This document shows, piece by piece, positions 1-64,000 of a stretch of 64,000 nt of DNA (the stretch's first letter is position 1; every line of letters starts with the position of its first letter). The stretch comes from Labrenzia sp. THAF82 (GTDB lineage: Bacteria; Pseudomonadota; Alphaproteobacteria; Rhizobiales; Stappiaceae). The stretch lies in NCBI RefSeq assembly GCF_009363435.1, contig NZ_CP045354.1, positions 4,616,501-4,680,500 of the forward strand, in the 5' to 3' direction. The notes under the pieces were generated by a model, which was not told the DNA's origin, made no database searches, and was given only the letters and a program-made list of their open reading frames with translations. Position numbers and translations under genes: made by a program.

Positions 1-616
1 GGTTCGGAACCTCAACGTCGTCATAAAGGCCAGGTCGATGCAAAGGAGCCTCAAACGAAAACCTGTCAGGTGCCGTCTCGCGCGCAAGCCCGACGCAACC
101 GCGCCGAATGACCGGCCCGTCCTTGACGCGCGCCGCGCTCAAAAGCAACCGGTCTCCGCTATGCCGATCATGATAGAAAAACGGGTCCCGGAAGCTGACC
201 CAGTGCCGTCCCTCGTCAATCGAGCTTTCGTAATGGGGTGCTGGAATCTCGAGTGGATAAACACCCTGATTGCAGCGCTCCCATTGGTAGAGATCTCTCG
301 AGCGCGCCAACCCAACCCTCTGGACACGGCCAAATTCAGAACGGGCGAGGCCCGTATAGAACATGCGCCACTCTCCCGCTTTGTCGGGGTCCGGCGTGAC
401 ATGCATCGTCCAGAGCATGTCGTCGTCCCACTCTCCAGGTTCTCCTACAAAAAGCGCGTTCTTTACGCGGCGCCAGGTCATGCCGTCGGAGCTGACTGCG
501 TGGGCAATGAAATCGTGATTTGGAAGAACGAGATGAAAAAGATGGAATAACCCATCGTGATAAACGACATCGACGTCGCCGATGTCCGACCTCAAAAATC
601 CATGGGATGCGTACAT
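1..616 (-). CDS. Glycoside hydrolase, GH32/GH43-like five-bladed beta-propeller (partial, C-terminus outside window)
   Basis: The frame stays open from an ATG at 616 to the left edge, giving the first 205 residues; the rest lies outside the window. An in-frame TAG nine bases upstream of the ATG limits the start. Visible motifs are typical of the clan GH-J/GH-F propeller: an N-terminal [16 protein letters not shown] strand, [21 protein letters not shown], and [10 protein letters not shown], whose RDP triplet matches the conserved RDP motif of GH32 and related families. Such enzymes cleave fructosides, arabinosides or similar sugars. No signal peptide is visible, so it is probably cytoplasmic. 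The substrate cannot be inferred from half a protein; the nearby LacI regulator fits a sugar locus. The family call is firm at fold level only. Confidence 0.75.
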
Positions 617-792
617 GTCCTAAGCCTGCCCCAGGTGCTTGGCGGGCTTCAAGTCCTTCGGCAATATTTTTTTGCAGCGCAACAATTCCAAAGGACCGAC
701 CATCGGACCGGGTGGCTCTCAAGCCGGTTTCTCAGAAGCTTTTTTCAAATGTCGATTGTGTCTGTTCAACGGCGAAGGACTTCACGCGTTAA

Positions 793-817
793 CCGCCCGC
801 AAACGCATCGCGGGCGG
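793..817 (-). terminator. Terminator-like hairpin downstream of the dioxygenase gene
   Basis: Perfect 8-bp inverted repeat CCGCCCGC / GCGGGCGG with a 9-nt loop, 55 bp after the stop of the dioxygenase gene and before the glycosidase gene. There is no T-tract on either strand, so it may be a Rho-dependent or processing stem rather than a classic intrinsic terminator. Confidence 0.4.
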
Positions 818-872
818 CATTAGAGCATCGCTTCATCTTTATGCATCGCAAGTCGTGAAGACATGCAGCGCC

Positions 873-2051
873 TTAAAAAAGGCGTCGAGAGCTTTGAGTC
901 TTGAGTGCGTCCACAAACTCTTCAACGCTCATCCGTTCGCTCAAGGCTCTTAACATGAGTTGCTTCTGGGTTTCAGGTGCAAGGCCGCCGACCGGGGGAT
1001 CGCTGTCCAGATTGGTGGGAAATGAATACCCTTCTGCGCAGGCGGAAATTGCTGCCTCAAGTTCTGCTTGCTCCAGATCGCCAGCTTTTACCCTTTCAAG
1101 CAGGACAGGATAGAGGACAGTACACATCGATTGCCTGTCGATGTTTTCCATGGCTCTTCCGAATGCAGACGATATCTGCAGCAGATTGGCCATGCGTTGG
1201 ATATAGCTGCTGATGTTTGCGCCCGCTGCATGAAAGAGAGCCGGATTGAAGAACAACGCATCACCCTTTTTCAAAGGTAGCTGAACATAGGCTTCTTCAA
1301 AGAACTGCTTGAACGGCTCTAGCCGGTAGGCCGCGTATCCCGGACGATAGAGTTGAGAAAACGGCAACAGCTTTGTCGGACCGCTTTCAACCGGCATATC
1401 CAAATGAGCAATGCCTCCTTGCAAGGTCATCACCGGTGATAGTTCGTGCACATGTGCCGGATACCGTGCGCAGATTTCTGCGGTCTGGAAACCCAGGTGA
1501 TAGTCCCGGTGTGCCTGCTGTGCAGCGCCCCCCGGTCGCACCACGTTGACTTGGGCCGTCATCTGATAGTTGGGTCCAAGCCAAGCCTCACAGACCGCGT
1601 CGATTGCCGTGTTGGCAAAATAGGTGGCGAACACTTCGGGCGAGGCCATGCACAGCTTCTGAAGACTGTTCCATATCCTGTCGTTTGCCCCGCTTGCGGC
1701 AAAATGATCTGCCCCTCCGCCGGTGGAATGCTTCTCCGCCTCGATAACCCGATTGAATATCTCGGTGGCTTGATCTATGGCCGTGACATCCGCATAGGCT
1801 CCATCAAGGACGAGCACACCAGCTCCGTCCATCAGCACCTTTGCCCATTCGGCCATAAGACGCTGACGTGAATGAGTTCCACGCAACACATCTTGCAAGT
1901 CCGCGACCCGATAAATCGGTATGTTTGATGCTACTCTTTCCGCGTGCGGCACAGCGGCCGGATCGAGCTGACGCCCGACAAGTTCCTTGAACTCTTTGAT
2001 GTCACAATCAACAGCATCGAAATAGCCGCTCACAGCCACTCTCTGGTCCAT
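873..2051 (-). CDS. Phytanoyl-CoA dioxygenase (PhyH) family Fe(II)/2-oxoglutarate oxygenase
   Basis: A 392-residue protein of the PhyH family, which uses Fe(II) and 2-oxoglutarate to hydroxylate small substrates. The iron-binding HxD is visible as HRDYHLGF near residue 190, and the distal histidine and 2-oxoglutarate-binding arginine probably lie in the segment FFNPALFHAAGANISSYIQR. The start is placed at 2051 because GGGAGGAAAAG lies directly upstream; an ATG eight codons earlier has no such site. It is divergent from a LacI regulator, which is the likely controller, and is followed by a glycosidase. The substrate is unknown; many bacterial PhyH proteins act on sugars, ectoine or natural products rather than phytanoyl-CoA. 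At 392 residues it is longer than the usual 270-310 of the family. Confidence 0.85.
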   Translation of the reverse strand: MDQRVAVSGYFDAVDCDIKEFKELVGRQLDPAAVPHAERVASNIPIYRVADLQDVLRGTHSRQRLMAEWAKVLMDGAGVLVLDGAYADVTAIDQATEIFNRVIEAEKHSTGGGADHFAASGANDRIWNSLQKLCMASPEVFATYFANTAIDAVCEAWLGPNYQMTAQVNVVRPGGAAQQAHRDYHLGFQTAEICARYPAHVHELSPVMTLQGGIAHLDMPVESGPTKLLPFSQLYRPGYAAYRLEPFKQFFEEAYVQLPLKKGDALFFNPALFHAAGANISSYIQRMANLLQISSAFGRAMENIDRQSMCTVLYPVLLERVKAGDLEQAELEAAISACAEGYSFPTNLDSDPPVGGLAPETQKQLMLRALSERMSVEEFVDALKTQSSRRLF

Positions 2052-2145
2052 CTTTTCCTCCCGGGCATCCGTCAATCTGCCAGAACCAGAAGATTATCAG
2101 AAATCGATCTTGCGTCGCCGACATGATCCATCAAGAATCCATCAA

Positions 2146-3171
2146 ATGACACATCGGTTTCCCATCAAGGAGATCGCACTGCAGGCCGGCCTGAGCACGG
2201 CGACCGTAGATCGCGTTCTCAACAGACGACCCAATGTCAGCCCTCAGACCCATCGCCGGGTTCATGACGCAATCGAAGAACTTGGCCGGCAGGAAGGCCA
2301 GCTGGCGGCGAAGGGTCGTCGTCTTTTCATCGACGTGGTCATGGAAGCACCTGCCCGTTTCAGCAGGGAAGTTCAGCTGGCCAGTGAAGACGTCCAGAAA
2401 CAGCTGGCTCCAGCGGCGCTCAGAACGCGATTTTCAATCGCTGAGACGATGACCTCTGCCACATGCGCGGCAACGCTGGACAGGATCCGCAAACGTGGAA
2501 GTCATGGCGTTTGCCTGAAAGCCAGAGACACTCCTGAATTGCGCAGCGCCATCTCTCGCCTGACAGACAAGCGCATTCCGGTCGTCACGATGTTTACCGA
2601 CATCACCGGTTCTCAGAAATTGGCATATGCTGGGTTGAGCAATCAGAATGCGGGAAAGACCGCCGCCTATCTCATGCTGAAACAGCTTGGCCCAGCGGAC
2701 CGGGTTGTTCTGACAATTCTCAGCCAGCTTGCATTTCAGGGCGAAGAGGAACGATACGACGGGTTCCGGTCAGAACTGGGTCGGTCGCGGCCTGATATTG
2801 AGGTCATTGACGCCAGCGGTGGCGGCGGACTGAACACTGCAACAGAGCGTGCGGTTGCTGCGAAAATCCGGTCCATACCCGAAATTGCCGGCGTCTATTC
2901 CATGGGCGGTGGCAACCAAGCTGTCTTGAAAGTCCTGGAAAGCGCCGGAAAGACGCCGTCGGTTTTCGTCGCCCATGACCTTGATGAAGACAATCTTGAA
3001 CTGCTTCGTCAGGAGAAGTTGACTTTCGTCCTGCATCACGACCTTCGCTCCGATTTGAGAACGGCCTTTCGACACATAATGGCATTTCATGGTCTCGGCG
3101 CGGCGCCAACCACATCTCTCAGCGACATTCAAATCGTTACGCCGGTCAATATTCCAATGGCTTTCAAATAA
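2146..3171 (+). CDS. LacI-family transcriptional regulator
   Basis: A 341-residue DNA-binding repressor. Residues 5-60 form the LacI helix-turn-helix (FPIKEIALQAGLSTATVDRV followed by LNRRPNVS), and the rest is a periplasmic-binding-protein-like ligand domain containing GVYSMGGGNQAVLKVL. I start at the ATG at 2146, which puts the HTH at the normal distance from the N-terminus; a TTG at 2110 would add 12 residues. No strong ribosome site precedes either. The gene is divergent from the PhyH dioxygenase across about 95 bp, so it probably regulates that gene in response to a sugar-like ligand. The ligand cannot be named from sequence. Confidence 0.88.
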   Translation: MTHRFPIKEIALQAGLSTATVDRVLNRRPNVSPQTHRRVHDAIEELGRQEGQLAAKGRRLFIDVVMEAPARFSREVQLASEDVQKQLAPAALRTRFSIAETMTSATCAATLDRIRKRGSHGVCLKARDTPELRSAISRLTDKRIPVVTMFTDITGSQKLAYAGLSNQNAGKTAAYLMLKQLGPADRVVLTILSQLAFQGEEERYDGFRSELGRSRPDIEVIDASGGGGLNTATERAVAAKIRSIPEIAGVYSMGGGNQAVLKVLESAGKTPSVFVAHDLDEDNLELLRQEKLTFVLHHDLRSDLRTAFRHIMAFHGLGAAPTTSLSDIQIVTPVNIPMAFK

Positions 3172-3271
3172 GTTGAGGCTTTGTGGGTCCTGGAATCCAA
3201 CACAATTCGGATGACTGAAATCCACCACCTGTCTGGGGTCTCACCCAGACGGGCATAGTCTGCCCACGCAA

Positions 3272-3964
3272 TTATCGTCCCGGGTCCTTGCTCTCCATTG
3301 AGCGATAGAAGTCCTTCAAGGTCTTGCCAGGCTCCGCCTTGAACTTCTCGCCGGTTTCCCGCAGTTCGGATATGCGGTCGAGACGAAACATGCGGAAGTC
3401 GTGACGAAGTTCACACCAGGCAACAAGTGTCCAGACCTTGCCCCAGAACCACAGACCAAGAGGACGGATCACCCGGTCAGAGGCATCGCCTTTTCCATCG
3501 CGATACGCGATTGAAAGACGCTTGCGCGTGTCCGCTGCATTTTCAAGAAAATCGATGTGTGACCTAACCTGAGGTGTCATCTCCGGCGCAAATGCGTGGA
3601 TTTGCACCTCATTTTGCCTTACCCGCAGCTTGTCAGGCATGACGGCATCGATCTTGATCATGGCCTCTTCGGCTGCACGGGCCATGGCTGCACCTCCCCA
3701 GGCGCGGATCAACCGTGCACCGGCAAGCAACGCGACAATTTCATCTCGTGTGAACATGAGAGGTGGCAACTCGTAGCCATCTCGCATGATGTAACCGACA
3801 CCCGCAGCTCCCTCGATGGGGACACCGGAGGCCTGCAAGTCGGCGACATCGCGATAGATGGTGCGTTCCGATACTTCCAGCCATTCAGACAACTGTCGTG
3901 CCCGGACAAGCCGGCCGCCACGCAGATATTGAACGATCTGAAAAAGGCGGTCGGCGCGTCTCAT
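3272..3964 (-). CDS. WYL-domain (YafY-type) transcriptional regulator
   Basis: A 230-residue regulator. Residues 1-60 are an HTH_11-type winged helix (RRADRLFQIVQYLRGG, ERTIYRDVADLQASGVPIEG), followed by a WYL-like domain (RLSIAYRDGKGDASDRVIRP, WTLVAWCELRHDFRMFRLDR). WYL domains are ligand- or nucleic-acid-sensing modules in bacterial regulators. AAGGG precedes the ATG. The gene starts 12 bp after the stop of a VOC-family gene, so the two form an operon with the regulator second, an arrangement common for YafY-type regulators next to glyoxalase-like proteins. Confidence 0.88.
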   Translation of the reverse strand: MRRADRLFQIVQYLRGGRLVRARQLSEWLEVSERTIYRDVADLQASGVPIEGAAGVGYIMRDGYELPPLMFTRDEIVALLAGARLIRAWGGAAMARAAEEAMIKIDAVMPDKLRVRQNEVQIHAFAPEMTPQVRSHIDFLENAADTRKRLSIAYRDGKGDASDRVIRPLGLWFWGKVWTLVAWCELRHDFRMFRLDRISELRETGEKFKAEPGKTLKDFYRSMESKDPGR

Positions 3965-3976
3965 GCTGCAAGACCC

Positions 3977-4351
3977 TTAAGCAGCGAAAAGCCCGATGGA
4001 ATTGCCATCCGGGTCGATGCAATAGGCAAACCGGCCTGCCGGAATTGCAATCGGGTCGGAGACGACTTCACCGCCAGCCTTTGCAAAACGTTCCATGGTT
4101 TCCTCAAGCGTGTCCGGACACGCGATATGCACCGTGGGTCCAGACCCGTCACCTGCCGGTTTACCGGGATAAAGATGTCCTGCAATTCCGTCCTGCTTGT
4201 TGGTCGTGAACATCGCGATATGGTTCGGTCCCATATCTGTAACAAGTTTGAGTTCGGTTTTGAAAACGTCATTGTAAAAACTGATTGCCTTGTCCAGATC
4301 AGTTACCGGGATCTCCATCCAAACAGTGAAGTTGTCAGGAACAAATGTCAT
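3977..4351 (-). CDS. VOC-family (glyoxalase/bleomycin-resistance-like) protein
   Basis: A 124-residue single-module vicinal-oxygen-chelate protein. The family pattern is visible: TVWMEIPVTDLDKAISFYND at the start, PNHIAMFTT, and the closing AYCIDPDGNSIGLFAA. The start at 4351 is supported by AAGGAG seven bases upstream; the open frame extends 14 codons further but without a ribosome site. VOC proteins bind a divalent metal and catalyse isomerisation, ring cleavage or drug sequestration; the substrate is not predictable here. It is the first gene of a two-gene unit with the WYL regulator. Confidence 0.85.
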   Translation of the reverse strand: MTFVPDNFTVWMEIPVTDLDKAISFYNDVFKTELKLVTDMGPNHIAMFTTNKQDGIAGHLYPGKPAGDGSGPTVHIACPDTLEETMERFAKAGGEVVSDPIAIPAGRFAYCIDPDGNSIGLFAA

Positions 4352-4637
4352 TGAAAGTCTCCTTGGCTGCAGTGATGTGAGGCACTCTAGCAAAGGGCTC
4401 CTGACAGCCTTCTGTCAGGAGAAACCATCAGAGCTTTCGTTGGCAAGGTTTTGGTTTCTGGCCCTAAAACGACCTTCAGCTCAATTTGTTTCATCCGGTT
4501 TGTGACAATTTGCCAGCACAATGACATTGCGTGTAATGAAACTGAGATATAACTTTAACGCGAATGTCAATCTTCCGTCACTGTGTGCTTGCAGAGTGTT
4601 TTGGCTGATCACCAGCCCATTCCCTGCGGAGGCTCTC

Positions 4638-6581
4638 ATGAGAAAACTGACCCAGGTCCTGCTATTGGCGGGCACCAGTGCCATGGCATTCAGCGCGATT
4701 GCCAAGGATGCCGGTTATATTGGTGAAATTGATGTCGTTCACGGCGACAGTTCTGCCGACACAGCAACCGGAAAGGTGTTTTTGGACACCAACCGCAACT
4801 CCAGACTGGACGCCGGTGAGGCTGGCCTGGCCGGGGTCCTTGTCTCAAACGGGCGTGAAGTTGTGGCAACCGGTGAAGACGGTTCCTACACATTGCCGGC
4901 TTACGACGACATGAACCTCTTCATCACGAAACCGGCAGGCTACATGACGCCAGTTAGTGACGACATGATCCCGCAGTTCAGTTATGTGCACAAAGTTGCC
5001 GGTTCCGCCAATCTGCGCTTTGGCGGCATCGAGCCAACAGGGCCCCTGCCCCAATCGGTAAATTTCCCGCTTGTGGAAGATCCGGTCGGCGATGAATTCC
5101 AATGTCTGGTGTTCGGGGACACACAGCCATATTCCAACCAGGAAGTTTCCTATGTCCGCCAGACGGTGGGCAAGCTTTTGACCAACCGTGACAACAGTGC
5201 CACCCAGTGTCTGCTGTTTCAGGGTGATGTCATGGGCGATGACCTGTCGCTCTATCCACGCTTCAAACAGATTGTCGCCAAGGGTGGCGTACCGCAATAC
5301 TACGTTGCAGGAAACCATGACCTCGACTTCGATGCCAAATCCGATGCCGACAGCTTTGACACTTTTCGCCGCGAATTCGGCCCGGAGTATTATTCCTTCG
5401 ACATCGGTCAGGTGCACTTTGTCGTTCTCGATGACGTGCGGTACCCATGCAATGGTGTAGACACCCACGCATTTTGTGATTTGTCGGCCAAACCCTCTTA
5501 CAACGGCGTCATCTCCGAGCGCCAACTGGAATGGCTGAAAAACGATCTTGCCAATGTGCCGGAAAACAAGTTGATCGTTGTGAGCGCTCACATACCATTC
5601 GTGACCTACACGGATGCAACCGCCCAGAAACACCAGGTCGACAATCTCGACAAGCTCTACGACTTGATAGGCGACAGACCCGCGCTCGGGCTTTCAGGCC
5701 ATACACACACAACGGAACAGATCCTGCCGGGCGAATTTTACAAGGGCTGGGAAGAGGCTACGGGAACAGGGCCTGCCAAATTTCATCAGATCATCACTGG
5801 TGCAGTCTCCGGCTCCTGGTGGGCAGGTGACCTGAACAACAGCGGCGTTCCTCATGCGACACAGCGTCTTGGCTCCCCACGTGGCTACTATGTTCTGGAT
5901 TTCGCGGGTTCTGACTATGTCGACACGTTTTTGACCTTCGAAGGCGACGAAAACGATCAACTTCACGTCTCTTTCAACACGCCCCGCTTTCGCGATTGGG
6001 CGGAGCAACTGGTCAGCTACACGACCCAAAACGACATCCCGAACGACATCACACCTCCGGTCACCGTCAACGACCTGGGAGACATGGACATGTTGACAAG
6101 GGCGGACCTCTCCGGAACGACTTATGTCGCCATCAACGTCTGGAACGGTTCGAAGGAAAGCCGGGTATCCTTCTCCATAAATGGTGGCGATCCGATTGAG
6201 GCCGAGCGCACGCAAAAAGGCGAAGGCGAGGAAGCCTTCGACGGTCCGACCTATTCCGACCCACTTGCGATGGCGAAGCAGTCCACAAACGGGCGTCAGG
6301 CCGTACGCAGTACAACCGGAGGCGACGCAACCGCCGGCTACCGCACCTGGCAGGGCCTTCAATGGACCGGTGTCGCTGGCCCGTTTCAGGATTGGATGCT
6401 GACTACAAAATCAAGCCATCTCTGGCGTGCCGAGCTCCCCGGAGATCTGCCGGCTGGCGTCCATACGCTCGAAGTCCGCACAACAGACCGCTATGGGCGC
6501 ATGTATAAACAAACCAAAACCTTCGAGGTGGTGGACGAATTGCCGCAAATGACATGGCAAGAGAAATTCTGGAATGAATAA
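4638..6581 (+). CDS. Secreted calcineurin-like metallophosphoesterase with N-terminal SdrD/B-like domain
   Basis: A 647-residue exported phosphoesterase. Residues 1-23 are a signal peptide (MRKLTQVLLLAGTSAMAFSA). Residues 45-120 resemble an SdrD B-like/carboxypeptidase-regulatory fold (GKVFLDTNRNSRLDAGEAGL). The calcineurin-like domain follows with GDTQ, QGDVMGDD, AGNHDLDFD, VSAHIPFV and SGHTHTTEQ, which are the metal-binding Asp/Asn/His motifs. A C-terminal domain of about 150 residues contains further beta-rich sequence. The start at 4638 has GCGGAGG upstream; a longer frame from 4521 would bury the signal peptide. It is probably a periplasmic or secreted phosphodiesterase; the substrate is unknown. 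Confidence 0.88.
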   Translation: MRKLTQVLLLAGTSAMAFSAIAKDAGYIGEIDVVHGDSSADTATGKVFLDTNRNSRLDAGEAGLAGVLVSNGREVVATGEDGSYTLPAYDDMNLFITKPAGYMTPVSDDMIPQFSYVHKVAGSANLRFGGIEPTGPLPQSVNFPLVEDPVGDEFQCLVFGDTQPYSNQEVSYVRQTVGKLLTNRDNSATQCLLFQGDVMGDDLSLYPRFKQIVAKGGVPQYYVAGNHDLDFDAKSDADSFDTFRREFGPEYYSFDIGQVHFVVLDDVRYPCNGVDTHAFCDLSAKPSYNGVISERQLEWLKNDLANVPENKLIVVSAHIPFVTYTDATAQKHQVDNLDKLYDLIGDRPALGLSGHTHTTEQILPGEFYKGWEEATGTGPAKFHQIITGAVSGSWWAGDLNNSGVPHATQRLGSPRGYYVLDFAGSDYVDTFLTFEGDENDQLHVSFNTPRFRDWAEQLVSYTTQNDIPNDITPPVTVNDLGDMDMLTRADLSGTTYVAINVWNGSKESRVSFSINGGDPIEAERTQKGEGEEAFDGPTYSDPLAMAKQSTNGRQAVRSTTGGDATAGYRTWQGLQWTGVAGPFQDWMLTTKSSHLWRAELPGDLPAGVHTLEVRTTDRYGRMYKQTKTFEVVDELPQMTWQEKFWNE

Positions 6582-6612
6582 CCTGTAAGAACCGGTAAAC
6601 TGCAATAAAGAT

Positions 6613-6643
6613 AGCCCGGCTGCTTTTTCGAAGCAGCCGGGCT
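6613..6643 (+). terminator. Strong 13-bp stem-loop between phosphoesterase and HupE-like genes
   Basis: AGCCCGGCTGCTT and AAGCAGCCGGGCT form a perfect 13-bp stem with a 5-nt loop, 31 bp after the phosphoesterase stop and 20 bp before the next start. No run of T follows (CCATTCGACGG), so it may be a transcript-stabilising or Rho-assisted element that separates expression of the two genes. Confidence 0.6.
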
Positions 6644-6663
6644 CCATTCGACGGAATGACCCG

Positions 6664-7932
6664 ATGCCTCAAAGCCGCAAGTGCACCAGTGCACTTAACT
6701 TTGCATTCTTCAGCCTGTTTTATGTCCTTGCAATGCTGCTGACGCAGCCCGCAGGCGCACATTTTTCTGACGGAACAAAGGTCCGCACAATTCTGGTTGC
6801 CGAGGAGAACGGTATTCTGGTCGCCTATGTCAGGGCGCCTGCGCCACTTGTCTTTTCGGATCTGGTCGGCAAAGCGCAGGTTGACCAAACGCCTCTGGAA
6901 TCGCCCTTCTTGCGCCTTGAGACAACCGGAACCAGCAATCGCTACAGACTGAACATGGGTGCAATCGCTGAAGACCGGAGCTCGTTCGAAACACGTTTGA
7001 CCGAAGCACTGGTCTTTTCTCAAGCGGGTCTCGACCTTTCCGCAAAGATCGCTGGCTTCACAGTGCACATGCAGCGTCCTCAATCAGAGTTCGGTTCGCT
7101 GTCGGCGGCCAAGACAGCAGTCGCAGAGCCTCCCCCTCGCCTTGATCCGCTTTTCGGACAGGCCGTGGTTGATTACGTGGTGCAATTGGACAGCCAGGAC
7201 CCTTTGGGGATCCTCAGCGTGCGTGCAGGCTATGGACCGCTTATTCCGGGACCGGGTGTTGCAATAGACAATCATCTCATCGACGCGCGCGTGAACCCAC
7301 CGGTCTCTCTGACCGCACCTGGGCAGCTCGAGCAACCGGCAGTGATCGACGGATCGCGTCTTTCAACCTTTGGCCATTTCGTTTTTCAAGGTGCCCTGCA
7401 CATTGTGGAAGGTCTGGACCATGTGCTTCTGGTCATTGCCATGGCCCTTGGCGTCGGTGCCACACGCAAACTGATTTATTTGGTGACTGCTTTCACCCTC
7501 GGGCATTCTGTTACGCTGATTGCTACGTTTCTGGGTGCAACACCGACCTGGCCATGGTTCGTTCCAGCTGTTGAAGCTGCTATTGCTGCTTCGGTGCTCT
7601 ATGCCGCCGTAGCGGCGATGATCCATAGATCCGGCTCGGTTCTGGTCTTTACAGGTATCGGATTGTTGCACGGACTCGGATTTTCCTTTGTGCTCGGTGA
7701 CATTCTCGGCCGCGACGCGCCGGACCTCGTCCCGGCTCTCCTTGCTTTCAATATCGGTATTGAACTTGGTCAGCTCGCGATTCTTGCCGCCACGTGGAGC
7801 ATTGTCTTCTTCATGAAACAACTCGCCGAGCCGGCACTCAAGCCCGTCAGATTGGGAGCACTGACCGGGATCGCGCTACTGTCTTCCTGGTGGATCGCGG
7901 AACGGCTCAACGGCCTGGTGTATTCAATCTGA
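6664..7932 (+). CDS. HupE/UreJ_2-family membrane protein
   Basis: A 422-residue inner-membrane protein. A signal-like segment occupies residues 12-34 (FFSLFYVLAMLLTQPAGAHF), followed by an extracytoplasmic region of about 190 residues. The C-terminal half is the HupE/UreJ_2 domain with about six membrane helices and conserved histidines (GALHIVEGLDHVLLVIAMAL, TAFTLGHSVTL, GLLHGLGFSFVLGD, FNIGIELGQLAILA). HupE/UreJ relatives are linked to nickel or cobalt uptake, but no hydrogenase or urease gene is nearby, so metal transport is only a family-level guess. The gene lies 82 bp after the phosphoesterase with a strong stem-loop between. Confidence 0.85.
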   Translation: MPQSRKCTSALNFAFFSLFYVLAMLLTQPAGAHFSDGTKVRTILVAEENGILVAYVRAPAPLVFSDLVGKAQVDQTPLESPFLRLETTGTSNRYRLNMGAIAEDRSSFETRLTEALVFSQAGLDLSAKIAGFTVHMQRPQSEFGSLSAAKTAVAEPPPRLDPLFGQAVVDYVVQLDSQDPLGILSVRAGYGPLIPGPGVAIDNHLIDARVNPPVSLTAPGQLEQPAVIDGSRLSTFGHFVFQGALHIVEGLDHVLLVIAMALGVGATRKLIYLVTAFTLGHSVTLIATFLGATPTWPWFVPAVEAAIAASVLYAAVAAMIHRSGSVLVFTGIGLLHGLGFSFVLGDILGRDAPDLVPALLAFNIGIELGQLAILAATWSIVFFMKQLAEPALKPVRLGALTGIALLSSWWIAERLNGLVYSI

Positions 7933-8046
7933 GACAATTGAGTTCCGCGGAGGACGGCAGGTTACGGCACCTGTGGTCAGTTGCTCGAAGCTGTCATTAC
8001 GCGGTTCTACAGGCGGGTCGCCGAGATTGAAGTGCGCGCATTGCGC

Positions 8047-8838
8047 TCAGTTGCATGCATAGCAGGGCGTGCGGCGTGCAATCCATGCGTCCAGTCCTTC
8101 AATGATATCCTGCGTTGCACACATCCTGGCAAATTGTTCCTGCTCGACGGTCAACCCTTCTCCGATGGTCATGTTCAAGCCCCGTGTGACGGCAGTAATG
8201 ATGCGCGCTGCCGCCAAAGGCGAATGCCTCAGGATCCGCTCTGCCAATTCGAATGCTGCCGGCAACAGGTCTTTGTGCGGAACGACCTTGTTGACAAGAC
8301 CCAGCTCATGAGCACGGTCTGGTCCGAACGTGTCGCCGGTCAGCAGAAGTTCCAATGCACGCTTGCGTCCGGCCAGGCGAGGCAGACGCTGGGTGCCACC
8401 AAATGTCGGTGGAATTCCAATGTTGATCTCAGGTTTGGCAAAAACTGCCCTGTCGGAGGACACAGCGAGATGAACCGCCTCGGTTATCTCACAGCCGCCG
8501 CCAAATGCGATGCCATTCACTGCAGCAATCACCGGTTTGGGGTATGCCTCAAGTCTCGCTGTCATGCGTTGTCCACGGCGGCAAAACTCTCTTACAGCCT
8601 CGTCTGTTCCACGTTTGATGCTCTTTGTGAATTCATGAATGTCGCCACCTGCGGAGAAGGCCCTCTCGCCTGCGCCGGTCAATACGATGGCATGGGCTGT
8701 TTCATCTTGCTCTAACTGATCAAGGAGCGAGAGGAGCCGGTCGTTCGTTTCGTAGTTGAGTGCATTGAGTTTTTCGGGTCGGTTCAATGTCAGCAAGGCG
8801 ATTTTGCCACGCATTTCGAGGATCACTGTGTTGTCCAA
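8047..8838 (-). CDS. Enoyl-CoA hydratase/isomerase family protein
   Basis: A 263-residue crotonase-fold enzyme. The oxyanion-hole motif HAIVLTGAGERAFSAGGDI is near residue 55, and both catalytic glutamates expected of true hydratases are present, in GIAFGGGCEITEA and FAKPEINIGIPP. It should hydrate 2-enoyl-CoA in fatty-acid or related beta-oxidation. The start is a TTG at 8838 with AGGAGA eight bases upstream; no ATG is better placed. It is divergent from a TetR regulator with a near-perfect palindrome in between, so TetR control by an acyl-CoA is likely. The C-terminal end carries two cysteines (TPCYACN). Confidence 0.88.
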   Translation of the reverse strand: MDNTVILEMRGKIALLTLNRPEKLNALNYETNDRLLSLLDQLEQDETAHAIVLTGAGERAFSAGGDIHEFTKSIKRGTDEAVREFCRRGQRMTARLEAYPKPVIAAVNGIAFGGGCEITEAVHLAVSSDRAVFAKPEINIGIPPTFGGTQRLPRLAGRKRALELLLTGDTFGPDRAHELGLVNKVVPHKDLLPAAFELAERILRHSPLAAARIITAVTRGLNMTIGEGLTVEQEQFARMCATQDIIEGLDAWIARRTPCYACN

Positions 8839-8893
8839 GGCGTTTCTCCTGTTCGATTGACAGGAACGCTAGCGGGAGAGAGAATATCGGTAA

Positions 8894-8907
8894 ACTCACT
8901 AGTCAGT
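8894..8907. promoter_or_regulatory. Probable TetR operator palindrome
   Basis: ACTCACTAGTCAGT is a 14-bp palindrome with only one imperfect pair, centred between the divergent enoyl-CoA hydratase and TetR genes. A further related half-site, ACTAACTGA, lies 23 bp to its right, closer to the TetR start. Both promoters would be covered, giving co-repression and autoregulation. Confidence 0.6.
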
Positions 8908-8941
8908 ATACTTTTTATAACTAACTGAAAATAATGTAAAA

Positions 8942-9520
8942 ATGAGAAAAGACACACGAGACAAGATTATTGATGCCGCGACGAAGCTCTTCTATCGGGA
9001 GGGTATTCGCGCGGTCAGTGTCGACGCAGTTGCCGCCAAGGCCGGTGTCACGAAAAAGACGCTCTATTATCACTTTGAAAGTAAGGATGACCTTGTTGCA
9101 GAGTACCTTTCGTCACGCGACCAACCCAATCTGAGGCTCTATGAAGCCTGGTTTGGAGCTGCGCAAGGGGATGTTTCCGACAAGGTTGAAGCGATCTTCC
9201 TGGAATTGACCGAGGCCGCGAGGCACCCGAAATGGCAGGGGTGCGGTTTCTTGCGCACCACGGCGGAACTTGCCAATCAGCCGGGCCACCCCGCGCTGCG
9301 CGTGGGCGCTGCACACAAAAAGAAGTTCGAAGACTGGCTGACCAACTCATTGTCGTCTCACGGCTGCACCCACCCGGACGCAATTTCGCGTCAGGTTGTT
9401 TTGCTGATGGATGGTGCATTTTCCACCATGCTCGTGCACCGAGACCCAAGCTATATTCAAGAAGCTGGGCGGGCTGCCAAGACCTTGGTGAAAGGTGCTC
9501 TCGAGCCTCCAAAAACCTGA
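8942..9520 (+). CDS. TetR-family transcriptional regulator
   Basis: A 192-residue regulator. The N-terminal TetR HTH is clear in residues 1-50 (RDKIIDAATKLFYREGIRAV, AVAAKAGVTKKTLYYHFESK). The C-terminal ligand domain contains WQGCGFLRTTAELANQPGHP, a pattern seen in the C-terminal domain common to AcuR/YxaF-like TetR proteins. It is divergent from an enoyl-CoA hydratase, so it probably represses that gene and itself. The ATG at 8942 lies in an AT-rich leader without an evident ribosome site. Confidence 0.9.
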   Translation: MRKDTRDKIIDAATKLFYREGIRAVSVDAVAAKAGVTKKTLYYHFESKDDLVAEYLSSRDQPNLRLYEAWFGAAQGDVSDKVEAIFLELTEAARHPKWQGCGFLRTTAELANQPGHPALRVGAAHKKKFEDWLTNSLSSHGCTHPDAISRQVVLLMDGAFSTMLVHRDPSYIQEAGRAAKTLVKGALEPPKT

Positions 9521-9831
9521 AAAGTCGTTGCGTCCAATAAGTTTTCGGTTCCGACATCGAACTGACTTATGCGCCCAATTATGCCAAGGGCGTACGCTCA
9601 GCACCATTCGTGTCTGGTGCCGATCAGGCCATCCAAACAGAGCGAAGAAGCCCGTGCACGGCCCGCTTGCGCTGAAGCAAATCCACAGAAGCCTGCACAT
9701 CGCCAAGCCTGCATAGCGTTGTTATCGCTGCGGCAGGAAAACTCATCTGCTCAAATGCCACCAACATTGATCTTGCTCAAGGTAACCGCTCCGGCTTGGC
9801 GGCACTTTGAGTGTCTTAAAAGGAGGCAAGA
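9521..9831. other. Gene-free stretch between TetR and ydcH
   Basis: No frame here shows family motifs, a good start or a ribosome site. The last 40 bases hold the leader of the YdcH gene with a perfect AGGAGG. Nothing else is recognised. Confidence 0.5.
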
Positions 9832-10086
9832 ATGAGCCACGTCCCACACGAGCTGCATGAAGAATTTCCGGAAGCGGCTGAAAAACTGCATCAACTGAAA
9901 ATTGGCGACAGTCATTTTGCGCGTCTTGCAGACGAATACCACACCATCAATCGAGAAGTTCACCGCATCGAAACAGACGTGGCACCCGCCTCGGATGAGG
10001 TATTGGAAGACCTGAAGAAGAAACGCCTTTTTTTGAAAGACCAGATTGCCGCCAAACTGGCGGCGACCGAAAACACCGTGTCCTGA
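9832..10086 (+). CDS. YdcH family protein (DUF465)
   Basis: An 84-residue, highly charged, helical protein. The DUF465 pattern is visible: HELHEEFPEAAEKLHQLKIG, HFARLADEYHTINREVHRIE and LKKKRLFLKDQIAAKL. The ATG is preceded by AGGAGG at the right distance. Members are small cytoplasmic proteins of unknown function, common in Proteobacteria. The gene appears to be single, followed by a GC-rich hairpin. Confidence 0.9.
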   Translation: MSHVPHELHEEFPEAAEKLHQLKIGDSHFARLADEYHTINREVHRIETDVAPASDEVLEDLKKKRLFLKDQIAAKLAATENTVS

Positions 10087-10724
10087 GCCCCTCCTTTTCA
10101 GGCCGGTGTTAGCGCCCGCGCCGTCCCCGTCCGACGGCGCGGGCCACCTAATCGATCTTCGATCAAACTGGAAAGATCACGATACCGCGGATCAAAAACA
10201 GGCGGCACCGGCTGCGACAAAACGAAGGCTTTTGAAGACAGTCCGCAAGGCAGATTTCCGAGAGCCCACATAAAGAAGGCGCCGAAACTTCCATGAAGTC
10301 CGGCGCCAGTCTGGGGAGGAACGACCCTCATCGTTCATGGAACATGTGGGTCTGCATCGTTAAACTTGCAAGAAAATAAAATGTGAGCATGACGTGAATC
10401 CGAGCCGCGAAAGGCACTGGAATTGCGCCTCTCTCTTGTTTCCGGATCAGCTTTTCAAGAACCGTCCGAACGAGAGCCGAAACGCGGATCCTCGAAATCC
10501 AGTTGATACCAGCACATTAAGAACCTCAATTAATTAATTGAAAAGTATAATCTTTGCCTCCTGAGAAAATGATTCAAGGGCTTTACAAGCTGATTCAACA
10601 CGGGCCTCTGATTGACGGCCCGAACCCGATTGAAAAGGAAGCGGGGCATTTGCGCGGTTTATCCGCCTTGACGGTTCATTGACGCTGCGGTCTTCTCTAG
10701 AAAATCGTTCTCTTGGAAATTGTC
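10087..10724. other. Long gene-free stretch with several inverted repeats
   Basis: No supportable gene on either strand. Besides the terminator-like stem at 10114-10144 it contains shorter hairpins, for example GAACGA/TCGTTC around 10319-10336, and an AT-rich patch near 10525-10555 (TTAATTAATTGAAAAG) that could hold the promoter for the following secreted protein. Confidence 0.5.
10114..10144 (+). terminator. GC-rich hairpin after ydcH
   Basis: GCCCGCGCCGTC and GACGGCGCGGGC form a perfect 12-bp stem with a 7-nt loop, 27 bp after the YdcH stop. The T-tract is missing, so intrinsic termination is plausible but not typical. Confidence 0.55.
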
Positions 10725-11165
10725 ATGTGTCTGGCCCGCCTGTCTGTCTTTCTTCTCTGCCTCTTCCCTGTGACCGCAGAAGCGGCTGATTTTTGTGTCG
10801 ACGTTCATTCCAAAAAAGGGTGGCAGAGGCTTACGTTGCCTGATGGAAAAATACGGCGGGTCAGCTTCAACGGCAGCTGGAGTGTCATCAATGGCATCTA
10901 CAAGCCGGTCGGGCCGCGCGGATATTCCGGCAAGGACGCGAAGAGCCTCGGCCCGTTGTATGGCTATAAATTTGACCAGTCCTATTCCTTTGGCGAAATG
11001 TTGGTCAGGGACCAGGCTGGCAGGATTGTTCCTTTTGCAGAGTTTGCCGCACTGGCAGTCAATGCACCGGACCCTTCCGGTACCTACAGTTTCAGGATCA
11101 ACGACAAGGACGTTGCCCTTTGGGACAATGCCGGGGCGATCCGTGTCTGTATCTCAATGCGTTGA
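10725..11165 (+). CDS. Small secreted protein of unknown function
   Basis: A 146-residue protein not recognised as a known family. Residues 1-20 are a signal peptide (MCLARLSVFLLCLFPVTAEA) with cleavage probably before ADFCVDVH. The mature part is compact with two cysteines, one near the mature N-terminus and one in the C-terminal VCISMR, which could form a disulfide joining the two ends. The frame could also start at a TTG four codons upstream. A short-chain dehydrogenase starts 27 bp downstream on the same strand, but no functional link is evident. Confidence 0.65.
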   Translation: MCLARLSVFLLCLFPVTAEAADFCVDVHSKKGWQRLTLPDGKIRRVSFNGSWSVINGIYKPVGPRGYSGKDAKSLGPLYGYKFDQSYSFGEMLVRDQAGRIVPFAEFAALAVNAPDPSGTYSFRINDKDVALWDNAGAIRVCISMR

Positions 11166-11192
11166 AGCCCGAAATCATCAATCGAGAAGCAC

Positions 11193-11948
11193 ATGACGAA
11201 TAAGGTTGTTCTGATCACCGGTGCGGCCAGAGGCATAGGTCTTGCCGCCGCACATCTGATGATGGATCGTGGCTGGCACGTCGCCATGTTGGACAGGGAC
11301 GGCGAAGAGCTGCTCAAAGTCACGAGCGGCCTTGAGAAGGCAGCGCCATTCATCTGCGATGTCTCAATTCCAAAAGAGGTGGCAACGGCTCTGCCTCAGG
11401 TTCTCTCCAGATTTGGGCGCCTGGACGCGGTGGTGAACAATGCGGGCGTTGCAGAGTTCGGTCCAATCGACCGGACAGACTTCGCAATGTGGCGACGGGT
11501 CATGGAGACCAATCTGGATGGCGTTTTTCTTGTATCTCAAGAGGCGATACCTGCCTTGAAGGCAACAAAGGGGGCGATCGTGAACATCGCTTCTATTTCC
11601 GGTCTGCGCGCTTCAACGTTGCGCGTCGCCTACGGTACTTCGAAAGCTGCCGTGATCCAGATGACCAAACAGCAAGCGGCAGAACTCGGCGAAAGCGGAA
11701 TTCGAGCCAACTGTGTCTGCCCCGGACCTGTGAAAACCAAACTCGCCATGGCGGTACACAGCCAGGAAATCATCGATGCCTATCACGATGCCATACCGCT
11801 GAACCGCTATGGCCAGGAGGTTGAAATTGCCGAAGTGATTGCGTTCCTGTGTTCCGATCAGGCGGCATATGTAACCGGCCAGGTGATCGCCGCCGATGGT
11901 GGGTTTGAAAGCACTGGTGTCGGTCTTCCCGCGCTTCGAGACAAATAA
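11193..11948 (+). CDS. Short-chain dehydrogenase/reductase (SDR)
   Basis: A 251-residue classical SDR oxidoreductase. The cofactor motif is GAARGIGLAAAHL (TGxxxGxG type), followed by NNAGVAEFGP, catalytic Ser in NIASISGLRA, and YGTSKAAVIQMTK providing the Tyr-x-x-x-Lys pair. The acid loop CPGPVKTKLAM and the end VTGQVIAADGGFESTG are typical of 3-oxoacyl-ACP-reductase-like members. The residue after the first strand is Asp (MLDRDG), which favours NAD(H). Substrate unknown. Confidence 0.92.
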   Translation: MTNKVVLITGAARGIGLAAAHLMMDRGWHVAMLDRDGEELLKVTSGLEKAAPFICDVSIPKEVATALPQVLSRFGRLDAVVNNAGVAEFGPIDRTDFAMWRRVMETNLDGVFLVSQEAIPALKATKGAIVNIASISGLRASTLRVAYGTSKAAVIQMTKQQAAELGESGIRANCVCPGPVKTKLAMAVHSQEIIDAYHDAIPLNRYGQEVEIAEVIAFLCSDQAAYVTGQVIAADGGFESTGVGLPALRDK

Positions 11949-11957
11949 GCCCGATCT

Positions 11958-12254
11958 CTATTTTCTAAACGCCCCTTCCGGACGATACTTGTCCATGACG
12001 GCATCAAGCCGGTCATTGGTGATGGCAGGGTTTGCATTTTGAAGGCACGGCAGAAGAATTGCCTTATTGGCCCGTTGTTCCGCACCGCTTGGATATTTGT
12101 CAGGCTCCGGATTGACCGGCTTGAAACATTCGATGAACACAGCTTCTTCAATTTGGAGGTCCTGGGCAATCCTGTCGGTCAGCCGGTTGGGGTCCTGGTC
12201 TGCAAAGGCAGACTGGGAAAGCAGCATGAAGAAAATCACAAGACCTGATCGCAT
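11958..12254 (-). CDS. Small exported protein of unknown function
   Basis: A 98-residue protein with a signal peptide at residues 1-18 (MRSGLVIFFMLLSQSAFA). The mature part holds two cysteines (IECFKPVN and LPCLQNAN) and is rich in charged residues. The start at 12254 is chosen for the signal peptide and the GGGAGC upstream; the open frame continues 26 codons further without support. It converges with the SDR gene nine bp away. No family recognised. Confidence 0.6.
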   Translation of the reverse strand: MRSGLVIFFMLLSQSAFADQDPNRLTDRIAQDLQIEEAVFIECFKPVNPEPDKYPSGAEQRANKAILLPCLQNANPAITNDRLDAVMDKYRPEGAFRK

Positions 12255-12389
12255 TGAAGTGCTCCCATTGAGGCTGATCACCTGCGCGGCAAACGCGTTT
12301 GGACATTGTGACCACTCTATGGAGATGTACATTTTCGTGTGTGACGATCGTCACACCTGTTTCCAATTTCCCTTTTTTTTCAACGAAGC

Positions 12390-12815
12390 TTAGTGGTCCG
12401 AGAGGAAATGAGCCGCGATTTGGCGCTGATGTGGACGTGTTCTGTGCTCAAACAGATAAATACCCTGCCAAGTGCCCAGGACCATTTGACCGTTGGTCAC
12501 CGGGATGGACAAGGAAACAGGCAAGAGTGCTGCCTTGATATGGGCCGGCATGTCATCCGGTCCCTCAAATGTATGAACCAGATAGTTCATGGACGGGTGA
12601 TCCGCAGACGGCACCAATCGCTCCAGATAGGCTTTCAGGTCAATTTGCACGTCCGGGTCGGCATTTTCCTGTATCAACAGTGAGCAGGACGTGTGACGCA
12701 CAAAAAGCGTCAACAATCCATCCTGGCCACCTTGATCGGACACCCAGCCGGCAACATTACTGGTGAACTCGTAAAGACCCTGACCTTCCGTGCGAATAGA
12801 AAAAACGGTGTGCAT
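12390..12815 (-). CDS. YjbQ/UPF0047 family protein
   Basis: A 141-residue protein of the YjbQ family. Conserved motifs are complete: LFVRHTSCSLLIQENADPDV, HTFEGPDDMPAHIKAALLPV and LGTWQGIYLFEHR, with the conserved histidines expected to bind metal or phosphate. E. coli YjbQ has thiamine-phosphate synthase activity in vitro, although its main role is unclear. The gene is monocistronic here. Confidence 0.92.
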   Translation of the reverse strand: MHTVFSIRTEGQGLYEFTSNVAGWVSDQGGQDGLLTLFVRHTSCSLLIQENADPDVQIDLKAYLERLVPSADHPSMNYLVHTFEGPDDMPAHIKAALLPVSLSIPVTNGQMVLGTWQGIYLFEHRTRPHQRQIAAHFLSDH

Positions 12816-13020
12816 TTGGGGCTTTCAGAAAGAGGACTGTTCGATTGTGTAGAGGCTTATGCCATTCGCTTTTGTCTGACAATCACCCCATAGGCACCAG
12901 CTTTCCAGCCTGGCACGAAAACCAAGATACAGTTTGGTGCTTGCAACCGGGACTGGCAACCGCCATCTGAGCTAAGGCCTCTCATCGCCACACTCGGTGT
13001 CACCGGTTCTGGAGGTACTC

Positions 13021-14319
13021 ATGTCCATCCCTGCGAAACGAATTCTGATTGCCTCGCTTGGTACGCGCGGTGATGTCCAGCCATATGTCGCGCTCGCAAA
13101 AGAGCTTGTGCTGCAGGGCGCTGAAGTGACGCTTTCCACCGGCGAAGGCTTTGAGGACATGATCGAACAGGTGGGAGCAAGGGCCCGCCCTCTTCCGATC
13201 AACTACCAGACACTCCTGCAGAGTGAAGATATTCAAGAGGCATTGTTTTCGCTGAAAGGGAAAATCCGGGCCGCAAAGCAGAACCTTGCGCTTCAGAAAG
13301 AGCTGACAAGGTGCCTGTGGTCGATAACGCTCGATGAGCAGCCCGACCTGATCCTGTTCAATTTGAAAGCGACTGTGGTGACGCTCGCAGCCCGGCGCCT
13401 TGGAGTGCCCGCGCTCCCGACCGCTCTTCAGCCCGTAACCGCACCGACCGCAGAATTTCCTTTGCCGTTGTTCGCCATTCCTGACCTTGGCAGCTACTTC
13501 AATCGCAAAAGCTATCTAGCCGGACGTTTCTTGATGAAAGTCGGACTGGCAACGCTCATAAAACCAATCAAGCCGGAAGCAGAAGCAGAGTTTGGAATGT
13601 CCGGCGCTCTTATGGACGGCCATTGGCCGGGTGGCGGCATGGCGCCAGCGCTACAAGCCTTTTCCAAAGCGCTGGTGCCGACACCGGAAGACTGGAGCGA
13701 AGAAAATATTGCCTGCGGTTACTGGCTCACGGAGACCGACGCTGCGTATCGCCCGCCAGCCGATCTTCAGCAATTCCTGCAAGACGACAGTTCTCCCGTC
13801 TATCTGGGTTTTGGGTCCATGCCGAGCAAAGATCCTGAGAAGCTGACGAAAACAGTTCTTGCAAGTCTTAAGAACACGGGACAGCGCGCAGTGCTCGCAA
13901 CCGGTTGGGGCGGACTTGTGAAAGAGAACCTTCCCACTGAAATGGCCGATCGCCTTTTCCTGATCGACAAAGCCCCACATAGCTGGCTGTTTCCGCGGTG
14001 TTCAGCCGTTGTCCACCATGGCGGAGCCGGCACCACGCATGAAGCGCTGCGCTGGGGTAAGCCGTCTCTCATTTGCCCGGTTTTCGGCGATCAGCCGTTC
14101 TGGGGAAGCCGGGTGCACAAGATCGGCGCGGGCCCTGCCCCATTACCTCAAAAACAACTCACCACGACACAGCTGACAACCGCCTTGAACGCCCTTGAAG
14201 ATCCCAAATATCGAGTTGGTGCTGAAAAAGCTGCCGAAACGATGTCAAGCGAACCCGGCGCGGCCGGAACCGCGCGATACCTGCTCGGCGTTCTCAAGAC
14301 CGGTCAGAAATCACATTGA
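13021..14319 (+). CDS. GT1-family glycosyltransferase, sterol-glucosyltransferase-like
   Basis: A 432-residue GT-B enzyme. The N-terminal domain opens with RILIASLGTRGDVQPYVALA and the C-terminal nucleotide-sugar domain carries VYLGFGSMPS, AVLATGWGGL, PHSWLFPRCSAVVHHGGAGT and PSLICPVFGDQPFWGSRV. This set, in particular GTRGDVQPY, GWGGL and the DQPFWG ending, is the pattern of sterol 3-beta-glucosyltransferases (UGT80/ATG26) and bacterial relatives. The acceptor is probably a hydrophobic lipid or secondary metabolite. The start has GGAGGT at the right spacing. The neighbours give no biosynthetic context. Confidence 0.88.
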   Translation: MSIPAKRILIASLGTRGDVQPYVALAKELVLQGAEVTLSTGEGFEDMIEQVGARARPLPINYQTLLQSEDIQEALFSLKGKIRAAKQNLALQKELTRCLWSITLDEQPDLILFNLKATVVTLAARRLGVPALPTALQPVTAPTAEFPLPLFAIPDLGSYFNRKSYLAGRFLMKVGLATLIKPIKPEAEAEFGMSGALMDGHWPGGGMAPALQAFSKALVPTPEDWSEENIACGYWLTETDAAYRPPADLQQFLQDDSSPVYLGFGSMPSKDPEKLTKTVLASLKNTGQRAVLATGWGGLVKENLPTEMADRLFLIDKAPHSWLFPRCSAVVHHGGAGTTHEALRWGKPSLICPVFGDQPFWGSRVHKIGAGPAPLPQKQLTTTQLTTALNALEDPKYRVGAEKAAETMSSEPGAAGTARYLLGVLKTGQKSH

Positions 14320-14370
14320 TCATGACTCAACGCTCGTCCGCACCTACTGCCAGGTCAAACAAGAGCCTAC

Positions 14371-15297
14371 TTAGGCTTCTAGAGCTTTGCCGATTTCCAC
14401 ATTGGTGACCCAGCCGACAACCGGCTCGGTTGACTTTCCAGTGGCCGTCACGATCACATCCTGGCAACCGTCCTTGTTCTCCATATGCATCTTCGCGTCG
14501 GCAAGCGTTCCCCCGGCACGCGCAAAGGCGACATACCCGGTGATGAATGCTCCAAAAGTTTCAGGTGCTCGCGACTCGCTGGCAAGGTCGTGCACCTTTT
14601 CCAGTTTGTCCTTGTTCTTCGGGTCATTCTTGAAATTCACGGTAACATTTGAAGGAAGGTCGATGGCGCGCATTTCACTCCACAGGCCTCGATGAAGCAC
14701 TCCAACACAGGCCTTGCCCGGCGTCAGAATGACAACTCTTGAGATTGGCCTGCCGCCCGGGAGTTTGTCTTCAAACGCTTCCGCCACTTTCTGGATAGGA
14801 ACTTCCTTGAGATCTCCGTTCGGCGCCTCAACAGTTCCAACAATTTTGTCGATCGGGATCATGGCTTCCTCGATTGGGACAGCCCTGAGCTTTTGCCCTG
14901 ACAACTTGACGAGGCTCTCTGTCGCCTTGCTGGCCGCCTCGAAGTTCTGCTTGCTGAAGTAATAAGCGAGGACTGTGCCCACCCAGGTCGCAAACAGGGG
15001 CAACAGCGCTGCGAAAACATACTGACTGTTTTCAACTGCATCACTGTTCGAAGCGCCAAAAATACCAACGCCCAGAACGACCACCGAGACAAAAATCAAC
15101 CCGACAATGGAAAACTTGACGATATCGTCAGCCAGCATTTCACGAAAACCAGAAGATGCCTGAGAAGCTGGTGCAGGCTTTTCAGCTTCCTTAGCCTTCC
15201 GATTAAACGCGATGTAAGCAAGCACACCGGAAATAAAGACCAGCAAACATAGAATTATAATCAGAATGGCGTTCAAGCTAAGCACTCTCCCCTCCAT
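14371..15297 (-). CDS. Membrane protein with C-terminal CBS-like repeats, function unknown
   Basis: A protein of up to 308 residues. Three membrane helices are apparent at about residues 9-30, 62-84 and 91-113, followed by a soluble domain of about 190 residues. Two segments look like degenerate CBS repeats: around residues 145-205 (ISRVVILTPGKACVGVLHRG) and 255-305 (VVGWVTNVEIGKALEA). CBS pairs sense adenosyl ligands, but the match is by eye. The first ATG (15297) lacks a ribosome site; GGAGGGG inside the first codons would better serve a TTG at 15276 seven codons later. It converges with the glycosyltransferase gene. Confidence 0.6.
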   Translation of the reverse strand: MEGRVLSLNAILIIILCLLVFISGVLAYIAFNRKAKEAEKPAPASQASSGFREMLADDIVKFSIVGLIFVSVVVLGVGIFGASNSDAVENSQYVFAALLPLFATWVGTVLAYYFSKQNFEAASKATESLVKLSGQKLRAVPIEEAMIPIDKIVGTVEAPNGDLKEVPIQKVAEAFEDKLPGGRPISRVVILTPGKACVGVLHRGLWSEMRAIDLPSNVTVNFKNDPKNKDKLEKVHDLASESRAPETFGAFITGYVAFARAGGTLADAKMHMENKDGCQDVIVTATGKSTEPVVGWVTNVEIGKALEA

Positions 15298-15646
15298 TTT
15301 TGTTGTATTTTGAAGAATAAAAATCTGAAATTACATAAATATACTAAATTGACTTATCGTCAGACACTACCAACCGATATACACTCAGTGGTTGAAAGGC
15401 GCATTGACTCCCAGAAACGACCTGGTACCAAAAGCATCGGGCACAATTGCGTTTCCGATCTCGCTATTTCGGTGAATACCGACGCCAAATCCCGACAGTT
15501 CAAGTACCTTGTTCGACCAAAAAATCTTGTGCTCTCATGGCCACCGGCAAGACAGGATTTCGATCAGGTGGCGGGATCTCTCTTTTCTTTTCGACCTTTG
15601 CCTGACACAACTATGAATGCCAATATGTTTGAGGAGTCACCGGCCT
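15298..15646. other. Divergent promoter region, no gene
   Basis: AT-rich leader between the divergent CBS-like membrane protein and the FMN-binding glutamate-synthase-family gene. The plus-strand frame here has no family motif. GAGGAG at 15631-15636 is the ribosome site for the GTG start of the next gene. Confidence 0.5.
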
Positions 15647-17293
15647 GTGTTTCCCGCCCGCTATTTCGTTTTCCTTCTGTGCCTTTTTCTGACACTTGTC
15701 AGCTTCATCTTGATCTTTGCCTGGAACATTCATTTCCTCTGGCCATTTGCCGTCTTTTCAGCTCTCTCAGTGACGGGTGTGCTGGATCTCTCGCAGACCA
15801 AGCATTCCGTCCTTCGAAACTATCCGGTCATCGGTCACTTCCGGTTTCTGTTTGAAGCCATCCGGCCCGAACTTCGGCAATATTTCTTTGAAAGCAACCA
15901 GGATGGGCGGCCCTTTTCGCGCGAAAGACGGTCGATGGTTTATGACCGGGCGAAGAACATTGAAGATGTGCTGCCCTTCGGCACGGAACTTGATGTCTAT
16001 GACGATGCGTATGGCTGGGTGAACCATTCAATCAGCCCAAAGCCTGAAACGCATGACGACTTGAGGGTTACAATCGGCGGCCCGGACTGCAAGCAACCTT
16101 ATTCGGCATCTCTGTTCAATATTTCCGCCATGAGCTTCGGGTCTTTGTCGGGCAACGCGATCTTGGCACTGAACAAGGGTGCCAAGGCAGGCAACTTCTA
16201 TCACGATACGGGCGAAGGCAGCGTCTCAAGGTACCATCGGGAAGGCGGCGGCGATCTGGTCTGGGAACTTGGCAGTGGTTATTTTGGCTGCCGGACAGAA
16301 GATGGCACCTTCGATGCGGAGAAATTCAAGACACAGGCTGCCAATCCGCAAATCAAGATGATCGAGATCAAGATGAGCCAGGGGGCAAAGCCTGGCCATG
16401 GCGGCGTATTGCCAGGACCCAAGGTAACGGAAGAAATCGCAGAGGCGCGCGGTATACCTGTTGGCAAGGAATGCGTTTCACCTGCCAGTCATTCCGCCTT
16501 CTCTACTCCGCTCGAGCTCTTGGATTTCATCGCCAGACTGCGCGAATTGTCAGGCGGCAAGCCGATTGGCTTCAAGCTTTGTGTGGGCCACAGATGGGAG
16601 TTCATGGCAATTGTCAAAGCCATGCTGAAGACAGGCATCAAGCCTGATTTCATCGTCGTGGACGGGGCGGAAGGCGGAACGGGTGCTGCGCCCGTCGAGT
16701 TTGCCAACAGGCTTGGAACACCACTTCGTCAGGGGCTCTCATTCGTGCACAATTGCCTTGTCGGCACTGGGTTGCGCGACGACATAAAACTGGCAGCCAG
16801 CGGCAAGCTGATCAGCGCCTATGATATTGCCGGAACCATGGCGCTCGGTGCGGATTGGGTAAATTCAGCACGCGGTTTCATGTTTGCTGTCGGCTGCATT
16901 CAGTCCCAGAGTTGTCATACCAACCGTTGCCCGACCGGCGTTGCAACTCAGGACCCCAAACGTCAGCAGGCGCTTGATGTTCCCGACAAGTCCCAAAGGG
17001 TCGAGAATTTCCATCGCAACACGCTGAGGTCTCTGAAGGCCTTCACGGCAGCCTCCGGCTTCGACCATCCGAGCGAATTCGAGCCTGAGCATTTCTACCT
17101 GCGCGAAGGCAACCGCGCCATCATGCCTGCAAGCGCTGCACTCACCTGGCTGAAACGCGGAGAACTGCTCGACGAAGCACACAACATTCCCGCCTATTCA
17201 ACCTATTGGGAAATGGCCGTGGCGGACAGCTTTCACCCAGCCAAATCCCTGGCAACCGCAAAAGCACTACAGCATCACAAGGTTAGCCACTGA
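15647..17293 (+). CDS. FMN-binding glutamate synthase family protein, membrane-anchored
   Basis: A 548-residue protein with two N-terminal membrane helices (about residues 5-48) followed by a glutamate-synthase-type FMN domain (Glu_synthase). Recognisable segments are FNISAMSFGSLSGNAILALN, KMSQGAKPGHGGVLPGPKV, VDGAEGGTGAAP and CIQSQSCHTNRCPTGVATQD, the last with the cysteines that in GltB ligate a 3Fe-4S cluster. It lacks the glutaminase domain, so it is not a complete glutamate synthase; relatives are annotated as FMN-binding oxidoreductases of unknown substrate. The GTG at 15647 has GAGGAG ten bases upstream and is preferred over the ATG ten codons earlier. Confidence 0.88.
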   Translation: MFPARYFVFLLCLFLTLVSFILIFAWNIHFLWPFAVFSALSVTGVLDLSQTKHSVLRNYPVIGHFRFLFEAIRPELRQYFFESNQDGRPFSRERRSMVYDRAKNIEDVLPFGTELDVYDDAYGWVNHSISPKPETHDDLRVTIGGPDCKQPYSASLFNISAMSFGSLSGNAILALNKGAKAGNFYHDTGEGSVSRYHREGGGDLVWELGSGYFGCRTEDGTFDAEKFKTQAANPQIKMIEIKMSQGAKPGHGGVLPGPKVTEEIAEARGIPVGKECVSPASHSAFSTPLELLDFIARLRELSGGKPIGFKLCVGHRWEFMAIVKAMLKTGIKPDFIVVDGAEGGTGAAPVEFANRLGTPLRQGLSFVHNCLVGTGLRDDIKLAASGKLISAYDIAGTMALGADWVNSARGFMFAVGCIQSQSCHTNRCPTGVATQDPKRQQALDVPDKSQRVENFHRNTLRSLKAFTAASGFDHPSEFEPEHFYLREGNRAIMPASAALTWLKRGELLDEAHNIPAYSTYWEMAVADSFHPAKSLATAKALQHHKVSH

Positions 17294-17314
17294 GTCCCCT
17301 CAGCCGAGAAGTCC

Positions 17315-18160
17315 TTAAATCTGATCCGCCAAACGCCGAACGAAGTCTCCAGCCTCATGGGAGCGGATCAGTGCGTGGCGTACGAGGTCGTCGAAGTGGC
17401 CGGAGAAAAGCTGTACATGGCGGGTGTTTGAAAAAGCGAGATAGCGCTGGCCGAGATAGAGCGCGGCCCATTTCTTGCCGAAGACCGTGAAAGGTGCGGA
17501 AAACCTGTCATTTGCGCCAAAAAGATGAAGCCGGAGAGACGGATACAGATCGTTCAGGATCCGTCCCATGGTTTCGAGCTGTTCTTTACGCGTTTCAGGT
17601 GGAAGGCCTGACCAGAGCCCCTCACCGCTTGCAAAACCTTCCAATGCTTCCTTGGAAAGCGCAATTTCCATATCGGTTTCGGCCCGCCCCAAGAGGGCGC
17701 GTTGATCCTTCGTACCAGTGATGGCCTGATCCGCGGTGCGCAGCGTTTCACCGGCATATTCATATGCCAGCACGGCTTCGGTCTTTAGAACATCCGGCAA
17801 ATTGGCCGGGACGTGCCGGATCTTCGCGCCAACCGCGTCCCGATACCAAGCGAGCAGATGCTCATCGACGGGATGGCGCTCCGTTTCCGCCACCTGGACG
17901 GCCTGATCGAGGATTTCAGCTGCTGCCCCCCGATGGGTGGACAGGCCAAGCAGCCAGTCGGAAGAAACACTCAGGGCCGTTGCAATAGCAGCGAGAGCTT
18001 GCCCGTTGGGCAATCGCGGCGCGTCTTCAGACAAAAGTTGTGACACGGTGGAGCGGTCAAGTTTTGCTCCGCGCGCGAGGTCACTCCGGTTCATGTCCCG
18101 GCTGCGCAAGGCATCTGACAGCCTTTCGCGAAATAGCTCGGCGCGGTCTCTTTTATCCAT
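17315..18160 (-). CDS. XRE-family transcriptional regulator
   Basis: A 281-residue regulator. Residues 8-65 are a Cro/C1-type helix-turn-helix (DALRSRDMNRSDLARGAKLD, STVSQLLSEDAPRLPNG, AIATALSVSSDWLLGLS). The remaining 210 residues form a domain seen behind such HTHs in alphaproteobacteria, with KWAALYLGQRYLAFSNTRHV, probably a sensor. It converges with the FMN protein gene. The divergent gene across 310 bp is the SABATH methyltransferase, so regulation of that gene is possible. Confidence 0.85.
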   Translation of the reverse strand: MDKRDRAELFRERLSDALRSRDMNRSDLARGAKLDRSTVSQLLSEDAPRLPNGQALAAIATALSVSSDWLLGLSTHRGAAAEILDQAVQVAETERHPVDEHLLAWYRDAVGAKIRHVPANLPDVLKTEAVLAYEYAGETLRTADQAITGTKDQRALLGRAETDMEIALSKEALEGFASGEGLWSGLPPETRKEQLETMGRILNDLYPSLRLHLFGANDRFSAPFTVFGKKWAALYLGQRYLAFSNTRHVQLFSGHFDDLVRHALIRSHEAGDFVRRLADQI

Positions 18161-18470
18161 AGGGGAGTTTTGTCATTCAGGTTTCGAAAAATCAACAGGC
18201 CTGTGACTTCAAAAACTGCCGCTCGGTCTCAGGGAGATCTTCGACCCGGAAGCGGTTTGGCACGTCAAGCAGTTCTAAACCCAGCAAATGGATCCAATTC
18301 AACCAAACGATGGGTCAGGAGGACTTCATCCAGTCTTGATTGAGTTCTCCAATCCCTGCAAGGCACTCGCATTGCGCCAATGAAGCTGGCCAAAGCGGCC
18401 CTTAAAACTTAGGCTGAACTGCACAAATCCTTGGGGCATACTGAAATTCGTGGGAACGCCGGAGATTTCT
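18161..18470. other. Intergenic region between XRE regulator and SABATH methyltransferase
   Basis: Divergent promoter region with no supportable gene. The last part contains GGAGATTTCT directly before the methyltransferase ATG. No clear palindrome was found. Confidence 0.45.
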
Positions 18471-19562
18471 ATGAAAAGTGGCAAGGCAGAAAACCGCTCG
18501 ACCGACGGTATGATCGACTACGATGCGAATTCTCGCGCGCAACAAAACAATGCTCTTGGAAATGCCGAGGTCATCAGTGAACTTGCCCAGCGCGTCTCCT
18601 CACATGCTGACGTTCTGAACATGACCGACTTTGGGTGCGGCCCCGGGCAAAGCGCAATTGAAACCGTCAAGCCGGCCCTTTCCTGCTGGAACGATTGCGC
18701 GCCCAACAAGATGGTTTCTGTGTGTCATGCTGACCAGCCGGGCAACGACTGGAACGCGCTCATGCAGCGGATCTTCGGTGACAACGGGTATGTGCGGGGC
18801 GCAAACCCTGCGCAGGTGTCAACGTCCGTTGGTTCATTTTATGAACGCATGCGTCCCGACCGGTCCGTTTCTCTGGCGACGTGTTTCTTTGCAAGCCACT
18901 GGCTTCGCAGCCCCGCTTCACTGCCCGCTCCCGACACGGTCTGGTTTGCCGACCTTACGGGCGAGGCCAGAACCAGAATGTGGCAAATCGCCGAGCGAGA
19001 CTGGATCAGATTCCTGCGGCTGCGCGCGGAAGAACTGCGTCCGGACGGCTATCTTTTTGTCTCGACAATCGGCGCGGCCCCGGACAAAGGAGAAGTCAAT
19101 GGCACCGCAGCTTCCGGGCGGACGCTTTACAGAGCAATGCAGGACGTGACTTCCAGCATGACCGAAGACGGTTTGCTGGATCGAAAAGCTTCAGAAGCTT
19201 TCCTGTTCGGCCTTTGGTTCATGACAGCGGAAGAAGCGCGCAGTCCGTTTGAGATCCATGCCGATCTGAATGAAGCCTATGAAATAGATACAATCGAGGT
19301 TGTCCCGGATCAGAACGGTGACATCTTCGCCGATTGCATCGATGAACCGGATCTCTATGCGCAGAACTATGCCGGATATACGCGAGCGTTTGCAGCCAGT
19401 TCCCTGAGGCATCAACTCTTTCGCCCGTCTGAAACGACCAAGCGGACCGCTGAAGCACTCGAGACCGAGTTTTTCAAAAGATATGAAGCACTTTATAAGG
19501 AAAAGACTTCAGCACTTGCACTCGAGCAATGGCATCTGAATGTTATCTTACGAAGGCGCTAA
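18471..19562 (+). CDS. SABATH-family (plant salicylate/jasmonate-type) carboxyl methyltransferase
   Basis: A 363-residue SAM-dependent methyltransferase of the Methyltransf_7 (SABATH) family. Diagnostic segments in order: IDYDANSRAQQNNAL (SxxQ, the SAM/substrate signature), MTDFGCGPGQSAIE (motif I), HADQPGNDWNALMQRIF (matching the plant NDLPGNDFN), VGSFYERMRPDRSVSLATCF then FASHWLRSP (matching the plant GSFY and SxHWL motifs), and WIRFLRLRAEELRPDG. Plant members methylate carboxyl groups of small acids such as salicylate, jasmonate or indole-3-acetate, or ring nitrogens. The bacterial substrate is unknown. Start ATG at 18471 with GGAGA upstream; the frame also has a GTG seven codons earlier. 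Confidence 0.87.
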   Translation: MKSGKAENRSTDGMIDYDANSRAQQNNALGNAEVISELAQRVSSHADVLNMTDFGCGPGQSAIETVKPALSCWNDCAPNKMVSVCHADQPGNDWNALMQRIFGDNGYVRGANPAQVSTSVGSFYERMRPDRSVSLATCFFASHWLRSPASLPAPDTVWFADLTGEARTRMWQIAERDWIRFLRLRAEELRPDGYLFVSTIGAAPDKGEVNGTAASGRTLYRAMQDVTSSMTEDGLLDRKASEAFLFGLWFMTAEEARSPFEIHADLNEAYEIDTIEVVPDQNGDIFADCIDEPDLYAQNYAGYTRAFAASSLRHQLFRPSETTKRTAEALETEFFKRYEALYKEKTSALALEQWHLNVILRRR

Positions 19563-19636
19563 CCGGACTGTCTTGCGATTTTCAGAAGCTACGGCGATGC
19601 GACGCACAGGCTCCAGCAGATCCTGCCACACTTTGA

Positions 19637-20518
19637 TCAGAACCTCGTTCCCCCGCTCGATGGGCTAGCGCTGCGCTTTTGATCATTTTTCTCAAGCCGT
19701 TCGAACTTGGCACCGGAAGGCACCAATTCCTTGAGTTTCCCGGGTCTTATCTTCTTGATTTTGGAGCCGCTTGTTTTGTTGTTTTTCCTGCCCCTAAAGA
19801 CAACGTCATCGAACTCGAAAGTACCACGCCCAAAAGCTGCAAGCGCCAGCTGAATTTCTCGGGACTTCAATCGGTCGAACGGCACGCGCGTGATCTCAAT
19901 ACCGTTTCCGCTGAAAACCAGTTCGTTCCCCAAAACCCTATAACTTATGCGGTTTGGTCCACGGTTTTTCAGGGCAGCGTGTTCGCCGCTATATGCCAAT
20001 GTCAGTCTGCCACGCTCCTTTCGCAGGACGTGATATTTTCCCTTGCTTGCAACAGCAAACAACCAGTAGTCACCGCGTTTGCTTGTCAAGACCGCAATAC
20101 CGGCGCCGCCCTTGCCTGAATTATTTGAAATCACCGTGACAGCCATTGCCCTGCCGTACAAGCGGGTCAAACTGTTGGTTCCTTCAAAGCGTGCCCAGTT
20201 GATAATGTCGTAGTGGGTGGCCCTGGGGTTGGCATCGTTCACGAAAACAAGCCTGCCCTTTTCGACCTTTTTCACCCAGGGTCGGTCAGTTTGGTCAAAC
20301 TCAATTTGACCACCCAGCATCAGCTCCGGATCATCACCGTTGAAGTCTTCTTCATAAGTGAGTTTTTCTGACGAACTGTCCGAAATAGCCTGAGCCCAGA
20401 CAATGCCAGCCGAGACATAGCCGGACACAAGCATCATAACGATGGCAAGGAAGGCACTTTTCCAGCCCGGCATCCACGCACTCCAGTTTCGATACAGCTG
20501 GTTGTCTATAGGTTGCAT
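19637..20518 (-). CDS. Membrane-anchored or exported protein with concanavalin-like domain, function unknown
   Basis: A 293-residue protein. Residues 15-43 form a signal peptide or anchor (WKSAFLAIVMMLVSGYVSAG). Residues 50-235 are beta-rich and start with LTYEEDFNGDD, running through RAMAVTVISNN and NRISYRVLGNELVFSGNGIE to GTFEFDDVVFRG, the layout of a LamG/DUF1080-like jelly roll. A basic, low-complexity tail (RGRKNNKTSGSKIKKIRPGK) ends it. It is 56 bp downstream of the ABC exporter gene on the same strand, and may share its transcript. Function unknown. Confidence 0.65.
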   Translation of the reverse strand: MQPIDNQLYRNWSAWMPGWKSAFLAIVMMLVSGYVSAGIVWAQAISDSSSEKLTYEEDFNGDDPELMLGGQIEFDQTDRPWVKKVEKGRLVFVNDANPRATHYDIINWARFEGTNSLTRLYGRAMAVTVISNNSGKGGAGIAVLTSKRGDYWLFAVASKGKYHVLRKERGRLTLAYSGEHAALKNRGPNRISYRVLGNELVFSGNGIEITRVPFDRLKSREIQLALAAFGRGTFEFDDVVFRGRKNNKTSGSKIKKIRPGKLKELVPSGAKFERLEKNDQKRSASPSSGGTRF

Positions 20519-20573
20519 CGACTGGTGAGCGAAGCAGGAACTCTACTTAGAGTTAATAATACTCTCGCCACAC

Positions 20574-22463
20574 TTAAGTCGACTCTGTTGAGTCAAATGC
20601 CAAAAATCCGCCGGATTGCCGCTCCCAAAGCGTTGCATAAAGCCCGCCGCGGGTCAGCAATTCGCGGTGACTGCCTTCTTCAATGATTTTGCCTTTGTCC
20701 ATCACCACCAGCCGGTCCATTGCAGCGATGGTCGACAGGCGATGGGCAACCGCAAGCGTCGTACGTCCTTCCATCATGCGTGCGAGGTTTTGTTGAATGG
20801 CGAGTTCCGCCTCGCTGTCGAGTGCAGAAGTTGCTTCGTCCAGAATCAAGATCGGAGCATCCTTCAAAAGGACCCTTGCAATCGTAATCCTTTGTCGCTG
20901 GCCGCCTGACAGTTTGACGCCACGATCTCCGACATGTGCATCAAGTCCTTGCCGGCCTTTGCTGTCTTTCTGGTCTTCAATGAAGTTCAGCGCTTCTGCC
21001 GCCCTCGCCGCTTGCAGAATTTCCGCATCCGATGCCTCAGGTTTGCCATAACGGATGTTGTCTCGGATAGAGCGGTTCAAAAGCGAGATGTCCTGGGTCA
21101 CGACACCGATCTGACTGCGCAGGGAGACTTGGGTGACATCCCGTACATCCTGGCCATCAATAGAAATGGTGCCGGCGGACACGTCGCGCAGTCGCATAAG
21201 AAGAGAAATGACCGTTGACTTGCCTGCTCCGGACAAACCAACCAAACCAACGCGTTCACCGGCGGAAATCCTGAGATTGAAGTCTTCCAGAACGGGTTGA
21301 CGATCCTCCTGATATGCGAAGGAGACCTGATCAAAACTGATTTCTCCGGTGTCGACGGTCAAGTCGACCGCATCGCGTTTGTCCGTTATTTCCGGTCTGC
21401 TCGTCATGATCGGCATGGCATCCTTGATGGTGCCAAGCGTGCTTGTGACTGACTGACCGACGCCGATAAAACTCGAAGACGCAGCCGAGAGCGAACGCGT
21501 GACGGTCAGCCCGGCGACGAAATCTCCAATCGAAACCCAACCGCCGCTCATACCCCAAAAACCGATGGCGACAACCGCCAGCACCATCAGCACATTGAGA
21601 AAATGGACGCTGCTGTCGGTCAAAATGTATGAACGATTTTCGTTGTGGCGTGTATCTATGGTTTCACCGATCACCTTCCGGATAGCGCCGGCTTCAGAAT
21701 CTTCAGCCGCAAAGAGCTTCACCATGGCGATGTTGGAGTAAACGTCCGTCATGGCCCCGGTCGCGCGCGAGTTGGCCGCCGCCACTTTCGCGGAGCGCTG
21801 CAAATAGGCTGGAATCGCGGCCCAGGCGACCACAATATTGGCACCAATCCAGATCAACACAGGGATTGCCAGTGGCCAGGCGAGAGCCAAAAGCAGAAGG
21901 AACGAGCCGCCGAACTGGATAACAAGGTACGGAATGGTTTCGATAGCCAACATCATCTGCCGATGAACGGACATTGTGACCTGAGCAATCCGCGAAGCAA
22001 CCTGACCGGCAAAGGTATCTTCAAAAAATGCGAGATCCTGCGCTTCCACTGCCTTGTGGGCCTGCCAGCGCATGGCAGCCGGAAGCAGTATCCGGACCGT
22101 TTGAAAGGCGAAAGTCTGCCGCAGCAGAAACACGACCGGATCCACCAGAACAAACAGAACGAAAATGACCGTTAGAAACCAGACATGAGTTTGCAGGAAC
22201 GCTTGAGGCCCCTGCCCGGTCACCCCATCCACGACATAGGCAATCGCCCAAATTCCAGCCAGACCCAGCGCAGATGAAATCATGGCCAGAACCGACACGA
22301 CGACAAGCTGCCACCGGAACATCTTGGCAAAATGCCAGACGAGAAAGAGCGGCCCTTTGTCCGGCAAAGGGGTGATAGGAAGCTCCAACGGCTTGAAATG
22401 CGTCTCGAATGGCTGGAAATACCGATCGATCAACCGCGCCAGGACGGGTTTCATGAACGACAC
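20574..22463 (-). CDS. ABC exporter, fused permease and ATP-binding protein
   Basis: A 629-residue MsbA-like half transporter in the inner membrane. An ABC transmembrane domain with six helices covers about residues 50-350, and the nucleotide-binding domain follows with Walker A GLSGAGKST, Q-loop VTQDISLLNRSI, signature KLSGGQRQRI, Walker B ILILDEATSALD and H-loop AVAHRLST. The start is a GTG at 22463 with AAGGAGG exactly seven bases upstream, so the downstream ATG is less likely. It is 101 bp after a SufR-like regulator on the same strand, which may control it. Substrate cannot be inferred. Confidence 0.92.
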   Translation of the reverse strand: MSFMKPVLARLIDRYFQPFETHFKPLELPITPLPDKGPLFLVWHFAKMFRWQLVVVSVLAMISSALGLAGIWAIAYVVDGVTGQGPQAFLQTHVWFLTVIFVLFVLVDPVVFLLRQTFAFQTVRILLPAAMRWQAHKAVEAQDLAFFEDTFAGQVASRIAQVTMSVHRQMMLAIETIPYLVIQFGGSFLLLLALAWPLAIPVLIWIGANIVVAWAAIPAYLQRSAKVAAANSRATGAMTDVYSNIAMVKLFAAEDSEAGAIRKVIGETIDTRHNENRSYILTDSSVHFLNVLMVLAVVAIGFWGMSGGWVSIGDFVAGLTVTRSLSAASSSFIGVGQSVTSTLGTIKDAMPIMTSRPEITDKRDAVDLTVDTGEISFDQVSFAYQEDRQPVLEDFNLRISAGERVGLVGLSGAGKSTVISLLMRLRDVSAGTISIDGQDVRDVTQVSLRSQIGVVTQDISLLNRSIRDNIRYGKPEASDAEILQAARAAEALNFIEDQKDSKGRQGLDAHVGDRGVKLSGGQRQRITIARVLLKDAPILILDEATSALDSEAELAIQQNLARMMEGRTTLAVAHRLSTIAAMDRLVVMDKGKIIEEGSHRELLTRGGLYATLWERQSGGFLAFDSTEST

Positions 22464-22564
22464 TGCCTGACCTCCTTGCTGTATGCTGGGGCTTGATGGT
22501 TTTGACGGTCACGCGAGACCGGATCTGCGGGGAATGCTTCCAAGTTCAACAGCAGGAAGCGACG

Positions 22565-23191
22565 TCAGGCACGTGCCTCGATGCGGTAGACGCACCGCCT
22601 GTCGCCTGAGAGTTGGTGTTCAAGGCGCTCGACGTCAACATCGGGACCAAGCACATCCTGAAACAGTTTGAGCTCCGATCGGCAAAACCCCTGGCAGGCA
22701 GTCGCAGCAGCACAGATCGAGCAGTGGTTCTCGATCAGCAAAAAACCGTCGCCCTCCTGGGCAACATCTGCCATGTAACCTTCCTGCGTACGCAGTTCGG
22801 CCAGAACATCCACTTTTTCAGACAAGCTGGATGCTTCGCTCAAGGCTTCCAGATAGGCAATTCGGCTTTGCTCCTCGCGATGAGAGATCAATTTCTCCAG
22901 CCCTGCCGCGCCATATAGGTCAGTTAGACCGTTCAACAGCCCCAGCACCAGATTGGAATGATTGTCAGGAAACTGCTGATGCCCCTGAGGCGTCAGGTCC
23001 CACACCCGTTTCGGGCGCCCGACTGACCCCTTCAGGTCCTCAAAGGCCACCAGACCATCCTGCAACAACCCGTCAAGGTGCTGTCGTACGGCAACTGATG
23101 TCACACTAAGCCCTTCGGCAAGATCTGCCGCTGTTTTGGGACCGGAGGACTTCAGAGCGTTCAGGAGCCGTGTTCTGGTTCTATCTGCCAT
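22565..23191 (-). CDS. SufR-like winged-helix regulator with Fe-S-type cysteine cluster
   Basis: A 208-residue regulator. The N-terminal winged helix reads LNALKSSGPKTAADLAEGLS and VAVRQHLDGLLQDGLVAFED followed by GRPKRVWDLT. The C-terminal part carries NHCSICAAATACQGFCRSEL and later GDRRCVYRIE, the spaced cysteine arrangement of SufR, in which a 4Fe-4S cluster tunes DNA binding. Five cysteines are available. No suf genes are present; the downstream gene on the same strand is an ABC exporter. The start is uncertain: ATG 23191 begins MADRTRTRL, and an in-frame ATG at 23215 adds eight residues; neither has a good ribosome site. Confidence 0.8.
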   Translation of the reverse strand: MADRTRTRLLNALKSSGPKTAADLAEGLSVTSVAVRQHLDGLLQDGLVAFEDLKGSVGRPKRVWDLTPQGHQQFPDNHSNLVLGLLNGLTDLYGAAGLEKLISHREEQSRIAYLEALSEASSLSEKVDVLAELRTQEGYMADVAQEGDGFLLIENHCSICAAATACQGFCRSELKLFQDVLGPDVDVERLEHQLSGDRRCVYRIEARA

Positions 23192-23230
23192 GGCCGGATA
23201 TATAGCGCATTTCAACGATAAAAAAATAGT

Positions 23231-23249
23231 TCGCTTTTCTTATTAGCGA
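23231..23249. promoter_or_regulatory. Candidate operator upstream of the SufR-like gene
   Basis: TCGCT and AGCGA form an inverted repeat with nine AT-rich bases between, 16-40 bp upstream of the two possible starts. The position would suit autoregulation. The repeat is short, so this is tentative. Confidence 0.3.
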
Positions 23250-23564
23250 CGATCTATCTATCGGCAATCCTTAGTTGGCCTTCATCGCAGACAGGAGCCG
23301 AAGAACCTGCAAAGATGTGCCTGTGAACGTTGCGAAGGTCACGAGGTTCAAAGCCAGACGCGATGAAAACACCAAAGAAAGCAACCCGAATTCTCAGGTG
23401 ACACACTTAAAAGTTGCTTTTCCAATGATCGCACCGTATTAACGCTTCGTCATCCATGTGATCTTTTGGCGCAAATTGTCAAACGCGTTAAGTAACGTGC
23501 TATTACATCTATAACTTTTCTTTCATCTTCTATCCGATAGAAATAAAGCATGGCAGAGGAGAAG
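23250..23564. other. Divergent intergenic region, no gene
   Basis: Promoter region between the SufR-like regulator and the GGDEF-EAL gene. No gene-like frame. The right end carries AGAGGAGAAG just before the GGDEF-EAL start. Confidence 0.45.
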
Positions 23565-25562
23565 ATGAACAAATTTTCGGCTTTCATAAGATGGATGATG
23601 ATCGATCCTCGCCATCCGGATATTGCTCAGGCTCAATACAATGAGCTGAAGTCGCAAATTCCTTCCCTTTATGCCTTGCTGATGGTCAATGCGATTGCGG
23701 TTTCCTACACGCATTACGACGTTGCACCCTTTTATCTAACCGTCGGCGTCCTTGTGCCGATGCTGATCTTCACCTCGATCAGAATGGTGACCTGGCTGCG
23801 TGCGCGCCGCGTGGTTCTGGGTCCGGACGAGGCCATCAAGAAGATGCGCCAAACGGTCATTTTGGGCAGCCTCGTGGCAGTCATCTATATCGCCTGGTCT
23901 TTAAGCCTGGACGGATATGGCGGTCCTGCCGAAAGAGGACATATTGCGCTATTCATCGCCATCACGGTCATCGGTTGCATTTTCTGCCTCATGAACCTGC
24001 CGCAGGCAGCGCTCATGGTAATGATTATCGTGACTGTTCCATATCTCTTTCACTACATCCGCCAGGAACAGGACGTCTACATCGCGATCGCGATGAACAT
24101 CTTTCTCGTCTGCCTTGTCGTCATTCAGGTTCTGCTCAGCGGTTACAAGGGATTTTGCAAACTCGTTCGTTCCCAGGCGGCTCTGGCTGCCAAGCAAAAG
24201 GAAACAGAACGGCTGAGCGCTGAAAACGCTCAACTCGCGCAGACCGATGCCCTGACCGGCCTTCCCAACCGCCGCTATTTCTTCAACAGGCTCGAAAACC
24301 TGATTTCGGAAGTGGATGGAACCGACGCGGTATTTGCCGTCGGAGTTGTTGACCTGGACCGCTTCAAGCCCATCAACGACACATATGGTCACAAGCTTGG
24401 CGACCAGCTTCTCACCGAAGTTGGAAACCGGCTGAAAAGCCTCGGTATGTCGCAGCTGGATATTTGCCGGCTGGGTGGTGATGAGTTCGGTTTTCTGTAC
24501 CGTGGCGATCTCGAAGACGCCGCACAGACCGGTCAAACCATCTGCGAGCAGATCAGCGAACCCTATCGCATCGGTGACCTGCAACTGACGGTCGGGGCTT
24601 CCTGCGGGATAGCGTATTATCCGGAAGCCGGCACAAGTGCGCATGTTCTCTTCGACCGTTCGGACTATGCGCTTTATAATTCCAAAACAACCTCGCGCGG
24701 CCGAACGACCGTCTATTCAGCCGAGCATGAGGCACGCATCCGTTCTGAGCGCGCGATAGAAAACGCGTTGCAAAACGCGGATCTGGCGAAAGAATTTGAA
24801 ATCTACTTCCAGCCGGTCATTTCTCTGCCTGAACGCGAAGTTGTTGGCTTCGAGGCGCTTGCACGCTGGGACAGTCCGGTTTTGAACCGAGTTCCACCCG
24901 ATCGTTTTATTCCGATAGCCGAGCGCACCGGAATGATCCATCGCTTGACCGTTCACCTCTTCGAGCGGGCCGTCGAGCAGATCAATGGCTTGCCGGGTTC
25001 GCTCAGTCTTTCCTTCAACCTGTCTGCGCACGACGTTACCTCGGCAGAGACGGTCGCCGCGCTTCTGGACATCATTCGCCTGAAGAAAATTGACCCGCGC
25101 AGGATCATGTTCGAAATCACCGAGACTTCGGTCATCGGGAGTTATGAAGCTGCCGAGACTTGCCTCAAGACGCTGCGCGCCGCAGGGGTAAAGCTGGCCC
25201 TGGACGATTTCGGAACCGGTTATTCCAGTCTAGGATATCTTCACAGACTGCCCATAGACTGCGTCAAGATCGATCGCAGTTTCGTTTCAGGCATCGCGGA
25301 CCCTGTCGCCATCGGTGTCGTCAACTCGATCGTCAACCTGTGCCGCTCCATGCAGATCTTGTGTGTCGTCGAGGGCGTTGAAAAACCCGACCAACTTGAG
25401 GTCCTGGAAGCCCTGCAGTGCCATCTGGTTCAGGGATTCCTATTCGGCCGGCCGCAACCTTACGAAACCGTAGCAGCCAGTGCCCTAGAAGCCGGGACGG
25501 TCGATGGCCTCTCACTGTCGAATGGCTCCATCAACGGAATAGTTCTCCAATCGAACGGTTGA
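23565..25562 (+). CDS. Membrane-bound GGDEF-EAL protein (diguanylate cyclase/phosphodiesterase)
   Basis: A 665-residue cyclic-di-GMP enzyme. The N-terminal 200 residues contain about five or six membrane helices, then a short coiled stretch. The GGDEF domain has TDALTGLPNRRYFFNRLE and an intact RLGGDEFGF near residue 304; the product-inhibition RxxD is not seen before it. The EAL domain is intact: VGFEALARW near 429, FNLSAHDV, FEITETSVIG, LDDFGTGYSSLGYL near 546 and VKIDRSFV. Both making and degrading activity are therefore possible. The ATG at 23565 with GGAG upstream is preferred; an ATG five codons earlier is also open. A PilZ protein lies elsewhere in the window at 48.8 kb. Confidence 0.92.
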   Translation: MNKFSAFIRWMMIDPRHPDIAQAQYNELKSQIPSLYALLMVNAIAVSYTHYDVAPFYLTVGVLVPMLIFTSIRMVTWLRARRVVLGPDEAIKKMRQTVILGSLVAVIYIAWSLSLDGYGGPAERGHIALFIAITVIGCIFCLMNLPQAALMVMIIVTVPYLFHYIRQEQDVYIAIAMNIFLVCLVVIQVLLSGYKGFCKLVRSQAALAAKQKETERLSAENAQLAQTDALTGLPNRRYFFNRLENLISEVDGTDAVFAVGVVDLDRFKPINDTYGHKLGDQLLTEVGNRLKSLGMSQLDICRLGGDEFGFLYRGDLEDAAQTGQTICEQISEPYRIGDLQLTVGASCGIAYYPEAGTSAHVLFDRSDYALYNSKTTSRGRTTVYSAEHEARIRSERAIENALQNADLAKEFEIYFQPVISLPEREVVGFEALARWDSPVLNRVPPDRFIPIAERTGMIHRLTVHLFERAVEQINGLPGSLSLSFNLSAHDVTSAETVAALLDIIRLKKIDPRRIMFEITETSVIGSYEAAETCLKTLRAAGVKLALDDFGTGYSSLGYLHRLPIDCVKIDRSFVSGIADPVAIGVVNSIVNLCRSMQILCVVEGVEKPDQLEVLEALQCHLVQGFLFGRPQPYETVAASALEAGTVDGLSLSNGSINGIVLQSNG

Positions 25563-25609
25563 CCGGTTTTGTTACTGATGTTGATCCTCCCGCCGTGCTA
25601 CCAGAAGTC

Positions 25610-25927
25610 ATGACTGGCGGCACGAAACGACAAAAGGACATGCGCAAGGCTCTGCGGCTGTTGCTACCGCACATCCCAATGCGCGACGCCGAAGCCATCC
25701 TCGCAGCATCTCTGGCAGGGCATCTCAGGCATCTGCCTCCGTCCCTCGCGCTATGGCAGGCGACAACGAGCTATGTGCGGCATGAACTGACAGACTACGA
25801 TACGCTTCTAGACGATGGCTACGACAGGGATGCCGCCAGGTTCTTTGTCGTCGACGACATGAACACGGTACTGGAGGGCTGGGGCTGTAAAAACCGTGTC
25901 TCGGCAGAAGACGACGTTATCTCCTGA
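25610..25927 (+). CDS. DUF2293 domain-containing protein
   Basis: A 105-residue protein with the DUF2293 pattern RKALRLLLPHIPMRDAEAIL followed by HLRHLPPSLALWQATTSYVR, DTLLDDGYDRDAARFFV and MNTVLEGWGCKNRV. These proteins are small, of unknown function and frequent in Hyphomicrobiales. The ATG at 25610 gives a protein of normal length, though only weakly supported by a ribosome site; the frame is open further upstream into the end of the GGDEF-EAL gene. Confidence 0.75.
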   Translation: MTGGTKRQKDMRKALRLLLPHIPMRDAEAILAASLAGHLRHLPPSLALWQATTSYVRHELTDYDTLLDDGYDRDAARFFVVDDMNTVLEGWGCKNRVSAEDDVIS

Positions 25928-25972
25928 AGACACAGCTCCTGTTGCGACTGTCGCTCCTGGAGGTGAAACGCC

Positions 25973-26365
25973 CTAGGGACGCCGCGCGACCAGGTCGATT
26001 TCAACCAGCGCATCAACAGCCAGGCCCGAAACGCCGACGCAGGTGCGCCCCGGTAGTTTTCCTTCGTTGAAGAATTTCTTGTAGGTCTCGTTCATGGCCT
26101 GATAGTCGCGTTTGAACTCGGTCAGATAGACCCTCATGAAGGTAACGTTTTCCAACCCGAGACCGAGCCCTGTCAAAACAAGTTTCAGATTTTCCATCAC
26201 GCGCTCGGTTTGCGCCTCGATACCGTCAGGCAACGGAGCATCCGGATCGTCAGGCGCGGTCGGCATCTGGCCAGTGACGAAGATCCAGCCGTCGATCTCA
26301 ACAGCATGAGAAAACGGGGCGACCGGCTCCGGGGCCTGATCAATCATGTGATGGATGGGCAGCAT
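25973..26365 (-). CDS. RidA family protein (YjgF/YER057c/UK114)
   Basis: A 130-residue RidA-fold protein. PFSHAVEIDGWIFVTGQMPT, VMENLKLVLTGLGLGLENVT, MRVYLTEFKRDYQAMNETYK and GRTCVGVSGLAVDALVEIDL follow the family order. The conserved Arg of active imine deaminases is present in PGRTCVGV. Members hydrolyse reactive enamine/imine intermediates or act on related metabolites. The start at 26365 is supported by GGAGAAACAG; the long upstream extension of the frame is not coding. The gene is 43 bp downstream of the MOSC gene and probably cotranscribed. Confidence 0.88.
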   Translation of the reverse strand: MLPIHHMIDQAPEPVAPFSHAVEIDGWIFVTGQMPTAPDDPDAPLPDGIEAQTERVMENLKLVLTGLGLGLENVTFMRVYLTEFKRDYQAMNETYKKFFNEGKLPGRTCVGVSGLAVDALVEIDLVARRP

Positions 26366-26408
26366 CTGTTTCTCCGCGTCGATGGAACTCACGACCCAGA
26401 GTATCGAT

Positions 26409-27026
26409 TCAGGAGCGCCGGTAAATCCATTGCTCGGGAATATGCGCCACGACCTCTTCACCCGGACGAGCAATGCCGGGTTTTTCGACATAGCCGACCA
26501 GACCACGCAATCCACGGGCTTTTTGTGCAAAGAGAAGATCGAGCCCTTCCCGATCGGGGTAGTTTTGCGCAATCGCGGCCCCTGCAAAGCGACATGGCAG
26601 ATTGTCACCGTCGACGCGGATCACAAGGCCACTTTCGAAAACCAGCCGCGTGCGCGCTGGTATTCTGGTCAAGGCAGGAATTTGGGAGAGAAGAAAATTG
26701 GCCCCGACCCACTCAGGTTTCACCTCCTCGATCTGCAATTGTGCTGCAATCTCGGTGAGCTCCTCGCTCGACAGAAGCGATACCTGCCGTTCGTTGCACA
26801 TTTCGGTGCCTCGAGGATACCAAGGCTCACGTCCACCCGACAGTCTTGTAAAACCTGCGTGTCTGTCCCCGGGGATACCTTCGAATGTCAGCTCCAGGCA
26901 ATCAACAGGGTCCGTCCGAAAGTCGTCCTTGCCGGACGTTCCGAAAACGCCTTCGATGCGCCCTGAGATTCTGAATTTGGGCGTGGTCTCGAAGGTGTTG
27001 GGTAGGAGCGAAAGCTGGTCAATCAT
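26409..27026 (-). CDS. MOSC domain-containing protein
   Basis: A 205-residue protein made of a single MOSC domain, the C-terminal domain of molybdenum-cofactor sulfurase. The conserved cysteine is visible in GDNLPCRFAGAAIA and the earlier motif is FEGIPGDRHAGFTR. MOSC proteins such as YiiM bind Moco and reduce N-hydroxylated compounds, or deliver sulfur. GGAGG precedes the ATG. A RidA gene follows closely. Confidence 0.9.
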   Translation of the reverse strand: MIDQLSLLPNTFETTPKFRISGRIEGVFGTSGKDDFRTDPVDCLELTFEGIPGDRHAGFTRLSGGREPWYPRGTEMCNERQVSLLSSEELTEIAAQLQIEEVKPEWVGANFLLSQIPALTRIPARTRLVFESGLVIRVDGDNLPCRFAGAAIAQNYPDREGLDLLFAQKARGLRGLVGYVEKPGIARPGEEVVAHIPEQWIYRRS

Positions 27027-27219
27027 GAGAGCCTCCTGATGGCGATTTGGGCCAATCTAGGCGCGGAGGTCTCCCTGAACCAGCAAATCTAATTGATGGA
27101 TTGATCAAGAATGCCGATTGATGTGTCTGTGCCAAAGGCCAGTTGCACGCCGGTACCATACGAGACGCCCTCCGCGCCTTGAGGCACGGAGGGCAGTCAT
27201 TCAACAACTGCAGCTTCAC

Positions 27220-28038
27220 CTATTGCAGCTTCACAGTGCAAACCATTTGAGTGTGCTGTGAATTGATCCAGCAATTCGGCGGCAGCGGTCCTGTCGGGAT
27301 CGGATAGTAGTAGTAGGCAGGCTGCTTGTTGGCATTTGCGATCGCAGCTCCTGTTGCTACACCAGCCGCATAGGCACCTGGATGATAATAAGGTCCGTAC
27401 GGCGGGTAATACGGGTGATAGGGCGGGTAGTAGGGATGATAGGGATGGTGCCAGGCGCGGCATCGCGGGTCCTGGGGCGAGTGGTAGCAATAGGGTCCAT
27501 AGGGTTCAAAGCCTACGCTTCCTGGCGCGGCTGCGGTTGTGCCATGGCGCTGCGCGTGATGGGGTCTTGAACTGCGGTCAATGAACAAGGCAACACCCTC
27601 GGCACTTTCCGGAAGCTCGCCGCGCAACACCGTGACACCATAAACCATGGATGAGCCTTCGGTTTTAGCCGATGTCAGCTCGACAAGTGCCGGTGCCTTG
27701 TCCGTCTTGCTCAGGATACTGACCACCGCGTTTGGCGGGTCACCTTCGAAGCCATCAGCAGATGTCCAGAAATCCGCAAACTGTGCGTTGGTAATCTGAC
27801 CGCCTACGCGATAGGGACGGTCGCTGAAATAAAGCACACCCGTGTTGGCATTCGACAGGGTCAATGTGCTGCCGTCAAACGTCATATCGCCGGCCTGCTG
27901 CACAAAATCATATGTCGGCGGCGGTGTCGGATCCGCATTAACTGGTTGGGCGTCCTGGGCCATTGCCTGGCCGGACATCATGATGCCGGTAAGACCGGCT
28001 GCAATCATCAAATCACGCGCTGAATGAAGTGTCGTCAT
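27220..28038 (-). CDS. Secreted protein with His/Pro/Tyr-rich repeat, function unknown
   Basis: A 272-residue protein with signal peptide (residues 1-27, ending SGQAMA) and perfect GGAGG upstream. The N-terminal part (about 35-165) is a compact domain of unrecognised type (GDMTFDGSTLTLSNANTGVL). Residues 195-222 are tandem repeats of an HPYYPPY unit. The C-terminal part has a short Ala/Gly segment (YAAGVATGAAIANAN), four consecutive tyrosines and NCWINSQHTQMVCTVKLQ with two cysteines. Such repeats suggest a cell-surface or metal-binding role, but this is inference. Confidence 0.7.
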   Translation of the reverse strand: MTTLHSARDLMIAAGLTGIMMSGQAMAQDAQPVNADPTPPPTYDFVQQAGDMTFDGSTLTLSNANTGVLYFSDRPYRVGGQITNAQFADFWTSADGFEGDPPNAVVSILSKTDKAPALVELTSAKTEGSSMVYGVTVLRGELPESAEGVALFIDRSSRPHHAQRHGTTAAAPGSVGFEPYGPYCYHSPQDPRCRAWHHPYHPYYPPYHPYYPPYGPYYHPGAYAAGVATGAAIANANKQPAYYYYPIPTGPLPPNCWINSQHTQMVCTVKLQ

Positions 28039-28210
28039 TGTCCATACCTCCTCCGGGTATTACCCGATCTTCAGCTTTTTACACGGGTGGCGAATTTCGA
28101 TTGTGATATGGAACACACTGTGCCGCGCCAAATGCAGCTGGATGAAGGCGGCAGGGTGAAATCTTGGTAACGTTGCCCCTCCCGCATCCACCGATGCCAA
28201 CCTTCTCGTT

Positions 28211-30292
28211 TCAACGGACCGCCGGTGCCATTGAAGTCTCAAATGCCAACGACCATAGACTGTCTTCTTTCAAGGCGTTGAGACAATAGATCACCTTGCG
28301 GGCGTGATAGAGCATCGCAACCCAATCGGTGATCAGATCAGTGTCTGTGCCTGCAAGATCTGGCAAAACCGCTAACCAGTCGTCGGCGATCTCAGATCCA
28401 TGTTCAGCCAGAATCTCATCAAACACACTCAAAATGCGGGTATTGAGCCTGTCCGCAAGCTGTTGAAGATCGACCACGTCCGGACTTGCGGACAATTCCT
28501 GTTCCACCGCCGTTCGAGCTTGATGGTAGAGAACCACATAGTCGGCCAGAACGATCACAAGAACATCAAGCCTGTTTGCCGCTCCGGAGAAACTCGACCA
28601 GGGAGCCTGCTCGGCACGATAGGCGCTCGCGGTGGTCACCAGCTTGCCGGCGGACACGCGCAATGCGGAAAAATCACCCCAGTCGTCCTTCCCCTTGTCC
28701 CCATCCGTGCGCAGGTAGGCTTTGCAGGCACTCAGATAGTCAGCGGCAAGCGCACGAATCCCGGTGTCTGACCGTTTTGGAAAGAGGACAAAGGCAATGC
28801 CCAACCCGATACCCGCCCCAATGAGCGTGTCATAGAGCCGTGACCAGAGCTCCAAAATGGGCAAGTCTTCAAGCGTCTGAAGCCCCATGACCACCAGAAA
28901 GCTGATGATGCCGGACGCAAGCGCATAGTTGCGTTCCATGAAGACGATGACGACGGGAATCGAGACCACCACCAGGCCTATTCGGATCTCCGGCACCGAA
29001 GAAAGCAGAGGATCAACGGCCATTGCGACAACAACACCGGCTGCCGTACCAAGACTTCGCTGAATGGTGCGCTGAACCGTTGTGCCAAGCGTATTGCTCA
29101 GAACGATGACAATTGTCAGTGTCACCCAATAGGCGTGACTCAGCTGAAAATAGACGCCGAGGCCATATCCTATTGCAGCAGCAACCCCTGCCTGGAGCGC
29201 GAGTTGCCAGGAAAGACGGATCCACCAGGCCACATTGCTGCTTTCCGCTGTTGTGGGTGAAATTTTGGGGACAGGATTGCCCCTTCGCGACAGCACGCTC
29301 AATCTCCTGAACGCCTGAGCAATTCTCAGGATCTGGAACTGATCACTCACCGGAAGGCTCTTATCCGGCACCTCCCAGCCTTTTCTCAACTCTTCCGGCT
29401 TCGGCTCGCGACCGGATTGGAGTGCTGCCACGAGCGCATCGACCGAGCTTTTGAAAGCTGGAGCGAAGATAAGCCGGTCTTTGCCAGGTTTCGACATGTG
29501 GGCCAATGCATCCCGAACCACCTCCAAAGCAAGCTCTATCATGGTAGCATTTTCCGGCGAGATGCCTTGCACGGAAGGCTTTGCGCCCAGAAGCTGCGTA
29601 CTTAGTCGCAGTTCCCCGCGCAAAGCCGCCAGATCCGCCATAGCAGCAGCGGCACTCTGGCGATCTTCCAGCGAACCGGCGGCTGCAAGATTTAGAAATC
29701 CGGCCATTGCCTCCCTGTTCGCCGTTTCCACGCTAAGATAGGTCTTTTCAGTTGAAGGTCGCCACACGCCTACGCGGATGATCAAAGCGACAACTGCTCC
29801 GAGGATCGCCATTGCCGGCATCCAGATGCCGGGAGACGTCGGCAAGCTGCCCATGATTACGAACAACCAGCAAATCGCCATCATCCGACCGGCGCGTTGC
29901 CAAAATCCACCGATTCCGTCCAGTGCGAAACCAAGCGAGATCACGGCCACCCAGACCAGTTGCAACACCAGTGAGACTGATGCTCCAGCCAGTGTCCCGA
30001 CGACACCGCCAATACTGAAGAGAAGGACCAAGACACCCGCCATCGCGGTCAACGACGCAATTTCCTGACGCTTCGTCGCAACTGGTGTGAAGATCAGGCA
30101 ATGAGCGCCTGCAGCCGCCGCAAGCACAGCCAGTTTGAAGCCAGAGACATTTTCAACATAGCCTCCAGCCATGTGCCCCAATGTGGCTGCCACGAGAACG
30201 GTCAGCATCAAATGCACACCGCGCACAAGTCTGAGTGCGCCAGGATCATAGGTCAGCAAACGGGACGGCGCGTGAAACAGCTTTTGAAGCAT
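28211..30292 (-). CDS. FUSC-family inner-membrane transporter (aromatic acid exporter-like)
   Basis: A 693-residue protein with the two-block layout of the FUSC/YccS/AaeB family. An N-terminal membrane block (about residues 20-170) and a second one (about 370-510) each hold five or six helices, with soluble helical domains after each. The second block includes VTLTIVIVLSNTLGTTVQRT followed by IQRSLGTAAGVVVAM, the FUSC signature. AaeB relatives export aromatic carboxylic acids with a periplasmic adaptor, but no adaptor gene is adjacent. The start is uncertain: ATG 30292 gives a normal N-terminus, and a GTG at 30349 would add 19 residues; neither has a clear ribosome site. Confidence 0.87.
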   Translation of the reverse strand: MLQKLFHAPSRLLTYDPGALRLVRGVHLMLTVLVAATLGHMAGGYVENVSGFKLAVLAAAAGAHCLIFTPVATKRQEIASLTAMAGVLVLLFSIGGVVGTLAGASVSLVLQLVWVAVISLGFALDGIGGFWQRAGRMMAICWLFVIMGSLPTSPGIWMPAMAILGAVVALIIRVGVWRPSTEKTYLSVETANREAMAGFLNLAAAGSLEDRQSAAAAMADLAALRGELRLSTQLLGAKPSVQGISPENATMIELALEVVRDALAHMSKPGKDRLIFAPAFKSSVDALVAALQSGREPKPEELRKGWEVPDKSLPVSDQFQILRIAQAFRRLSVLSRRGNPVPKISPTTAESSNVAWWIRLSWQLALQAGVAAAIGYGLGVYFQLSHAYWVTLTIVIVLSNTLGTTVQRTIQRSLGTAAGVVVAMAVDPLLSSVPEIRIGLVVVSIPVVIVFMERNYALASGIISFLVVMGLQTLEDLPILELWSRLYDTLIGAGIGLGIAFVLFPKRSDTGIRALAADYLSACKAYLRTDGDKGKDDWGDFSALRVSAGKLVTTASAYRAEQAPWSSFSGAANRLDVLVIVLADYVVLYHQARTAVEQELSASPDVVDLQQLADRLNTRILSVFDEILAEHGSEIADDWLAVLPDLAGTDTDLITDWVAMLYHARKVIYCLNALKEDSLWSLAFETSMAPAVR

Positions 30293-30609
30293 TGGTCTAA
30301 CGTGAACTGCCGGTGTCAAATCATTGGTTTTCTTATCAAGACCCTTCACTCAATCGGGGCTCGGCAACTGGATGTCCCAGAATGCAGCCGAATATCGGCT
30401 GCGACAAAAGAAAAGATACAACTTTTCTCATGCGGTTGATCGCAAGATCCCTATTCACTTCCGCTATGGGACACATCGGTTACCGGATGTCGCGAAACCA
30501 GAGCAAAATGGGACAGACAGTTTGTTACACTTTTTGGCGGCGAGCGATGTTGCTGACATTGCCTGGCGACTTTAGCCTATCGAGACTTTCGGCTTTCAGG
30601 AGGCACGGC
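30293..30609. other. Divergent leader region, no supportable gene
   Basis: Promoter and leader region between the FUSC gene and a secreted protein gene. A plus-strand frame is open through it but lacks a ribosome site, and the true downstream start has AGGAGG directly before its ATG. Confidence 0.45.
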
Positions 30610-31137
30610 ATGATCCGCACATTCTCAATTGCAGCGACCGCAGTGTTGATCCTTTCGGGCATGCAAACGGCCAGCGCCGCTCCTCCTGATCTGAAAACGC
30701 CGGCCCCCGTCATCTTTCTGGCCGACAATCTGGATGAAAACCAGAACCTCGGCTTCTGTATAGACACGGTCGGACGCGGCTTATCGGATCGCCTTCACGC
30801 CCATTCCTGCAAACCGCAAGGGGGAGATGTACAGTTCCTTTTCCTGGCGGCCACCGGGCAGATCAAGTCCGCCACATTCGAGAACCTTTGTGCCGAACTG
30901 CTCGCCTCGGCGAAGGATGGCGTAACGCTTGGGCTCCTGCCCTGCAGCGACAGCCCATTGCAGGCGTTCACTTACGATCCGGCCAAGCAGGAATTCCAAC
31001 CTCAAGACACAAGCGGTCTTTGCCTGGCAAGCCCGGGAGAGACACGCAGCGCAGGACCGTTCGTTTCACGCGACCTTGCACTTGCCAATTGCGCCTCAAC
31101 GCCTGCAGCTCAAAAGCAATGGGTCATTCGGGAATAA
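30610..31137 (+). CDS. Secreted small protein, possible beta-trefoil (ricin-type) fold
   Basis: A 175-residue protein with a signal peptide (residues 1-23, MIRTFSIAATAVLILSGMQT). The mature part has three cysteine-containing units with similar spacing: NLGFCIDTVGRG...LHAHSC, FENLCAELLA...LGLLPC, and SGLCLASPGE...LANC, ending in QKQWVIRE. Three repeats, each with a cysteine pair and terminating in a QxW-like motif, resemble a ricin B-type lectin trefoil. The start is set by AGGAGG eight bases upstream. Fold assignment is by eye. Confidence 0.65.
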   Translation: MIRTFSIAATAVLILSGMQTASAAPPDLKTPAPVIFLADNLDENQNLGFCIDTVGRGLSDRLHAHSCKPQGGDVQFLFLAATGQIKSATFENLCAELLASAKDGVTLGLLPCSDSPLQAFTYDPAKQEFQPQDTSGLCLASPGETRSAGPFVSRDLALANCASTPAAQKQWVIRE

Positions 31138-31409
31138 CCGACTTCACAAAGGTCCCGGCTCGGGACCATTCACTCGAGTGATGCTCGAAATGTTCCGCAC
31201 TGCGCGAATGCCGGAAAAGGCAAACAGGATGTGCAACAAAGTCTTCGAATACGGCTGAGAATGTAATGCAAGCCGTTCAAGGTGGAAGCTAAACCCGACT
31301 ATGCGGATTGGCGGACTCGTTCACCTGATACCGAACAGTGGAACGCTCCACCAAGGTGAATTGATTTTGTTTCTCGAGTGCTTTTATTACTCACAAAACC
31401 AGTTGTTAC
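31138..31409. other. Intergenic region between convergent genes
   Basis: No gene found. It becomes AT-rich towards the right, like the following gene. No strong terminator was identified. Confidence 0.4.
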
Positions 31410-31937
31410 TTATGGCGAGTAAGGTAGTGATGAGTGATGCAGGTTGATTTTTAGATTTCCATCAGCACCCTTCAAGTAGCCAAACGTGTACTCTACTTTA
31501 ACCTCCTTGCCATCAGGATCAGTGAAGAAGTAATTGCCCATTGCCATGGCTACTTTGTCACCCGTATAGATTCCATTGTTTTCCCAACGTACTTGTGTCC
31601 ACCCCTTTGTTGCAAAACCACTATCTTCTGTGCCATCAGCGCCAATGAAATATCTGAGTGCTTCGTCAAATGTTTCACGGAATTGGTCTTCAGCTGCCAA
31701 CGTCGGTTTGAACATGACGTCGGTGTCGCCATAGGCATAAAGTTTCTGAATATGATCGGTTGCGCGGGCTTTATAGTCACCGCCGTTTGCATACAGAGCA
31801 GCTATTTCGACGATGCCCTTACCCCAGCGTTCTTGGGCATCGATTACGGCTTGCTCTGAAATTCCTCCACCAAGAGCTGCGCCGGAAAACATCAACGAAA
31901 GCCCGACGCCTGCCACGATAGTTTTTTTGATAGACAT
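31410..31937 (-). CDS. Secreted SnoaL/NTF2-like protein of unknown function
   Basis: A 175-residue protein with a signal peptide (residues 1-22, KKTIVAGVGLSLMFSGAALG). The mature part, beginning GGGISEQAVIDAQERWGKGI, has the NTF2-like layout: helical start, FKPTLAAEDQFRETFDEALR, then beta-strands VRWENNGIYTGDKVAMAMGN, YFFTDPDGKEVKVEYTFGYL and NLKINLHHSSLPYSP. Related proteins are sometimes labelled phosphoribosyl-AMP cyclohydrolase, which nothing in this sequence supports. AAGGAAA precedes the ATG. Base composition is lower in GC than its neighbours. Confidence 0.75.
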   Translation of the reverse strand: MSIKKTIVAGVGLSLMFSGAALGGGISEQAVIDAQERWGKGIVEIAALYANGGDYKARATDHIQKLYAYGDTDVMFKPTLAAEDQFRETFDEALRYFIGADGTEDSGFATKGWTQVRWENNGIYTGDKVAMAMGNYFFTDPDGKEVKVEYTFGYLKGADGNLKINLHHSSLPYSP

Positions 31938-32393
31938 TGTGTTTCCTTGAACCAATTTGACATTCGATTTCGTATTGCAGCCCCGCCCGCGAGGGAACTT
32001 CCATAATGCAGCCTATGCATGCTTCCAACTGTTATGCAATCATTGCGTTCAAAAGAAGATTGGCACCGTTTCTGTCAATTGTTCAACTTTTTCCGTGATT
32101 TTGGCGAGGTGCTGTCGACACTCCTTTCTGACCCTGCTGTAGAAACGAGGTCAGAACCTACGCTGAACATGCAGGCTCAAATACCGCCGGTGACAGCGAC
32201 TTTGGCCGACTGCACGGAAGAAATTGTGATCGCTCAGCAGGCAATTCAATGCACTGGCAGAGTCGCAAGCACTACGGATGCAAAGTGTCCAACCTGTCGG
32301 GAAGAAGTGGCGTGGCGATGACCTGACACCCACAGTGACCGCCCACATCAAAACTCTGCCCCCCAAAACCCGAATGCAAGCAGGGGCAAAAAC
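31938..32393. other. Gene-free stretch before ettA terminator
   Basis: Upstream of the NTF2-like gene. A plus-strand frame of about 100 codons exists here (32019-32321) but has no ribosome site and no recognisable family; it is not called. Nothing else is seen. Confidence 0.4.
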
Positions 32394-32417
32394 AAACCCG
32401 CGAAAATTCGCGGGTTT
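32394..32417 (-). terminator. Rho-independent terminator of ettA
   Basis: AAACCCGCGAA and TTCGCGGGTTT form a perfect 11-bp stem around a 2-nt centre. On the minus strand it is followed by GTTTTTG, a T-rich tail, and it lies 59 bp beyond the ettA stop codon. Confidence 0.7.
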
Positions 32418-32475
32418 GTCAGCAATCTGAGGCGTTCCAATGGAACGCTTTTTTCCGCTACAACCGCTTTGCGGG

Positions 32476-34125
32476 TCAGCGCGTCAACGGCTTGTACTTG
32501 ATCCGGCGCGGGTCGGCAGCATGGGCACCAAGTCGCCGCACCTTGTCCTTTTCGTAGTCTTCGAAGTTTCCTTCAAACCATTCCACATGGCTGTCGCCTT
32601 CAAATGCCAGCATGTGCGTCGCCAGGCGGTCGAGGAACATACGATCGTGCGAAATGACCACGGCGCAACCGGCGTAATTTTCCAGCGCATCCTCAAGAGC
32701 GGCAAGCGTCTCGGTGTCGAGGTCGTTGGTCGGCTCATCGAGCAAGAGCACGTTGGCGCCCTTTTTCAGGACCTTGGCAAGATGCACGCGGTTGCGCTGC
32801 CCACCGGAAAGGTCGCCCACCTTGGCCTGTTGTGCCGGGCCCTTGAAGTTGAAGGACGAGCAATAGGCGCGGGAGTTGATTTCCTTGTCGTCAAGATAAA
32901 TCACCTCAGCGCCGCCGGAAATTTCTTCCCAGACCGTCTTGTTGGGGTCCAAAGCATCACGGGACTGATCGACGTACCCGAGCTGGACACTGTCACCGAT
33001 GGTAACGTTGCCATTGTCAGGCTTTTCCTGGCCGGTCAGCATCTTGAACAAAGTGGATTTACCAGCGCCGTTCGGGCCGATAACGCCGACAATGCCGCCG
33101 CGTGGCAGCTTGAAGGTCAGATCATCGATCAGGAGACGGTCTTCGAAGCCCTTTGAGACGCCATCGACTTCGATGACGTTAGCACCCAGACGCTCACCGA
33201 CCGGAATAAGGATCTGCTCAATGGTCGGCTGACGCTCTTCCTGCATGGCAACCAGGTCCTGATAGGCCCGGATACGGGCTTTCGATTTGGTCTGGCGTCC
33301 CTTCGGGCTCATGCCCATCCATTCGCGCTCGCGAGAGATGGCCTTGGAGCGAGCCATGTTCTCGCGGCCTTCCTGCTCCATGCGCTTGGTCTTCTTTTCC
33401 AGATAGACCGAATAGTTGCCCTCGTAAGGGATGCCCTGTCCACGGTCGAGCTCCAGGATCCAGCCGGTAACATTGTCCAGGAAGTAGCGATCGTGGGTGA
33501 TGATCAGAACAGAACCCTTGAATTCGCGCAGGTGCCGCTCAAGCCAATGGACGGTTTCAGCGTCCAGGTGGTTGGTTGGCTCGTCGAGCAGCAGAAGGTC
33601 CGGCTCAGACAAAAGCAACTTGCAAAGCGCGACGCGGCGGCGCTCACCGCCCGAGAGCTTGTCGACAGCGCTGTCGGATGGCGGGCAGCGCAGAGCCTCC
33701 ATCGCCATTTCCACCTGGCTTTCCAGGTTCCAGAGGTCCTGCGCGTCAATCTCGTCCTGAAGCTGAGCACCCTCGTCCGCGGTTTCGTCGGAGTAGTTCA
33801 TCATCAGTTCATTGTAGCGGTCGAGTTTCGCCTGCTTGTGGGCAACGCCTTCCATGACGTTTTCCATCACGGTCTTGGTTTCGTCCAGCTTGGGCTCCTG
33901 CGGCAAGTAACCGACTTTCGCACCCTCCGCCGCCCAGGCCTCACCGGTATATTCCTTGTCGAGACCGGCCATGATCTTCAAAAGCGTCGACTTACCTGCC
34001 CCATTCGGCCCGAGGATGCCGATCTTGGCGTCCGGGTAGAAGGAGAGGTTGATGTTGTCGAGAACTTTCTTGTCGTTGTAGGCCTTTGAGAGGCCGTGCA
34101 TGTGATAGATGAACTGGCGCGCCAT
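32476..34125 (-). CDS. ettA: Energy-dependent translational throttle protein EttA (ABC-F)
   Basis: A 549-residue cytoplasmic ABC-F ATPase that binds the ribosomal E site and gates the first elongation steps according to the ATP/ADP ratio. Two ABC cassettes are present: [20 protein letters not shown] with signature LSGGERRR and [14 protein letters not shown], then [20 protein letters not shown] with LSGGQRNR and [14 protein letters not shown]. The linker includes [13 protein letters not shown]. The length and the start [20 protein letters not shown] match EttA. GGAG precedes the ATG at 34125. A good terminator follows. Confidence 0.96.
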
Positions 34126-34280
34126 GGGGCTCCGCTTCTCCACTTTCGAAAACTGACGGGAATCTTTGGAATTCTGCCGGGTCTTTTAGGGGAGTTTTGA
34201 CCGTGGGGCAATGGGGCCCGTTATGTTTCAGGCTAATCAACTAGGTTTCAGCAAAAGTTCACAATGCCAAAAGATTAATG

Positions 34281-35927
34281 TTAAAGATCGGAGGCTTCTA
34301 GTATTTTGCGTAGAGTAGCGTTTGTTACATTTAACGCTCTTGCGATTTTATTTTTGCTTAAGCCAGTTTCCAATAGTCTTCTAGCCTCCCGAACTCGTTC
34401 TGGTGTTACTTTCGTCGGTGCATCAATTCGCTTTTTTGTCGACTTAGCAAAATCAACGAGCACTTCTGCTTCAGGGTTCGAATCTGTGTCGATTAAATAG
34501 TTTTCTAGCCAAAGCGACCATCTTCTAAGCGCACTTCCTCGGCGTTTCTTGGTTCCGTCATTGTTCCAGTTCCTGCCAAGCTTGAGCGCAACAGCGTCAG
34601 CGATATCCAAAGGCGAAGCTTTGGAGTTAGTCAACAACACAGCTCTTGTAACTTTCATGCTTGGCGCAGTGCTCGCGGCGTGACGTACCGCTCGAGCAAC
34701 GTCCTTATAAGCATCAATTGCGGAAACTCCTCCACCTTTAACTCTGTGGACAAGCCCAAGTGACGAAAGGTCGCGAACTGTATTGTCCCCGAACTCAAAT
34801 TTAAGGTATTCAACTCCCAATGTACCAGTTGTCGTCAAAAGTTGCAGTGCTTTGATCGCATCCAATGGTGATCCACGCGGAAGAAAATCACTTTTGACAT
34901 TGTTTTTAAGCTGTTCAGTATCCGATGCCACGGGGTTAGGTATTAGATGCCTTGCCACACCTAAGGCAACGAGCGTGCTCTCTTCTTGTCCATCCTCTGC
35001 ATCCAAAAATGCCTGGATCGATTGTATAGGAAGGCTAATGTTTGCGCGCCCTTCAGAAGGTGCCGATAAAGCAACTTCTGATTCAGGTCTTACGATTATT
35101 GCTGCTGTTGCAAGAGTTGCCTGCAAACTTTCATCGCTTTTTTGCAACCCTAAAAAAGCGAGATGTTTCAATAGTATAGTAAAAAGCTCTTGTTTTCTAT
35201 AATTGGCTGATGTGAATAGTTTTTCAATTGCAAAACCGACAGATCCCTTACCTTTTTCATAACGTGTTTTGGAAAACGTGAGCCAGTCTTCTCGGACCCG
35301 AATTCGCGCAACTACACCTGTAGCATCCTGTGTTGTCTTTGGTATGGCTCGCCAAAGTGTAACCTCAGGGAGCTCGACGCCATCTAAGTCTTGACCACCT
35401 TCAAAAACTCTCACGGTACGATCAGAAATGAGATCCCAACTGGTGCGTATCCTGTTGGTTTCAAAAATCTGCTTTGAAATCGTTTGAGTATCTCTGCCCG
35501 CTTGAACTCCACCTGATATGTCGAAGTTCACTTTGTTAAGTGTACCCTCGCCGCTTGCCTTGAGGTTCTGCTGGTTTTTTCGAGACTGCGATCTTTCTAG
35601 TAAGGTTTTTTGAGAGACCTCTGAAATCTGCGTATTTGGAACATCTAGCACCAAGAGATCACTATGAATTCCATCTAACACGACCTCTGCTTTTTGCAAT
35701 GAAATCATAGTACTAAGTTCAACTTCTCCAGCGGTTAGATATACTCTTTCGGCTCCAAAAAACGCTGATACTTGAACATCGTATCCTTCGTTGAAGTAGT
35801 TATTCGGAGTTCGCAGACGCACAGAAGCAACATGCTCATCTAAGAATTTTGGAACGAGATACTCGTCATCGCGTACAAGTACCAACTCACTGTGCTCTTC
35901 GTCGTTGGATGAAAATTTCTCACTCAT
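34281..35927 (-). CDS. Orphan protein with C-terminal resolvase-type helix-turn-helix in an AT-rich islet
   Basis: A protein of about 548 residues that I do not recognise. The last 45 residues are a recombinase-like HTH (TPERVREARRLLETGLSKNK then IARALNVTNATLRKILEASD), as at the end of serine resolvases, yet no resolvase catalytic domain is present. Before it lies KLGRNWNNDGTKKRRGSALR then RWSLWLENY, a basic, aromatic segment that looks nucleic-acid-related. The N-terminal 300 residues are beta-rich (YVQ-like strands such as YDVQVSAFFGAERVYLTAGE) without Walker or nuclease motifs. Base composition is far lower in GC than both neighbours. The start could be ATG 35927 or an in-frame GTG at 35984; neither has a ribosome site. 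Confidence 0.7.
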   Translation of the reverse strand: MSEKFSSNDEEHSELVLVRDDEYLVPKFLDEHVASVRLRTPNNYFNEGYDVQVSAFFGAERVYLTAGEVELSTMISLQKAEVVLDGIHSDLLVLDVPNTQISEVSQKTLLERSQSRKNQQNLKASGEGTLNKVNFDISGGVQAGRDTQTISKQIFETNRIRTSWDLISDRTVRVFEGGQDLDGVELPEVTLWRAIPKTTQDATGVVARIRVREDWLTFSKTRYEKGKGSVGFAIEKLFTSANYRKQELFTILLKHLAFLGLQKSDESLQATLATAAIIVRPESEVALSAPSEGRANISLPIQSIQAFLDAEDGQEESTLVALGVARHLIPNPVASDTEQLKNNVKSDFLPRGSPLDAIKALQLLTTTGTLGVEYLKFEFGDNTVRDLSSLGLVHRVKGGGVSAIDAYKDVARAVRHAASTAPSMKVTRAVLLTNSKASPLDIADAVALKLGRNWNNDGTKKRRGSALRRWSLWLENYLIDTDSNPEAEVLVDFAKSTKKRIDAPTKVTPERVREARRLLETGLSKNKIARALNVTNATLRKILEASDL

Positions 35928-35934
35928 TTGATCA

Positions 35935-35948
35935 CAATTGTCCAATTG
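35935..35948. promoter_or_regulatory. CAATTG repeat pair at the start of the orphan gene
   Basis: CAATTGTCCAATTG holds two CAATTG palindromes separated by two bases, right before the likely start of the orphan. A further CAATATG-like sequence follows at about 35950. This could be a binding site for the gene's own HTH or part of its promoter. Confidence 0.35.
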
Positions 35949-36174
35949 TTCATATTGGGAATTATCCACCTTCGTGGCAATCACTCAATCGTATTTTCGC
36001 AGCAAGATTGTTGAGTTGATGGCCTAAACCCATGGCATCTGACTTTAAGCATCAACCTCACTTTGAATTTCCGTAACGAAATAGTACTGAAGCCCATCAT
36101 TCAGGGTTTTCAATTACAACTTCTTCGCACTAGTCTTCCGACGAAATTTTATTCCTACCCACTCGGACTTGTTT

Positions 36175-37125
36175 ATGACCATCGACATACTTCTTCCCCG
36201 TCCAACCTTGCCTATTGTCGAGGAGCAACTGGATGCGGCGTTTACGGTACATCGGTCCTATAAGGCCGAAGATCCCGACGCCATGCTGCGTGAAGTGGGC
36301 AACAAGATCCGAGGCGTTGCCATGGCGTTTGGTGCAGTTGACGCACAGTTGCTGGCCAAGATCCCGAATGTGGAAATCGTCTCCAGTCTTGGAGTGGGCT
36401 ACGATCACATCAACATTCCCGACTGCAAGGCAGCGAATGTAATGGTGACCCACACCCCGGACGTGTTGTCCGACGAGGTTGCCGATACGGCCATCGGATT
36501 AATGATCATGACAATCCGGGAACTCGGTCAGGCCGAACAGTGGCTGCGGCAGGGAAACTGGCTTTCAAAGGGCCCCTACCCTCTGACCCAGGCCACACTG
36601 CGCGGACGCACACTCGGAGTATTCGGATTGGGCCGCATCGGCAAGGAAATCGCCAAGCGGGCGGAAGCCTTTGGCATGTCGATCCGCTACCACGGCCGGA
36701 ACCCGCAAAAAGACGTTGCCTATCCCTATGACGACAGTCTGGAAGGTCTGGCCGAGGCTTGCGATACGCTGATGGTGGTCGCCCCGGGGGGTGCTGCCAC
36801 CGAACATGCGGTCAATGCGAAGGTGCTGGACAAACTCGGCCCTGATGGCATCGTCCTCAATATTGGCCGGGGAAGTGTTATTGATGAAACTGCTTTGATC
36901 GAGGCTCTTGAAACCGGCACGATTTACGGGGCTGGACTTGATGTCTTCGAAAAAGAACCGCAAGTGCCTGAAGCCTTGTTGAGGTTGCCGCGCGTCACCG
37001 TGCTGCCTCATGTGGGTTCGGCGTCACAAGCAACCCGCAACGCAATGGGCCAGCTTGTCGTCGACAACCTGACCAGCTGGTTCAAGTCAGGCCGGGCGGT
37101 TACTCCCGTTCCGGAAATGACCTAG
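36175..37125 (+). CDS. D-isomer-specific 2-hydroxyacid dehydrogenase
   Basis: A 316-residue NAD(P)H-dependent dehydrogenase of the glyoxylate/hydroxypyruvate reductase group. SSLGVGYDHINIPDCKAANV and NTPD-like THTPDVLSDEVADTAIGLMI precede the Rossmann motif TLGVFGLGRIGKEIAKRAEA. Catalytic residues are in NIGRGSVIDETALIEAL (Arg), LDVFEKEPQVP (Glu) and TVLPHVGSAS (His). It should reduce a 2-keto acid such as glyoxylate or hydroxypyruvate. ATG at 36175; a TTG two codons upstream is possible. Confidence 0.92.
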   Translation: MTIDILLPRPTLPIVEEQLDAAFTVHRSYKAEDPDAMLREVGNKIRGVAMAFGAVDAQLLAKIPNVEIVSSLGVGYDHINIPDCKAANVMVTHTPDVLSDEVADTAIGLMIMTIRELGQAEQWLRQGNWLSKGPYPLTQATLRGRTLGVFGLGRIGKEIAKRAEAFGMSIRYHGRNPQKDVAYPYDDSLEGLAEACDTLMVVAPGGAATEHAVNAKVLDKLGPDGIVLNIGRGSVIDETALIEALETGTIYGAGLDVFEKEPQVPEALLRLPRVTVLPHVGSASQATRNAMGQLVVDNLTSWFKSGRAVTPVPEMT

Positions 37126-37143
37126 AAACACAACCAACCTTTT

Positions 37144-37539
37144 TCAGTCAGCGCCACCAGGCCCGGGTTCAACCGGGCACCGGAAGGGTGTGAAAGTGCT
37201 GCCCATGTTTGCACTCACGCTCATCATGATTATCAGATCGGCGAACGCAAAATCTGCTTCCGTCTTCGGGCAGACAGGCTTGTTGGAAAGACAGCCCGCC
37301 TCAATGAAGGCGTTGCTGTCTTTCAGGAATTCAGGCGTCAAATTCGGTTCACCAACCATGTCCAAGGCCCGCGTCGACATCTCCTGATAATGAGCACAGT
37401 TCCGCTGCCGCCGTTCATCCCGGCTTTCCGCCAGCGCATTCGTGGCAACACCTGTTCCCAGGCAAGCGACCCCACAAAACACCGAAATTGCTGACAAGAA
37501 CCTGATCACGACTTGAACTCCAAGCGACGCCGGGAACAT
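37144..37539 (-). CDS. Small exported protein of unknown function
   Basis: A 131-residue protein with an N-terminal membrane/signal segment (VVIRFLSAISVFCGVACLGT). The mature part has four cysteines (RNCAHY, EAGCLSNKPVCPK, FRCPVEPG) that could form two disulfides, and no known family signature. It converges with the hydroxyacid dehydrogenase and lies 21 bp upstream of the beta-lactamase gene's stop-side on the opposite end, transcribed in the same direction. The frame and signal sequence support it as real. Confidence 0.6.
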   Translation of the reverse strand: MFPASLGVQVVIRFLSAISVFCGVACLGTGVATNALAESRDERRQRNCAHYQEMSTRALDMVGEPNLTPEFLKDSNAFIEAGCLSNKPVCPKTEADFAFADLIIMMSVSANMGSTFTPFRCPVEPGPGGAD

Positions 37540-37560
37540 GAGCTTTGGCCTCCGAATGCC

Positions 37561-38454
37561 TTACGGTTTCAGGGCTGAAGCAATCGCGCGGCCGATATCG
37601 GCTATTGCCTGGTTGCGTGCCTTGAAAGAGGCCTGCGTTTCGGTGATATAGACCGCGACAACGACGGGAGCCCGACCTTCCGGCCAGATGACGGCGATGT
37701 TGCTGCGCGATCCGTTCCCTCCTGCCCCGGTCTTGTCAGCCACCTTCCAACCTGCCGGCAATCCAGCTCTCAGCGTTGAGTTCCCAACGCGATTATCTTC
37801 CAACCAGCTTTGCAGCAGTTTTTTCGCGTCAGCGCTCAGAGCGTTTCCCAAAACCAGCTTTTGCAAAGTGGCGGCGGCCGCTGCGGGCGTCGTCGTATCC
37901 CGTTCATCTCCAGGCTGGCCATAATTCATCTCAGGCTCACGCCTGTCGAGACGTGTGACCGTGTCTCCGATCCCGCGCAAGTAGCGGTTCAGTGCGTCAG
38001 GTCCACCGATATCGTCCAGAACAAGATTGGCTGCTGTATTGTCGCTTTTCGTCACGGTCGCCTCGCAGAGTTCCAGGAGGGTCATACCATCGGTTCCAAC
38101 CTTGGTTTCCGTGACTGGAGAATAGGACACGAGATCCGCCCCTCGGATCTCAACACGCCGGGTGGGATCCGTTTCTCCAGCTTCGCCCTGATGCAACAAC
38201 GCAGCGCACAGAAAAGTCTTGAAGGTGCTGTTGAGTGGAAAACGCTCCTGTGCACGATGTGTCCAGTTTTCTCCGGTCTGCCTGTCAACAACGACAACGC
38301 CAATGCGTGCCGAAAGACGCGCCTGCGCATCCTTTACAGCTCTCTCGATCGGCGCAGGGTCGAATTCGGCTGCGAATGCCGCCTGCTGGTGACCGGTCAC
38401 CCCAACGGCAACAAGAGACAATCCAAAGGCGGCGCGGCGAATAAGATGGTTCAT
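37561..38454 (-). CDS. Class A beta-lactamase
   Basis: A 297-residue periplasmic serine beta-lactamase with a signal peptide (residues 1-28, ending AAFA). All class A motifs are intact: active-site STFK, SDN in TKSDNTAAN, the omega-loop glutamate in RREPEMNYG and KTG in VADKTGAGG. It should hydrolyse penicillins; the spectrum cannot be read reliably. The start at 38454 is preferred because the signal peptide begins there. It is divergent from an AmpR-like LysR regulator across 177 bp, the arrangement of inducible bla loci. Confidence 0.93.
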   Translation of the reverse strand: MNHLIRRAAFGLSLVAVGVTGHQQAAFAAEFDPAPIERAVKDAQARLSARIGVVVVDRQTGENWTHRAQERFPLNSTFKTFLCAALLHQGEAGETDPTRRVEIRGADLVSYSPVTETKVGTDGMTLLELCEATVTKSDNTAANLVLDDIGGPDALNRYLRGIGDTVTRLDRREPEMNYGQPGDERDTTTPAAAAATLQKLVLGNALSADAKKLLQSWLEDNRVGNSTLRAGLPAGWKVADKTGAGGNGSRSNIAVIWPEGRAPVVVAVYITETQASFKARNQAIADIGRAIASALKP

Positions 38455-38631
38455 CGTTAAATCTCTAAGATTTCGGGTTGTGTTCAGGACCGTCGATGCG
38501 CGCCCCAAAGCACTGCCGGTCCAGCAAGATCTTCACAATGCCTTGGCAATAGACATCAAACAAACGATCATTTATGACGTCTGACATGAGAAAAACTTGG
38601 CCATTCGGAGACTGACATCGATATCTCGCAA

Positions 38632-39501
38632 TTGCCGCTCAACGCCCTCAGGGCATTCGAGGCGTCCGCCCGGCTGCAGAGTTTTACAAGAGCGGGACTG
38701 GAACTTCGTGTCTCTCAGACTGCCATCAGCCATCAGGTGAAGGCGCTGGAAGAACGGCTGGGCGTTGAACTCTTCGAACGGCTGCCTCGCGGTGTAAACC
38801 TGACAGAAGAAGGTCAGGCCCTTGTGCCTGTCCTTAGCGACGCGTTCCGCCGCATGAGCGCAACCCTGAAAAGGTTCGAGGACGGCAACTTTCGCGAAGT
38901 CCTGACACTTGGCATCGTGGGAACATTTGCCACCGGCTGGCTGTTGCCGCGTCTCAAAGACTTTTCGGCTGCCAACCCGCAGATCGACCTGCGCCTGCGG
39001 ACGAACAACAACCGCGCTGACATCCTGGCCGATGGTCTGGATTGTTTCATCCGCTTCGGAGACGGAGCCTGGCACGGCACGAATGCAGTCAAACTGATGT
39101 CGGCAGCAATGTCGCCTGTTTGCGCACCAGCAATAGCAACACGGCTAGTTACTCCGGGAGATCTGGCTAACTTTCCGCTGCTGAGGTCCTATCGGATTGA
39201 TGAATGGGCGCTGTGGTTTCAGGCTGTTTCACTACCTGCGCCCAGGACACGTGGCTGGATGTTCGATTCTTCCCTGACCATGGTTGAGGCTGTCGCACAA
39301 AACGCAGGTGTTGGACTTGTCCCGGTCGGCATGTTTCAGTCTGACCTCAAAAGCGGTCGCATCTTTCAGCCTTTCCAGGCAGGCGTCAGTATCGGCAGCT
39401 ACTGGCTCACCTGGTTGAAGTCGCGAGAGGAGACGGGCGCCATGCAGAAGTTCCGGCATTGGCTGGAAACCGAAACGAAGTCTGAAAACAGCCTGGACTA
39501 G
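38632..39501 (+). CDS. LysR-family regulator, AmpR/GcvA-like, divergent from the beta-lactamase
   Basis: A 289-residue LysR regulator. The HTH PLNALRAFEASARLQSFTRA, followed by VSQTAISHQVKALEERLGVE, closely follows the AmpR/GcvA start pattern. The effector domain follows with NNNRADILADGLDCFIRFGD. AmpR proteins activate a divergent beta-lactamase in response to muropeptides. No ATG is available: in-frame codons back to a TGA at 38587 offer only TTG 38632 as a usual start, with GGAG far upstream. The stop overlaps that of the convergent MnmD-type gene by four bases. Confidence 0.85.
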   Translation: MPLNALRAFEASARLQSFTRAGLELRVSQTAISHQVKALEERLGVELFERLPRGVNLTEEGQALVPVLSDAFRRMSATLKRFEDGNFREVLTLGIVGTFATGWLLPRLKDFSAANPQIDLRLRTNNNRADILADGLDCFIRFGDGAWHGTNAVKLMSAAMSPVCAPAIATRLVTPGDLANFPLLRSYRIDEWALWFQAVSLPAPRTRGWMFDSSLTMVEAVAQNAGVGLVPVGMFQSDLKSGRIFQPFQAGVSIGSYWLTWLKSREETGAMQKFRHWLETETKSENSLD

Positions 39502-40220
39502 GCTTTCCGGCCGATGACCATTTCCCGTTTGCCTGCAAAACCGCTTTTCTTTTCAATGAGAAATCCTGCGGCCACCAGGTTGCGCCGAACCCAGCCCGCA
39601 GCCGTATAGGTGGCCAACGTCCCTTCAGGAGCAGTCAGGTCCGCCGCTGACCTCAATAGACCCGCATCCCAAAGTTCCGGATTGCGCGCCGGGCTGAAGC
39701 CATCAAGAAACCAGGCATCGACAAGTGGAATGACAATACTGCTCGTATCGACGGCCTGAGTTTCAGGCTTCAGGTCCTTGATCAACTCCCGAGCATCGCC
39801 CACGCCCAGAACCAGGTTTGCACCGGCGACATTGACCTGCATCCACCCGGTCCGCGGCTGCCACTTTTCAACAAGTTCACCTGCCAGGTCGGAAAGCTCC
39901 GGAAACGCATTGAGCGCCTTTGCAAGCTGGTCGGTGGTCATCGGAAAGAGTTCAAAAGACACGAAGGTCAGTTCCGGCGGATTTTCAACGGCCCGCGAGG
40001 CAGCAAGCGCTGTCAGAAAATTCAGGCCCGTGCCGAAACCGAATTCGGCAATTGTAAATGTCTTTGTCGTTTCAAAACGGGCAGGAAGTTGGTTTCCGGC
40101 AAGAAAAACGTGACGCGTTTCAGCCAAGCCGCCTGCCTTTGAGAAATAGGTATCTTCAAATCCCATCGCTTTCGGGACATCTCCTTCCAGCCATTGCAGT
40201 TCAGGTGGATTTGTCGACAT
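39498..40220 (-). CDS. mnmD: tRNA (5-methylaminomethyl-2-thiouridine) methyltransferase MnmD
   Basis: A 240-residue SAM-dependent methyltransferase matching the N-terminal MnmC2 half of E. coli MnmC. The SAM motif is TIAEFGFGTGLNFLTALAAS, and the family end VDAWFLDGFSPARNPELWDA is intact, followed by TYTAAGWVRRNLVAAGFLIE. It would convert nm5(s2)U34 to mnm5(s2)U34 in tRNA. The oxidoreductase half is encoded by a divergent gene starting 119 bp away. The family call is strong; the gene symbol assumes this function is conserved. Confidence 0.85.
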   Translation of the reverse strand: MSTNPPELQWLEGDVPKAMGFEDTYFSKAGGLAETRHVFLAGNQLPARFETTKTFTIAEFGFGTGLNFLTALAASRAVENPPELTFVSFELFPMTTDQLAKALNAFPELSDLAGELVEKWQPRTGWMQVNVAGANLVLGVGDARELIKDLKPETQAVDTSSIVIPLVDAWFLDGFSPARNPELWDAGLLRSAADLTAPEGTLATYTAAGWVRRNLVAAGFLIEKKSGFAGKREMVIGRKA

Positions 40221-40339
40221 ATCACTTCACATCAATCGGTTGTCGTCAGCGACAGGCTTCACATTTGCCGCAATTGCCATTGCCTGACGCTTCTCATATG
40301 AGAGCCGGAGGGCTCAATCAACCAGCAAGGTTTTTCAAC

Positions 40340-41500
40340 ATGGCGCACGGCCAAGCCGCCTCATACGACATCGCAATTGCCGGTGCAGGCATTTTCGGCC
40401 TGTCAATTGCCTATGCAGCAATCAAGGCTGGCCAGAAGGTGATCGTATTCGAAGCAGAAAAGGTTGGCGCAGGTTCAAGCGGCGGGCTGCTTGGCGCTTT
40501 GATGCCCCATATGCCGGCACGCTGGAACCCGAAAAAGGAATTTCAGTTCCAGGCGCTTTTGAGCCTGGAAAATCATGTTCGGCAACTCGAAGCCGAAACG
40601 GGTCAATCCGTTGGATACAGTCGCTGCGGCCGCATCCTGCCACTCACGACAGAGGACAAGCTTGAGCATCACCTGGAACGCGCTGCAGAAAGCAGGCTCC
40701 GCTGGCACCCTGACCAAACCGGTTTCACTTATGCCGTTGAGCCAGCCGGCAGCCGTGCAGACTGGCTATCTGCGGATGCAGCGCCGTTCGGTATTGTTTA
40801 CGAGACCCTCGCCGCACGCGTTTCACCCCGGCAATATCTTGCAGCCCTCAACGCATTTGTTCAAAAGCACGCAACTCTTGTCGAAGACGCTAAGGTCACA
40901 GGCTTCGACGAAGCCTCGGGACGCGTAAAGCTCGCAGACGATCAGTCCGCCTTCCAAACCAGCTGCCTCATCCTTGCCGGAGGCTTTTCGACATTCGAAC
41001 TTGTCGAGCAGTTGACCGGTGAGCGCGTAGGACGCGGCGAAAAGGGACAGGCCTTGGTCCTGGACGGCGCCGGGCTGGAGGGCTATCCCGCGATCTATTG
41101 TGACGGCCTATACGTCGTGCCACATGACAATGGAACGGTTGCGATCGGCAGCACGTCGGACAGGGAATTCACAGACACCCAACCTGCGCCTGGCAGGAGC
41201 AGGGAACTCATAGAACGCGCCACTGCCTTTTGCCCGAAACTGACAGGCCGCCAACTGATCAAGGATTGGGCCGGCATTCGGCCCCGATGTCATAAGCGCG
41301 ATCCATTGATCGGCAAACTTCCCGGCCACGAGAAGCTCTTCATTGCAACTGGTGGTTTCAAGATATCGTTCGGCATCGCCCACCGAATAGCGGATGCTCT
41401 CATAGCAGAGATTATCGGCGGATCTGCGCCGCATGAGCTGCCCGAGACCTTCAAACCAGCACACCATTTTGGCATCAACCGGTTGGAGGCTGACAGCTGA
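40340..41500 (+). CDS. FAD-dependent oxidoreductase, MnmC1-like
   Basis: A 386-residue DAO-family flavoprotein. The FAD Rossmann motif is IAIAGAGIFGLSIAYAAIKA, followed by GAGSSGGLLGALMPHMPARW, and the end LFIATGGFKISFGIAHRIAD is the second FAD segment. The GLLGAL/PHMPARW part resembles the C-terminal half of MnmC, which removes the carboxymethyl group from cmnm5U34. It is divergent from the MnmD-type methyltransferase, giving MnmC as two genes. ATG at 40340, AAGG upstream. A generic glycine/D-amino-acid oxidase role is the alternative. Confidence 0.85.
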   Translation: MAHGQAASYDIAIAGAGIFGLSIAYAAIKAGQKVIVFEAEKVGAGSSGGLLGALMPHMPARWNPKKEFQFQALLSLENHVRQLEAETGQSVGYSRCGRILPLTTEDKLEHHLERAAESRLRWHPDQTGFTYAVEPAGSRADWLSADAAPFGIVYETLAARVSPRQYLAALNAFVQKHATLVEDAKVTGFDEASGRVKLADDQSAFQTSCLILAGGFSTFELVEQLTGERVGRGEKGQALVLDGAGLEGYPAIYCDGLYVVPHDNGTVAIGSTSDREFTDTQPAPGRSRELIERATAFCPKLTGRQLIKDWAGIRPRCHKRDPLIGKLPGHEKLFIATGGFKISFGIAHRIADALIAEIIGGSAPHELPETFKPAHHFGINRLEADS

Positions 41501-41603
41501 TCAGAGTTGCCGGAATTAGGTTGAGACACGCTTTGATGAACACAAAGAGGAACACACACCAACAGAAGGTGTTTGTTCTAATCTCAGCAAATTCAATGGA
41601 GTG

Positions 41604-41693
41604 CTAGAGGGCAGCCACAACGGCGTAAAGACCATAAATGGTCGCTGAAATAGAACCCCAAAACAGCAAGTTCTTCGCCAACAAAACGGGCAT
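41604..41693 (-). CDS. Candidate small membrane protein
   Basis: A 29-codon frame (MPVLLAKNLLFWGSISATIY and nine more residues) encoding essentially one membrane helix. GGGGTGGGAC lies upstream, and a GTG two codons earlier (41699) has better spacing. The frame continues further but the extra part has no signal. No function can be assigned. Confidence 0.35.
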   Translation of the reverse strand: MPVLLAKNLLFWGSISATIYGLYAVVAAL

Positions 41694-42023
41694 ATTCACA
41701 GTCCCACCCCGATGAACCGGCGTTGCAGACCGTTTGCGATCCCCACCCCTGGTGTCACAAACGTCGGACATTGCTGATGCCGTCCTGGCCATACCGGCTA
41801 CCTTCAAAAATGGTGTTCAGCGGTGCAACTGGATTAGCAGTTCCAACTCCGCATCTCACCGTTTAAAAGGTAAATAGTTAATTACCACTTAAAGTCACTA
41901 TGGATACATTAATAAAATAGACCATGATGAAATCATGACGCTACACAAAATTATCCCGTATTTTTTAAATTTTCGCCCCGGAATTCAGATATCTCCTCTT
42001 TGGCAAAAGGTTCTGTGACCAAT
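41694..42023. other. AT-rich intergenic region, no gene
   Basis: Region between the small membrane frame and the YbaK-type gene. Its second half (41870-41990) is strongly AT-rich and probably holds the promoter. No gene or clear palindrome was recognised. Confidence 0.45.
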
Positions 42024-42497
42024 ATGAGCTTAGAAAGCGTCCGTGCCCACTTTGAAAATGTTGCACCTGAACTGGAGGTTCTTGTCACGGCCGAGAGCAG
42101 TGCAACCGTAGATCTTGCAGCTCAGGCGCATGGCGTCGCACCGGGACAGATCGCCAAAACCCTGTCGTTCCAGCTCAAGGACAAAATCTTTCTTGTGGTC
42201 ACGCGTGGCGATGTCCGGCTAGACAACAAGAAGGCCAAGGCGGCTTTTGGCGGCAAAGTCAAAATGCTTGGTCTTGAGGACGTCGAGCGGCTAACCGGTC
42301 ATCCCGTTGGTGGCGTCTGCCCTTTCGGACTGGCCGAACCACTACCGGTCTATTGTGATGTGTCGCTGAAGGATTTCGATATCGTCATTCCCGCTGCCGG
42401 CGCAACCAACGCGGCCGTCAAGATATCGCCTCAGCGCATGGCGGAGATAACCTCGGCTGAATGGGTCGATGTCTGCCAAACACCATTAAGTCCCTGA
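42024..42497 (+). CDS. YbaK/EbsC-type aminoacyl-tRNA deacylase
   Basis: A 157-residue protein of the YbaK/ProX editing family, which removes wrongly attached amino acids such as Cys-tRNA(Pro) or Ala-tRNA(Pro). The family order is visible: VTAESSATVDLAAQAHGVAP, AKTLSFQLKDKIFLVVTRGD, VRLDNKKAKAAFGGKVKML and HPVGGVCPFGLAEPLPVYCD. The conserved lysine of the YbaK site is in IAKTLSF. The ATG at 42024 is used; a GTG three codons upstream has AAAGG close by. Confidence 0.88.
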   Translation: MSLESVRAHFENVAPELEVLVTAESSATVDLAAQAHGVAPGQIAKTLSFQLKDKIFLVVTRGDVRLDNKKAKAAFGGKVKMLGLEDVERLTGHPVGGVCPFGLAEPLPVYCDVSLKDFDIVIPAAGATNAAVKISPQRMAEITSAEWVDVCQTPLSP

Positions 42498-42510
42498 CGA
42501 AATCCGAGCG

Positions 42511-43524
42511 TCAGATCCGGTAGTAGTCGCGATACCACTCGACAAATCGCCGAACCCCTTCCTGTACTGATGTGACGGGACGATATCCAGTCAATCGCTG
42601 AAGCAGATCCGCATTTGCCCAGGTTGCCGGCACGTCGCCTGCTTGCATTGGCATCAGATTGCGCGCCGCCTGCTTGCCGGTCGCATCTTCAATCGCCGCA
42701 ATGAACTCCGTCAGCTGCACGCTGGTGGAGTTGCCGATATTGACCACCCGCCAGGGCGCAACAGGCGAAAGGCTGTCACCATCCGGTACTTCTTCATCTT
42801 CCTCAGGACGAACAGGCACCGCGTCCATTAACAGGCGAATGCCCTCAACGAGGTCTTCCACGTAGGTGAAGTCACGCTTCATGTCCCCATGATTGTAAAC
42901 GTCGATCGGTCGTTCTTCGAGAATTGCCTTGGTAAATTTGAAAAGTGCCATGTCGGGGCGGCCCCAGGGCCCATAGACCGTGAAGAACCGGAACATGGTC
43001 ACCGGCAGATGATAAAGATGGGCATAGGAGTGCGCCATCGATTCCGTCGCCTTCTTTGTCGCTGCGTAGAACGAGAGCTGGTGATCCGCCTTGTCGGTTT
43101 CCGTATATGGCATTTTCGTATTGGCACCATAGGCCGATGACGTCGACGCCAACAACATGTGCTCAGGCGGATGCGCCCGCGCAGCTTCCAGCAATTCAAA
43201 CGTTCCGCAAATATTGCTCTCCAAATAGGATCGCGGCGCTTCGATGGAGTATCTGACCCCGGCTTGAGCGGCCAGATGTATGACGAAGTCAGGTGTTTCG
43301 GTCTTGAACAGGGTCATGAGCAATTCAGGTGTTTCCACCCGGTCGTTGACCGCTTTGAAATGCTCGTGCTGGAGCAGCATTTGCTGGCGTCGCTCCTTCA
43401 ACCGCACGTCATAGTAATCGGTCATGGCGTCGAGCCCGATGACCCTGAAACCGTCCGCAAGGAGGCGCGTACACAGGAAATAGCCGATAAAGCCGGCAGA
43501 TCCGGTTACAAGAACGGTTTTCAT
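42511..43524 (-). CDS. UDP-glucuronate 4-epimerase-like NAD-dependent sugar epimerase
   Basis: A 337-residue extended SDR. The NAD motif is VLVTGSAGFIGYFLC, the active site Tyr-x-x-x-Lys is in LSFYAATKKATESMA, and the family pattern FRFFTVYGPWGRPDMALFKF is diagnostic of UDP-glucuronate/glucuronate epimerases. It would supply UDP-galacturonate for cell-surface polysaccharide. Start at 43524. It is divergent from galE across 168 bp, and converges with the YbaK-type gene 13 bp away. Confidence 0.9.
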   Translation of the reverse strand: MKTVLVTGSAGFIGYFLCTRLLADGFRVIGLDAMTDYYDVRLKERRQQMLLQHEHFKAVNDRVETPELLMTLFKTETPDFVIHLAAQAGVRYSIEAPRSYLESNICGTFELLEAARAHPPEHMLLASTSSAYGANTKMPYTETDKADHQLSFYAATKKATESMAHSYAHLYHLPVTMFRFFTVYGPWGRPDMALFKFTKAILEERPIDVYNHGDMKRDFTYVEDLVEGIRLLMDAVPVRPEEDEEVPDGDSLSPVAPWRVVNIGNSTSVQLTEFIAAIEDATGKQAARNLMPMQAGDVPATWANADLLQRLTGYRPVTSVQEGVRRFVEWYRDYYRI

Positions 43525-43692
43525 ACTGCGCTCGAAGCCTTCCATCGATGACTGATTTAAAACGCGTCTTAAAGGGCTTCGTATGACCGGGCAATGACAA
43601 AGTCCGTATTCGAACCTGCTTGAGCATTCACCGACCGGGCGTTAAGAAATTGCCATTGCCTTCGTGGCTTCAGTGAAAAGGCTCCAACATTC

Positions 43693-44682
43693 ATGTCCGT
43701 TCTTGTCACCGGCGGTGCCGGATACATCGGCAGCCACACGGTACTCAATTTTCTGGATGCGGGTGAAACACCGATCGTCGTCGACAATCTGAGCACCGGG
43801 TTCGATTGGCTGGTGCCCGAGGGCGTTCCTTTTTACCAGCTGGACATCGCGGACAAGGATGCTGTCACCGACATTATGCTTGCGCACAAAGTGGATACCG
43901 TCATTCACTTTGCGGGATCGATCATACTGCCGGAATCCATTGAAAACCCGCTCAAATACTATCGCAACAATACTGCAAACTCACTCGGGCTGATGGAAGC
44001 TGCAGTCGCGGCGAACGTGAAACACTTTGTGTTTTCCTCGACCGCCGCCGTTTATGGTTTGCCGGACAGCGTTCCGGTTGCCGAGACGGCTCCATTGAGA
44101 CCTCAGGCGCCATATGGCACGTCGAAACTCATGACCGAGCAGATGCTTCTGGATGTCGCAAATGCTCACGATCTTACGATTACTGCGCTGCGTTACTTCA
44201 ACGTTGCCGGTGCGGACCCGCGCGGACGTGCCGGCCAAGCCACGCACAACGCCACCAATCTCATCAAAGTCGCCTGTGAAGCGGCGACCGGCAAACGGTC
44301 ATCGATGACTGTATTCGGTCACGACTATGACACCCCCGATGGAACCGCGATCCGTGACTATATCCACGTTTCGGACCTCGCGATGGCGCATCGCCTTGCT
44401 GTTGAACGCATGCGTCACGGCGGAGGCAATCTCATTGTCAATTGCGGCTACGGGCGTGGATTTTCAGTATTGGATGTCGTCCGCGCCGTGAAGAAGGCCT
44501 CAGGATCGGATTTCGCTGTCGAGCTGGGGGAACGCCGCCCTGGAGACTGCCCTGAAGTGGTCGCCCAAAGCACGCTTGCTCGAACCGAGTTGGACTGGAA
44601 ACCTGAACTTGACACCATCGACCAGATTGTCGGGGACGCCTATCGCTGGGAAGACAGTCTCACCCGCAGAAATCGGGTCTGA
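43693..44682 (+). CDS. galE: UDP-glucose 4-epimerase
   Basis: A 329-residue extended SDR. VLVTGGAGYIGSHTVLNFLD is the classic GalE start, followed by HFAGSIILPESIENPLKYYR, FSSTAAVYGLPDSVPVAETA and the Tyr-x-x-x-Lys in QAPYGTSKLMTEQM, then RDYIHVSDLAMAHRLAVERM. It interconverts UDP-glucose and UDP-galactose using bound NAD, supporting exopolysaccharide or LPS synthesis with the neighbouring epimerase. Confidence 0.95.
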   Translation: MSVLVTGGAGYIGSHTVLNFLDAGETPIVVDNLSTGFDWLVPEGVPFYQLDIADKDAVTDIMLAHKVDTVIHFAGSIILPESIENPLKYYRNNTANSLGLMEAAVAANVKHFVFSSTAAVYGLPDSVPVAETAPLRPQAPYGTSKLMTEQMLLDVANAHDLTITALRYFNVAGADPRGRAGQATHNATNLIKVACEAATGKRSSMTVFGHDYDTPDGTAIRDYIHVSDLAMAHRLAVERMRHGGGNLIVNCGYGRGFSVLDVVRAVKKASGSDFAVELGERRPGDCPEVVAQSTLARTELDWKPELDTIDQIVGDAYRWEDSLTRRNRV

Positions 44683-44717
44683 CCGTCTTCTCCCCTTCAG
44701 ACGTTTCCGTACAAGAT

Positions 44718-46652
44718 TTAGATCCCGTCTCCGTGGGTTCCTGCATTGGACAAGAAGCCATGGTCGCGCAGATATTCGATGATGTCCTCGGCGACATCTT
44801 CAGGATCACGACCGACGTTTCGAATATGTAGTTCCGGGTTTTCCGGTGCTTCATAAGGACTGTCGATACCTGTGAAGTTCTTGATCTCGCCGCGGTCTGC
44901 CTTTGCATAAAGTCCTTTCGGATCTCGCTTGCGGCACTCCTCGATCGGCGTATCGACAAAGACTTCGATGAATTCGTCCTCGCCCATCAGATCGCGCGCC
45001 AGCCGGCGTTCTGACCTGAACGGCGAGATAAACGAAACCAGCGTAATCAGGCCAGCGTCCGTAAAGAGCTTGGCGACCTCTCCCACCCGGCGAATGTTCT
45101 CCACACGGTCAGCGTCGGTAAAGCCCAGGTCCTTGTTGAGACCATGCCGAACGTTGTCGCCATCGAGCGTATAAGTGTGACGCCCATCGATGTGCAGCTT
45201 CTTCTCGACAATCGAGGCAATGGTCGACTTGCCTGACCCGGACAGCCCCGTAAACCAGAGCACTGCGGGTTTTTGGCCGAGTTTTTCCGAGCGCGCGCTT
45301 TTGTCGACATCCAGAGCCTGCCAGTGAATGTTGCTGGCACGGCGCAACGCAAACCAGATCAATCCGGCTCCGACGGTCGCATTGGACATGCGGTCGATCA
45401 AAATGAATGATCCCGTGGAGCGGTTGGCTTCATAGGGATCGAACGGGACTGCAGAGGAGAGCGCGAAATTGCAAAAGGCGATTTCGTTCAGCTCAAGCGT
45501 CTTGCCGGCAATATGTTCGAACGTGTTGACGTTGATCTTGTGTTTGATCTCCGAAACGGTCGCCGTCACTGTTCGTGTGCCAAGCTTCAACAAATAGGGG
45601 CGCCCTGGCAACAGTGGTTCATCCGACATCCAGATGACATGCGCCGCAAACTGGTCGGCGACATCTGGCCGGTGCGCGGCTGAGGACAAGAGATCGCCTC
45701 TGGAAATGTCAATTTCATCTTCGAGCGTGATCGTGACCGCTTCACCCGCTCGAGCTTCGCTAACTTCGCCACCGGTACCTATAATGCTTTGAACCTTCGA
45801 TGAAGTCGCCGGGCCTGCCACCACAAGTTCTTCGCCAACGCTTACGCGGCCACTCGCCACTGTGCCGGAATAGCCACGGAAATCGAGGTTGGGCCGGTTC
45901 ACCCATTGAACAGGAAACCGGAACGGGGCTTCAAGGGCGTGTTCGCCGACTTCAATCGTCTCCAGATGCTCCAGAAGATGCGGACCGGAGTACCAGGCCA
46001 TCTTCTCGCTCTTCATGGTGACGTTGTCACCGTAGCGAGCAGACATCGGGATCGCTTGCAGCGTCTCGAAGTCGAAGCCGTTTGCGAATGTCTCGAATTC
46101 CTTGCGGATTTCCTCAAAACGATCCTGCGAGTAGCCCACCAGATCAATCTTGTTGACCGCAAGCACCACGTGACGGATCCCCAAGAGGGACGCGATGAAC
46201 GCATGGCGGCGTGTTTGAACCATCAGGCCGTTACGTGCATCCACCAGCAGAACGGCAAGATCCGCTGTTGAGGCTCCGGTCGCCATGTTGCGCGTGTATT
46301 GTTCGTGGCCCGGTGTATCGGCGACGATGAATTTTCGTTTGTCCGTCGCAAAGAAACGATAGGCAACATCAATGGTGATGCCTTGCTCGCGTTCAGCCTC
46401 AAGTCCGTCGACAAGCAGAGCAAGATCGATGTCCTCACCAACTGTACCGTGCTTTTTTGAGTCCCTTTCAAGGGCCGCAAGCTGATCTTCGAAGATCAGC
46501 TTGGTGTCATAAAGCAACCGCCCGATCAGGGTGGATTTACCGTCATCGACGGAGCCGCAAGTCAAAAACCGGAGCTGGTCCTTGCTTTCCTGGGCGAGGA
46601 TATAGTCGGTGACAGCTGTTTCGGCAGCTTCCTGAACGTCAACACTCGTCAT
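44718..46652 (-). CDS. cysNC: Bifunctional sulfate adenylyltransferase subunit 1/APS kinase (CysNC)
   Basis: A 644-residue fusion. The N-terminal two thirds are the CysN GTPase ([50 protein letters not shown]) that drives ATP sulfurylase. The C-terminal 190 residues are the CysC APS kinase ([20 protein letters not shown] then [20 protein letters not shown]). Together with CysD it converts sulfate through APS to PAPS. The start codon follows the cysD stop after a single base, so the two are translationally coupled. The operon order is cysD-cysNC. Confidence 0.96.
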
Positions 46653-46653
46653 C

Positions 46654-47583
46654 TTAGAAATATCCTTCCCGCTTCTTTTTCTCCATCGAGGCGCTTTCGT
46701 CCTTATCGATCAGACGACCCTGGCGCTCGGACGTACGGGCAATCAGCATTTCGCGCACAATAGCAGGCAGAGTTTCGGCATCAGATTCGATTGCTCCGGT
46801 CAGCGGGTAACAGCCGAGTGTGCGGAAACGGACACTTTTTTCTTCGATGACTTCGCCGGGCAAAAGCTTCATTCGATCGTCATCGACCATGATCAGCATT
46901 CCATCCCGCTCAACAACAGGACGTTTGGCAGCAAAATAAAGCGGCACCATCGGAATGTTTTCAGTCAGGATGTACTGCCAGATATCCAGCTCAGTCCAGT
47001 TCGACAGCGGGAAAGCGCGGATACTTTCACCCTTGGCGACCCGCGCATTATAAAGGTTCCAGAGCTCGGGACGCTGGTTCTTCGGATCCCACCCATGATT
47101 GGCATTGCGGAAGGAAAACACCCTCTCCTTGGCGCGAGACTTTTCCTCGTCTCGACGCGCTCCACCAAAGGCGGCATCGAAGCCATAGTGGTTCAAGGCC
47201 TGCTTAAGGGCCTCGGTTTTCATGATGTTTGTATGAACCGAAGATCCGTGATCGAACGGGTTGATGTTCTTCTGCAATCCTTCGGGGTTGGTGTGAACGA
47301 GCAAATCCAGCCCCAACCGGCTGGCCGTCTCATCACGGAATGTAATCATGTCGCGGAACTTCCACGTGGTGTCCACATGCAGCAACGGGAACGGCGGTTT
47401 GGCCGGATAGAACGCTTTCATCGCCAGATGCAGCATCACACCGGAATCCTTACCGATGGAATAGAGCATCACCGGATTGGAAAACTCCGCAGCCACTTCA
47501 CGGATGATGTGTATGCTTTCCGCTTCCAGTCGCTTCAGATTGCTGAGGCGCTCGGGTGTGATGCCCTGAGATTGCATGTTCAT
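46654..47583 (-). CDS. cysD: Sulfate adenylyltransferase subunit 2 (CysD)
   Basis: A 309-residue ATP sulfurylase catalytic subunit. [20 protein letters not shown] and [20 protein letters not shown], with the PP-loop in SIGKDS, are typical; later [20 protein letters not shown] and [20 protein letters not shown]. The tail ends in a basic KKKREGYF. Start at 47583, with GGAAAA about six bases upstream of an in-frame GTG; an ATG at 47577 two codons later is also open. It is 61 bp downstream of cysQ and likely in the same unit. Confidence 0.95.
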
Positions 47584-47644
47584 GTTCACTTTTCCATTGT
47601 GGCCGCGGACGGCCAAAGTCTATGTTTCGTCCATTCAGCTGAGA

Positions 47645-48481
47645 TCAGCCGGAAACGGCAAGATCGGCCAATACGGAACGGCAGCCAACCGCGAGAAAAT
47701 GGGGATTCCGCAAATCGTCTTTAATCGCTTGAGTTGGCACCTGATAGGTGAAGTCGTTGCCTGTTTCAGCATAGACCAGTGCACCGCCCGCAGCACGCAG
47801 CAACGCATCTCCTGCTGCAATATCCCATTGCATTGTCGGCGCCATCCGTGGGTAAAAATCTGCCCGCCCGGCGGCAAGCCAACACAGTTTCAATGAGGAG
47901 CCGACATTCAGTTGCTCCGCAACGCCCAACCGGTTGATCAACGCGGCTGTTTCTTCGGACATATGCGAACGGCTGGCCAGAACACTCAAGCCAGACTGCG
48001 GTGGGGTCCGCACCGAAATAGCTGCAACGTCCACAATTTTTCCAGCCTCGATCCGCCCCTTGAAGGCGCTCTGTTGGTCATTTGCTGACAATGCGCCGCC
48101 CCAATAGATCTCGCCCAGCGCCGGTGCGGAAACGACACCGAACACAGGGCAGCCATCCTCGATCAGGGCAATGTTGACGGTGAATTCTCCATTCCTCTTG
48201 AGGAACTCCTTGGTACCGTCCAGCGGATCCACCAGAAAATACCGTCCCTCGACAACCGGTAATTCTCCAGCTTCGACGGATTCTTCCGCGACCACGGGAA
48301 TTTCGGGGAAAATCTTTGACAGTCCGGCCAGAATAACCTTTTCGGCAGCCGCATCAGCCACGGTCACAGGCGATCCGTCCGACTTGTTTTCCACTTCGAA
48401 CGGCTCGGCATAAACCTTCAGGATCTCCTCACCAGCTTGCACGGCAAGCTGGTTCAATAAGGATATCTTTTCTTCCGTCAT
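47645..48481 (-). CDS. cysQ: 3'(2'),5'-bisphosphate nucleotidase CysQ
   Basis: A 278-residue inositol-monophosphatase-fold phosphatase. SDGSPVTVADAAAEKVILAG, VVAEESVEAGELP, RYFLVDPLDGTKEFLKRNGE and MQWDIAAGDALLRAAGGALV supply the magnesium-binding Asp and Glu residues (DPLDGT and WDxxAGD). It dephosphorylates PAP formed when PAPS is used, complementing cysD-cysNC just downstream. GAGGTG precedes the ATG at 48481; the long upstream frame extension is not coding. Confidence 0.94.
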   Translation of the reverse strand: MTEEKISLLNQLAVQAGEEILKVYAEPFEVENKSDGSPVTVADAAAEKVILAGLSKIFPEIPVVAEESVEAGELPVVEGRYFLVDPLDGTKEFLKRNGEFTVNIALIEDGCPVFGVVSAPALGEIYWGGALSANDQQSAFKGRIEAGKIVDVAAISVRTPPQSGLSVLASRSHMSEETAALINRLGVAEQLNVGSSLKLCWLAAGRADFYPRMAPTMQWDIAAGDALLRAAGGALVYAETGNDFTYQVPTQAIKDDLRNPHFLAVGCRSVLADLAVSG

Positions 48482-48782
48482 CAACACCTCTTCAAGCGCA
48501 GTTCCTCTGGAGCCCTGCGCTTTTTCCGCTTCATGAGCGTCGCCGTAAATAAAAGGAACAATGTGTATCAATTCAAGGAATGGTGTTCCACGAAACCGGC
48601 AGAATGGAAAACACACGAAACTGTCTCGCCCCGACTTATGCGGTTTTGTTCCGCCGCTCAAGAAAACGTTCGAGGCAGTTGGCCTCTTTCAACGATCAGA
48701 TTCACTTCTTGGCAAGGGCTTTTGGCTAAACTTACAGGCCAAGGGTGGTAAAAACCCCGAGTTATTGGAGAAATAAGTCGCC
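48482..48782. other. Intergenic region between cysQ and the PilZ gene
   Basis: Divergent promoter region. Short plus-strand frames are visible but none has a ribosome site or family motif. No riboswitch-like sequence was recognised. Confidence 0.4.
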
Positions 48783-49286
48783 ATGTCGGACACCAGTCCC
48801 TCGCTGCAGGCAGATTCGGAAGAGGCCACGGAAATGGTTCCGCGTGCCCGCCGTGCACGTGTGTACAAAAAGGGGAAAATGGTTTTCCAAAACGGTCTGC
48901 GTTCCATTCCTTGCATCGTGCGCAACATATCCCAAGGTGGCGCACTGCTGGAATTTGAGCAGGCCTATATGCTCCCCAAGCACTTCGAGCTCTACATCGA
49001 CTTGGAAGACTATGAAGTCAGCTGCGAACGCCGTTGGGAAGAGGGCTTGCGCTGCGGTGTCATGTTCATCGGTGAGAAGCGGCAAGTGGCGCAAATGCGC
49101 GCCCAGTCGCTGAAAACATCAGAAGAAGCCCTGACGAAAGACGACGACCAGTATGTCGATAGTACCGGAGGCTTTTTCGATCGGCGCAAGGCTGACGACA
49201 GGCGGCCGGTAAAGCCGGGTGAACCCTTGAGTCGCCCGCGACCTGGTTCGGCCGGCGGGAAACCTACCTTCGGAAAACGTCGCTAA
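48783..49286 (+). CDS. PilZ domain protein
   Basis: A 167-residue protein with one PilZ domain at residues 18-105. The N-x-S-x-x-G motif is in VRNISQGGALLEFE, and the N-terminal Arg-rich part RARRARVYKKGKMVF provides candidates for the RxxxR phosphate-binding pair, though the spacing is not canonical. It probably binds cyclic di-GMP and acts in motility or surface behaviour. The C-terminal 60 residues are charged and disordered (DRRKADDRRPVKPGEPLSRP). A clean terminator follows. Confidence 0.85.
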   Translation: MSDTSPSLQADSEEATEMVPRARRARVYKKGKMVFQNGLRSIPCIVRNISQGGALLEFEQAYMLPKHFELYIDLEDYEVSCERRWEEGLRCGVMFIGEKRQVAQMRAQSLKTSEEALTKDDDQYVDSTGGFFDRRKADDRRPVKPGEPLSRPRPGSAGGKPTFGKRR

Positions 49287-49310
49287 AGGTATTTGGTTCT
49301 AGCAGACCTG

Positions 49311-49343
49311 AAAGCCCCTCAGATCCTCTGACGGGGCTTTTTT
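49311..49343 (+). terminator. Rho-independent terminator of the PilZ gene
   Basis: AAAGCCCC and GGGGCTTT arms (with TCAG/CTGA partly extending the stem) followed by TTTT, 24 bp after the PilZ stop. It has a mirror-image A-run, so it could also act on the convergent strand. Confidence 0.8.
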
Positions 49344-49472
49344 ACTGCGTTTCTGCTTGGCATCGATTTTTCAACAACTTGCAATCCAAGAGAGACCGCT
49401 GTCCATAAAATGAGAATCGCCGAAGGAGCTCTCTTCAGCTGAAACGACGGCGGAATTGCGCTGCCCGCCCGG

Positions 49473-51395
49473 CTATTCCTGACTGTCCAGAAAGGCCTGC
49501 GCCGATTCCCTTGTCTCGTAGATGTGGGAGGCCCCTTTCAAGGTCTCTCCAAGCTTCAGGCGCATGAAAGCCGATCCGGAATACCGGGTCACTGTGTTGT
49601 AAAACCGGCTTTCAAGATCAGCGACCATTTCCGCATAGTCGTTGGCAATGTCATCATCCAGGTGAAAACCATCATAATTGACAATCACATCGACACGCTC
49701 GCTCAAGGGGCCACAGACCCGCTCCACCTGATCGCGGACCTGCTCCACTTCGGTCCGTGTGCGGATGCGCATCTTTTCAAAGTTGATGAAAAGCCGGTCG
49801 TGGGGAGGATCGAGCGCGATACGCTCGGGCAGATCGAGATGCAACAATTCGCGCCTCAGGTCCATTGGCCCTTCAGCAAAGAGACGTGCATCCATCTCCT
49901 GGAGTTCACCCATGATCGGTCGGAACCCCATACGGTCCAGGATATCGCGATCGACATCGATGCCCGGTGCAACTTCGGTCAAGACGAGCCCTTCTTCGCT
50001 CAGCTTGAAAACGCAACGCTCCGTAACATAAAGCACTGGCTGCCCGAGGCGCGCTGCCCGTCGTCCTGAAAATGTGACTTGTTCCACGTCGCTCAGAAAT
50101 TTGCGCGACGATCCTTCGTTCACAACCTCCATCCGACCGTCCGTCAACCTGACCTGCAGCCCCTTGGCCGTGAAAGTACCGGCAAAGACAAGCGATTTGG
50201 CGTTCTGACTGATATTGATGAACCCACCTGCCCCCGCCAGGCGCGGCCCGAAGCGGGACACATTGACGTTGCCAAGGGCATCAGCCTGAGCAAGCCCAAG
50301 ACAGGCCATGTCCAGTCCACCGCCGTCATAAAAATCAAATTGCGAGTTCTGGGGAATGACGGCATCGACATCCACGGCCGCACCGAAATCGAGACCGGAC
50401 GCCGGCTGCCCCCCGACAACCCCAGGCTCTGCCGTCAGGGTGACGTGGTTCAGCATGCCCTCCTCTGCCGCTACCGCGGCCACTCCTTCCGGCATTCCTA
50501 TGCCGAGGTTTATGACGCCGTTGACCGGAAGCTCAAACGCGCAACGCCTTGCGATGATCTTGCGCGGTCCGAGCGGCATCGCCGGGATTTCACCGGCAGG
50601 GGGTCGAATGCGGTTGGTGAAGGCATGGGAAAAGTCAGTCTTGTAGGTCTGCATGTGGTTTTCCGGCTTCGCCACCACCACGGCATCAACCAGAATACCG
50701 GGTATCTGGACGTCGCGCGCCTGCAGACTGCGCCCGCGAGCAAGGCGCTCAACCTGCACAATCACCACTCCCCCTGCATTCTTGACCGCCATGGCTTGCG
50801 CCAGATTGTCGATCACCAATGCTTCGCGTTCCATCGTGACATTGCCCGCCTCATCCGCCGTTGTGCCGCGCAGCAAGGCAACGGTCAGCTTCGGGGCCGG
50901 ATAATAAAGATACTCCTCTCCACCCAGTTTCATCAGGTCAATTTGAGGTTCGGTGGACATGTCATTGATAGCGCCGCCGCCATTGCGCGGATCGACGAAT
51001 GTCTCAAGCCCGACTTTTGACAACATGCCCGGTTTACCGGCTGCGGCGTCCCGGTAGAGTTGGCTGATACACCCCTGAGGCAGGTTCCAGCCCTGAATTT
51101 TTCCCGAAACGGCAAGCTCGGCCACTTTCGGGATCAGTCCCCAGTGACCGCCAACCACCTTTTTCAGAAGGCCATCATGACCGAGCCGGTTCAGGCCCCT
51201 GTACTTTCCATCTCCCTGACCGGCAGCAAAAAACAACGAGAGGTTTTTGGGTGTCCCGTGCGCCAGAAATCTTGCTTCAATCGCCGCAAGAAGCTCATCA
51301 GGAACACCTATACCGACAAAACCGGATGTTGTGATGGTGTCGCCGTCCTTCACCAGGGCAGCGGCATCCGACGCAGAGACAACCTTCCGCCGCAT
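49473..51395 (-). CDS. Acyl-CoA:acetate/3-ketoacid CoA-transferase (fused subunits)
   Basis: A 640-residue fused alpha/beta CoA transferase. Alpha part: SASDAAALVKDGDTITTSGF and GVPDELLAAIEARF; beta part: GVINLGIGMPEGVAAVAAEE and NSQFDFYDGGGLDMACLGLA. The order matches YdiF/propionate CoA-transferase-like enzymes that swap CoA between acetate and acyl groups. After the usual CoA-transferase end (about residue 525) there is an extra domain of about 110 residues with RVDVIVNYDGFHLDDDIAND, whose role is unknown. GGGAGG precedes the ATG. It has no metabolic partners nearby. Confidence 0.88.
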   Translation of the reverse strand: MRRKVVSASDAAALVKDGDTITTSGFVGIGVPDELLAAIEARFLAHGTPKNLSLFFAAGQGDGKYRGLNRLGHDGLLKKVVGGHWGLIPKVAELAVSGKIQGWNLPQGCISQLYRDAAAGKPGMLSKVGLETFVDPRNGGGAINDMSTEPQIDLMKLGGEEYLYYPAPKLTVALLRGTTADEAGNVTMEREALVIDNLAQAMAVKNAGGVVIVQVERLARGRSLQARDVQIPGILVDAVVVAKPENHMQTYKTDFSHAFTNRIRPPAGEIPAMPLGPRKIIARRCAFELPVNGVINLGIGMPEGVAAVAAEEGMLNHVTLTAEPGVVGGQPASGLDFGAAVDVDAVIPQNSQFDFYDGGGLDMACLGLAQADALGNVNVSRFGPRLAGAGGFINISQNAKSLVFAGTFTAKGLQVRLTDGRMEVVNEGSSRKFLSDVEQVTFSGRRAARLGQPVLYVTERCVFKLSEEGLVLTEVAPGIDVDRDILDRMGFRPIMGELQEMDARLFAEGPMDLRRELLHLDLPERIALDPPHDRLFINFEKMRIRTRTEVEQVRDQVERVCGPLSERVDVIVNYDGFHLDDDIANDYAEMVADLESRFYNTVTRYSGSAFMRLKLGETLKGASHIYETRESAQAFLDSQE

Positions 51396-51775
51396 GAAAT
51401 CCTCCCAGTTGTTTTTTCCAGTTTGGAACGGGCAAGGACGTGGCGTCCAGTGGCAACTTTTTTCTTGTCGATGTTCGTTGGCGTGACAGGGCCAGGAAAA
51501 GACACGCGCGTTCGTGGTCTTGCGGTCAACTCAAAGGCTCAACGAAAGGTACAGGCGGCGCTGGACATCCAACGACCAATGCGTCGGATACCGAAATCAC
51601 GCCAGCAGGTGAAGCCTGTCTTCAGCGCTCCCTTCAGAAGGACATGCGGTCACAATATGCCTGCAATTGCTTACTGCGTAGCGTAGAAAGTCTATCGGAT
51701 TTTTTTAGAGTGAGGAGAGTTGAAAACCATTTAGAAACAAAGACTTCACGGCGAAGCACTCTGAATGCCGGACAA
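51396..51775. other. Gene-free stretch, left part
   Basis: A plus-strand frame of 191 codons (51440-52015) runs through here but has no family motif and looks like chance. No other gene is seen; the region contains AT-rich runs (TTTTTTTAGAGTGAGGAG) near 51700. Confidence 0.4.
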
Positions 51776-51806
51776 ACAAAAAGGGTGCCGGTTTGCACCA
51801 GCACCC
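51776..51806 (-). terminator. Strong Rho-independent terminator on the minus strand in a gene-free region
   Basis: On the minus strand GGGTGCTGGT-GCAA-ACCGGCACCC is followed by TTTTTGTTTG. One pair is G-U in the minus transcript but would be C-A in the plus transcript, which favours minus-strand use. No protein gene ends here. Confidence 0.75.
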
Positions 51807-52170
51807 CCCTGTTTGGAGCAAGACGCTTGTTTCAGCTGCGTTTCCGAGGAAACGCGATGCCAAATCGATCCTGGTCTCCTGACCTTCAAGCTTCCTTCCA
51901 GAAGCCTTTCAGCCCGTGTGCACGAAATCTGGCGGATTTCGAACCCACGCCGGTCTCACGGATAGCCCGCCGTTACCGGTTTGCCGGAGCGCCATCTGCG
52001 TCACGTGGCCGCTGAAAGCGCATCCCATGTGGTCTCCCAAAACCTTCTGGTAAGCTCTCCCGAAGGATAACCCCCAGTCAATCTGGGCATGGGCTACTGA
52101 TTACCCAGTTTGGTGACCCGCTTACCAGGGCGGAACCTGTCTGGCTCAGTAGTTGATATGATAGTGGCCA
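51776..52170 (-). ncRNA. Candidate structured non-coding RNA (unidentified class)
   Basis: A block of about 390 bp lies in a gene-free gap between AT-rich flanks. Its minus strand ends in a strong terminator at 51776-51806. Inside, CTGGTAAGC (52047-52055) and GCTTACCAG (52120-52128) pair over 9 bp, enclosing a CCCAG/CTGGG hairpin. Further hairpins include CCGG/CCGG around 51980 and GCGTTTCC/GGAAACGC (51838-51855). GGTTCGAAATCC near 51945 looks like a tRNA T-loop. I tested this by eye against tmRNA, RNase P, SRP, 6S and the cobalamin riboswitch and found no match. The 5' end is not defined. Confidence 0.5.
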
Positions 52171-52445
52171 AATATTTACTTACTGTCTACTGCGATATTT
52201 ACTTTTCAACATCTACGGAATAAGCCTGTTGACAACTTGTGTATAAAATTACACGCGAGTAAACTTTCCATATTAACTACAAAATCTTATGCGATTTTTC
52301 GGATTTTACTTCTGCAACGCAGCAAATAGAGGATATTTCTGCGGCACTGCGTCAATTCATGACTGCTGCGATCAGACGTTTCAGCAGGACACAGCTGAGC
52401 TCCGGAAGGGAGCTTTGAAAGGCTTCAAATCTAAAGAGAGAAAGT
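52171..52445. other. AT-rich region between candidate RNA and tRNA-Gln
   Basis: Markedly AT-rich and free of genes. On the minus strand it contains possible promoter elements such as TTGTCAACAGGCTTATTCC and TTGAAAAGTAAATATC, and could drive the candidate RNA. tRNA-Gln transcription would also enter it from the right. Confidence 0.35.
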
Positions 52446-52520
52446 TGGCTGGGGTGGCAGGATTCGAACCTGCGCATGGCGGTACCAAAAACCGCTGCCT
52501 TACCGCTTGGCTACACCCCA
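52446..52520 (-). tRNA. tRNA-Gln (UUG)
   Basis: A complete cloverleaf on the minus strand with TGGGGTG/CACCCCA acceptor arms, D-arm GCCAAGCGGTAAGGC, anticodon loop TTTTTGG with anticodon UUG, and T-arm GCAGG-TTCGAAT-CCTGC. The 3' CCA is encoded. The first base pair is T-A (U1-A72), the usual feature of glutamine tRNAs. Confidence 0.95.
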
Positions 52521-52886
52521 AGGCCGTGGGAGAGGTGTATAACGGGGCCGCTTCTGAAGCGCAAGCCTTCCCAGGCTCAATCTTTGAGCTGTTTGGAGTG
52601 GTTTTCCCCAGAAGGCTTTGCACCTTGTTTGAACCGACAAGACAGGGCTCGTGTGGAAGCCTATGTAGCGACAGAATTTTCGGAAAATTCTTGGCGCTGA
52701 CTGCCGTAAAGAAATACCTCTGTTTCAGCCTAACTTTCTGAATTTGTTTTGGAAACCAAAAAAGTCCTACCCGTTTCAGCAATTCTCTTGCGGGATCAAG
52801 TCAGCTTTGCTAAATGACCCTCCACGCAGCGGGCCCTTGCCATGCTGTTCCCGATGGATCTAGTCTTATGCGATCCAATAAAGTGT
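52521..52886. other. Gene-free stretch between the two tRNA genes
   Basis: No gene or strong repeat recognised. It should hold the minus-strand promoter of tRNA-Gln (near 52540-52620) and the plus-strand promoter of tRNA-Pro. Confidence 0.4.
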
Positions 52887-52963
52887 CGGAGTGTAGCGCA
52901 GCCTGGTAGCGCACCTCGTTCGGGACGAGGGGGTCGGAGGTTCGAATCCTCTCACTCCGACCA
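52887..52963 (+). tRNA. tRNA-Pro (CGG)
   Basis: A complete 77-nt tRNA with acceptor CGGAGTG/CACTCCG, anticodon stem CCTCG/CGAGG around loop TTCGGGA (anticodon CGG), T-arm GGAGG-TTCGAAT-CCTCT and encoded CCA. It is followed by TTTTT, suited to termination or processing. Confidence 0.96.
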
Positions 52964-53123
52964 TTTTTCCTCTAAAGCGTTGATATACGTTGGTATTCGG
53001 CTTCTTGGCAGAACAGGTTTCTTGCGAAGGTTGAGACAGTTCGCTGTTTCGTATGATCAGCATCATCGACTTCGTTCGTTCGCAGTTGCATACTCCTGCT
53101 GATTTCAGTCCTGGGCAACAATC

Positions 53124-53573
53124 ATGAAGTTTGTGCTTGCAGTTGTTTATCTTCTTTTGCCGGTTTCACTCGCCAATGCCGCAGACACCCTGAGCCTTCA
53201 GGATGCGCGTAAGGTGGCTGGGGACCTTCATTCCAAAAACGTCGTCGTTGCCGGGATGCTTGCCCAGGCAAGTGGCGCGCCGCCAAATCAGCAAAGAGAC
53301 ACCTATCGCGCGGGTGTTCTTGAACTGCTTGACGCCAGTTTGGCGTTTCAATCGAAATGGTCTGCCGACACGCTTGCAGCAACCAGTGCCACTCCGCCCA
53401 GAATAAGCGAACTGAATGTATTTTCCCACTGTCTGTGGCTTGCAAACACCCTGACCGAGCTGTCATTTGAGTTGGCTGAAAGCCGACAGTGGAAGGACAG
53501 GTTCTCTGAGGAGGTTGCCGAACACACAGGCGCTTGCGACGCTGCGTTGGGTTTGCGGTCTGATGCAAATTGA
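53124..53573 (+). CDS. Small secreted protein of unknown function
   Basis: A 149-residue protein with a signal peptide at residues 1-19 (MKFVLAVVYLLLPVSLANA). The mature part is mostly helical (LSLQDARKVAGDLHSKNVVV, GVLELLDASLAFQSKWSADT) with two cysteines (SHCLWLAN and GACDAALG). No family recognised. It converges with a LysR gene. Confidence 0.6.
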   Translation: MKFVLAVVYLLLPVSLANAADTLSLQDARKVAGDLHSKNVVVAGMLAQASGAPPNQQRDTYRAGVLELLDASLAFQSKWSADTLAATSATPPRISELNVFSHCLWLANTLTELSFELAESRQWKDRFSEEVAEHTGACDAALGLRSDAN

Positions 53574-53585
53574 AGAAAGACCCTC

Positions 53586-53621
53586 ACGCATAAAAGTTTC
53601 CTCTCGAGCATCCTTATGCGT
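53586..53621. terminator. Possible bidirectional terminator stem
   Basis: ACGCATAA (53586-53593) and TTATGCGT (53614-53621) are complementary with a 20-nt loop, between two convergent genes. The long loop makes it tentative. Confidence 0.3.
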
Positions 53622-53644
53622 TTCCGCTGTGGAGCGCGCTGACA

Positions 53645-54532
53645 TCAAACAATCGCGTTTCTCAGATCAAACAGGCATTTCGTGAAATCCCTGACCAATT
53701 TCGACCTTTGAATGTCCGGACGGAACAAGAGAAACGAACGAAAATTGACCGACGGGGCAAACGGTCGAACTTCCAACCCTCTTGCAACAAAACCTTCCAC
53801 GACAAGCGGATTGACCAGCCCGACTGCGTCTCCGGCAAGCGCCAAGGCACATGTCGTTGTGGACGACGGTGTTTCCACCACATATTCGGGCGATACGCCT
53901 GCCTCGGACAAAATGGCGTCGAACCTGTGGCGTGCGCGGTCTTCTGGGGCAAGGCCGATCATCGGCTGACCGGCCAGATCTTCTGGGCCAAGAATGTCGC
54001 GCTTTGCCAATGGATGGTGAGGCGACATCGCGATGACGCCGGAGAACCCGCCAAAATGGGTCGTGTCGACGCCGGAGCGGTCGATCTCATCAGCGGCAAG
54101 GCCGATATCAAAGTTTCCATCGACGACCTGATTGCGCACCTGGGATGACGGCAAGATCTGAAGCGTTATCCTGACGCGCGGATTGCTCCTTCTGAATTCC
54201 TGAATTGCCTTTGGCACCACTTCCGCGCCCAGGGCCGATAACGAAGCGACTTTCAAGTGTCCTGAACCGAAGTCCCGGATCGAGGCCGCGGCGGAGCGCA
54301 ACCGATCCATACCTTTGAAACTCTCGGAAACCTCACGAAAGAACAGCTGCCCTTCTGTGGTCGGTACCATGCGACCGCGCACCCGATCGAAAAGTGTGAA
54401 ACCGAGAGACGCTTCCAGTTCAGCAATGCTTCTGCTGACAGCAGGTTGCGTGATCTGCATGAGTTCAGCGGCACGAACCGTCGATCCCGAGATCATAAGG
54501 GAATGAAAGGCCTCAAGCTGTCTGAACTTCAT
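53645..54532 (-). CDS. LysR-family transcriptional regulator
   Basis: A 295-residue LysR regulator. The HTH covers residues 1-60 (FRQLEAFHSLMISGSTVRAA, ITQPAVSRSIAELEASLGFT, LFDRVRGRMVPTTEG), and the effector domain follows with LPSSQVRNQVVDGNFDIGLA. It is similar in layout to the group that includes octopine/opine-type regulators. It is divergent from a cystathionine beta-lyase gene and an exporter gene and is the likely activator of that unit; a matching inverted repeat lies between them. Confidence 0.9.
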   Translation of the reverse strand: MKFRQLEAFHSLMISGSTVRAAELMQITQPAVSRSIAELEASLGFTLFDRVRGRMVPTTEGQLFFREVSESFKGMDRLRSAAASIRDFGSGHLKVASLSALGAEVVPKAIQEFRRSNPRVRITLQILPSSQVRNQVVDGNFDIGLAADEIDRSGVDTTHFGGFSGVIAMSPHHPLAKRDILGPEDLAGQPMIGLAPEDRARHRFDAILSEAGVSPEYVVETPSSTTTCALALAGDAVGLVNPLVVEGFVARGLEVRPFAPSVNFRSFLLFRPDIQRSKLVRDFTKCLFDLRNAIV

Positions 54533-54561
54533 ACTCTGCGCTCACCATATATAAGTTTAGT

Positions 54562-54575
54562 GCATAGAACTATGC
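54562..54575. promoter_or_regulatory. Candidate LysR operator
   Basis: GCATAGAACTATGC is a palindrome with 5-bp arms (GCATA/TATGC) in the 108 bp between the divergent LysR and metC genes. Its position and dyad symmetry fit a LysR recognition site. Confidence 0.45.
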
Positions 54576-54640
54576 CGAACTATTAATTGTTTACCAGTCT
54601 GGATTTTGCTGTAGTCGGGAAAACATTCAAAGGAAGACCC

Positions 54641-55801
54641 ATGCGCGACGCGACAAGCTGCACGATCCACCCTGCCGTTGACCTGTCGGAGTTTTCGAGC
54701 CTGACAGTGCCGACGTATCGCGCATCCACAATCGTGTTTGAAGATGCGCGGTCCTATGCAACGCGCACTCAGCGGGACCTCGACAGCTATTTTTACGGTT
54801 TGCACGGAACACCGACGACGCGAACGCTGGAAGCGCAGATCACAAAGCTGGAGAACGGCCTTCGGTCGGTCATCGTGCCTTCAGGCCAGGCCGGAGCGAC
54901 AATCGTCTTTTTAAGTGTTCTGCACCCGGGAGACACAGTCCTTGTTCCCGACAACGTTTACCCGCCCGTTCTTGATTTTTGCGTCAACTATCTGGAACCG
55001 CGCGGCATCCATCACAAGATCTATCGTCCCGACGGCGAAGGCATCGAAAATCTGATTGATCCGTCAGTCAAACTGATCTGGGCGGAAACGCCCGGATCAA
55101 CAACCATGGAACTGCAGGATTTGCGGATGATCGCTGCCCTTGGCAAGCGACATGGAATCTTGACTGGAGCCGACAATACCTGGGCCACTCCCTTGCAGCT
55201 GAAACCTTTGGATCTCGGCATCGACTTTTCAATGCAAGCGCTTTCCAAATATGTGGGCGGGCATTCGGACCTGCTGCTCGGGTCCATCTGCGTCAACGAT
55301 CTGGAACTGCGCAAGAAGCTGCGCGACACCATGAGAATGCTCGGCATTGGCGTCTCACCCGATGAAGTATCGCTTGCACTGCGTGGTATCGAGACGATGG
55401 CGGTGCGGCTTGCACACGTGGGAAAAGTCGCGCTGAACCTTGCTGAAGAACTGGCATCCCGCCTTGAGGCTGGATCAGTGCTGCATCCTGCGCTTCCGGG
55501 GTTTCCCCAGCATTTGCTTTGGAAACGCGACTTTTCAGGCGCGAGCGGGGTTTTCAGTATAGTCCTGAGTGAACGTCAGGAACGTCGCCTGGATGAAGGG
55601 CTTGATCAGCTCAAAGTCATGGCAATTGGCGCGAGCTGGGGCGGGACACGCAGTCTGGTTGCTCCCATGTCGGTAAAAGACGCGAGGAAGTTCGGGCAAG
55701 CGGAACATCAGCGGATCTTTTTGCGGATCAATGTTGGTCTGGAGGACCAGGAGGATCTGCGTGCAGATCTCAACAATCTGTTCGACATTCTATCAAAGTA
55801 A
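54641..55801 (+). CDS. metC: Cystathionine beta-lyase
   Basis: A 386-residue PLP enzyme of the Cys/Met metabolism family. YFYGLHGTPTTRTLEAQITK is the subunit/phosphate motif, VIVPSGQAGATIVFLSVLHP precedes the cofactor region, and the PLP lysine is in SMQALSKYVGGHSDLLLGSI; WAETPGSTTMELQDL follows the family pattern. It cleaves cystathionine, or another C-S substrate, to a thiol, pyruvate and ammonia. AGGAAG precedes the ATG at 54641. Cotranscription with the EamA exporter, 51 bp downstream, is likely. Confidence 0.9.
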   Translation: MRDATSCTIHPAVDLSEFSSLTVPTYRASTIVFEDARSYATRTQRDLDSYFYGLHGTPTTRTLEAQITKLENGLRSVIVPSGQAGATIVFLSVLHPGDTVLVPDNVYPPVLDFCVNYLEPRGIHHKIYRPDGEGIENLIDPSVKLIWAETPGSTTMELQDLRMIAALGKRHGILTGADNTWATPLQLKPLDLGIDFSMQALSKYVGGHSDLLLGSICVNDLELRKKLRDTMRMLGIGVSPDEVSLALRGIETMAVRLAHVGKVALNLAEELASRLEAGSVLHPALPGFPQHLLWKRDFSGASGVFSIVLSERQERRLDEGLDQLKVMAIGASWGGTRSLVAPMSVKDARKFGQAEHQRIFLRINVGLEDQEDLRADLNNLFDILSK

Positions 55802-55852
55802 GCGGCCCATCGTCGAGTGAGTCGAACGGTTGAAGGTAAGGATTGGAGCAGA

Positions 55853-56830
55853 ATGACCGCGACATTTGCTACACCCACAAGACAATCCGCTGACATTCAC
55901 CTTCGCTGGATTGGTCGGCTAGTCGGAATGAAGCTGACCGGCACTTCCGGTGGTCCACAGACAAAAACACTGGGCCTTGTCTCTGGTGCTGTTGTTTTGT
56001 GGGCGAGTTGGCCGGCGCTTGCAACGGCGGTCGGTCCTGCACCGCCATTCCTGACCTTGGGTGCATCAGCACTGATCGGATTTTTGTTCTCCCTTTTGCT
56101 GGCAGCTCGAAAAGGTGCAGCTCACACATTCCTGTCCTTGCCGTTCAAGACGATGGTTTTCGTTGCCCTTGGGCTGATGGGCAACAACGCATTCTATATT
56201 GCCGCCATTGGACGGATCGGGCCGGCTGAGGCCAATGTCGTCCACTATCTCTGGCCGGTCTTTCTCGTGCTGCTCGCGTCCATGTTGCAGCAACGCTTGC
56301 CGTCTTTGCTTCAGGCGCTTGGCGTTGCTTTCGGATTTGTGGGGGTTGCGGTTGCCCTCTATCCTCAGATGGCAGGAAGCCTTGATGGCATTGGAGTGCT
56401 GCTTGGTGTCTTTGGCGCTCTGACCTTCGCGGTCTATTCTGTCGGTCGCTCTCTGGCCAGGATCGAAACGAATGTCGTCGGGCCATCGCTCGGACTTGCC
56501 GGGCTCGCCGCACTCAGCGCACATTTTGCCATCGAACCTGCCTACTGGCCGTCCGCCACGGAATGGCTTGCGATCGTTCTCATGGGCATCGGCCCGTTCA
56601 CGGTTGCAAATATGTTGTGGGACAAAGCCACGCGATCAGGTTCTGCAGCGGCAATTTCCAGCTTCGCCTTTCTGACCCCGCTTGTCGCCATGGGGCTGCT
56701 GGCTGCGTTCGGACTTGGCAATGTTACCTCAAACACAATTGTTGGAGCGCTGTTTGCCATCGCCGGAGCCTTGTTGAGTTCAACTTCCAGGCGAAGCGCA
56801 ACACCTGGCCAGCACGAAGGTAAAGACTGA
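55853..56830 (+). CDS. EamA/DMT-family exporter
   Basis: A 325-residue membrane protein with about ten helices in two EamA repeats (VVLWASWPALATAVG, MVFVALGLMGNNAFYIAAIG, ANVVHYLWPVFLVLLASMLQ; then GVLLGVFGALTFAVYSVGRS). EamA proteins export amino acids and other metabolites. GGAGCAGA precedes the ATG at 55853. Next to metC it probably exports a sulfur amino acid or related product; this is inference. Confidence 0.88.
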   Translation: MTATFATPTRQSADIHLRWIGRLVGMKLTGTSGGPQTKTLGLVSGAVVLWASWPALATAVGPAPPFLTLGASALIGFLFSLLLAARKGAAHTFLSLPFKTMVFVALGLMGNNAFYIAAIGRIGPAEANVVHYLWPVFLVLLASMLQQRLPSLLQALGVAFGFVGVAVALYPQMAGSLDGIGVLLGVFGALTFAVYSVGRSLARIETNVVGPSLGLAGLAALSAHFAIEPAYWPSATEWLAIVLMGIGPFTVANMLWDKATRSGSAAAISSFAFLTPLVAMGLLAAFGLGNVTSNTIVGALFAIAGALLSSTSRRSATPGQHEGKD

Positions 56831-56860
56831 ACATCATCGGCTTGAAAGTTGAGCTGCCTG

Positions 56861-57055
56861 TCATTCGCTTGCTTCAAAAATATCTTCAATCTTCTTTTCA
56901 AACAGCTGAGCGATCTTGAAGGCCAACGGCAGCGATGGATCGTAGCGTCCCGCCTCGATGGCGTTGATGGTTTGCCGGGAAACACTCAAGTAGTCCCCAA
57001 GGACAGCCTGGGACCAGCCCCGTTCTGCCCGCAGGGCCTTCAAGCGGTTCTTCAT
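56861..57055 (-). CDS. Small XRE-family regulator
   Basis: A 64-residue protein that is a single Cro/C1 helix-turn-helix (NRLKALRAERGWSQAVLGDY, LSVSRQTINAIEAGRYDPSL then PLAFKIAQLFEKKIEDIFE). Such short HTH proteins, similar to YozG, are often cotranscribed with a small membrane protein. The start codon overlaps the stop of the upstream membrane protein gene (TGATG), so they are translationally coupled. It probably binds the palindrome upstream of that gene. Confidence 0.92.
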   Translation of the reverse strand: MKNRLKALRAERGWSQAVLGDYLSVSRQTINAIEAGRYDPSLPLAFKIAQLFEKKIEDIFEASE

Positions 57056-57453
57056 CAAAACACGCCTTCACGTTTCGATATCAGCGTGGTCGCCAAACCC
57101 TGCACCGCCCAGAAGATCGGCAACAGCCAGAACACCGGTAGTCTCGGTACGTCAGCCAACCTTTCCAGCTGTCCCCATCCCGATGCGATCATCATCACGC
57201 AGGCTATTCCAACGAGCGTTCCCTTGATTTGTATCAGGCGAAGAAATTCGTCGAGTTCCATCGCAAATCGCCATTGCGCCCAAAATGCAATGAAAATTGC
57301 CACTATCGGGATGAGCGCCAGTGCGTAGAGCGAATAAGCAGGAAGCGTTTCACTACCGGGGTACCATCGGATCGATGCTGTTCCGACAATGTAGACGATC
57401 ATCGCCGGGATGAAGATCTTAAAGAAGCGGGAAGTCGCCTGTTCCGTCGTCAT
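57055..57453 (-). CDS. Small membrane protein coupled to an XRE regulator
   Basis: A 132-residue protein with four membrane helices (IFIPAMIVYIVGTASIRWYP, YALALIPIVAIFIAFWAQWR, IKGTLVGIACVMMIASGWGQ, FWLLPIFWAVQGLATTLIS). No enzymatic motif. It is the first gene of a unit with the overlapping XRE regulator, a pairing seen widely in bacteria (DUF2178-like and similar membrane partners) with unknown function. Confidence 0.75.
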   Translation of the reverse strand: MTTEQATSRFFKIFIPAMIVYIVGTASIRWYPGSETLPAYSLYALALIPIVAIFIAFWAQWRFAMELDEFLRLIQIKGTLVGIACVMMIASGWGQLERLADVPRLPVFWLLPIFWAVQGLATTLISKREGVF

Positions 57454-57481
57454 GTTGAGTTCTCCGAAAATGGAAAGCTTC

Positions 57482-57526
57482 CTTTACATATCGATGATTC
57501 AACGTAATGTAAAGGTCACTTTACAT
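57482..57526. promoter_or_regulatory. Palindromic operator of the XRE/membrane-protein unit
   Basis: ATGTAAAGGTCACTTTACAT (57507-57526) has perfect 8-bp arms around GTCA, and a third CTTTACAT half-site lies at 57482-57489. The cluster sits 29-73 bp upstream of the first gene, in the right position to be the regulator's binding site. Confidence 0.65.
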
Positions 57527-57650
57527 CATTGCGATAGAACCAACGCCCCAGGCGAGCAACATTTGTCGATGCGTTTGAAGCATTGCCACTTTAAGGCGGC
57601 ACCGTTCTGACCTACACTTTGATCCCAATCAGCAACGGGCTTGGCAGGAC

Positions 57651-57890
57651 ATGCTCATTCCAAATCTGAAACGCATCAAGGTCTCGTCCGTTCATAAACT
57701 GAGAAGTTGGCTCGGCAACAGCCCTATCCAAAACCAAAGGGTCATGTTCGTCACGTGCAACAAGACTTCGGCCAGAAAGTTCTTGAGCCGGGAGAGCGTG
57801 CAGAAAACGCTGGCCGAATATGGCTGGGCTGTTGAAACGCGTTATACTTTGAATGGAAATCTGGTGGGTCACGTCGCCTCGCTCTCTTGA
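57651..57890 (+). CDS. Short protein, possibly YdeI/OmpD-associated-like
   Basis: A 79-codon frame. VSSVHKLRSWLGNSPIQNQR then FVTCNKTSARKF and VQKTLAEYGW resemble the start of YdeI-type proteins (LRxWL, K, and GW spacing), though the rest of that family is missing. AGGAC lies close to the ATG. An overlapping minus-strand frame (57612-57920) lacks any family resemblance. Treat as tentative. Confidence 0.4.
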   Translation: MLIPNLKRIKVSSVHKLRSWLGNSPIQNQRVMFVTCNKTSARKFLSRESVQKTLAEYGWAVETRYTLNGNLVGHVASLS

Positions 57891-57937
57891 CGCCCATTTT
57901 GATGGAGACGCCAAAAACACCGCTTGTGAAGACGCTT

Positions 57938-58309
57938 ATGTCAAAGTCATTTCAATGCTCAGCCGTTTACCCGACACTTGCCGTTCCCAATGTTCTGGAC
58001 ACCTGCAACTGGTATGTCGACCATCTCGGCTTCACCATCAGGTTCGTTTGGGGAGAGCCGCCAACACATGGCGCTGTTCTGCTTGACAAGGCTTGCGTGC
58101 ATTTCTGGCAAGGTGAGCCTCAACTGGGTGCGAACTGGCTCTATTTTGACGTGAATGACCTGGATGTTGTTTACGCCCGCGCAACGACCAGTCGGGTGAA
58201 CATCACCCGCGCTCCGGAAACCTATCCGTGGGGAATGCGCGAGTTCAACGCCGTCGATTTAAATGGGTACAACATCCGATTTGGACAGCACATGGGTTCT
58301 GACGGCTGA
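57938..58309 (+). CDS. VOC-family protein
   Basis: A 123-residue glyoxalase-fold protein. YPTLAVPNVLDTCNWYVDHL, GAVLLDKACVHFWQGEP, NWLYFDVNDLDVVYARA and REFNAVDLNGYNIRFGQHMG follow the family pattern. The start may be ATG 57938 (GAAGACG upstream) or an in-frame ATG at 57902. Bleomycin-resistance-like proteins of this kind bind or modify small molecules; the substrate is unknown. Confidence 0.78.
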   Translation: MSKSFQCSAVYPTLAVPNVLDTCNWYVDHLGFTIRFVWGEPPTHGAVLLDKACVHFWQGEPQLGANWLYFDVNDLDVVYARATTSRVNITRAPETYPWGMREFNAVDLNGYNIRFGQHMGSDG

Positions 58310-58408
58310 CCGCCTTAAACCGACTGGAAGAGGTCGCAGTCTTCTTGTTTCGAGCAGAGCCCGAGCTGATCACTGTAACACTATTTGGAAATTCACCAGC
58401 CCAGGCAG

Positions 58409-58798
58409 CTAGGACGCCTCAGGGGAATGGCAAACGGCCTCGATGTTGTGCCCGTCAGGATCGAGAACGAAAGCTCCATAATAGTCGTTGTGATAGTGGG
58501 GCCTCAAGCCGGGTGCACCGTTGTCCCTGCCTCCAGCGTGGAGTGCTGCGGCGTAAAACGCATCAACGCTTGCACGGTCTTTCGACGTCAATGCGATATG
58601 CAGCATTCCCCGTGTCGCATTTTCTTCCGCAAGCCAAAACCAGGGCCTGTCGTCGCCGTAACCTGCGACCTTCACGCCGCCTGTGTGTTCCAACGGCACT
58701 TCAAACAACCGTTTCACCCCAAGTGATGCGAATGCCTGATCATAGAATTCCACCGATCGGGCGAAGTCAGTCACACCAAAGGTTACGTGGTCTATCAC
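58409..58798 (-). CDS. VOC-family protein
   Basis: A 129-residue glyoxalase/dioxygenase-fold protein. IDHVTFGVTDFARSVEFYDQ opens the family, then GGVKVAGYGDDRPWFWLAEE, LHIALTSKDRASVDAFYAAA and GAFVLDPDGHNIEAVCHSPE. A GTG start at 58798 is preferred because GGAGAAGCTCT precedes it; an ATG 15 codons upstream lacks support. It converges with another VOC gene. Confidence 0.85.
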   Translation of the reverse strand: MIDHVTFGVTDFARSVEFYDQAFASLGVKRLFEVPLEHTGGVKVAGYGDDRPWFWLAEENATRGMLHIALTSKDRASVDAFYAAALHAGGRDNGAPGLRPHYHNDYYGAFVLDPDGHNIEAVCHSPEAS

Positions 58799-59012
58799 AG
58801 AGCTTCTCCAGATCCCGGTTTCACCTTGCTCAAGGTCTAGCACTTATCTTCCCCAGACGCGCTCCAATTAATGCAAATGGAAAGCGAGGGAGAGTTTGCT
58901 TTGGTCGTTTTGCGATGACGACAAATTCCGCATTGAGCCAGTTCTTTCCGGCCAAGCTTGACGCTTCGCAGCACAAAGACACAGCACGGCGCACTCATAT
59001 CTCGCCCGGAAA

Positions 59013-60437
59013 CTACTGATTGCTCATGGCTTTCAGTGGCGGCGAAACATCGTCCGGGATCGGGCAGGCGTAGGGATCTCGTTCCAGAGTGTTCTTGTGA
59101 GCCTCGATCGCGTTTTCGAGGACTTTAGTGTCTTCAAAGAGATCAACCGCTGTGCCGGCCATGATCTTAGCCGCCTGTGTCATGCCCTTGTGTGCCGCCG
59201 GTGCCTTGCCTTGTGCAGTCAGTTGCCATGTGTGGAACGGGGTTCCAACCGCGCAGGTTGCCACGCGTGCCTGAACGGTCGGGACCGCCCAGCTGACATC
59301 GCCGACATCGGTCGACCCCTCCCCGCCTTCGCTTTGCCGGTCAAGCGGAGCGATAAAATCACAAAGTGCCAGGTCCGGGTCGACGTCCGCTCCAATCCGG
59401 CGGAAGGAGACGGTGATATTGTCTTCGCTGAGTGTCTCGCGGATCTTTTCTGCGAACTCGCGATCACTGTCGTCGAAATCCGGTGCACCGAGCCGCTCCA
59501 TATTGCGTTGCATGGTTTCTTCCAACGGGCGATTGCCGAGGAGGTTCGAGACACCGCTTACCACGCTGGTTTCAACCCGTGTTTCAGTCATTAGCGCAGC
59601 ACCTTCGCCTATTTTGCGCACACGCTCGATCAGATCTCGCAACTCCTTCAGATTGCGCGCCCGGACAAGCTGGCGCACGGTTGCCTTGGACTGCACGACA
59701 TTTGGTGCAATGCCTCCGGCGTCCAGATAGGCGTAGTGCACCCTGGCATCATCGGGCATATGCTCGCGCATGTAGTTGACACCGACATTCATCAGTTCGA
59801 TCGCATCAAGTGCGCTGCGGCCAAGCTCCGGCGCACCGGCGGCATGCGCAGCGCGTCCGTGGAAGGTAAAATCAATCCGGGTGTTGGCGAGTGAGCGTGC
59901 TTCGTTAACCGCCGTGAAAGTTGCCGGGTGCCAGGAGATTGCCGCATCCACGTCGTCGAAAAGGCCTTCGCGCACCATGAAGGTCTTGGCAGCACCTCCC
60001 TCTTCGGCCGGACAGCCATAATACCGAACGCGACCCTTGAGACCGCGTTCTGCAAGGTAGTCCTTGACGGCTGAGGCTGCCATAAGTGCAGCCGATCCCA
60101 GAAGATTGTGCCCACAGCCATGACCTGGTCCGCCTGTTTCCACCGGTTCGTGCTCGGCAACCCCTGCGACCTGTCCAAGCTCGGGAAGAGCATCAAACTC
60201 TCCAAGAATTGCGATCACCGGTCCTTCGTCGCCAGCCTCACCGACAATTGCGGTCGGTATTCCAGCAATACCTTCGTTGATCCGGAAACCTTCCTGCTCA
60301 AGCATTTTCTTGTGTTCAGCCACCGATTTGAATTCGGTATATGCGATCTCCGGGAGGTCAAAAACGCGGTCTGACAGACCGATATAGTCCTCACGGCGTT
60401 TATCCACCAGATCCCAGACCCGATCAGTGTTTTTCAT
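59013..60437 (-). CDS. M20-family amidohydrolase, AbgB-like
   Basis: A 474-residue metallopeptidase. The zinc site motifs are GPGHGCGHNLLGSAALMAA and YGCPAEEGGAAKTFMV, with DVGDVSWAVP and GTPFHTWQLTAQGKAPAAHK near the C-terminus, the order of AbgB (p-aminobenzoyl-glutamate hydrolase B) and relatives. It hydrolyses an amide of a small amino-acid conjugate. GGAGGAAAAC precedes the ATG at 60437. It lies 171 bp downstream of a Dpp-type transporter on the same strand, and is probably supplied by it. Confidence 0.88.
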   Translation of the reverse strand: MKNTDRVWDLVDKRREDYIGLSDRVFDLPEIAYTEFKSVAEHKKMLEQEGFRINEGIAGIPTAIVGEAGDEGPVIAILGEFDALPELGQVAGVAEHEPVETGGPGHGCGHNLLGSAALMAASAVKDYLAERGLKGRVRYYGCPAEEGGAAKTFMVREGLFDDVDAAISWHPATFTAVNEARSLANTRIDFTFHGRAAHAAGAPELGRSALDAIELMNVGVNYMREHMPDDARVHYAYLDAGGIAPNVVQSKATVRQLVRARNLKELRDLIERVRKIGEGAALMTETRVETSVVSGVSNLLGNRPLEETMQRNMERLGAPDFDDSDREFAEKIRETLSEDNITVSFRRIGADVDPDLALCDFIAPLDRQSEGGEGSTDVGDVSWAVPTVQARVATCAVGTPFHTWQLTAQGKAPAAHKGMTQAAKIMAGTAVDLFEDTKVLENAIEAHKNTLERDPYACPIPDDVSPPLKAMSNQ

Positions 60438-60608
60438 GTTTTCCTCCAAGAATTGGCAATAGATCTGCGTCACCGCGAAGATGCGGAGCAGCAGTCATTC
60501 GATTAGTTCTGTCGTTGTCCACCAGGCTGGCCGGCCCGAGCGGACATGGGCACGCGCCCGCGTCCAGTCAGCTACGGGACAGAGGGCCAGGATTTCCGGT
60601 GACTGAGA

Positions 60609-61607
60609 TCATGTGTCCTTCCAATAGTGGCAGGCGACCGAACGCGCATTTCCGAAACTCACAAGGCCTGGTTGCTCTTGGCGACAGAGGTCCTTTGCAT
60701 GCGGACAGCGCGGGTTGAAGTAACACCCGTCCGGCGGCGCCAGCGGAGATGGAATTTCTCCTTCGATTGGAGCGAAGTCGCGTTTGCGCTGATCGAGACG
60801 CGGCGCTTCTGCCAACAGAGCGCGCGTATATGGGTGCTTGGGTGCGCTGAATATGTCTTCGGTCGAAGCGCTTTCCACAATCCGACCGAGATACATGATG
60901 GCAACACGGTCAGCGATATGCTCAACGACACTAAGGTCATGGCTGATGAACAGATAAGTCAATCCGAACTCTTCGCGCAGATCCATGAAGAGGTTGATTA
61001 CCTGGGCCTGGATGGAAACATCCAGTGCGGCAATCGCCTCATCGCAGACAAGAAATTTCGGCTTGACGGCAAGTGCTCTGGCAATACCGATACGCTGTCT
61101 CTGACCACCGGAGAACTGGTGGGCGTAGCGCTTCTTCAAGGAGGGATCGAGCCCCACCTTCCGCATAATGTCGTCGACATAGTCAGACGCTTCAGAGCGG
61201 GAGACAATGCCATGGACCCTTGGGGCCTCACCAATGATATCCTCAACCCGCATTCTCGGGTTCAGGCTGGCAAACGGGTCCTGAAAGATCATCTGCACGG
61301 CAAGGGTTGCCGCTCTTTTCTCAGCGCTCGACATGGTCGCGACATCAGAGCCCTGAAAGAGAAGCCGTCCGGCACTAGGTGCGTGGATACCGGCCACGAC
61401 ACGGCCAAGGGTGGATTTACCGCAGCCAGATTCCCCGACCAGACCAAGTACCTCACCCTGATGGATCTCGAGATTGACCTCGTCCACCGCGTGAACGACT
61501 TCCTCATGGATATCTGCGCCGAGTTTCCGGGCAATCTTTCCGGCAACATCTAGCCGTTTTGCGAAGCGTTTGGAGACGTCTTTGATCTCTACCAGCGGGG
61601 TCGTCAT
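60609..61607 (-). CDS. Dipeptide-type ABC transporter ATP-binding protein, DppF-like
   Basis: A 332-residue cytoplasmic ATPase. Walker A is GLVGESGCGKSTLGRVVAGI, the signature FSGGQRQRIG and Walker B FLVCDEAIAALDVSI, where the usual DEP is DEA; the C-terminal oligopeptide domain GCYFNPRCPHAKDLCRQEQP is typical. It energises uptake with the preceding DppD-like ATPase. The start overlaps the dppD stop (ATGA). The N-terminal insert with ADIHEEVVHAVDEVNLEI is typical of DppF types. Confidence 0.92.
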   Translation of the reverse strand: MTTPLVEIKDVSKRFAKRLDVAGKIARKLGADIHEEVVHAVDEVNLEIHQGEVLGLVGESGCGKSTLGRVVAGIHAPSAGRLLFQGSDVATMSSAEKRAATLAVQMIFQDPFASLNPRMRVEDIIGEAPRVHGIVSRSEASDYVDDIMRKVGLDPSLKKRYAHQFSGGQRQRIGIARALAVKPKFLVCDEAIAALDVSIQAQVINLFMDLREEFGLTYLFISHDLSVVEHIADRVAIMYLGRIVESASTEDIFSAPKHPYTRALLAEAPRLDQRKRDFAPIEGEIPSPLAPPDGCYFNPRCPHAKDLCRQEQPGLVSFGNARSVACHYWKDT

Positions 61608-62578
61608 TCTGCGGCCACCTGTGACTGAGGGTGGTAACAGCGCAGTTCGCGGTTTGCCACCTGCTCCACTGGAGGCGGCACCTGACACGCATCGCTGGCA
61701 AAGCCGCAACGGGGTGAAAAGGCGCATCCTTCAGGAAGCGCCAGCATGTTCGGTGTCATGCCCTCGATCTGGAACAGGCGCTCCCCTCGGTTGTTTGCCG
61801 TCGGAACGGACCCGAGCAATCCGACCGTATAAGGGTGAAGCGGCCTGTCGATAATGTCGTCGGTCTCTCCTTGCTCGACAATCTTGCCGGCATACATGAC
61901 AGAAATCCTGTCGGCGAGCCCGGCAACGACCGCAAGATCGTGCGTGATCCAGATCATCGCCGTCCCGGTTTGTTTCGTCAGTTTCTGCGCCTCGTAAATG
62001 ATCTGCGCCTGAATGGTCACGTCGAGGGCTGTTGTCGGCTCATCCGCGATGATCAGATCCGGTTTGTTCAGGAAGGCAATGGCGATGGACACACGCTGGC
62101 GCATGCCGCCTGACAGTTGGTGCGGATAAGCCCGGAGACGCTCTTCCGGCGAGGGAATACCAACCAGTCCAAGCGCGTCACGGCAGCGTTCCCATGCTTC
62201 CTTCTTGGGCACGGTTTCATGTGCCAGGATCGCTTCCATCATTTGCGTATCGATGCGCAAGACCGGATTGAGCGTCATCATGGGATCCTGAAAGATCATT
62301 GAAATCCGATTGCCGCGTATGGATTTGAGCGTCTCCTCGGGAGCGCCCGCGATATCCTCACCGTTGAACCTGATGGCGCCGTCAACGATCCGGCCAGGCT
62401 GGTCAATCAGGCCGATGATGGAAAAGCCCGTAATCGACTTGCCAGAGCCCGATTCACCAACGAGACCCATGACCTCGCCTTTTCGCACCGAAAAATCGAC
62501 GCCATCGACAGCCTTTACGACACCGGCATGGGTGAAGAAATGCGTCTTCAGACCGCTTACTTCTAGGACAGCCGTCAT
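61604..62578 (-). CDS. Dipeptide-type ABC transporter ATP-binding protein, DppD-like
   Basis: A 324-residue ATPase. Walker [21 protein letters not shown], signature LSGGMRQRV, Walker [16 protein letters not shown] and the C-terminal [20 protein letters not shown]. It is the first of two ATPases of the operon; start and stop each overlap neighbours by ATGA. The transporter takes up peptides or similar charged amides. Confidence 0.93.
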
Positions 62579-63492
62579 TTCTTCATCCTCGGATTGAGAA
62601 CGTCGCGCAGCTGGTCGCCGACGAGGTTGATCGATGCAACGGTCAAGAGCAGCGCGATGCCGGGAAAAACGGAAATCCAGTACCGGCCAGACAACATGTA
62701 CTCAAAGCCGTTGGCGATCAGTACGCCAAGCGATGGCTCGGTTTGCGGCAGTCCAACACCAAGAAAAGAGAGGGTTGCCTCAAGAGAAACGGCATGTGCG
62801 GTCTGTACCGTGCCGACCACGATCAGCGGAGCAAGACAATTGGGCAAAATGTGCCTGAAGACAACGCGCATCCTGGAAAGGCCAAGGCATTGCGCCGCTT
62901 CAACATATTCCTTGCCGCGTTCCACCAGTGCCGTCGCCCGGACGGTTCGCGCGTAATAGGCCCATTGCGCAACCACGAGCGCGAGGATGATCTTGTCGAC
63001 GCCTTTGCCGAGCGCGGCGACCAGCATCAGAGCAACCAGGGAGGCGGGGAAAGACAGTTGCAAGTCCACCACTCTCATGATGATTGCTTCCATCCGGCCG
63101 CCGGAATAGGCAGCGATCAGTCCAACCGCCATACCAATAAAAAGAGCAATCACGCCTGAGGCCAAGCCGACCGAAATTGAGATCCGCAGGCCATACAGGA
63201 TCGCCGAATAGAGATCTCTTCCAGCACCATCCGAGCCAAGCCACATGGTGTAACCGGCAAAGGCTTCAGAACCTGGCGGTAGTCGTCCATCCAGGACATC
63301 GACCTGCCCCAGGTCATAGGGGTTTTGGGGTGTTATCCAAGGTGCTAGCACCGCCAGGAGAATAATTACCATCAGGATAACAAACGCCGTTGCCGCAATG
63401 CGGCTTTCGAAGAACTCGGCCCTGAACCGCTGAAACGGCGTTTCGACCTTGGCCGTTACCTGCCCTGAAGTCTGGATCGTTGTATCGGTCAT
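62575..63492 (-). CDS. Dipeptide-type ABC transporter permease, DppC-like
   Basis: A 305-residue inner-membrane permease. About six membrane helices; the first is AATAFVILMVIILLAVLAPW, and the EAA loop is EAAQCLGLSRMRVVFRHILP. The motif SVGLASGVIALFIGMAVGLI is characteristic. It pairs with the DppB-like permease and overlaps both neighbours by ATGA. The N-terminal 25 residues are longer than in most DppC. Confidence 0.93.
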   Translation of the reverse strand: MTDTTIQTSGQVTAKVETPFQRFRAEFFESRIAATAFVILMVIILLAVLAPWITPQNPYDLGQVDVLDGRLPPGSEAFAGYTMWLGSDGAGRDLYSAILYGLRISISVGLASGVIALFIGMAVGLIAAYSGGRMEAIIMRVVDLQLSFPASLVALMLVAALGKGVDKIILALVVAQWAYYARTVRATALVERGKEYVEAAQCLGLSRMRVVFRHILPNCLAPLIVVGTVQTAHAVSLEATLSFLGVGLPQTEPSLGVLIANGFEYMLSGRYWISVFPGIALLLTVASINLVGDQLRDVLNPRMKK

Positions 63493-64000
63493 GCGCCCTG
63501 ATCCTGTAGGCGGACCCTCGGGTCCAGAATGGAATAGAGAATGTCAACGACCAGATTGATCAGGACAAAGAACAGAACCATGATCATCAGGTAGGCCACG
63601 ACCACAGGGCGATCGAGTTGCAGGATTGCGTCGATCAGCAACTTGCCCATGCCTGGCCAGGCGAAAATCGTCTCCGTCACGACCGAGAACCCGATCAGAC
63701 TGCCGAATTCCAGCCCCATCACGGTCACCACCGGGATCATGATGTTTTTCATCACATGCACGAAAATGATGCGACTGGTCGATACGCCCTTGGCGCGGGC
63801 ATATTTGACGTAGTCCTGGCCCATCGCCTCGCGGACCCCTGCCCGCGTCAGCCGGATTGCCAGGGAAATCTTCAAGAGCGACAAGTTAAGGGCCGGCAGA
63901 AAGATGTGTCGGATCCCGTCCCAAGTGGCCAGACTTGTCTGAATTCCAAAAATCGATGCCGTGTCGCCGCGGCCCGTTGAAGGCAGCCACCCAAGTTCGA
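63489..64000 (-). CDS. Dipeptide-type ABC transporter permease, DppB-like (partial, N-terminus outside window)
   Basis: The last 170 codons of a DppB-type permease. The frame runs to the right edge with ELGWLPSTGRGDTASIFGIQ, DGIRHIFLPALNLSLLKISL, the EAA-loop DYVKYARAKGVSTSRIIFVH and GLEFGSLIGFSVVTETIFAW. It ends in LVVDILYSILDPRVRLQDQG, the normal DppB C-terminus. It overlaps dppC by four bases; a substrate-binding protein may be encoded further right. Confidence 0.92.
   Translation of the reverse strand, partial: ELGWLPSTGRGDTASIFGIQTSLATWDGIRHIFLPALNLSLLKISLAIRLTRAGVREAMGQDYVKYARAKGVSTSRIIFVHVMKNIMIPVVTVMGLEFGSLIGFSVVTETIFAWPGMGKLLIDAILQLDRPVVVAYLMIMVLFFVLINLVVDILYSILDPRVRLQDQGA

Follow-up and report, generated by a model that had tools for sequence, protein, structure and literature searches.

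The functions of OLE, ROOL and GOLLD, three large and structured bacterial RNAs, are poorly understood; one study describes them as RNA-only homo-oligomers with kissing loops, ROOL and GOLLD being carried by phages and prophages (PMC12286853). The same study takes palindrome-to-palindrome changes in OLE L9.3 and GOLLD L21a as evidence of self-contact (PMC12286853). The RNA described here, which is encoded in the window (the whole analysed stretch of 64,000 nucleotides), also switches palindromes, and its proposed self-contact is argued by the same logic. Unlike OLE, ROOL and GOLLD, it is smaller (~380 nt), matches no Rfam family, encodes a peptide in its mobile forms, resides in IS1595 transposons as well as in prophages, and switches its palindrome among at least ten hexamers.

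To our knowledge, very few natural RNAs assemble with their own copies. We put at about 0.7 the probability that the locus represents a new family of RNAs that arose on mobile elements, which would be homodimeric and whose copy in the window would be a stand-alone RNA without the peptide. The odds appear even for a broader proposal, namely that this is a new self-assembling RNA class: a transposon- and prophage-borne, palindrome-switching homodimer, which would gate a membrane peptide and would have been captured repeatedly by hosts as an RNA-only particle after loss of the peptide. With ten palindromes swapped at one loop, the sequence evidence of RNA self-contact is unusually clear, and the RNA is short enough to be studied by routine gel and structural methods. 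The link to transposons and prophages, the tiny hydrophobic peptide and the survival of the RNA after peptide loss make the role of mobile self-pairing RNAs testable.

Locus and transcript ends

The window is carried by a 6.395-Mb contig, the host chromosome being that of a marine Roseibium. The original prediction had proposed a structured RNA of about 390 nt on the minus strand (51776..52170), which lies in a gene-free stretch of about 1 kb and ends in a textbook terminator that closes no protein gene; the sequence features held, and the reading as a structured RNA was supported. The gap (51396-52445) is bounded by a CoA-transferase gene and a tRNA-Gln and contains only mechanical ORFs without apparent support, e.g., one at 51440-52015 on the plus strand. 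A terminator scan recovered a stem of 14 pairs, capped by a 4-nt loop and followed by a T-rich tail, at 51810-51779 of the minus strand, and the intrinsic terminator CAGGGGGGUGCUGGUGCAAACCGGCACCCUUUUUGUUU (51774..51811, minus strand) is present in 18/18 aligned Roseibium copies. The next minus-strand gene past it is that of CoA-transferase, which starts at 51395. Five long DNA matches in relatives span positions 4-33 to 472-483 of a query of 501, i.e., from the promoter region through the terminator, an extent near the predicted interval. The RNA was delimited to 51774..52154 (minus strand, ~380 nt), with its 5' end placed by a promoter-like motif and its homologs found by covariance model; covariation, the promoter-like motif (15/38 copies) and the lack of a matching Rfam family back its reading as a structured RNA. 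Folding of the minus strand from 52200 to 51772 gave -170.6 kcal/mol (z = -4.06), and none of 100 shuffled sequences was as stable.

The tRNA-Gln(UUG), located by ARAGORN at 52446..52520, is also encoded on the minus strand, a short distance upstream of the RNA. A prophage insertion at this tRNA-Gln is unsupported, the tRNA 3' end not being duplicated in the window. As well, a tRNA-Pro (52887-52963) follows 0.4 kb past the tRNA-Gln, and the tRNA pair also adjoins the copies of two other genomes (G009 and G034).

Relatives and mobile elements

A DNA search of 61 genomes gave matches in 17, namely the window's own and 16 congeners. The copies were sorted into subtypes A (that of the window), B, C and D, which occupy different chromosomal places; the neighbouring genes are conserved in five B genomes and in six of the seven C genomes. 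When these 61 genomes were searched with a covariance model of the core (R1), 20 proved to carry copies, every one of them from Roseibium; among 397 genomes of the order the model picked out four, namely the window's own and one in each of three other families. A second model (R2) detected copies at E <= 0.01 in 24/45 Roseibium genomes and in 26/87 genomes of the family; it also scored 32.8 bits with L107 and L108, from another family of the order, and gave L113, which is kept as a candidate only, an E of 7e-4 in one search and 7e-6 in another. Since the sensitivity of these searches is limited, the copy counts are lower bounds. A class-wide model search of 385 genomes returned the window genome alone, the first look taking 10 candidates per genome, which makes it weak evidence of absence.

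Scanning 84,980 species genomes for the pattern returned 18 matches, 15 of which were judged real by model score and anatomy; these belong to Roseibium, Methylopila, Xanthobacter, Phyllobacterium, Aestuariivirga, Taklimakanibacter, Nitratireductor, Salaquimonas and other Rhizobiales or Alphaproteobacteria. The remaining three (L085, L091 and L097) were taken as chance, with no R1 match and with R2 matches absent or at E 0.26 or worse. Four scans of viral contigs yielded L072, L076 (5' end cut), L078, L079 and L105. Among other pattern matches, seven of 11 in one scan (L069-L071, L073-L075 and L077; no R1 match), three of six in another (L102-L104; no R2 match) and one of six in a third (L111; R2 E of 0.083) were likewise attributed to chance. 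No match was obtained by blastn against plasmids with the window RNA, L105, L093 and L079 as queries, or against phages with the window RNA and L072. Two Roseibium genomes, G005 (L046/L047) and G032 (L058/L059), hold two copies each, of different subtypes, one chromosomal and one of subtype D with the peptide.

Some of these copies lie beside genes of mobile elements. Pfam searches identified IS1595 transposases (DDE_Tnp_IS1595) at L065, L066 and L093, and a 329-aa ORF at L105 resembles an IS1595 transposase by eye. At L065, the transposase, the RNA and the peptide are enclosed by an inverted repeat matching at 21/22 positions. A weaker repeat (18/22) encloses the same three at L066, and it carries little weight alone because other loci reach 16-18/22 by chance. 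The copy L072 and its Phyllobacterium equivalent L096 adjoin a terminase small subunit, S24-type repressors immediately precede L079 and L088, and L078 is near an ORF6N protein. The RNA family still resides on transposons and in prophages, where it probably originated.

An inverted repeat of 21/22 at L079 (CCGAAACGGGAAACA..., near -957 and +247 relative to the pattern match) flanks the S24-type repressor, the RNA and the peptide, and may represent either operators or transposon ends; given the chance level of 16-18/22 at other loci, the repeats of L047 and L079 are not claimed as transposon ends. Downstream of the RNA, L065 and L063 have reading frames (167 and 190 aa) that match nothing in Pfam, and on the opposite strand there, frames ending in ..LKTPPKPKK and ..LKPPPNLKK were seen by eye.

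A covarying core

Compensatory changes across relatives, which the original prediction had named as a check, were found in two alignments. An unfitted MAFFT alignment of 17 core sequences shows two-sided changes at 11/23 named pairs, with 96.9% of cells paired as against 35-45% in slid controls; four of five measures were reached by 0/500 shuffles, and the fifth, further pair types, by 41/500. In 33 diverse copies, aligned by fitting to the structure of the covariance model, two-sided changes affect 17/19 pairs, and 95.4% of cells are paired (slid controls, 25-47%), with 0/500 shuffles reaching any of the five measures. Comparison shows a covarying core of P2, P3a/P3b and P4, followed by the terminator and, in many copies, preceded by a shared promoter-like motif. 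The original prediction had included neither the palindromic loop nor the pseudoknot, the relatives on mobile elements or the decayed peptide frame.

All elements of the fold lie on the minus strand. P1, which like P5 was judged by eye, would pair CUACUGA (52146..52152) with UCAGUAG (52094..52100), and its variants CUACUGA/UCAGUAG and CUACUGG/CCAGUAG were read by eye from the alignment. P2 pairs CCCAUG (52088..52093) with CAUGGG (52024..52029); in 19 hand-picked copies all six pairs are present in 17 and five of six in two, the variants including CCCAUG/CAUGGG, UCCAUG/CAUGGA, CCCACG/CGUGGG and CCUGUG/CACAGG. P3a pairs GCGCU (52017..52021) with GGCGC (51989..51993), and all five of its pairs change on both sides, with 97.5% of cells paired in the 33 sequences. 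It is surmounted by the P3b hairpin GCGGCCACGUGACGC (51998..52012), whose stem is paired in 85.9% of cells and whose apical palindrome CACGUG occupies 52002-52007. The most conserved element is the P4 stem-loop CCGGUA-ACGG[CGGGCUAU]CCGU-GAGA-CCGG (51950..51979), in which the two helices are paired in 98.2% and 100% of cells and 7/9 pairs change on both sides in the 33 sequences. A hairpin, P5, is predicted at 51915..51949, where relatives by eye have a hairpin of variable sequence.

A pseudoknot between UCCG (51985..51988) and CGGG in the P4 loop (51966-51969) is plausible but not proven, because its pairs hardly vary: every cell is paired in the 17 sequences, yet three of the four pairs are invariant and one varies on one side only. 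The 9-bp long-range pairing of CTGGTAAGC with GCTTACCAG that had been predicted upstream of the terminator did not survive the comparison. The complementary segments are present at 52120-52128 and 52047-52055, but among eight subtype-A copies both 9-mers occur in two (the window and a copy of the same species), 8 bp in one, one arm in two and neither in three. Such poor retention within subtype A does not support a helix, and the covarying helices lie elsewhere.

A peptide encoded by mobile copies

An ORF for a peptide of 28-32 aa (e.g., MKTSVKIEIKINVAACLFGIAAILKVLI), preceded by a Shine-Dalgarno-like sequence, is present in thirteen copies. The peptides align with gaps at the N-terminal side only, have GRAVY values of 0.87-1.59, and are probably membrane peptides. 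Differences among the ORFs by codon position are 0.495/0.340/0.648, the third position being highest. In 11/13 copies, L078 and L079 being the two that fail, the stop codon is followed by a terminator-like GC stem and a T-rich tail, the stem beginning 6-11 nt from the first base of the stop. Five of the peptides had no match in Pfam or NCBIfam, and nine searched against PHROGs gave only matches at E 0.017 or worse. In the mobile forms, the same transcript would also be the mRNA for this hydrophobic peptide. The RNA fold might gate the peptide, which would serve the element through exclusion or addiction, because base-pairing is predicted for most of the Shine-Dalgarno region; when 12 of the 13 copies were folded as single sequences, the pairing of this region was above the transcript average in nine and below it in three.

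In the window, a remnant of the peptide frame, ..ETRIDLASRFLGNAAETSVLLQTG.. (51807..51878, minus strand), was recognised by eye through comparison with intact peptides, and codons such as ..RIDLA..FLG.. can still be made out. The ten codons between the previous in-frame stop and the remnant contain no ATG, GTG or TTG, and the first in-frame stop (51705-51707) lies past the terminator; by eye, the subtype-A copies L046 and L048 retain an in-frame stop. No intact peptide-like ORF was seen in Roseibium subtypes B and C or in the inspected chromosomal copies of other genera. The RNA is kept without such an ORF in Roseibium A, B and C as well as at L080, L082, L084, L086, L087, L089, L094, L107 and L108. 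ORF-less copies fall among ORF-bearing ones in a tree of the core, which suggests, with weak support, repeated loss of the ORF.

Short hydrophobic peptides ending a structured mRNA are familiar from type I toxin-antitoxin mRNAs, such as hok and DinQ (for the latter, see PMC3567139). The present RNA could be a module of this type, essentially an addiction gene whose folded mRNA encodes a toxic membrane peptide, the Roseibium copy being a decaying relic; the peptide at its 3' end, the predicted pairing around the Shine-Dalgarno region and the residence of copies in transposons and prophages all fit. However, unlike a relic, the ORF-less copies of Roseibium A, B and C keep the core, the palindrome and the terminator in many species, which argues that selection there maintains the RNA and not the peptide. 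Moreover, a generic promoter scan of the window showed no promoter for an antisense RNA, and hok- and DinQ-type mRNAs differ from this RNA, whose core is conserved without the peptide and which has a proposed homodimer loop. We therefore consider a toxin-antitoxin module unlikely. In the preferred reading of a homodimeric RNA of mobile origin, the peptide frame would have decayed in several lineages, including that of the window, while the core, palindrome and terminator were kept, and the RNA would have a function independent of the peptide, preferably as a stand-alone homodimer acting as a structural or trans-acting particle.

Known RNA families and the 3' end

Rfam 15, searched as the original prediction had proposed, gave only two tRNAs in the window at the gathering cut-off, and relaxed searches, which covered the window region together with L105, L079, L087 and L084, gave nothing that reached its own cut-off. 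A relaxed match of a human lncRNA model to the opposite strand was taken as chance. The original prediction had reported no signature of tmRNA, RNase P, SRP or 6S RNA, and ARAGORN found no tmRNA in the window or in L001-L019. GOLLD, ROOL, OLE and HEARO are among the families of Rfam. None of GOLLD, ROOL and OLE matched in the window, nor did IscB/TnpB omegaRNA or HEARO, and the three scanned neighbouring transposases were DDE_Tnp_IS1595. Searches of the open-access literature, a scope outside which most subscription papers lie, returned no recognised description of such an RNA. The RNA is regarded as new because it is absent from both Rfam 15 and the open-access literature searched.

The 3' end of the RNA showed similarity below the cut-off to two families, BjrC68 (RF02353; 22.9 bits, cut-off 39, E = 0.0023) and mmgR/suhB (16.9 bits, cut-off 41), and that of L105 matched suhB weakly (23.2 bits). 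These matches would suit an ordinary base-pairing, trans-acting sRNA of the alpha-proteobacterial kind with an Hfq-type terminator. However, they cover only the last ~100 nt; with BjrC68, the terminator hairpin and U-tract are shared and the core is unmatched. A covarying fold of this size also exceeds the needs of a seed-pairing sRNA, and such an identity seems quite improbable.

The palindromic P3b loop

The P3b loop carries the main evidence for self-contact. Among 20 distinct P3b loops from the 33 copies, 14 have a centred 6-nt Watson-Crick palindrome, and these comprise ten different hexamers (CACGTG, AACGTT, AGCGCT, CAGCTG, TGCGCA, TGATCA, ACTAGT, TTCGAA, TCATGA and TCGCGA). Shuffles gave a mean of 1.2 centred palindromes and a maximum of 7 in 5000, and the neighbouring P4 apex, used as a control, had 0/11; the test was made after the palindrome had caught attention, and the related sequences in these counts are not independent. 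In a looser test of the whole region (34 copies, with L105 added), a palindrome was present in 22/27 distinct regions (shuffle mean 7.8, maximum 16), and the 12 different hexamers found were inside the shuffle range (mean 7.2, maximum 14). The loop of L112, found later and outside these counts, is UACGUA.

As the central six nucleotides are self-complementary and switch from palindrome to palindrome, we strongly infer that two copies of the RNA pair through a homodimeric kissing loop at P3b. The dimer itself, or a larger homo-oligomer of which it is the unit, would then be the working form. In the dimer-initiation site of HIV-1, a palindrome of 6 nt occupies the middle of an apical loop of nine nt (2 + 6 + 1). 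By eye, many P3b loops show the same 2 + 6 + 1 nt arrangement between the 5' stem, palindrome and 3' stem; the RNA and organism are unrelated, and the resemblance is one of layout only. Dimerisation via P3b would not be universal, since six of the 20 distinct loops (L062, L063, L080, L086, L087 and L088) have no centred palindrome, L088 having CTCGAG off centre, and P3 is by eye absent from Aestuariivirga-type copies.

Any palindrome of 6 bp may also serve as a recognition site in DNA, and some copies adjoin transposases; the palindrome might accordingly be a DNA site for protein binding, recombination or restriction instead of an RNA-RNA contact. We hold this to be very improbable, because ten different hexamers at one place are not explained by any single protein, and because the palindromes occupy the apical loop of an RNA hairpin that itself covaries, by eye often with 2 nt between them and the 5' stem and 1 nt on the 3' side.

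Upstream region and neighbouring genes

The RNA lies upstream of the CoA-transferase gene (51395) on the same strand; however, a cis-acting leader or attenuator of this or another neighbour gene was rejected as the least credible explanation, since the neighbour genes differ among subtypes B, C and the mobile copies and the transcript is terminated ~380 nt before the CoA-transferase gene.

Upstream of the homodimeric RNA, as we prefer to read it, a promoter-like motif on the minus strand (52161..52189) consists of TAGACA (52184-52189), a 17-nt spacer and CACTAT (52161-52166), at which a generic sigma-70 scan called no promoter. The form TNGACW-N17-CANYAT, which was defined after the sequences were inspected, precedes 15/38 copies, both mobile and chromosomal (shuffle mean 0.02, maximum 1). 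By subtype, it is found in 3/6 of A, 4/5 of B and 0/7 of C, and 23/38 copies, including all of subtype C, are without it as written.

A conserved block lies further upstream (52203..52246, minus strand), with the 9-mer TTATACACA at 52238-52246 and an imperfect inverted repeat of TTGTCAACAG (52226-52235) and ATGTTGAAAA (52203-52212), and similar blocks occur in Roseibium subtypes A and B. The sequence TTATNCACA, on either strand, was found 60-330 nt upstream of the core in 10/38 copies (shuffle mean 0.3, maximum 3). Its perfect form is carried by the window (52238-52246) and by L045, L046, L051, L053, L058, L082, L084, L089 and L094, which belong to Roseibium and the Aestuariivirga-type group. 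The 9-mer (TTATACACA/TTATNCACA), which we take to be DnaA-box-like, hints at possible cell-cycle control.
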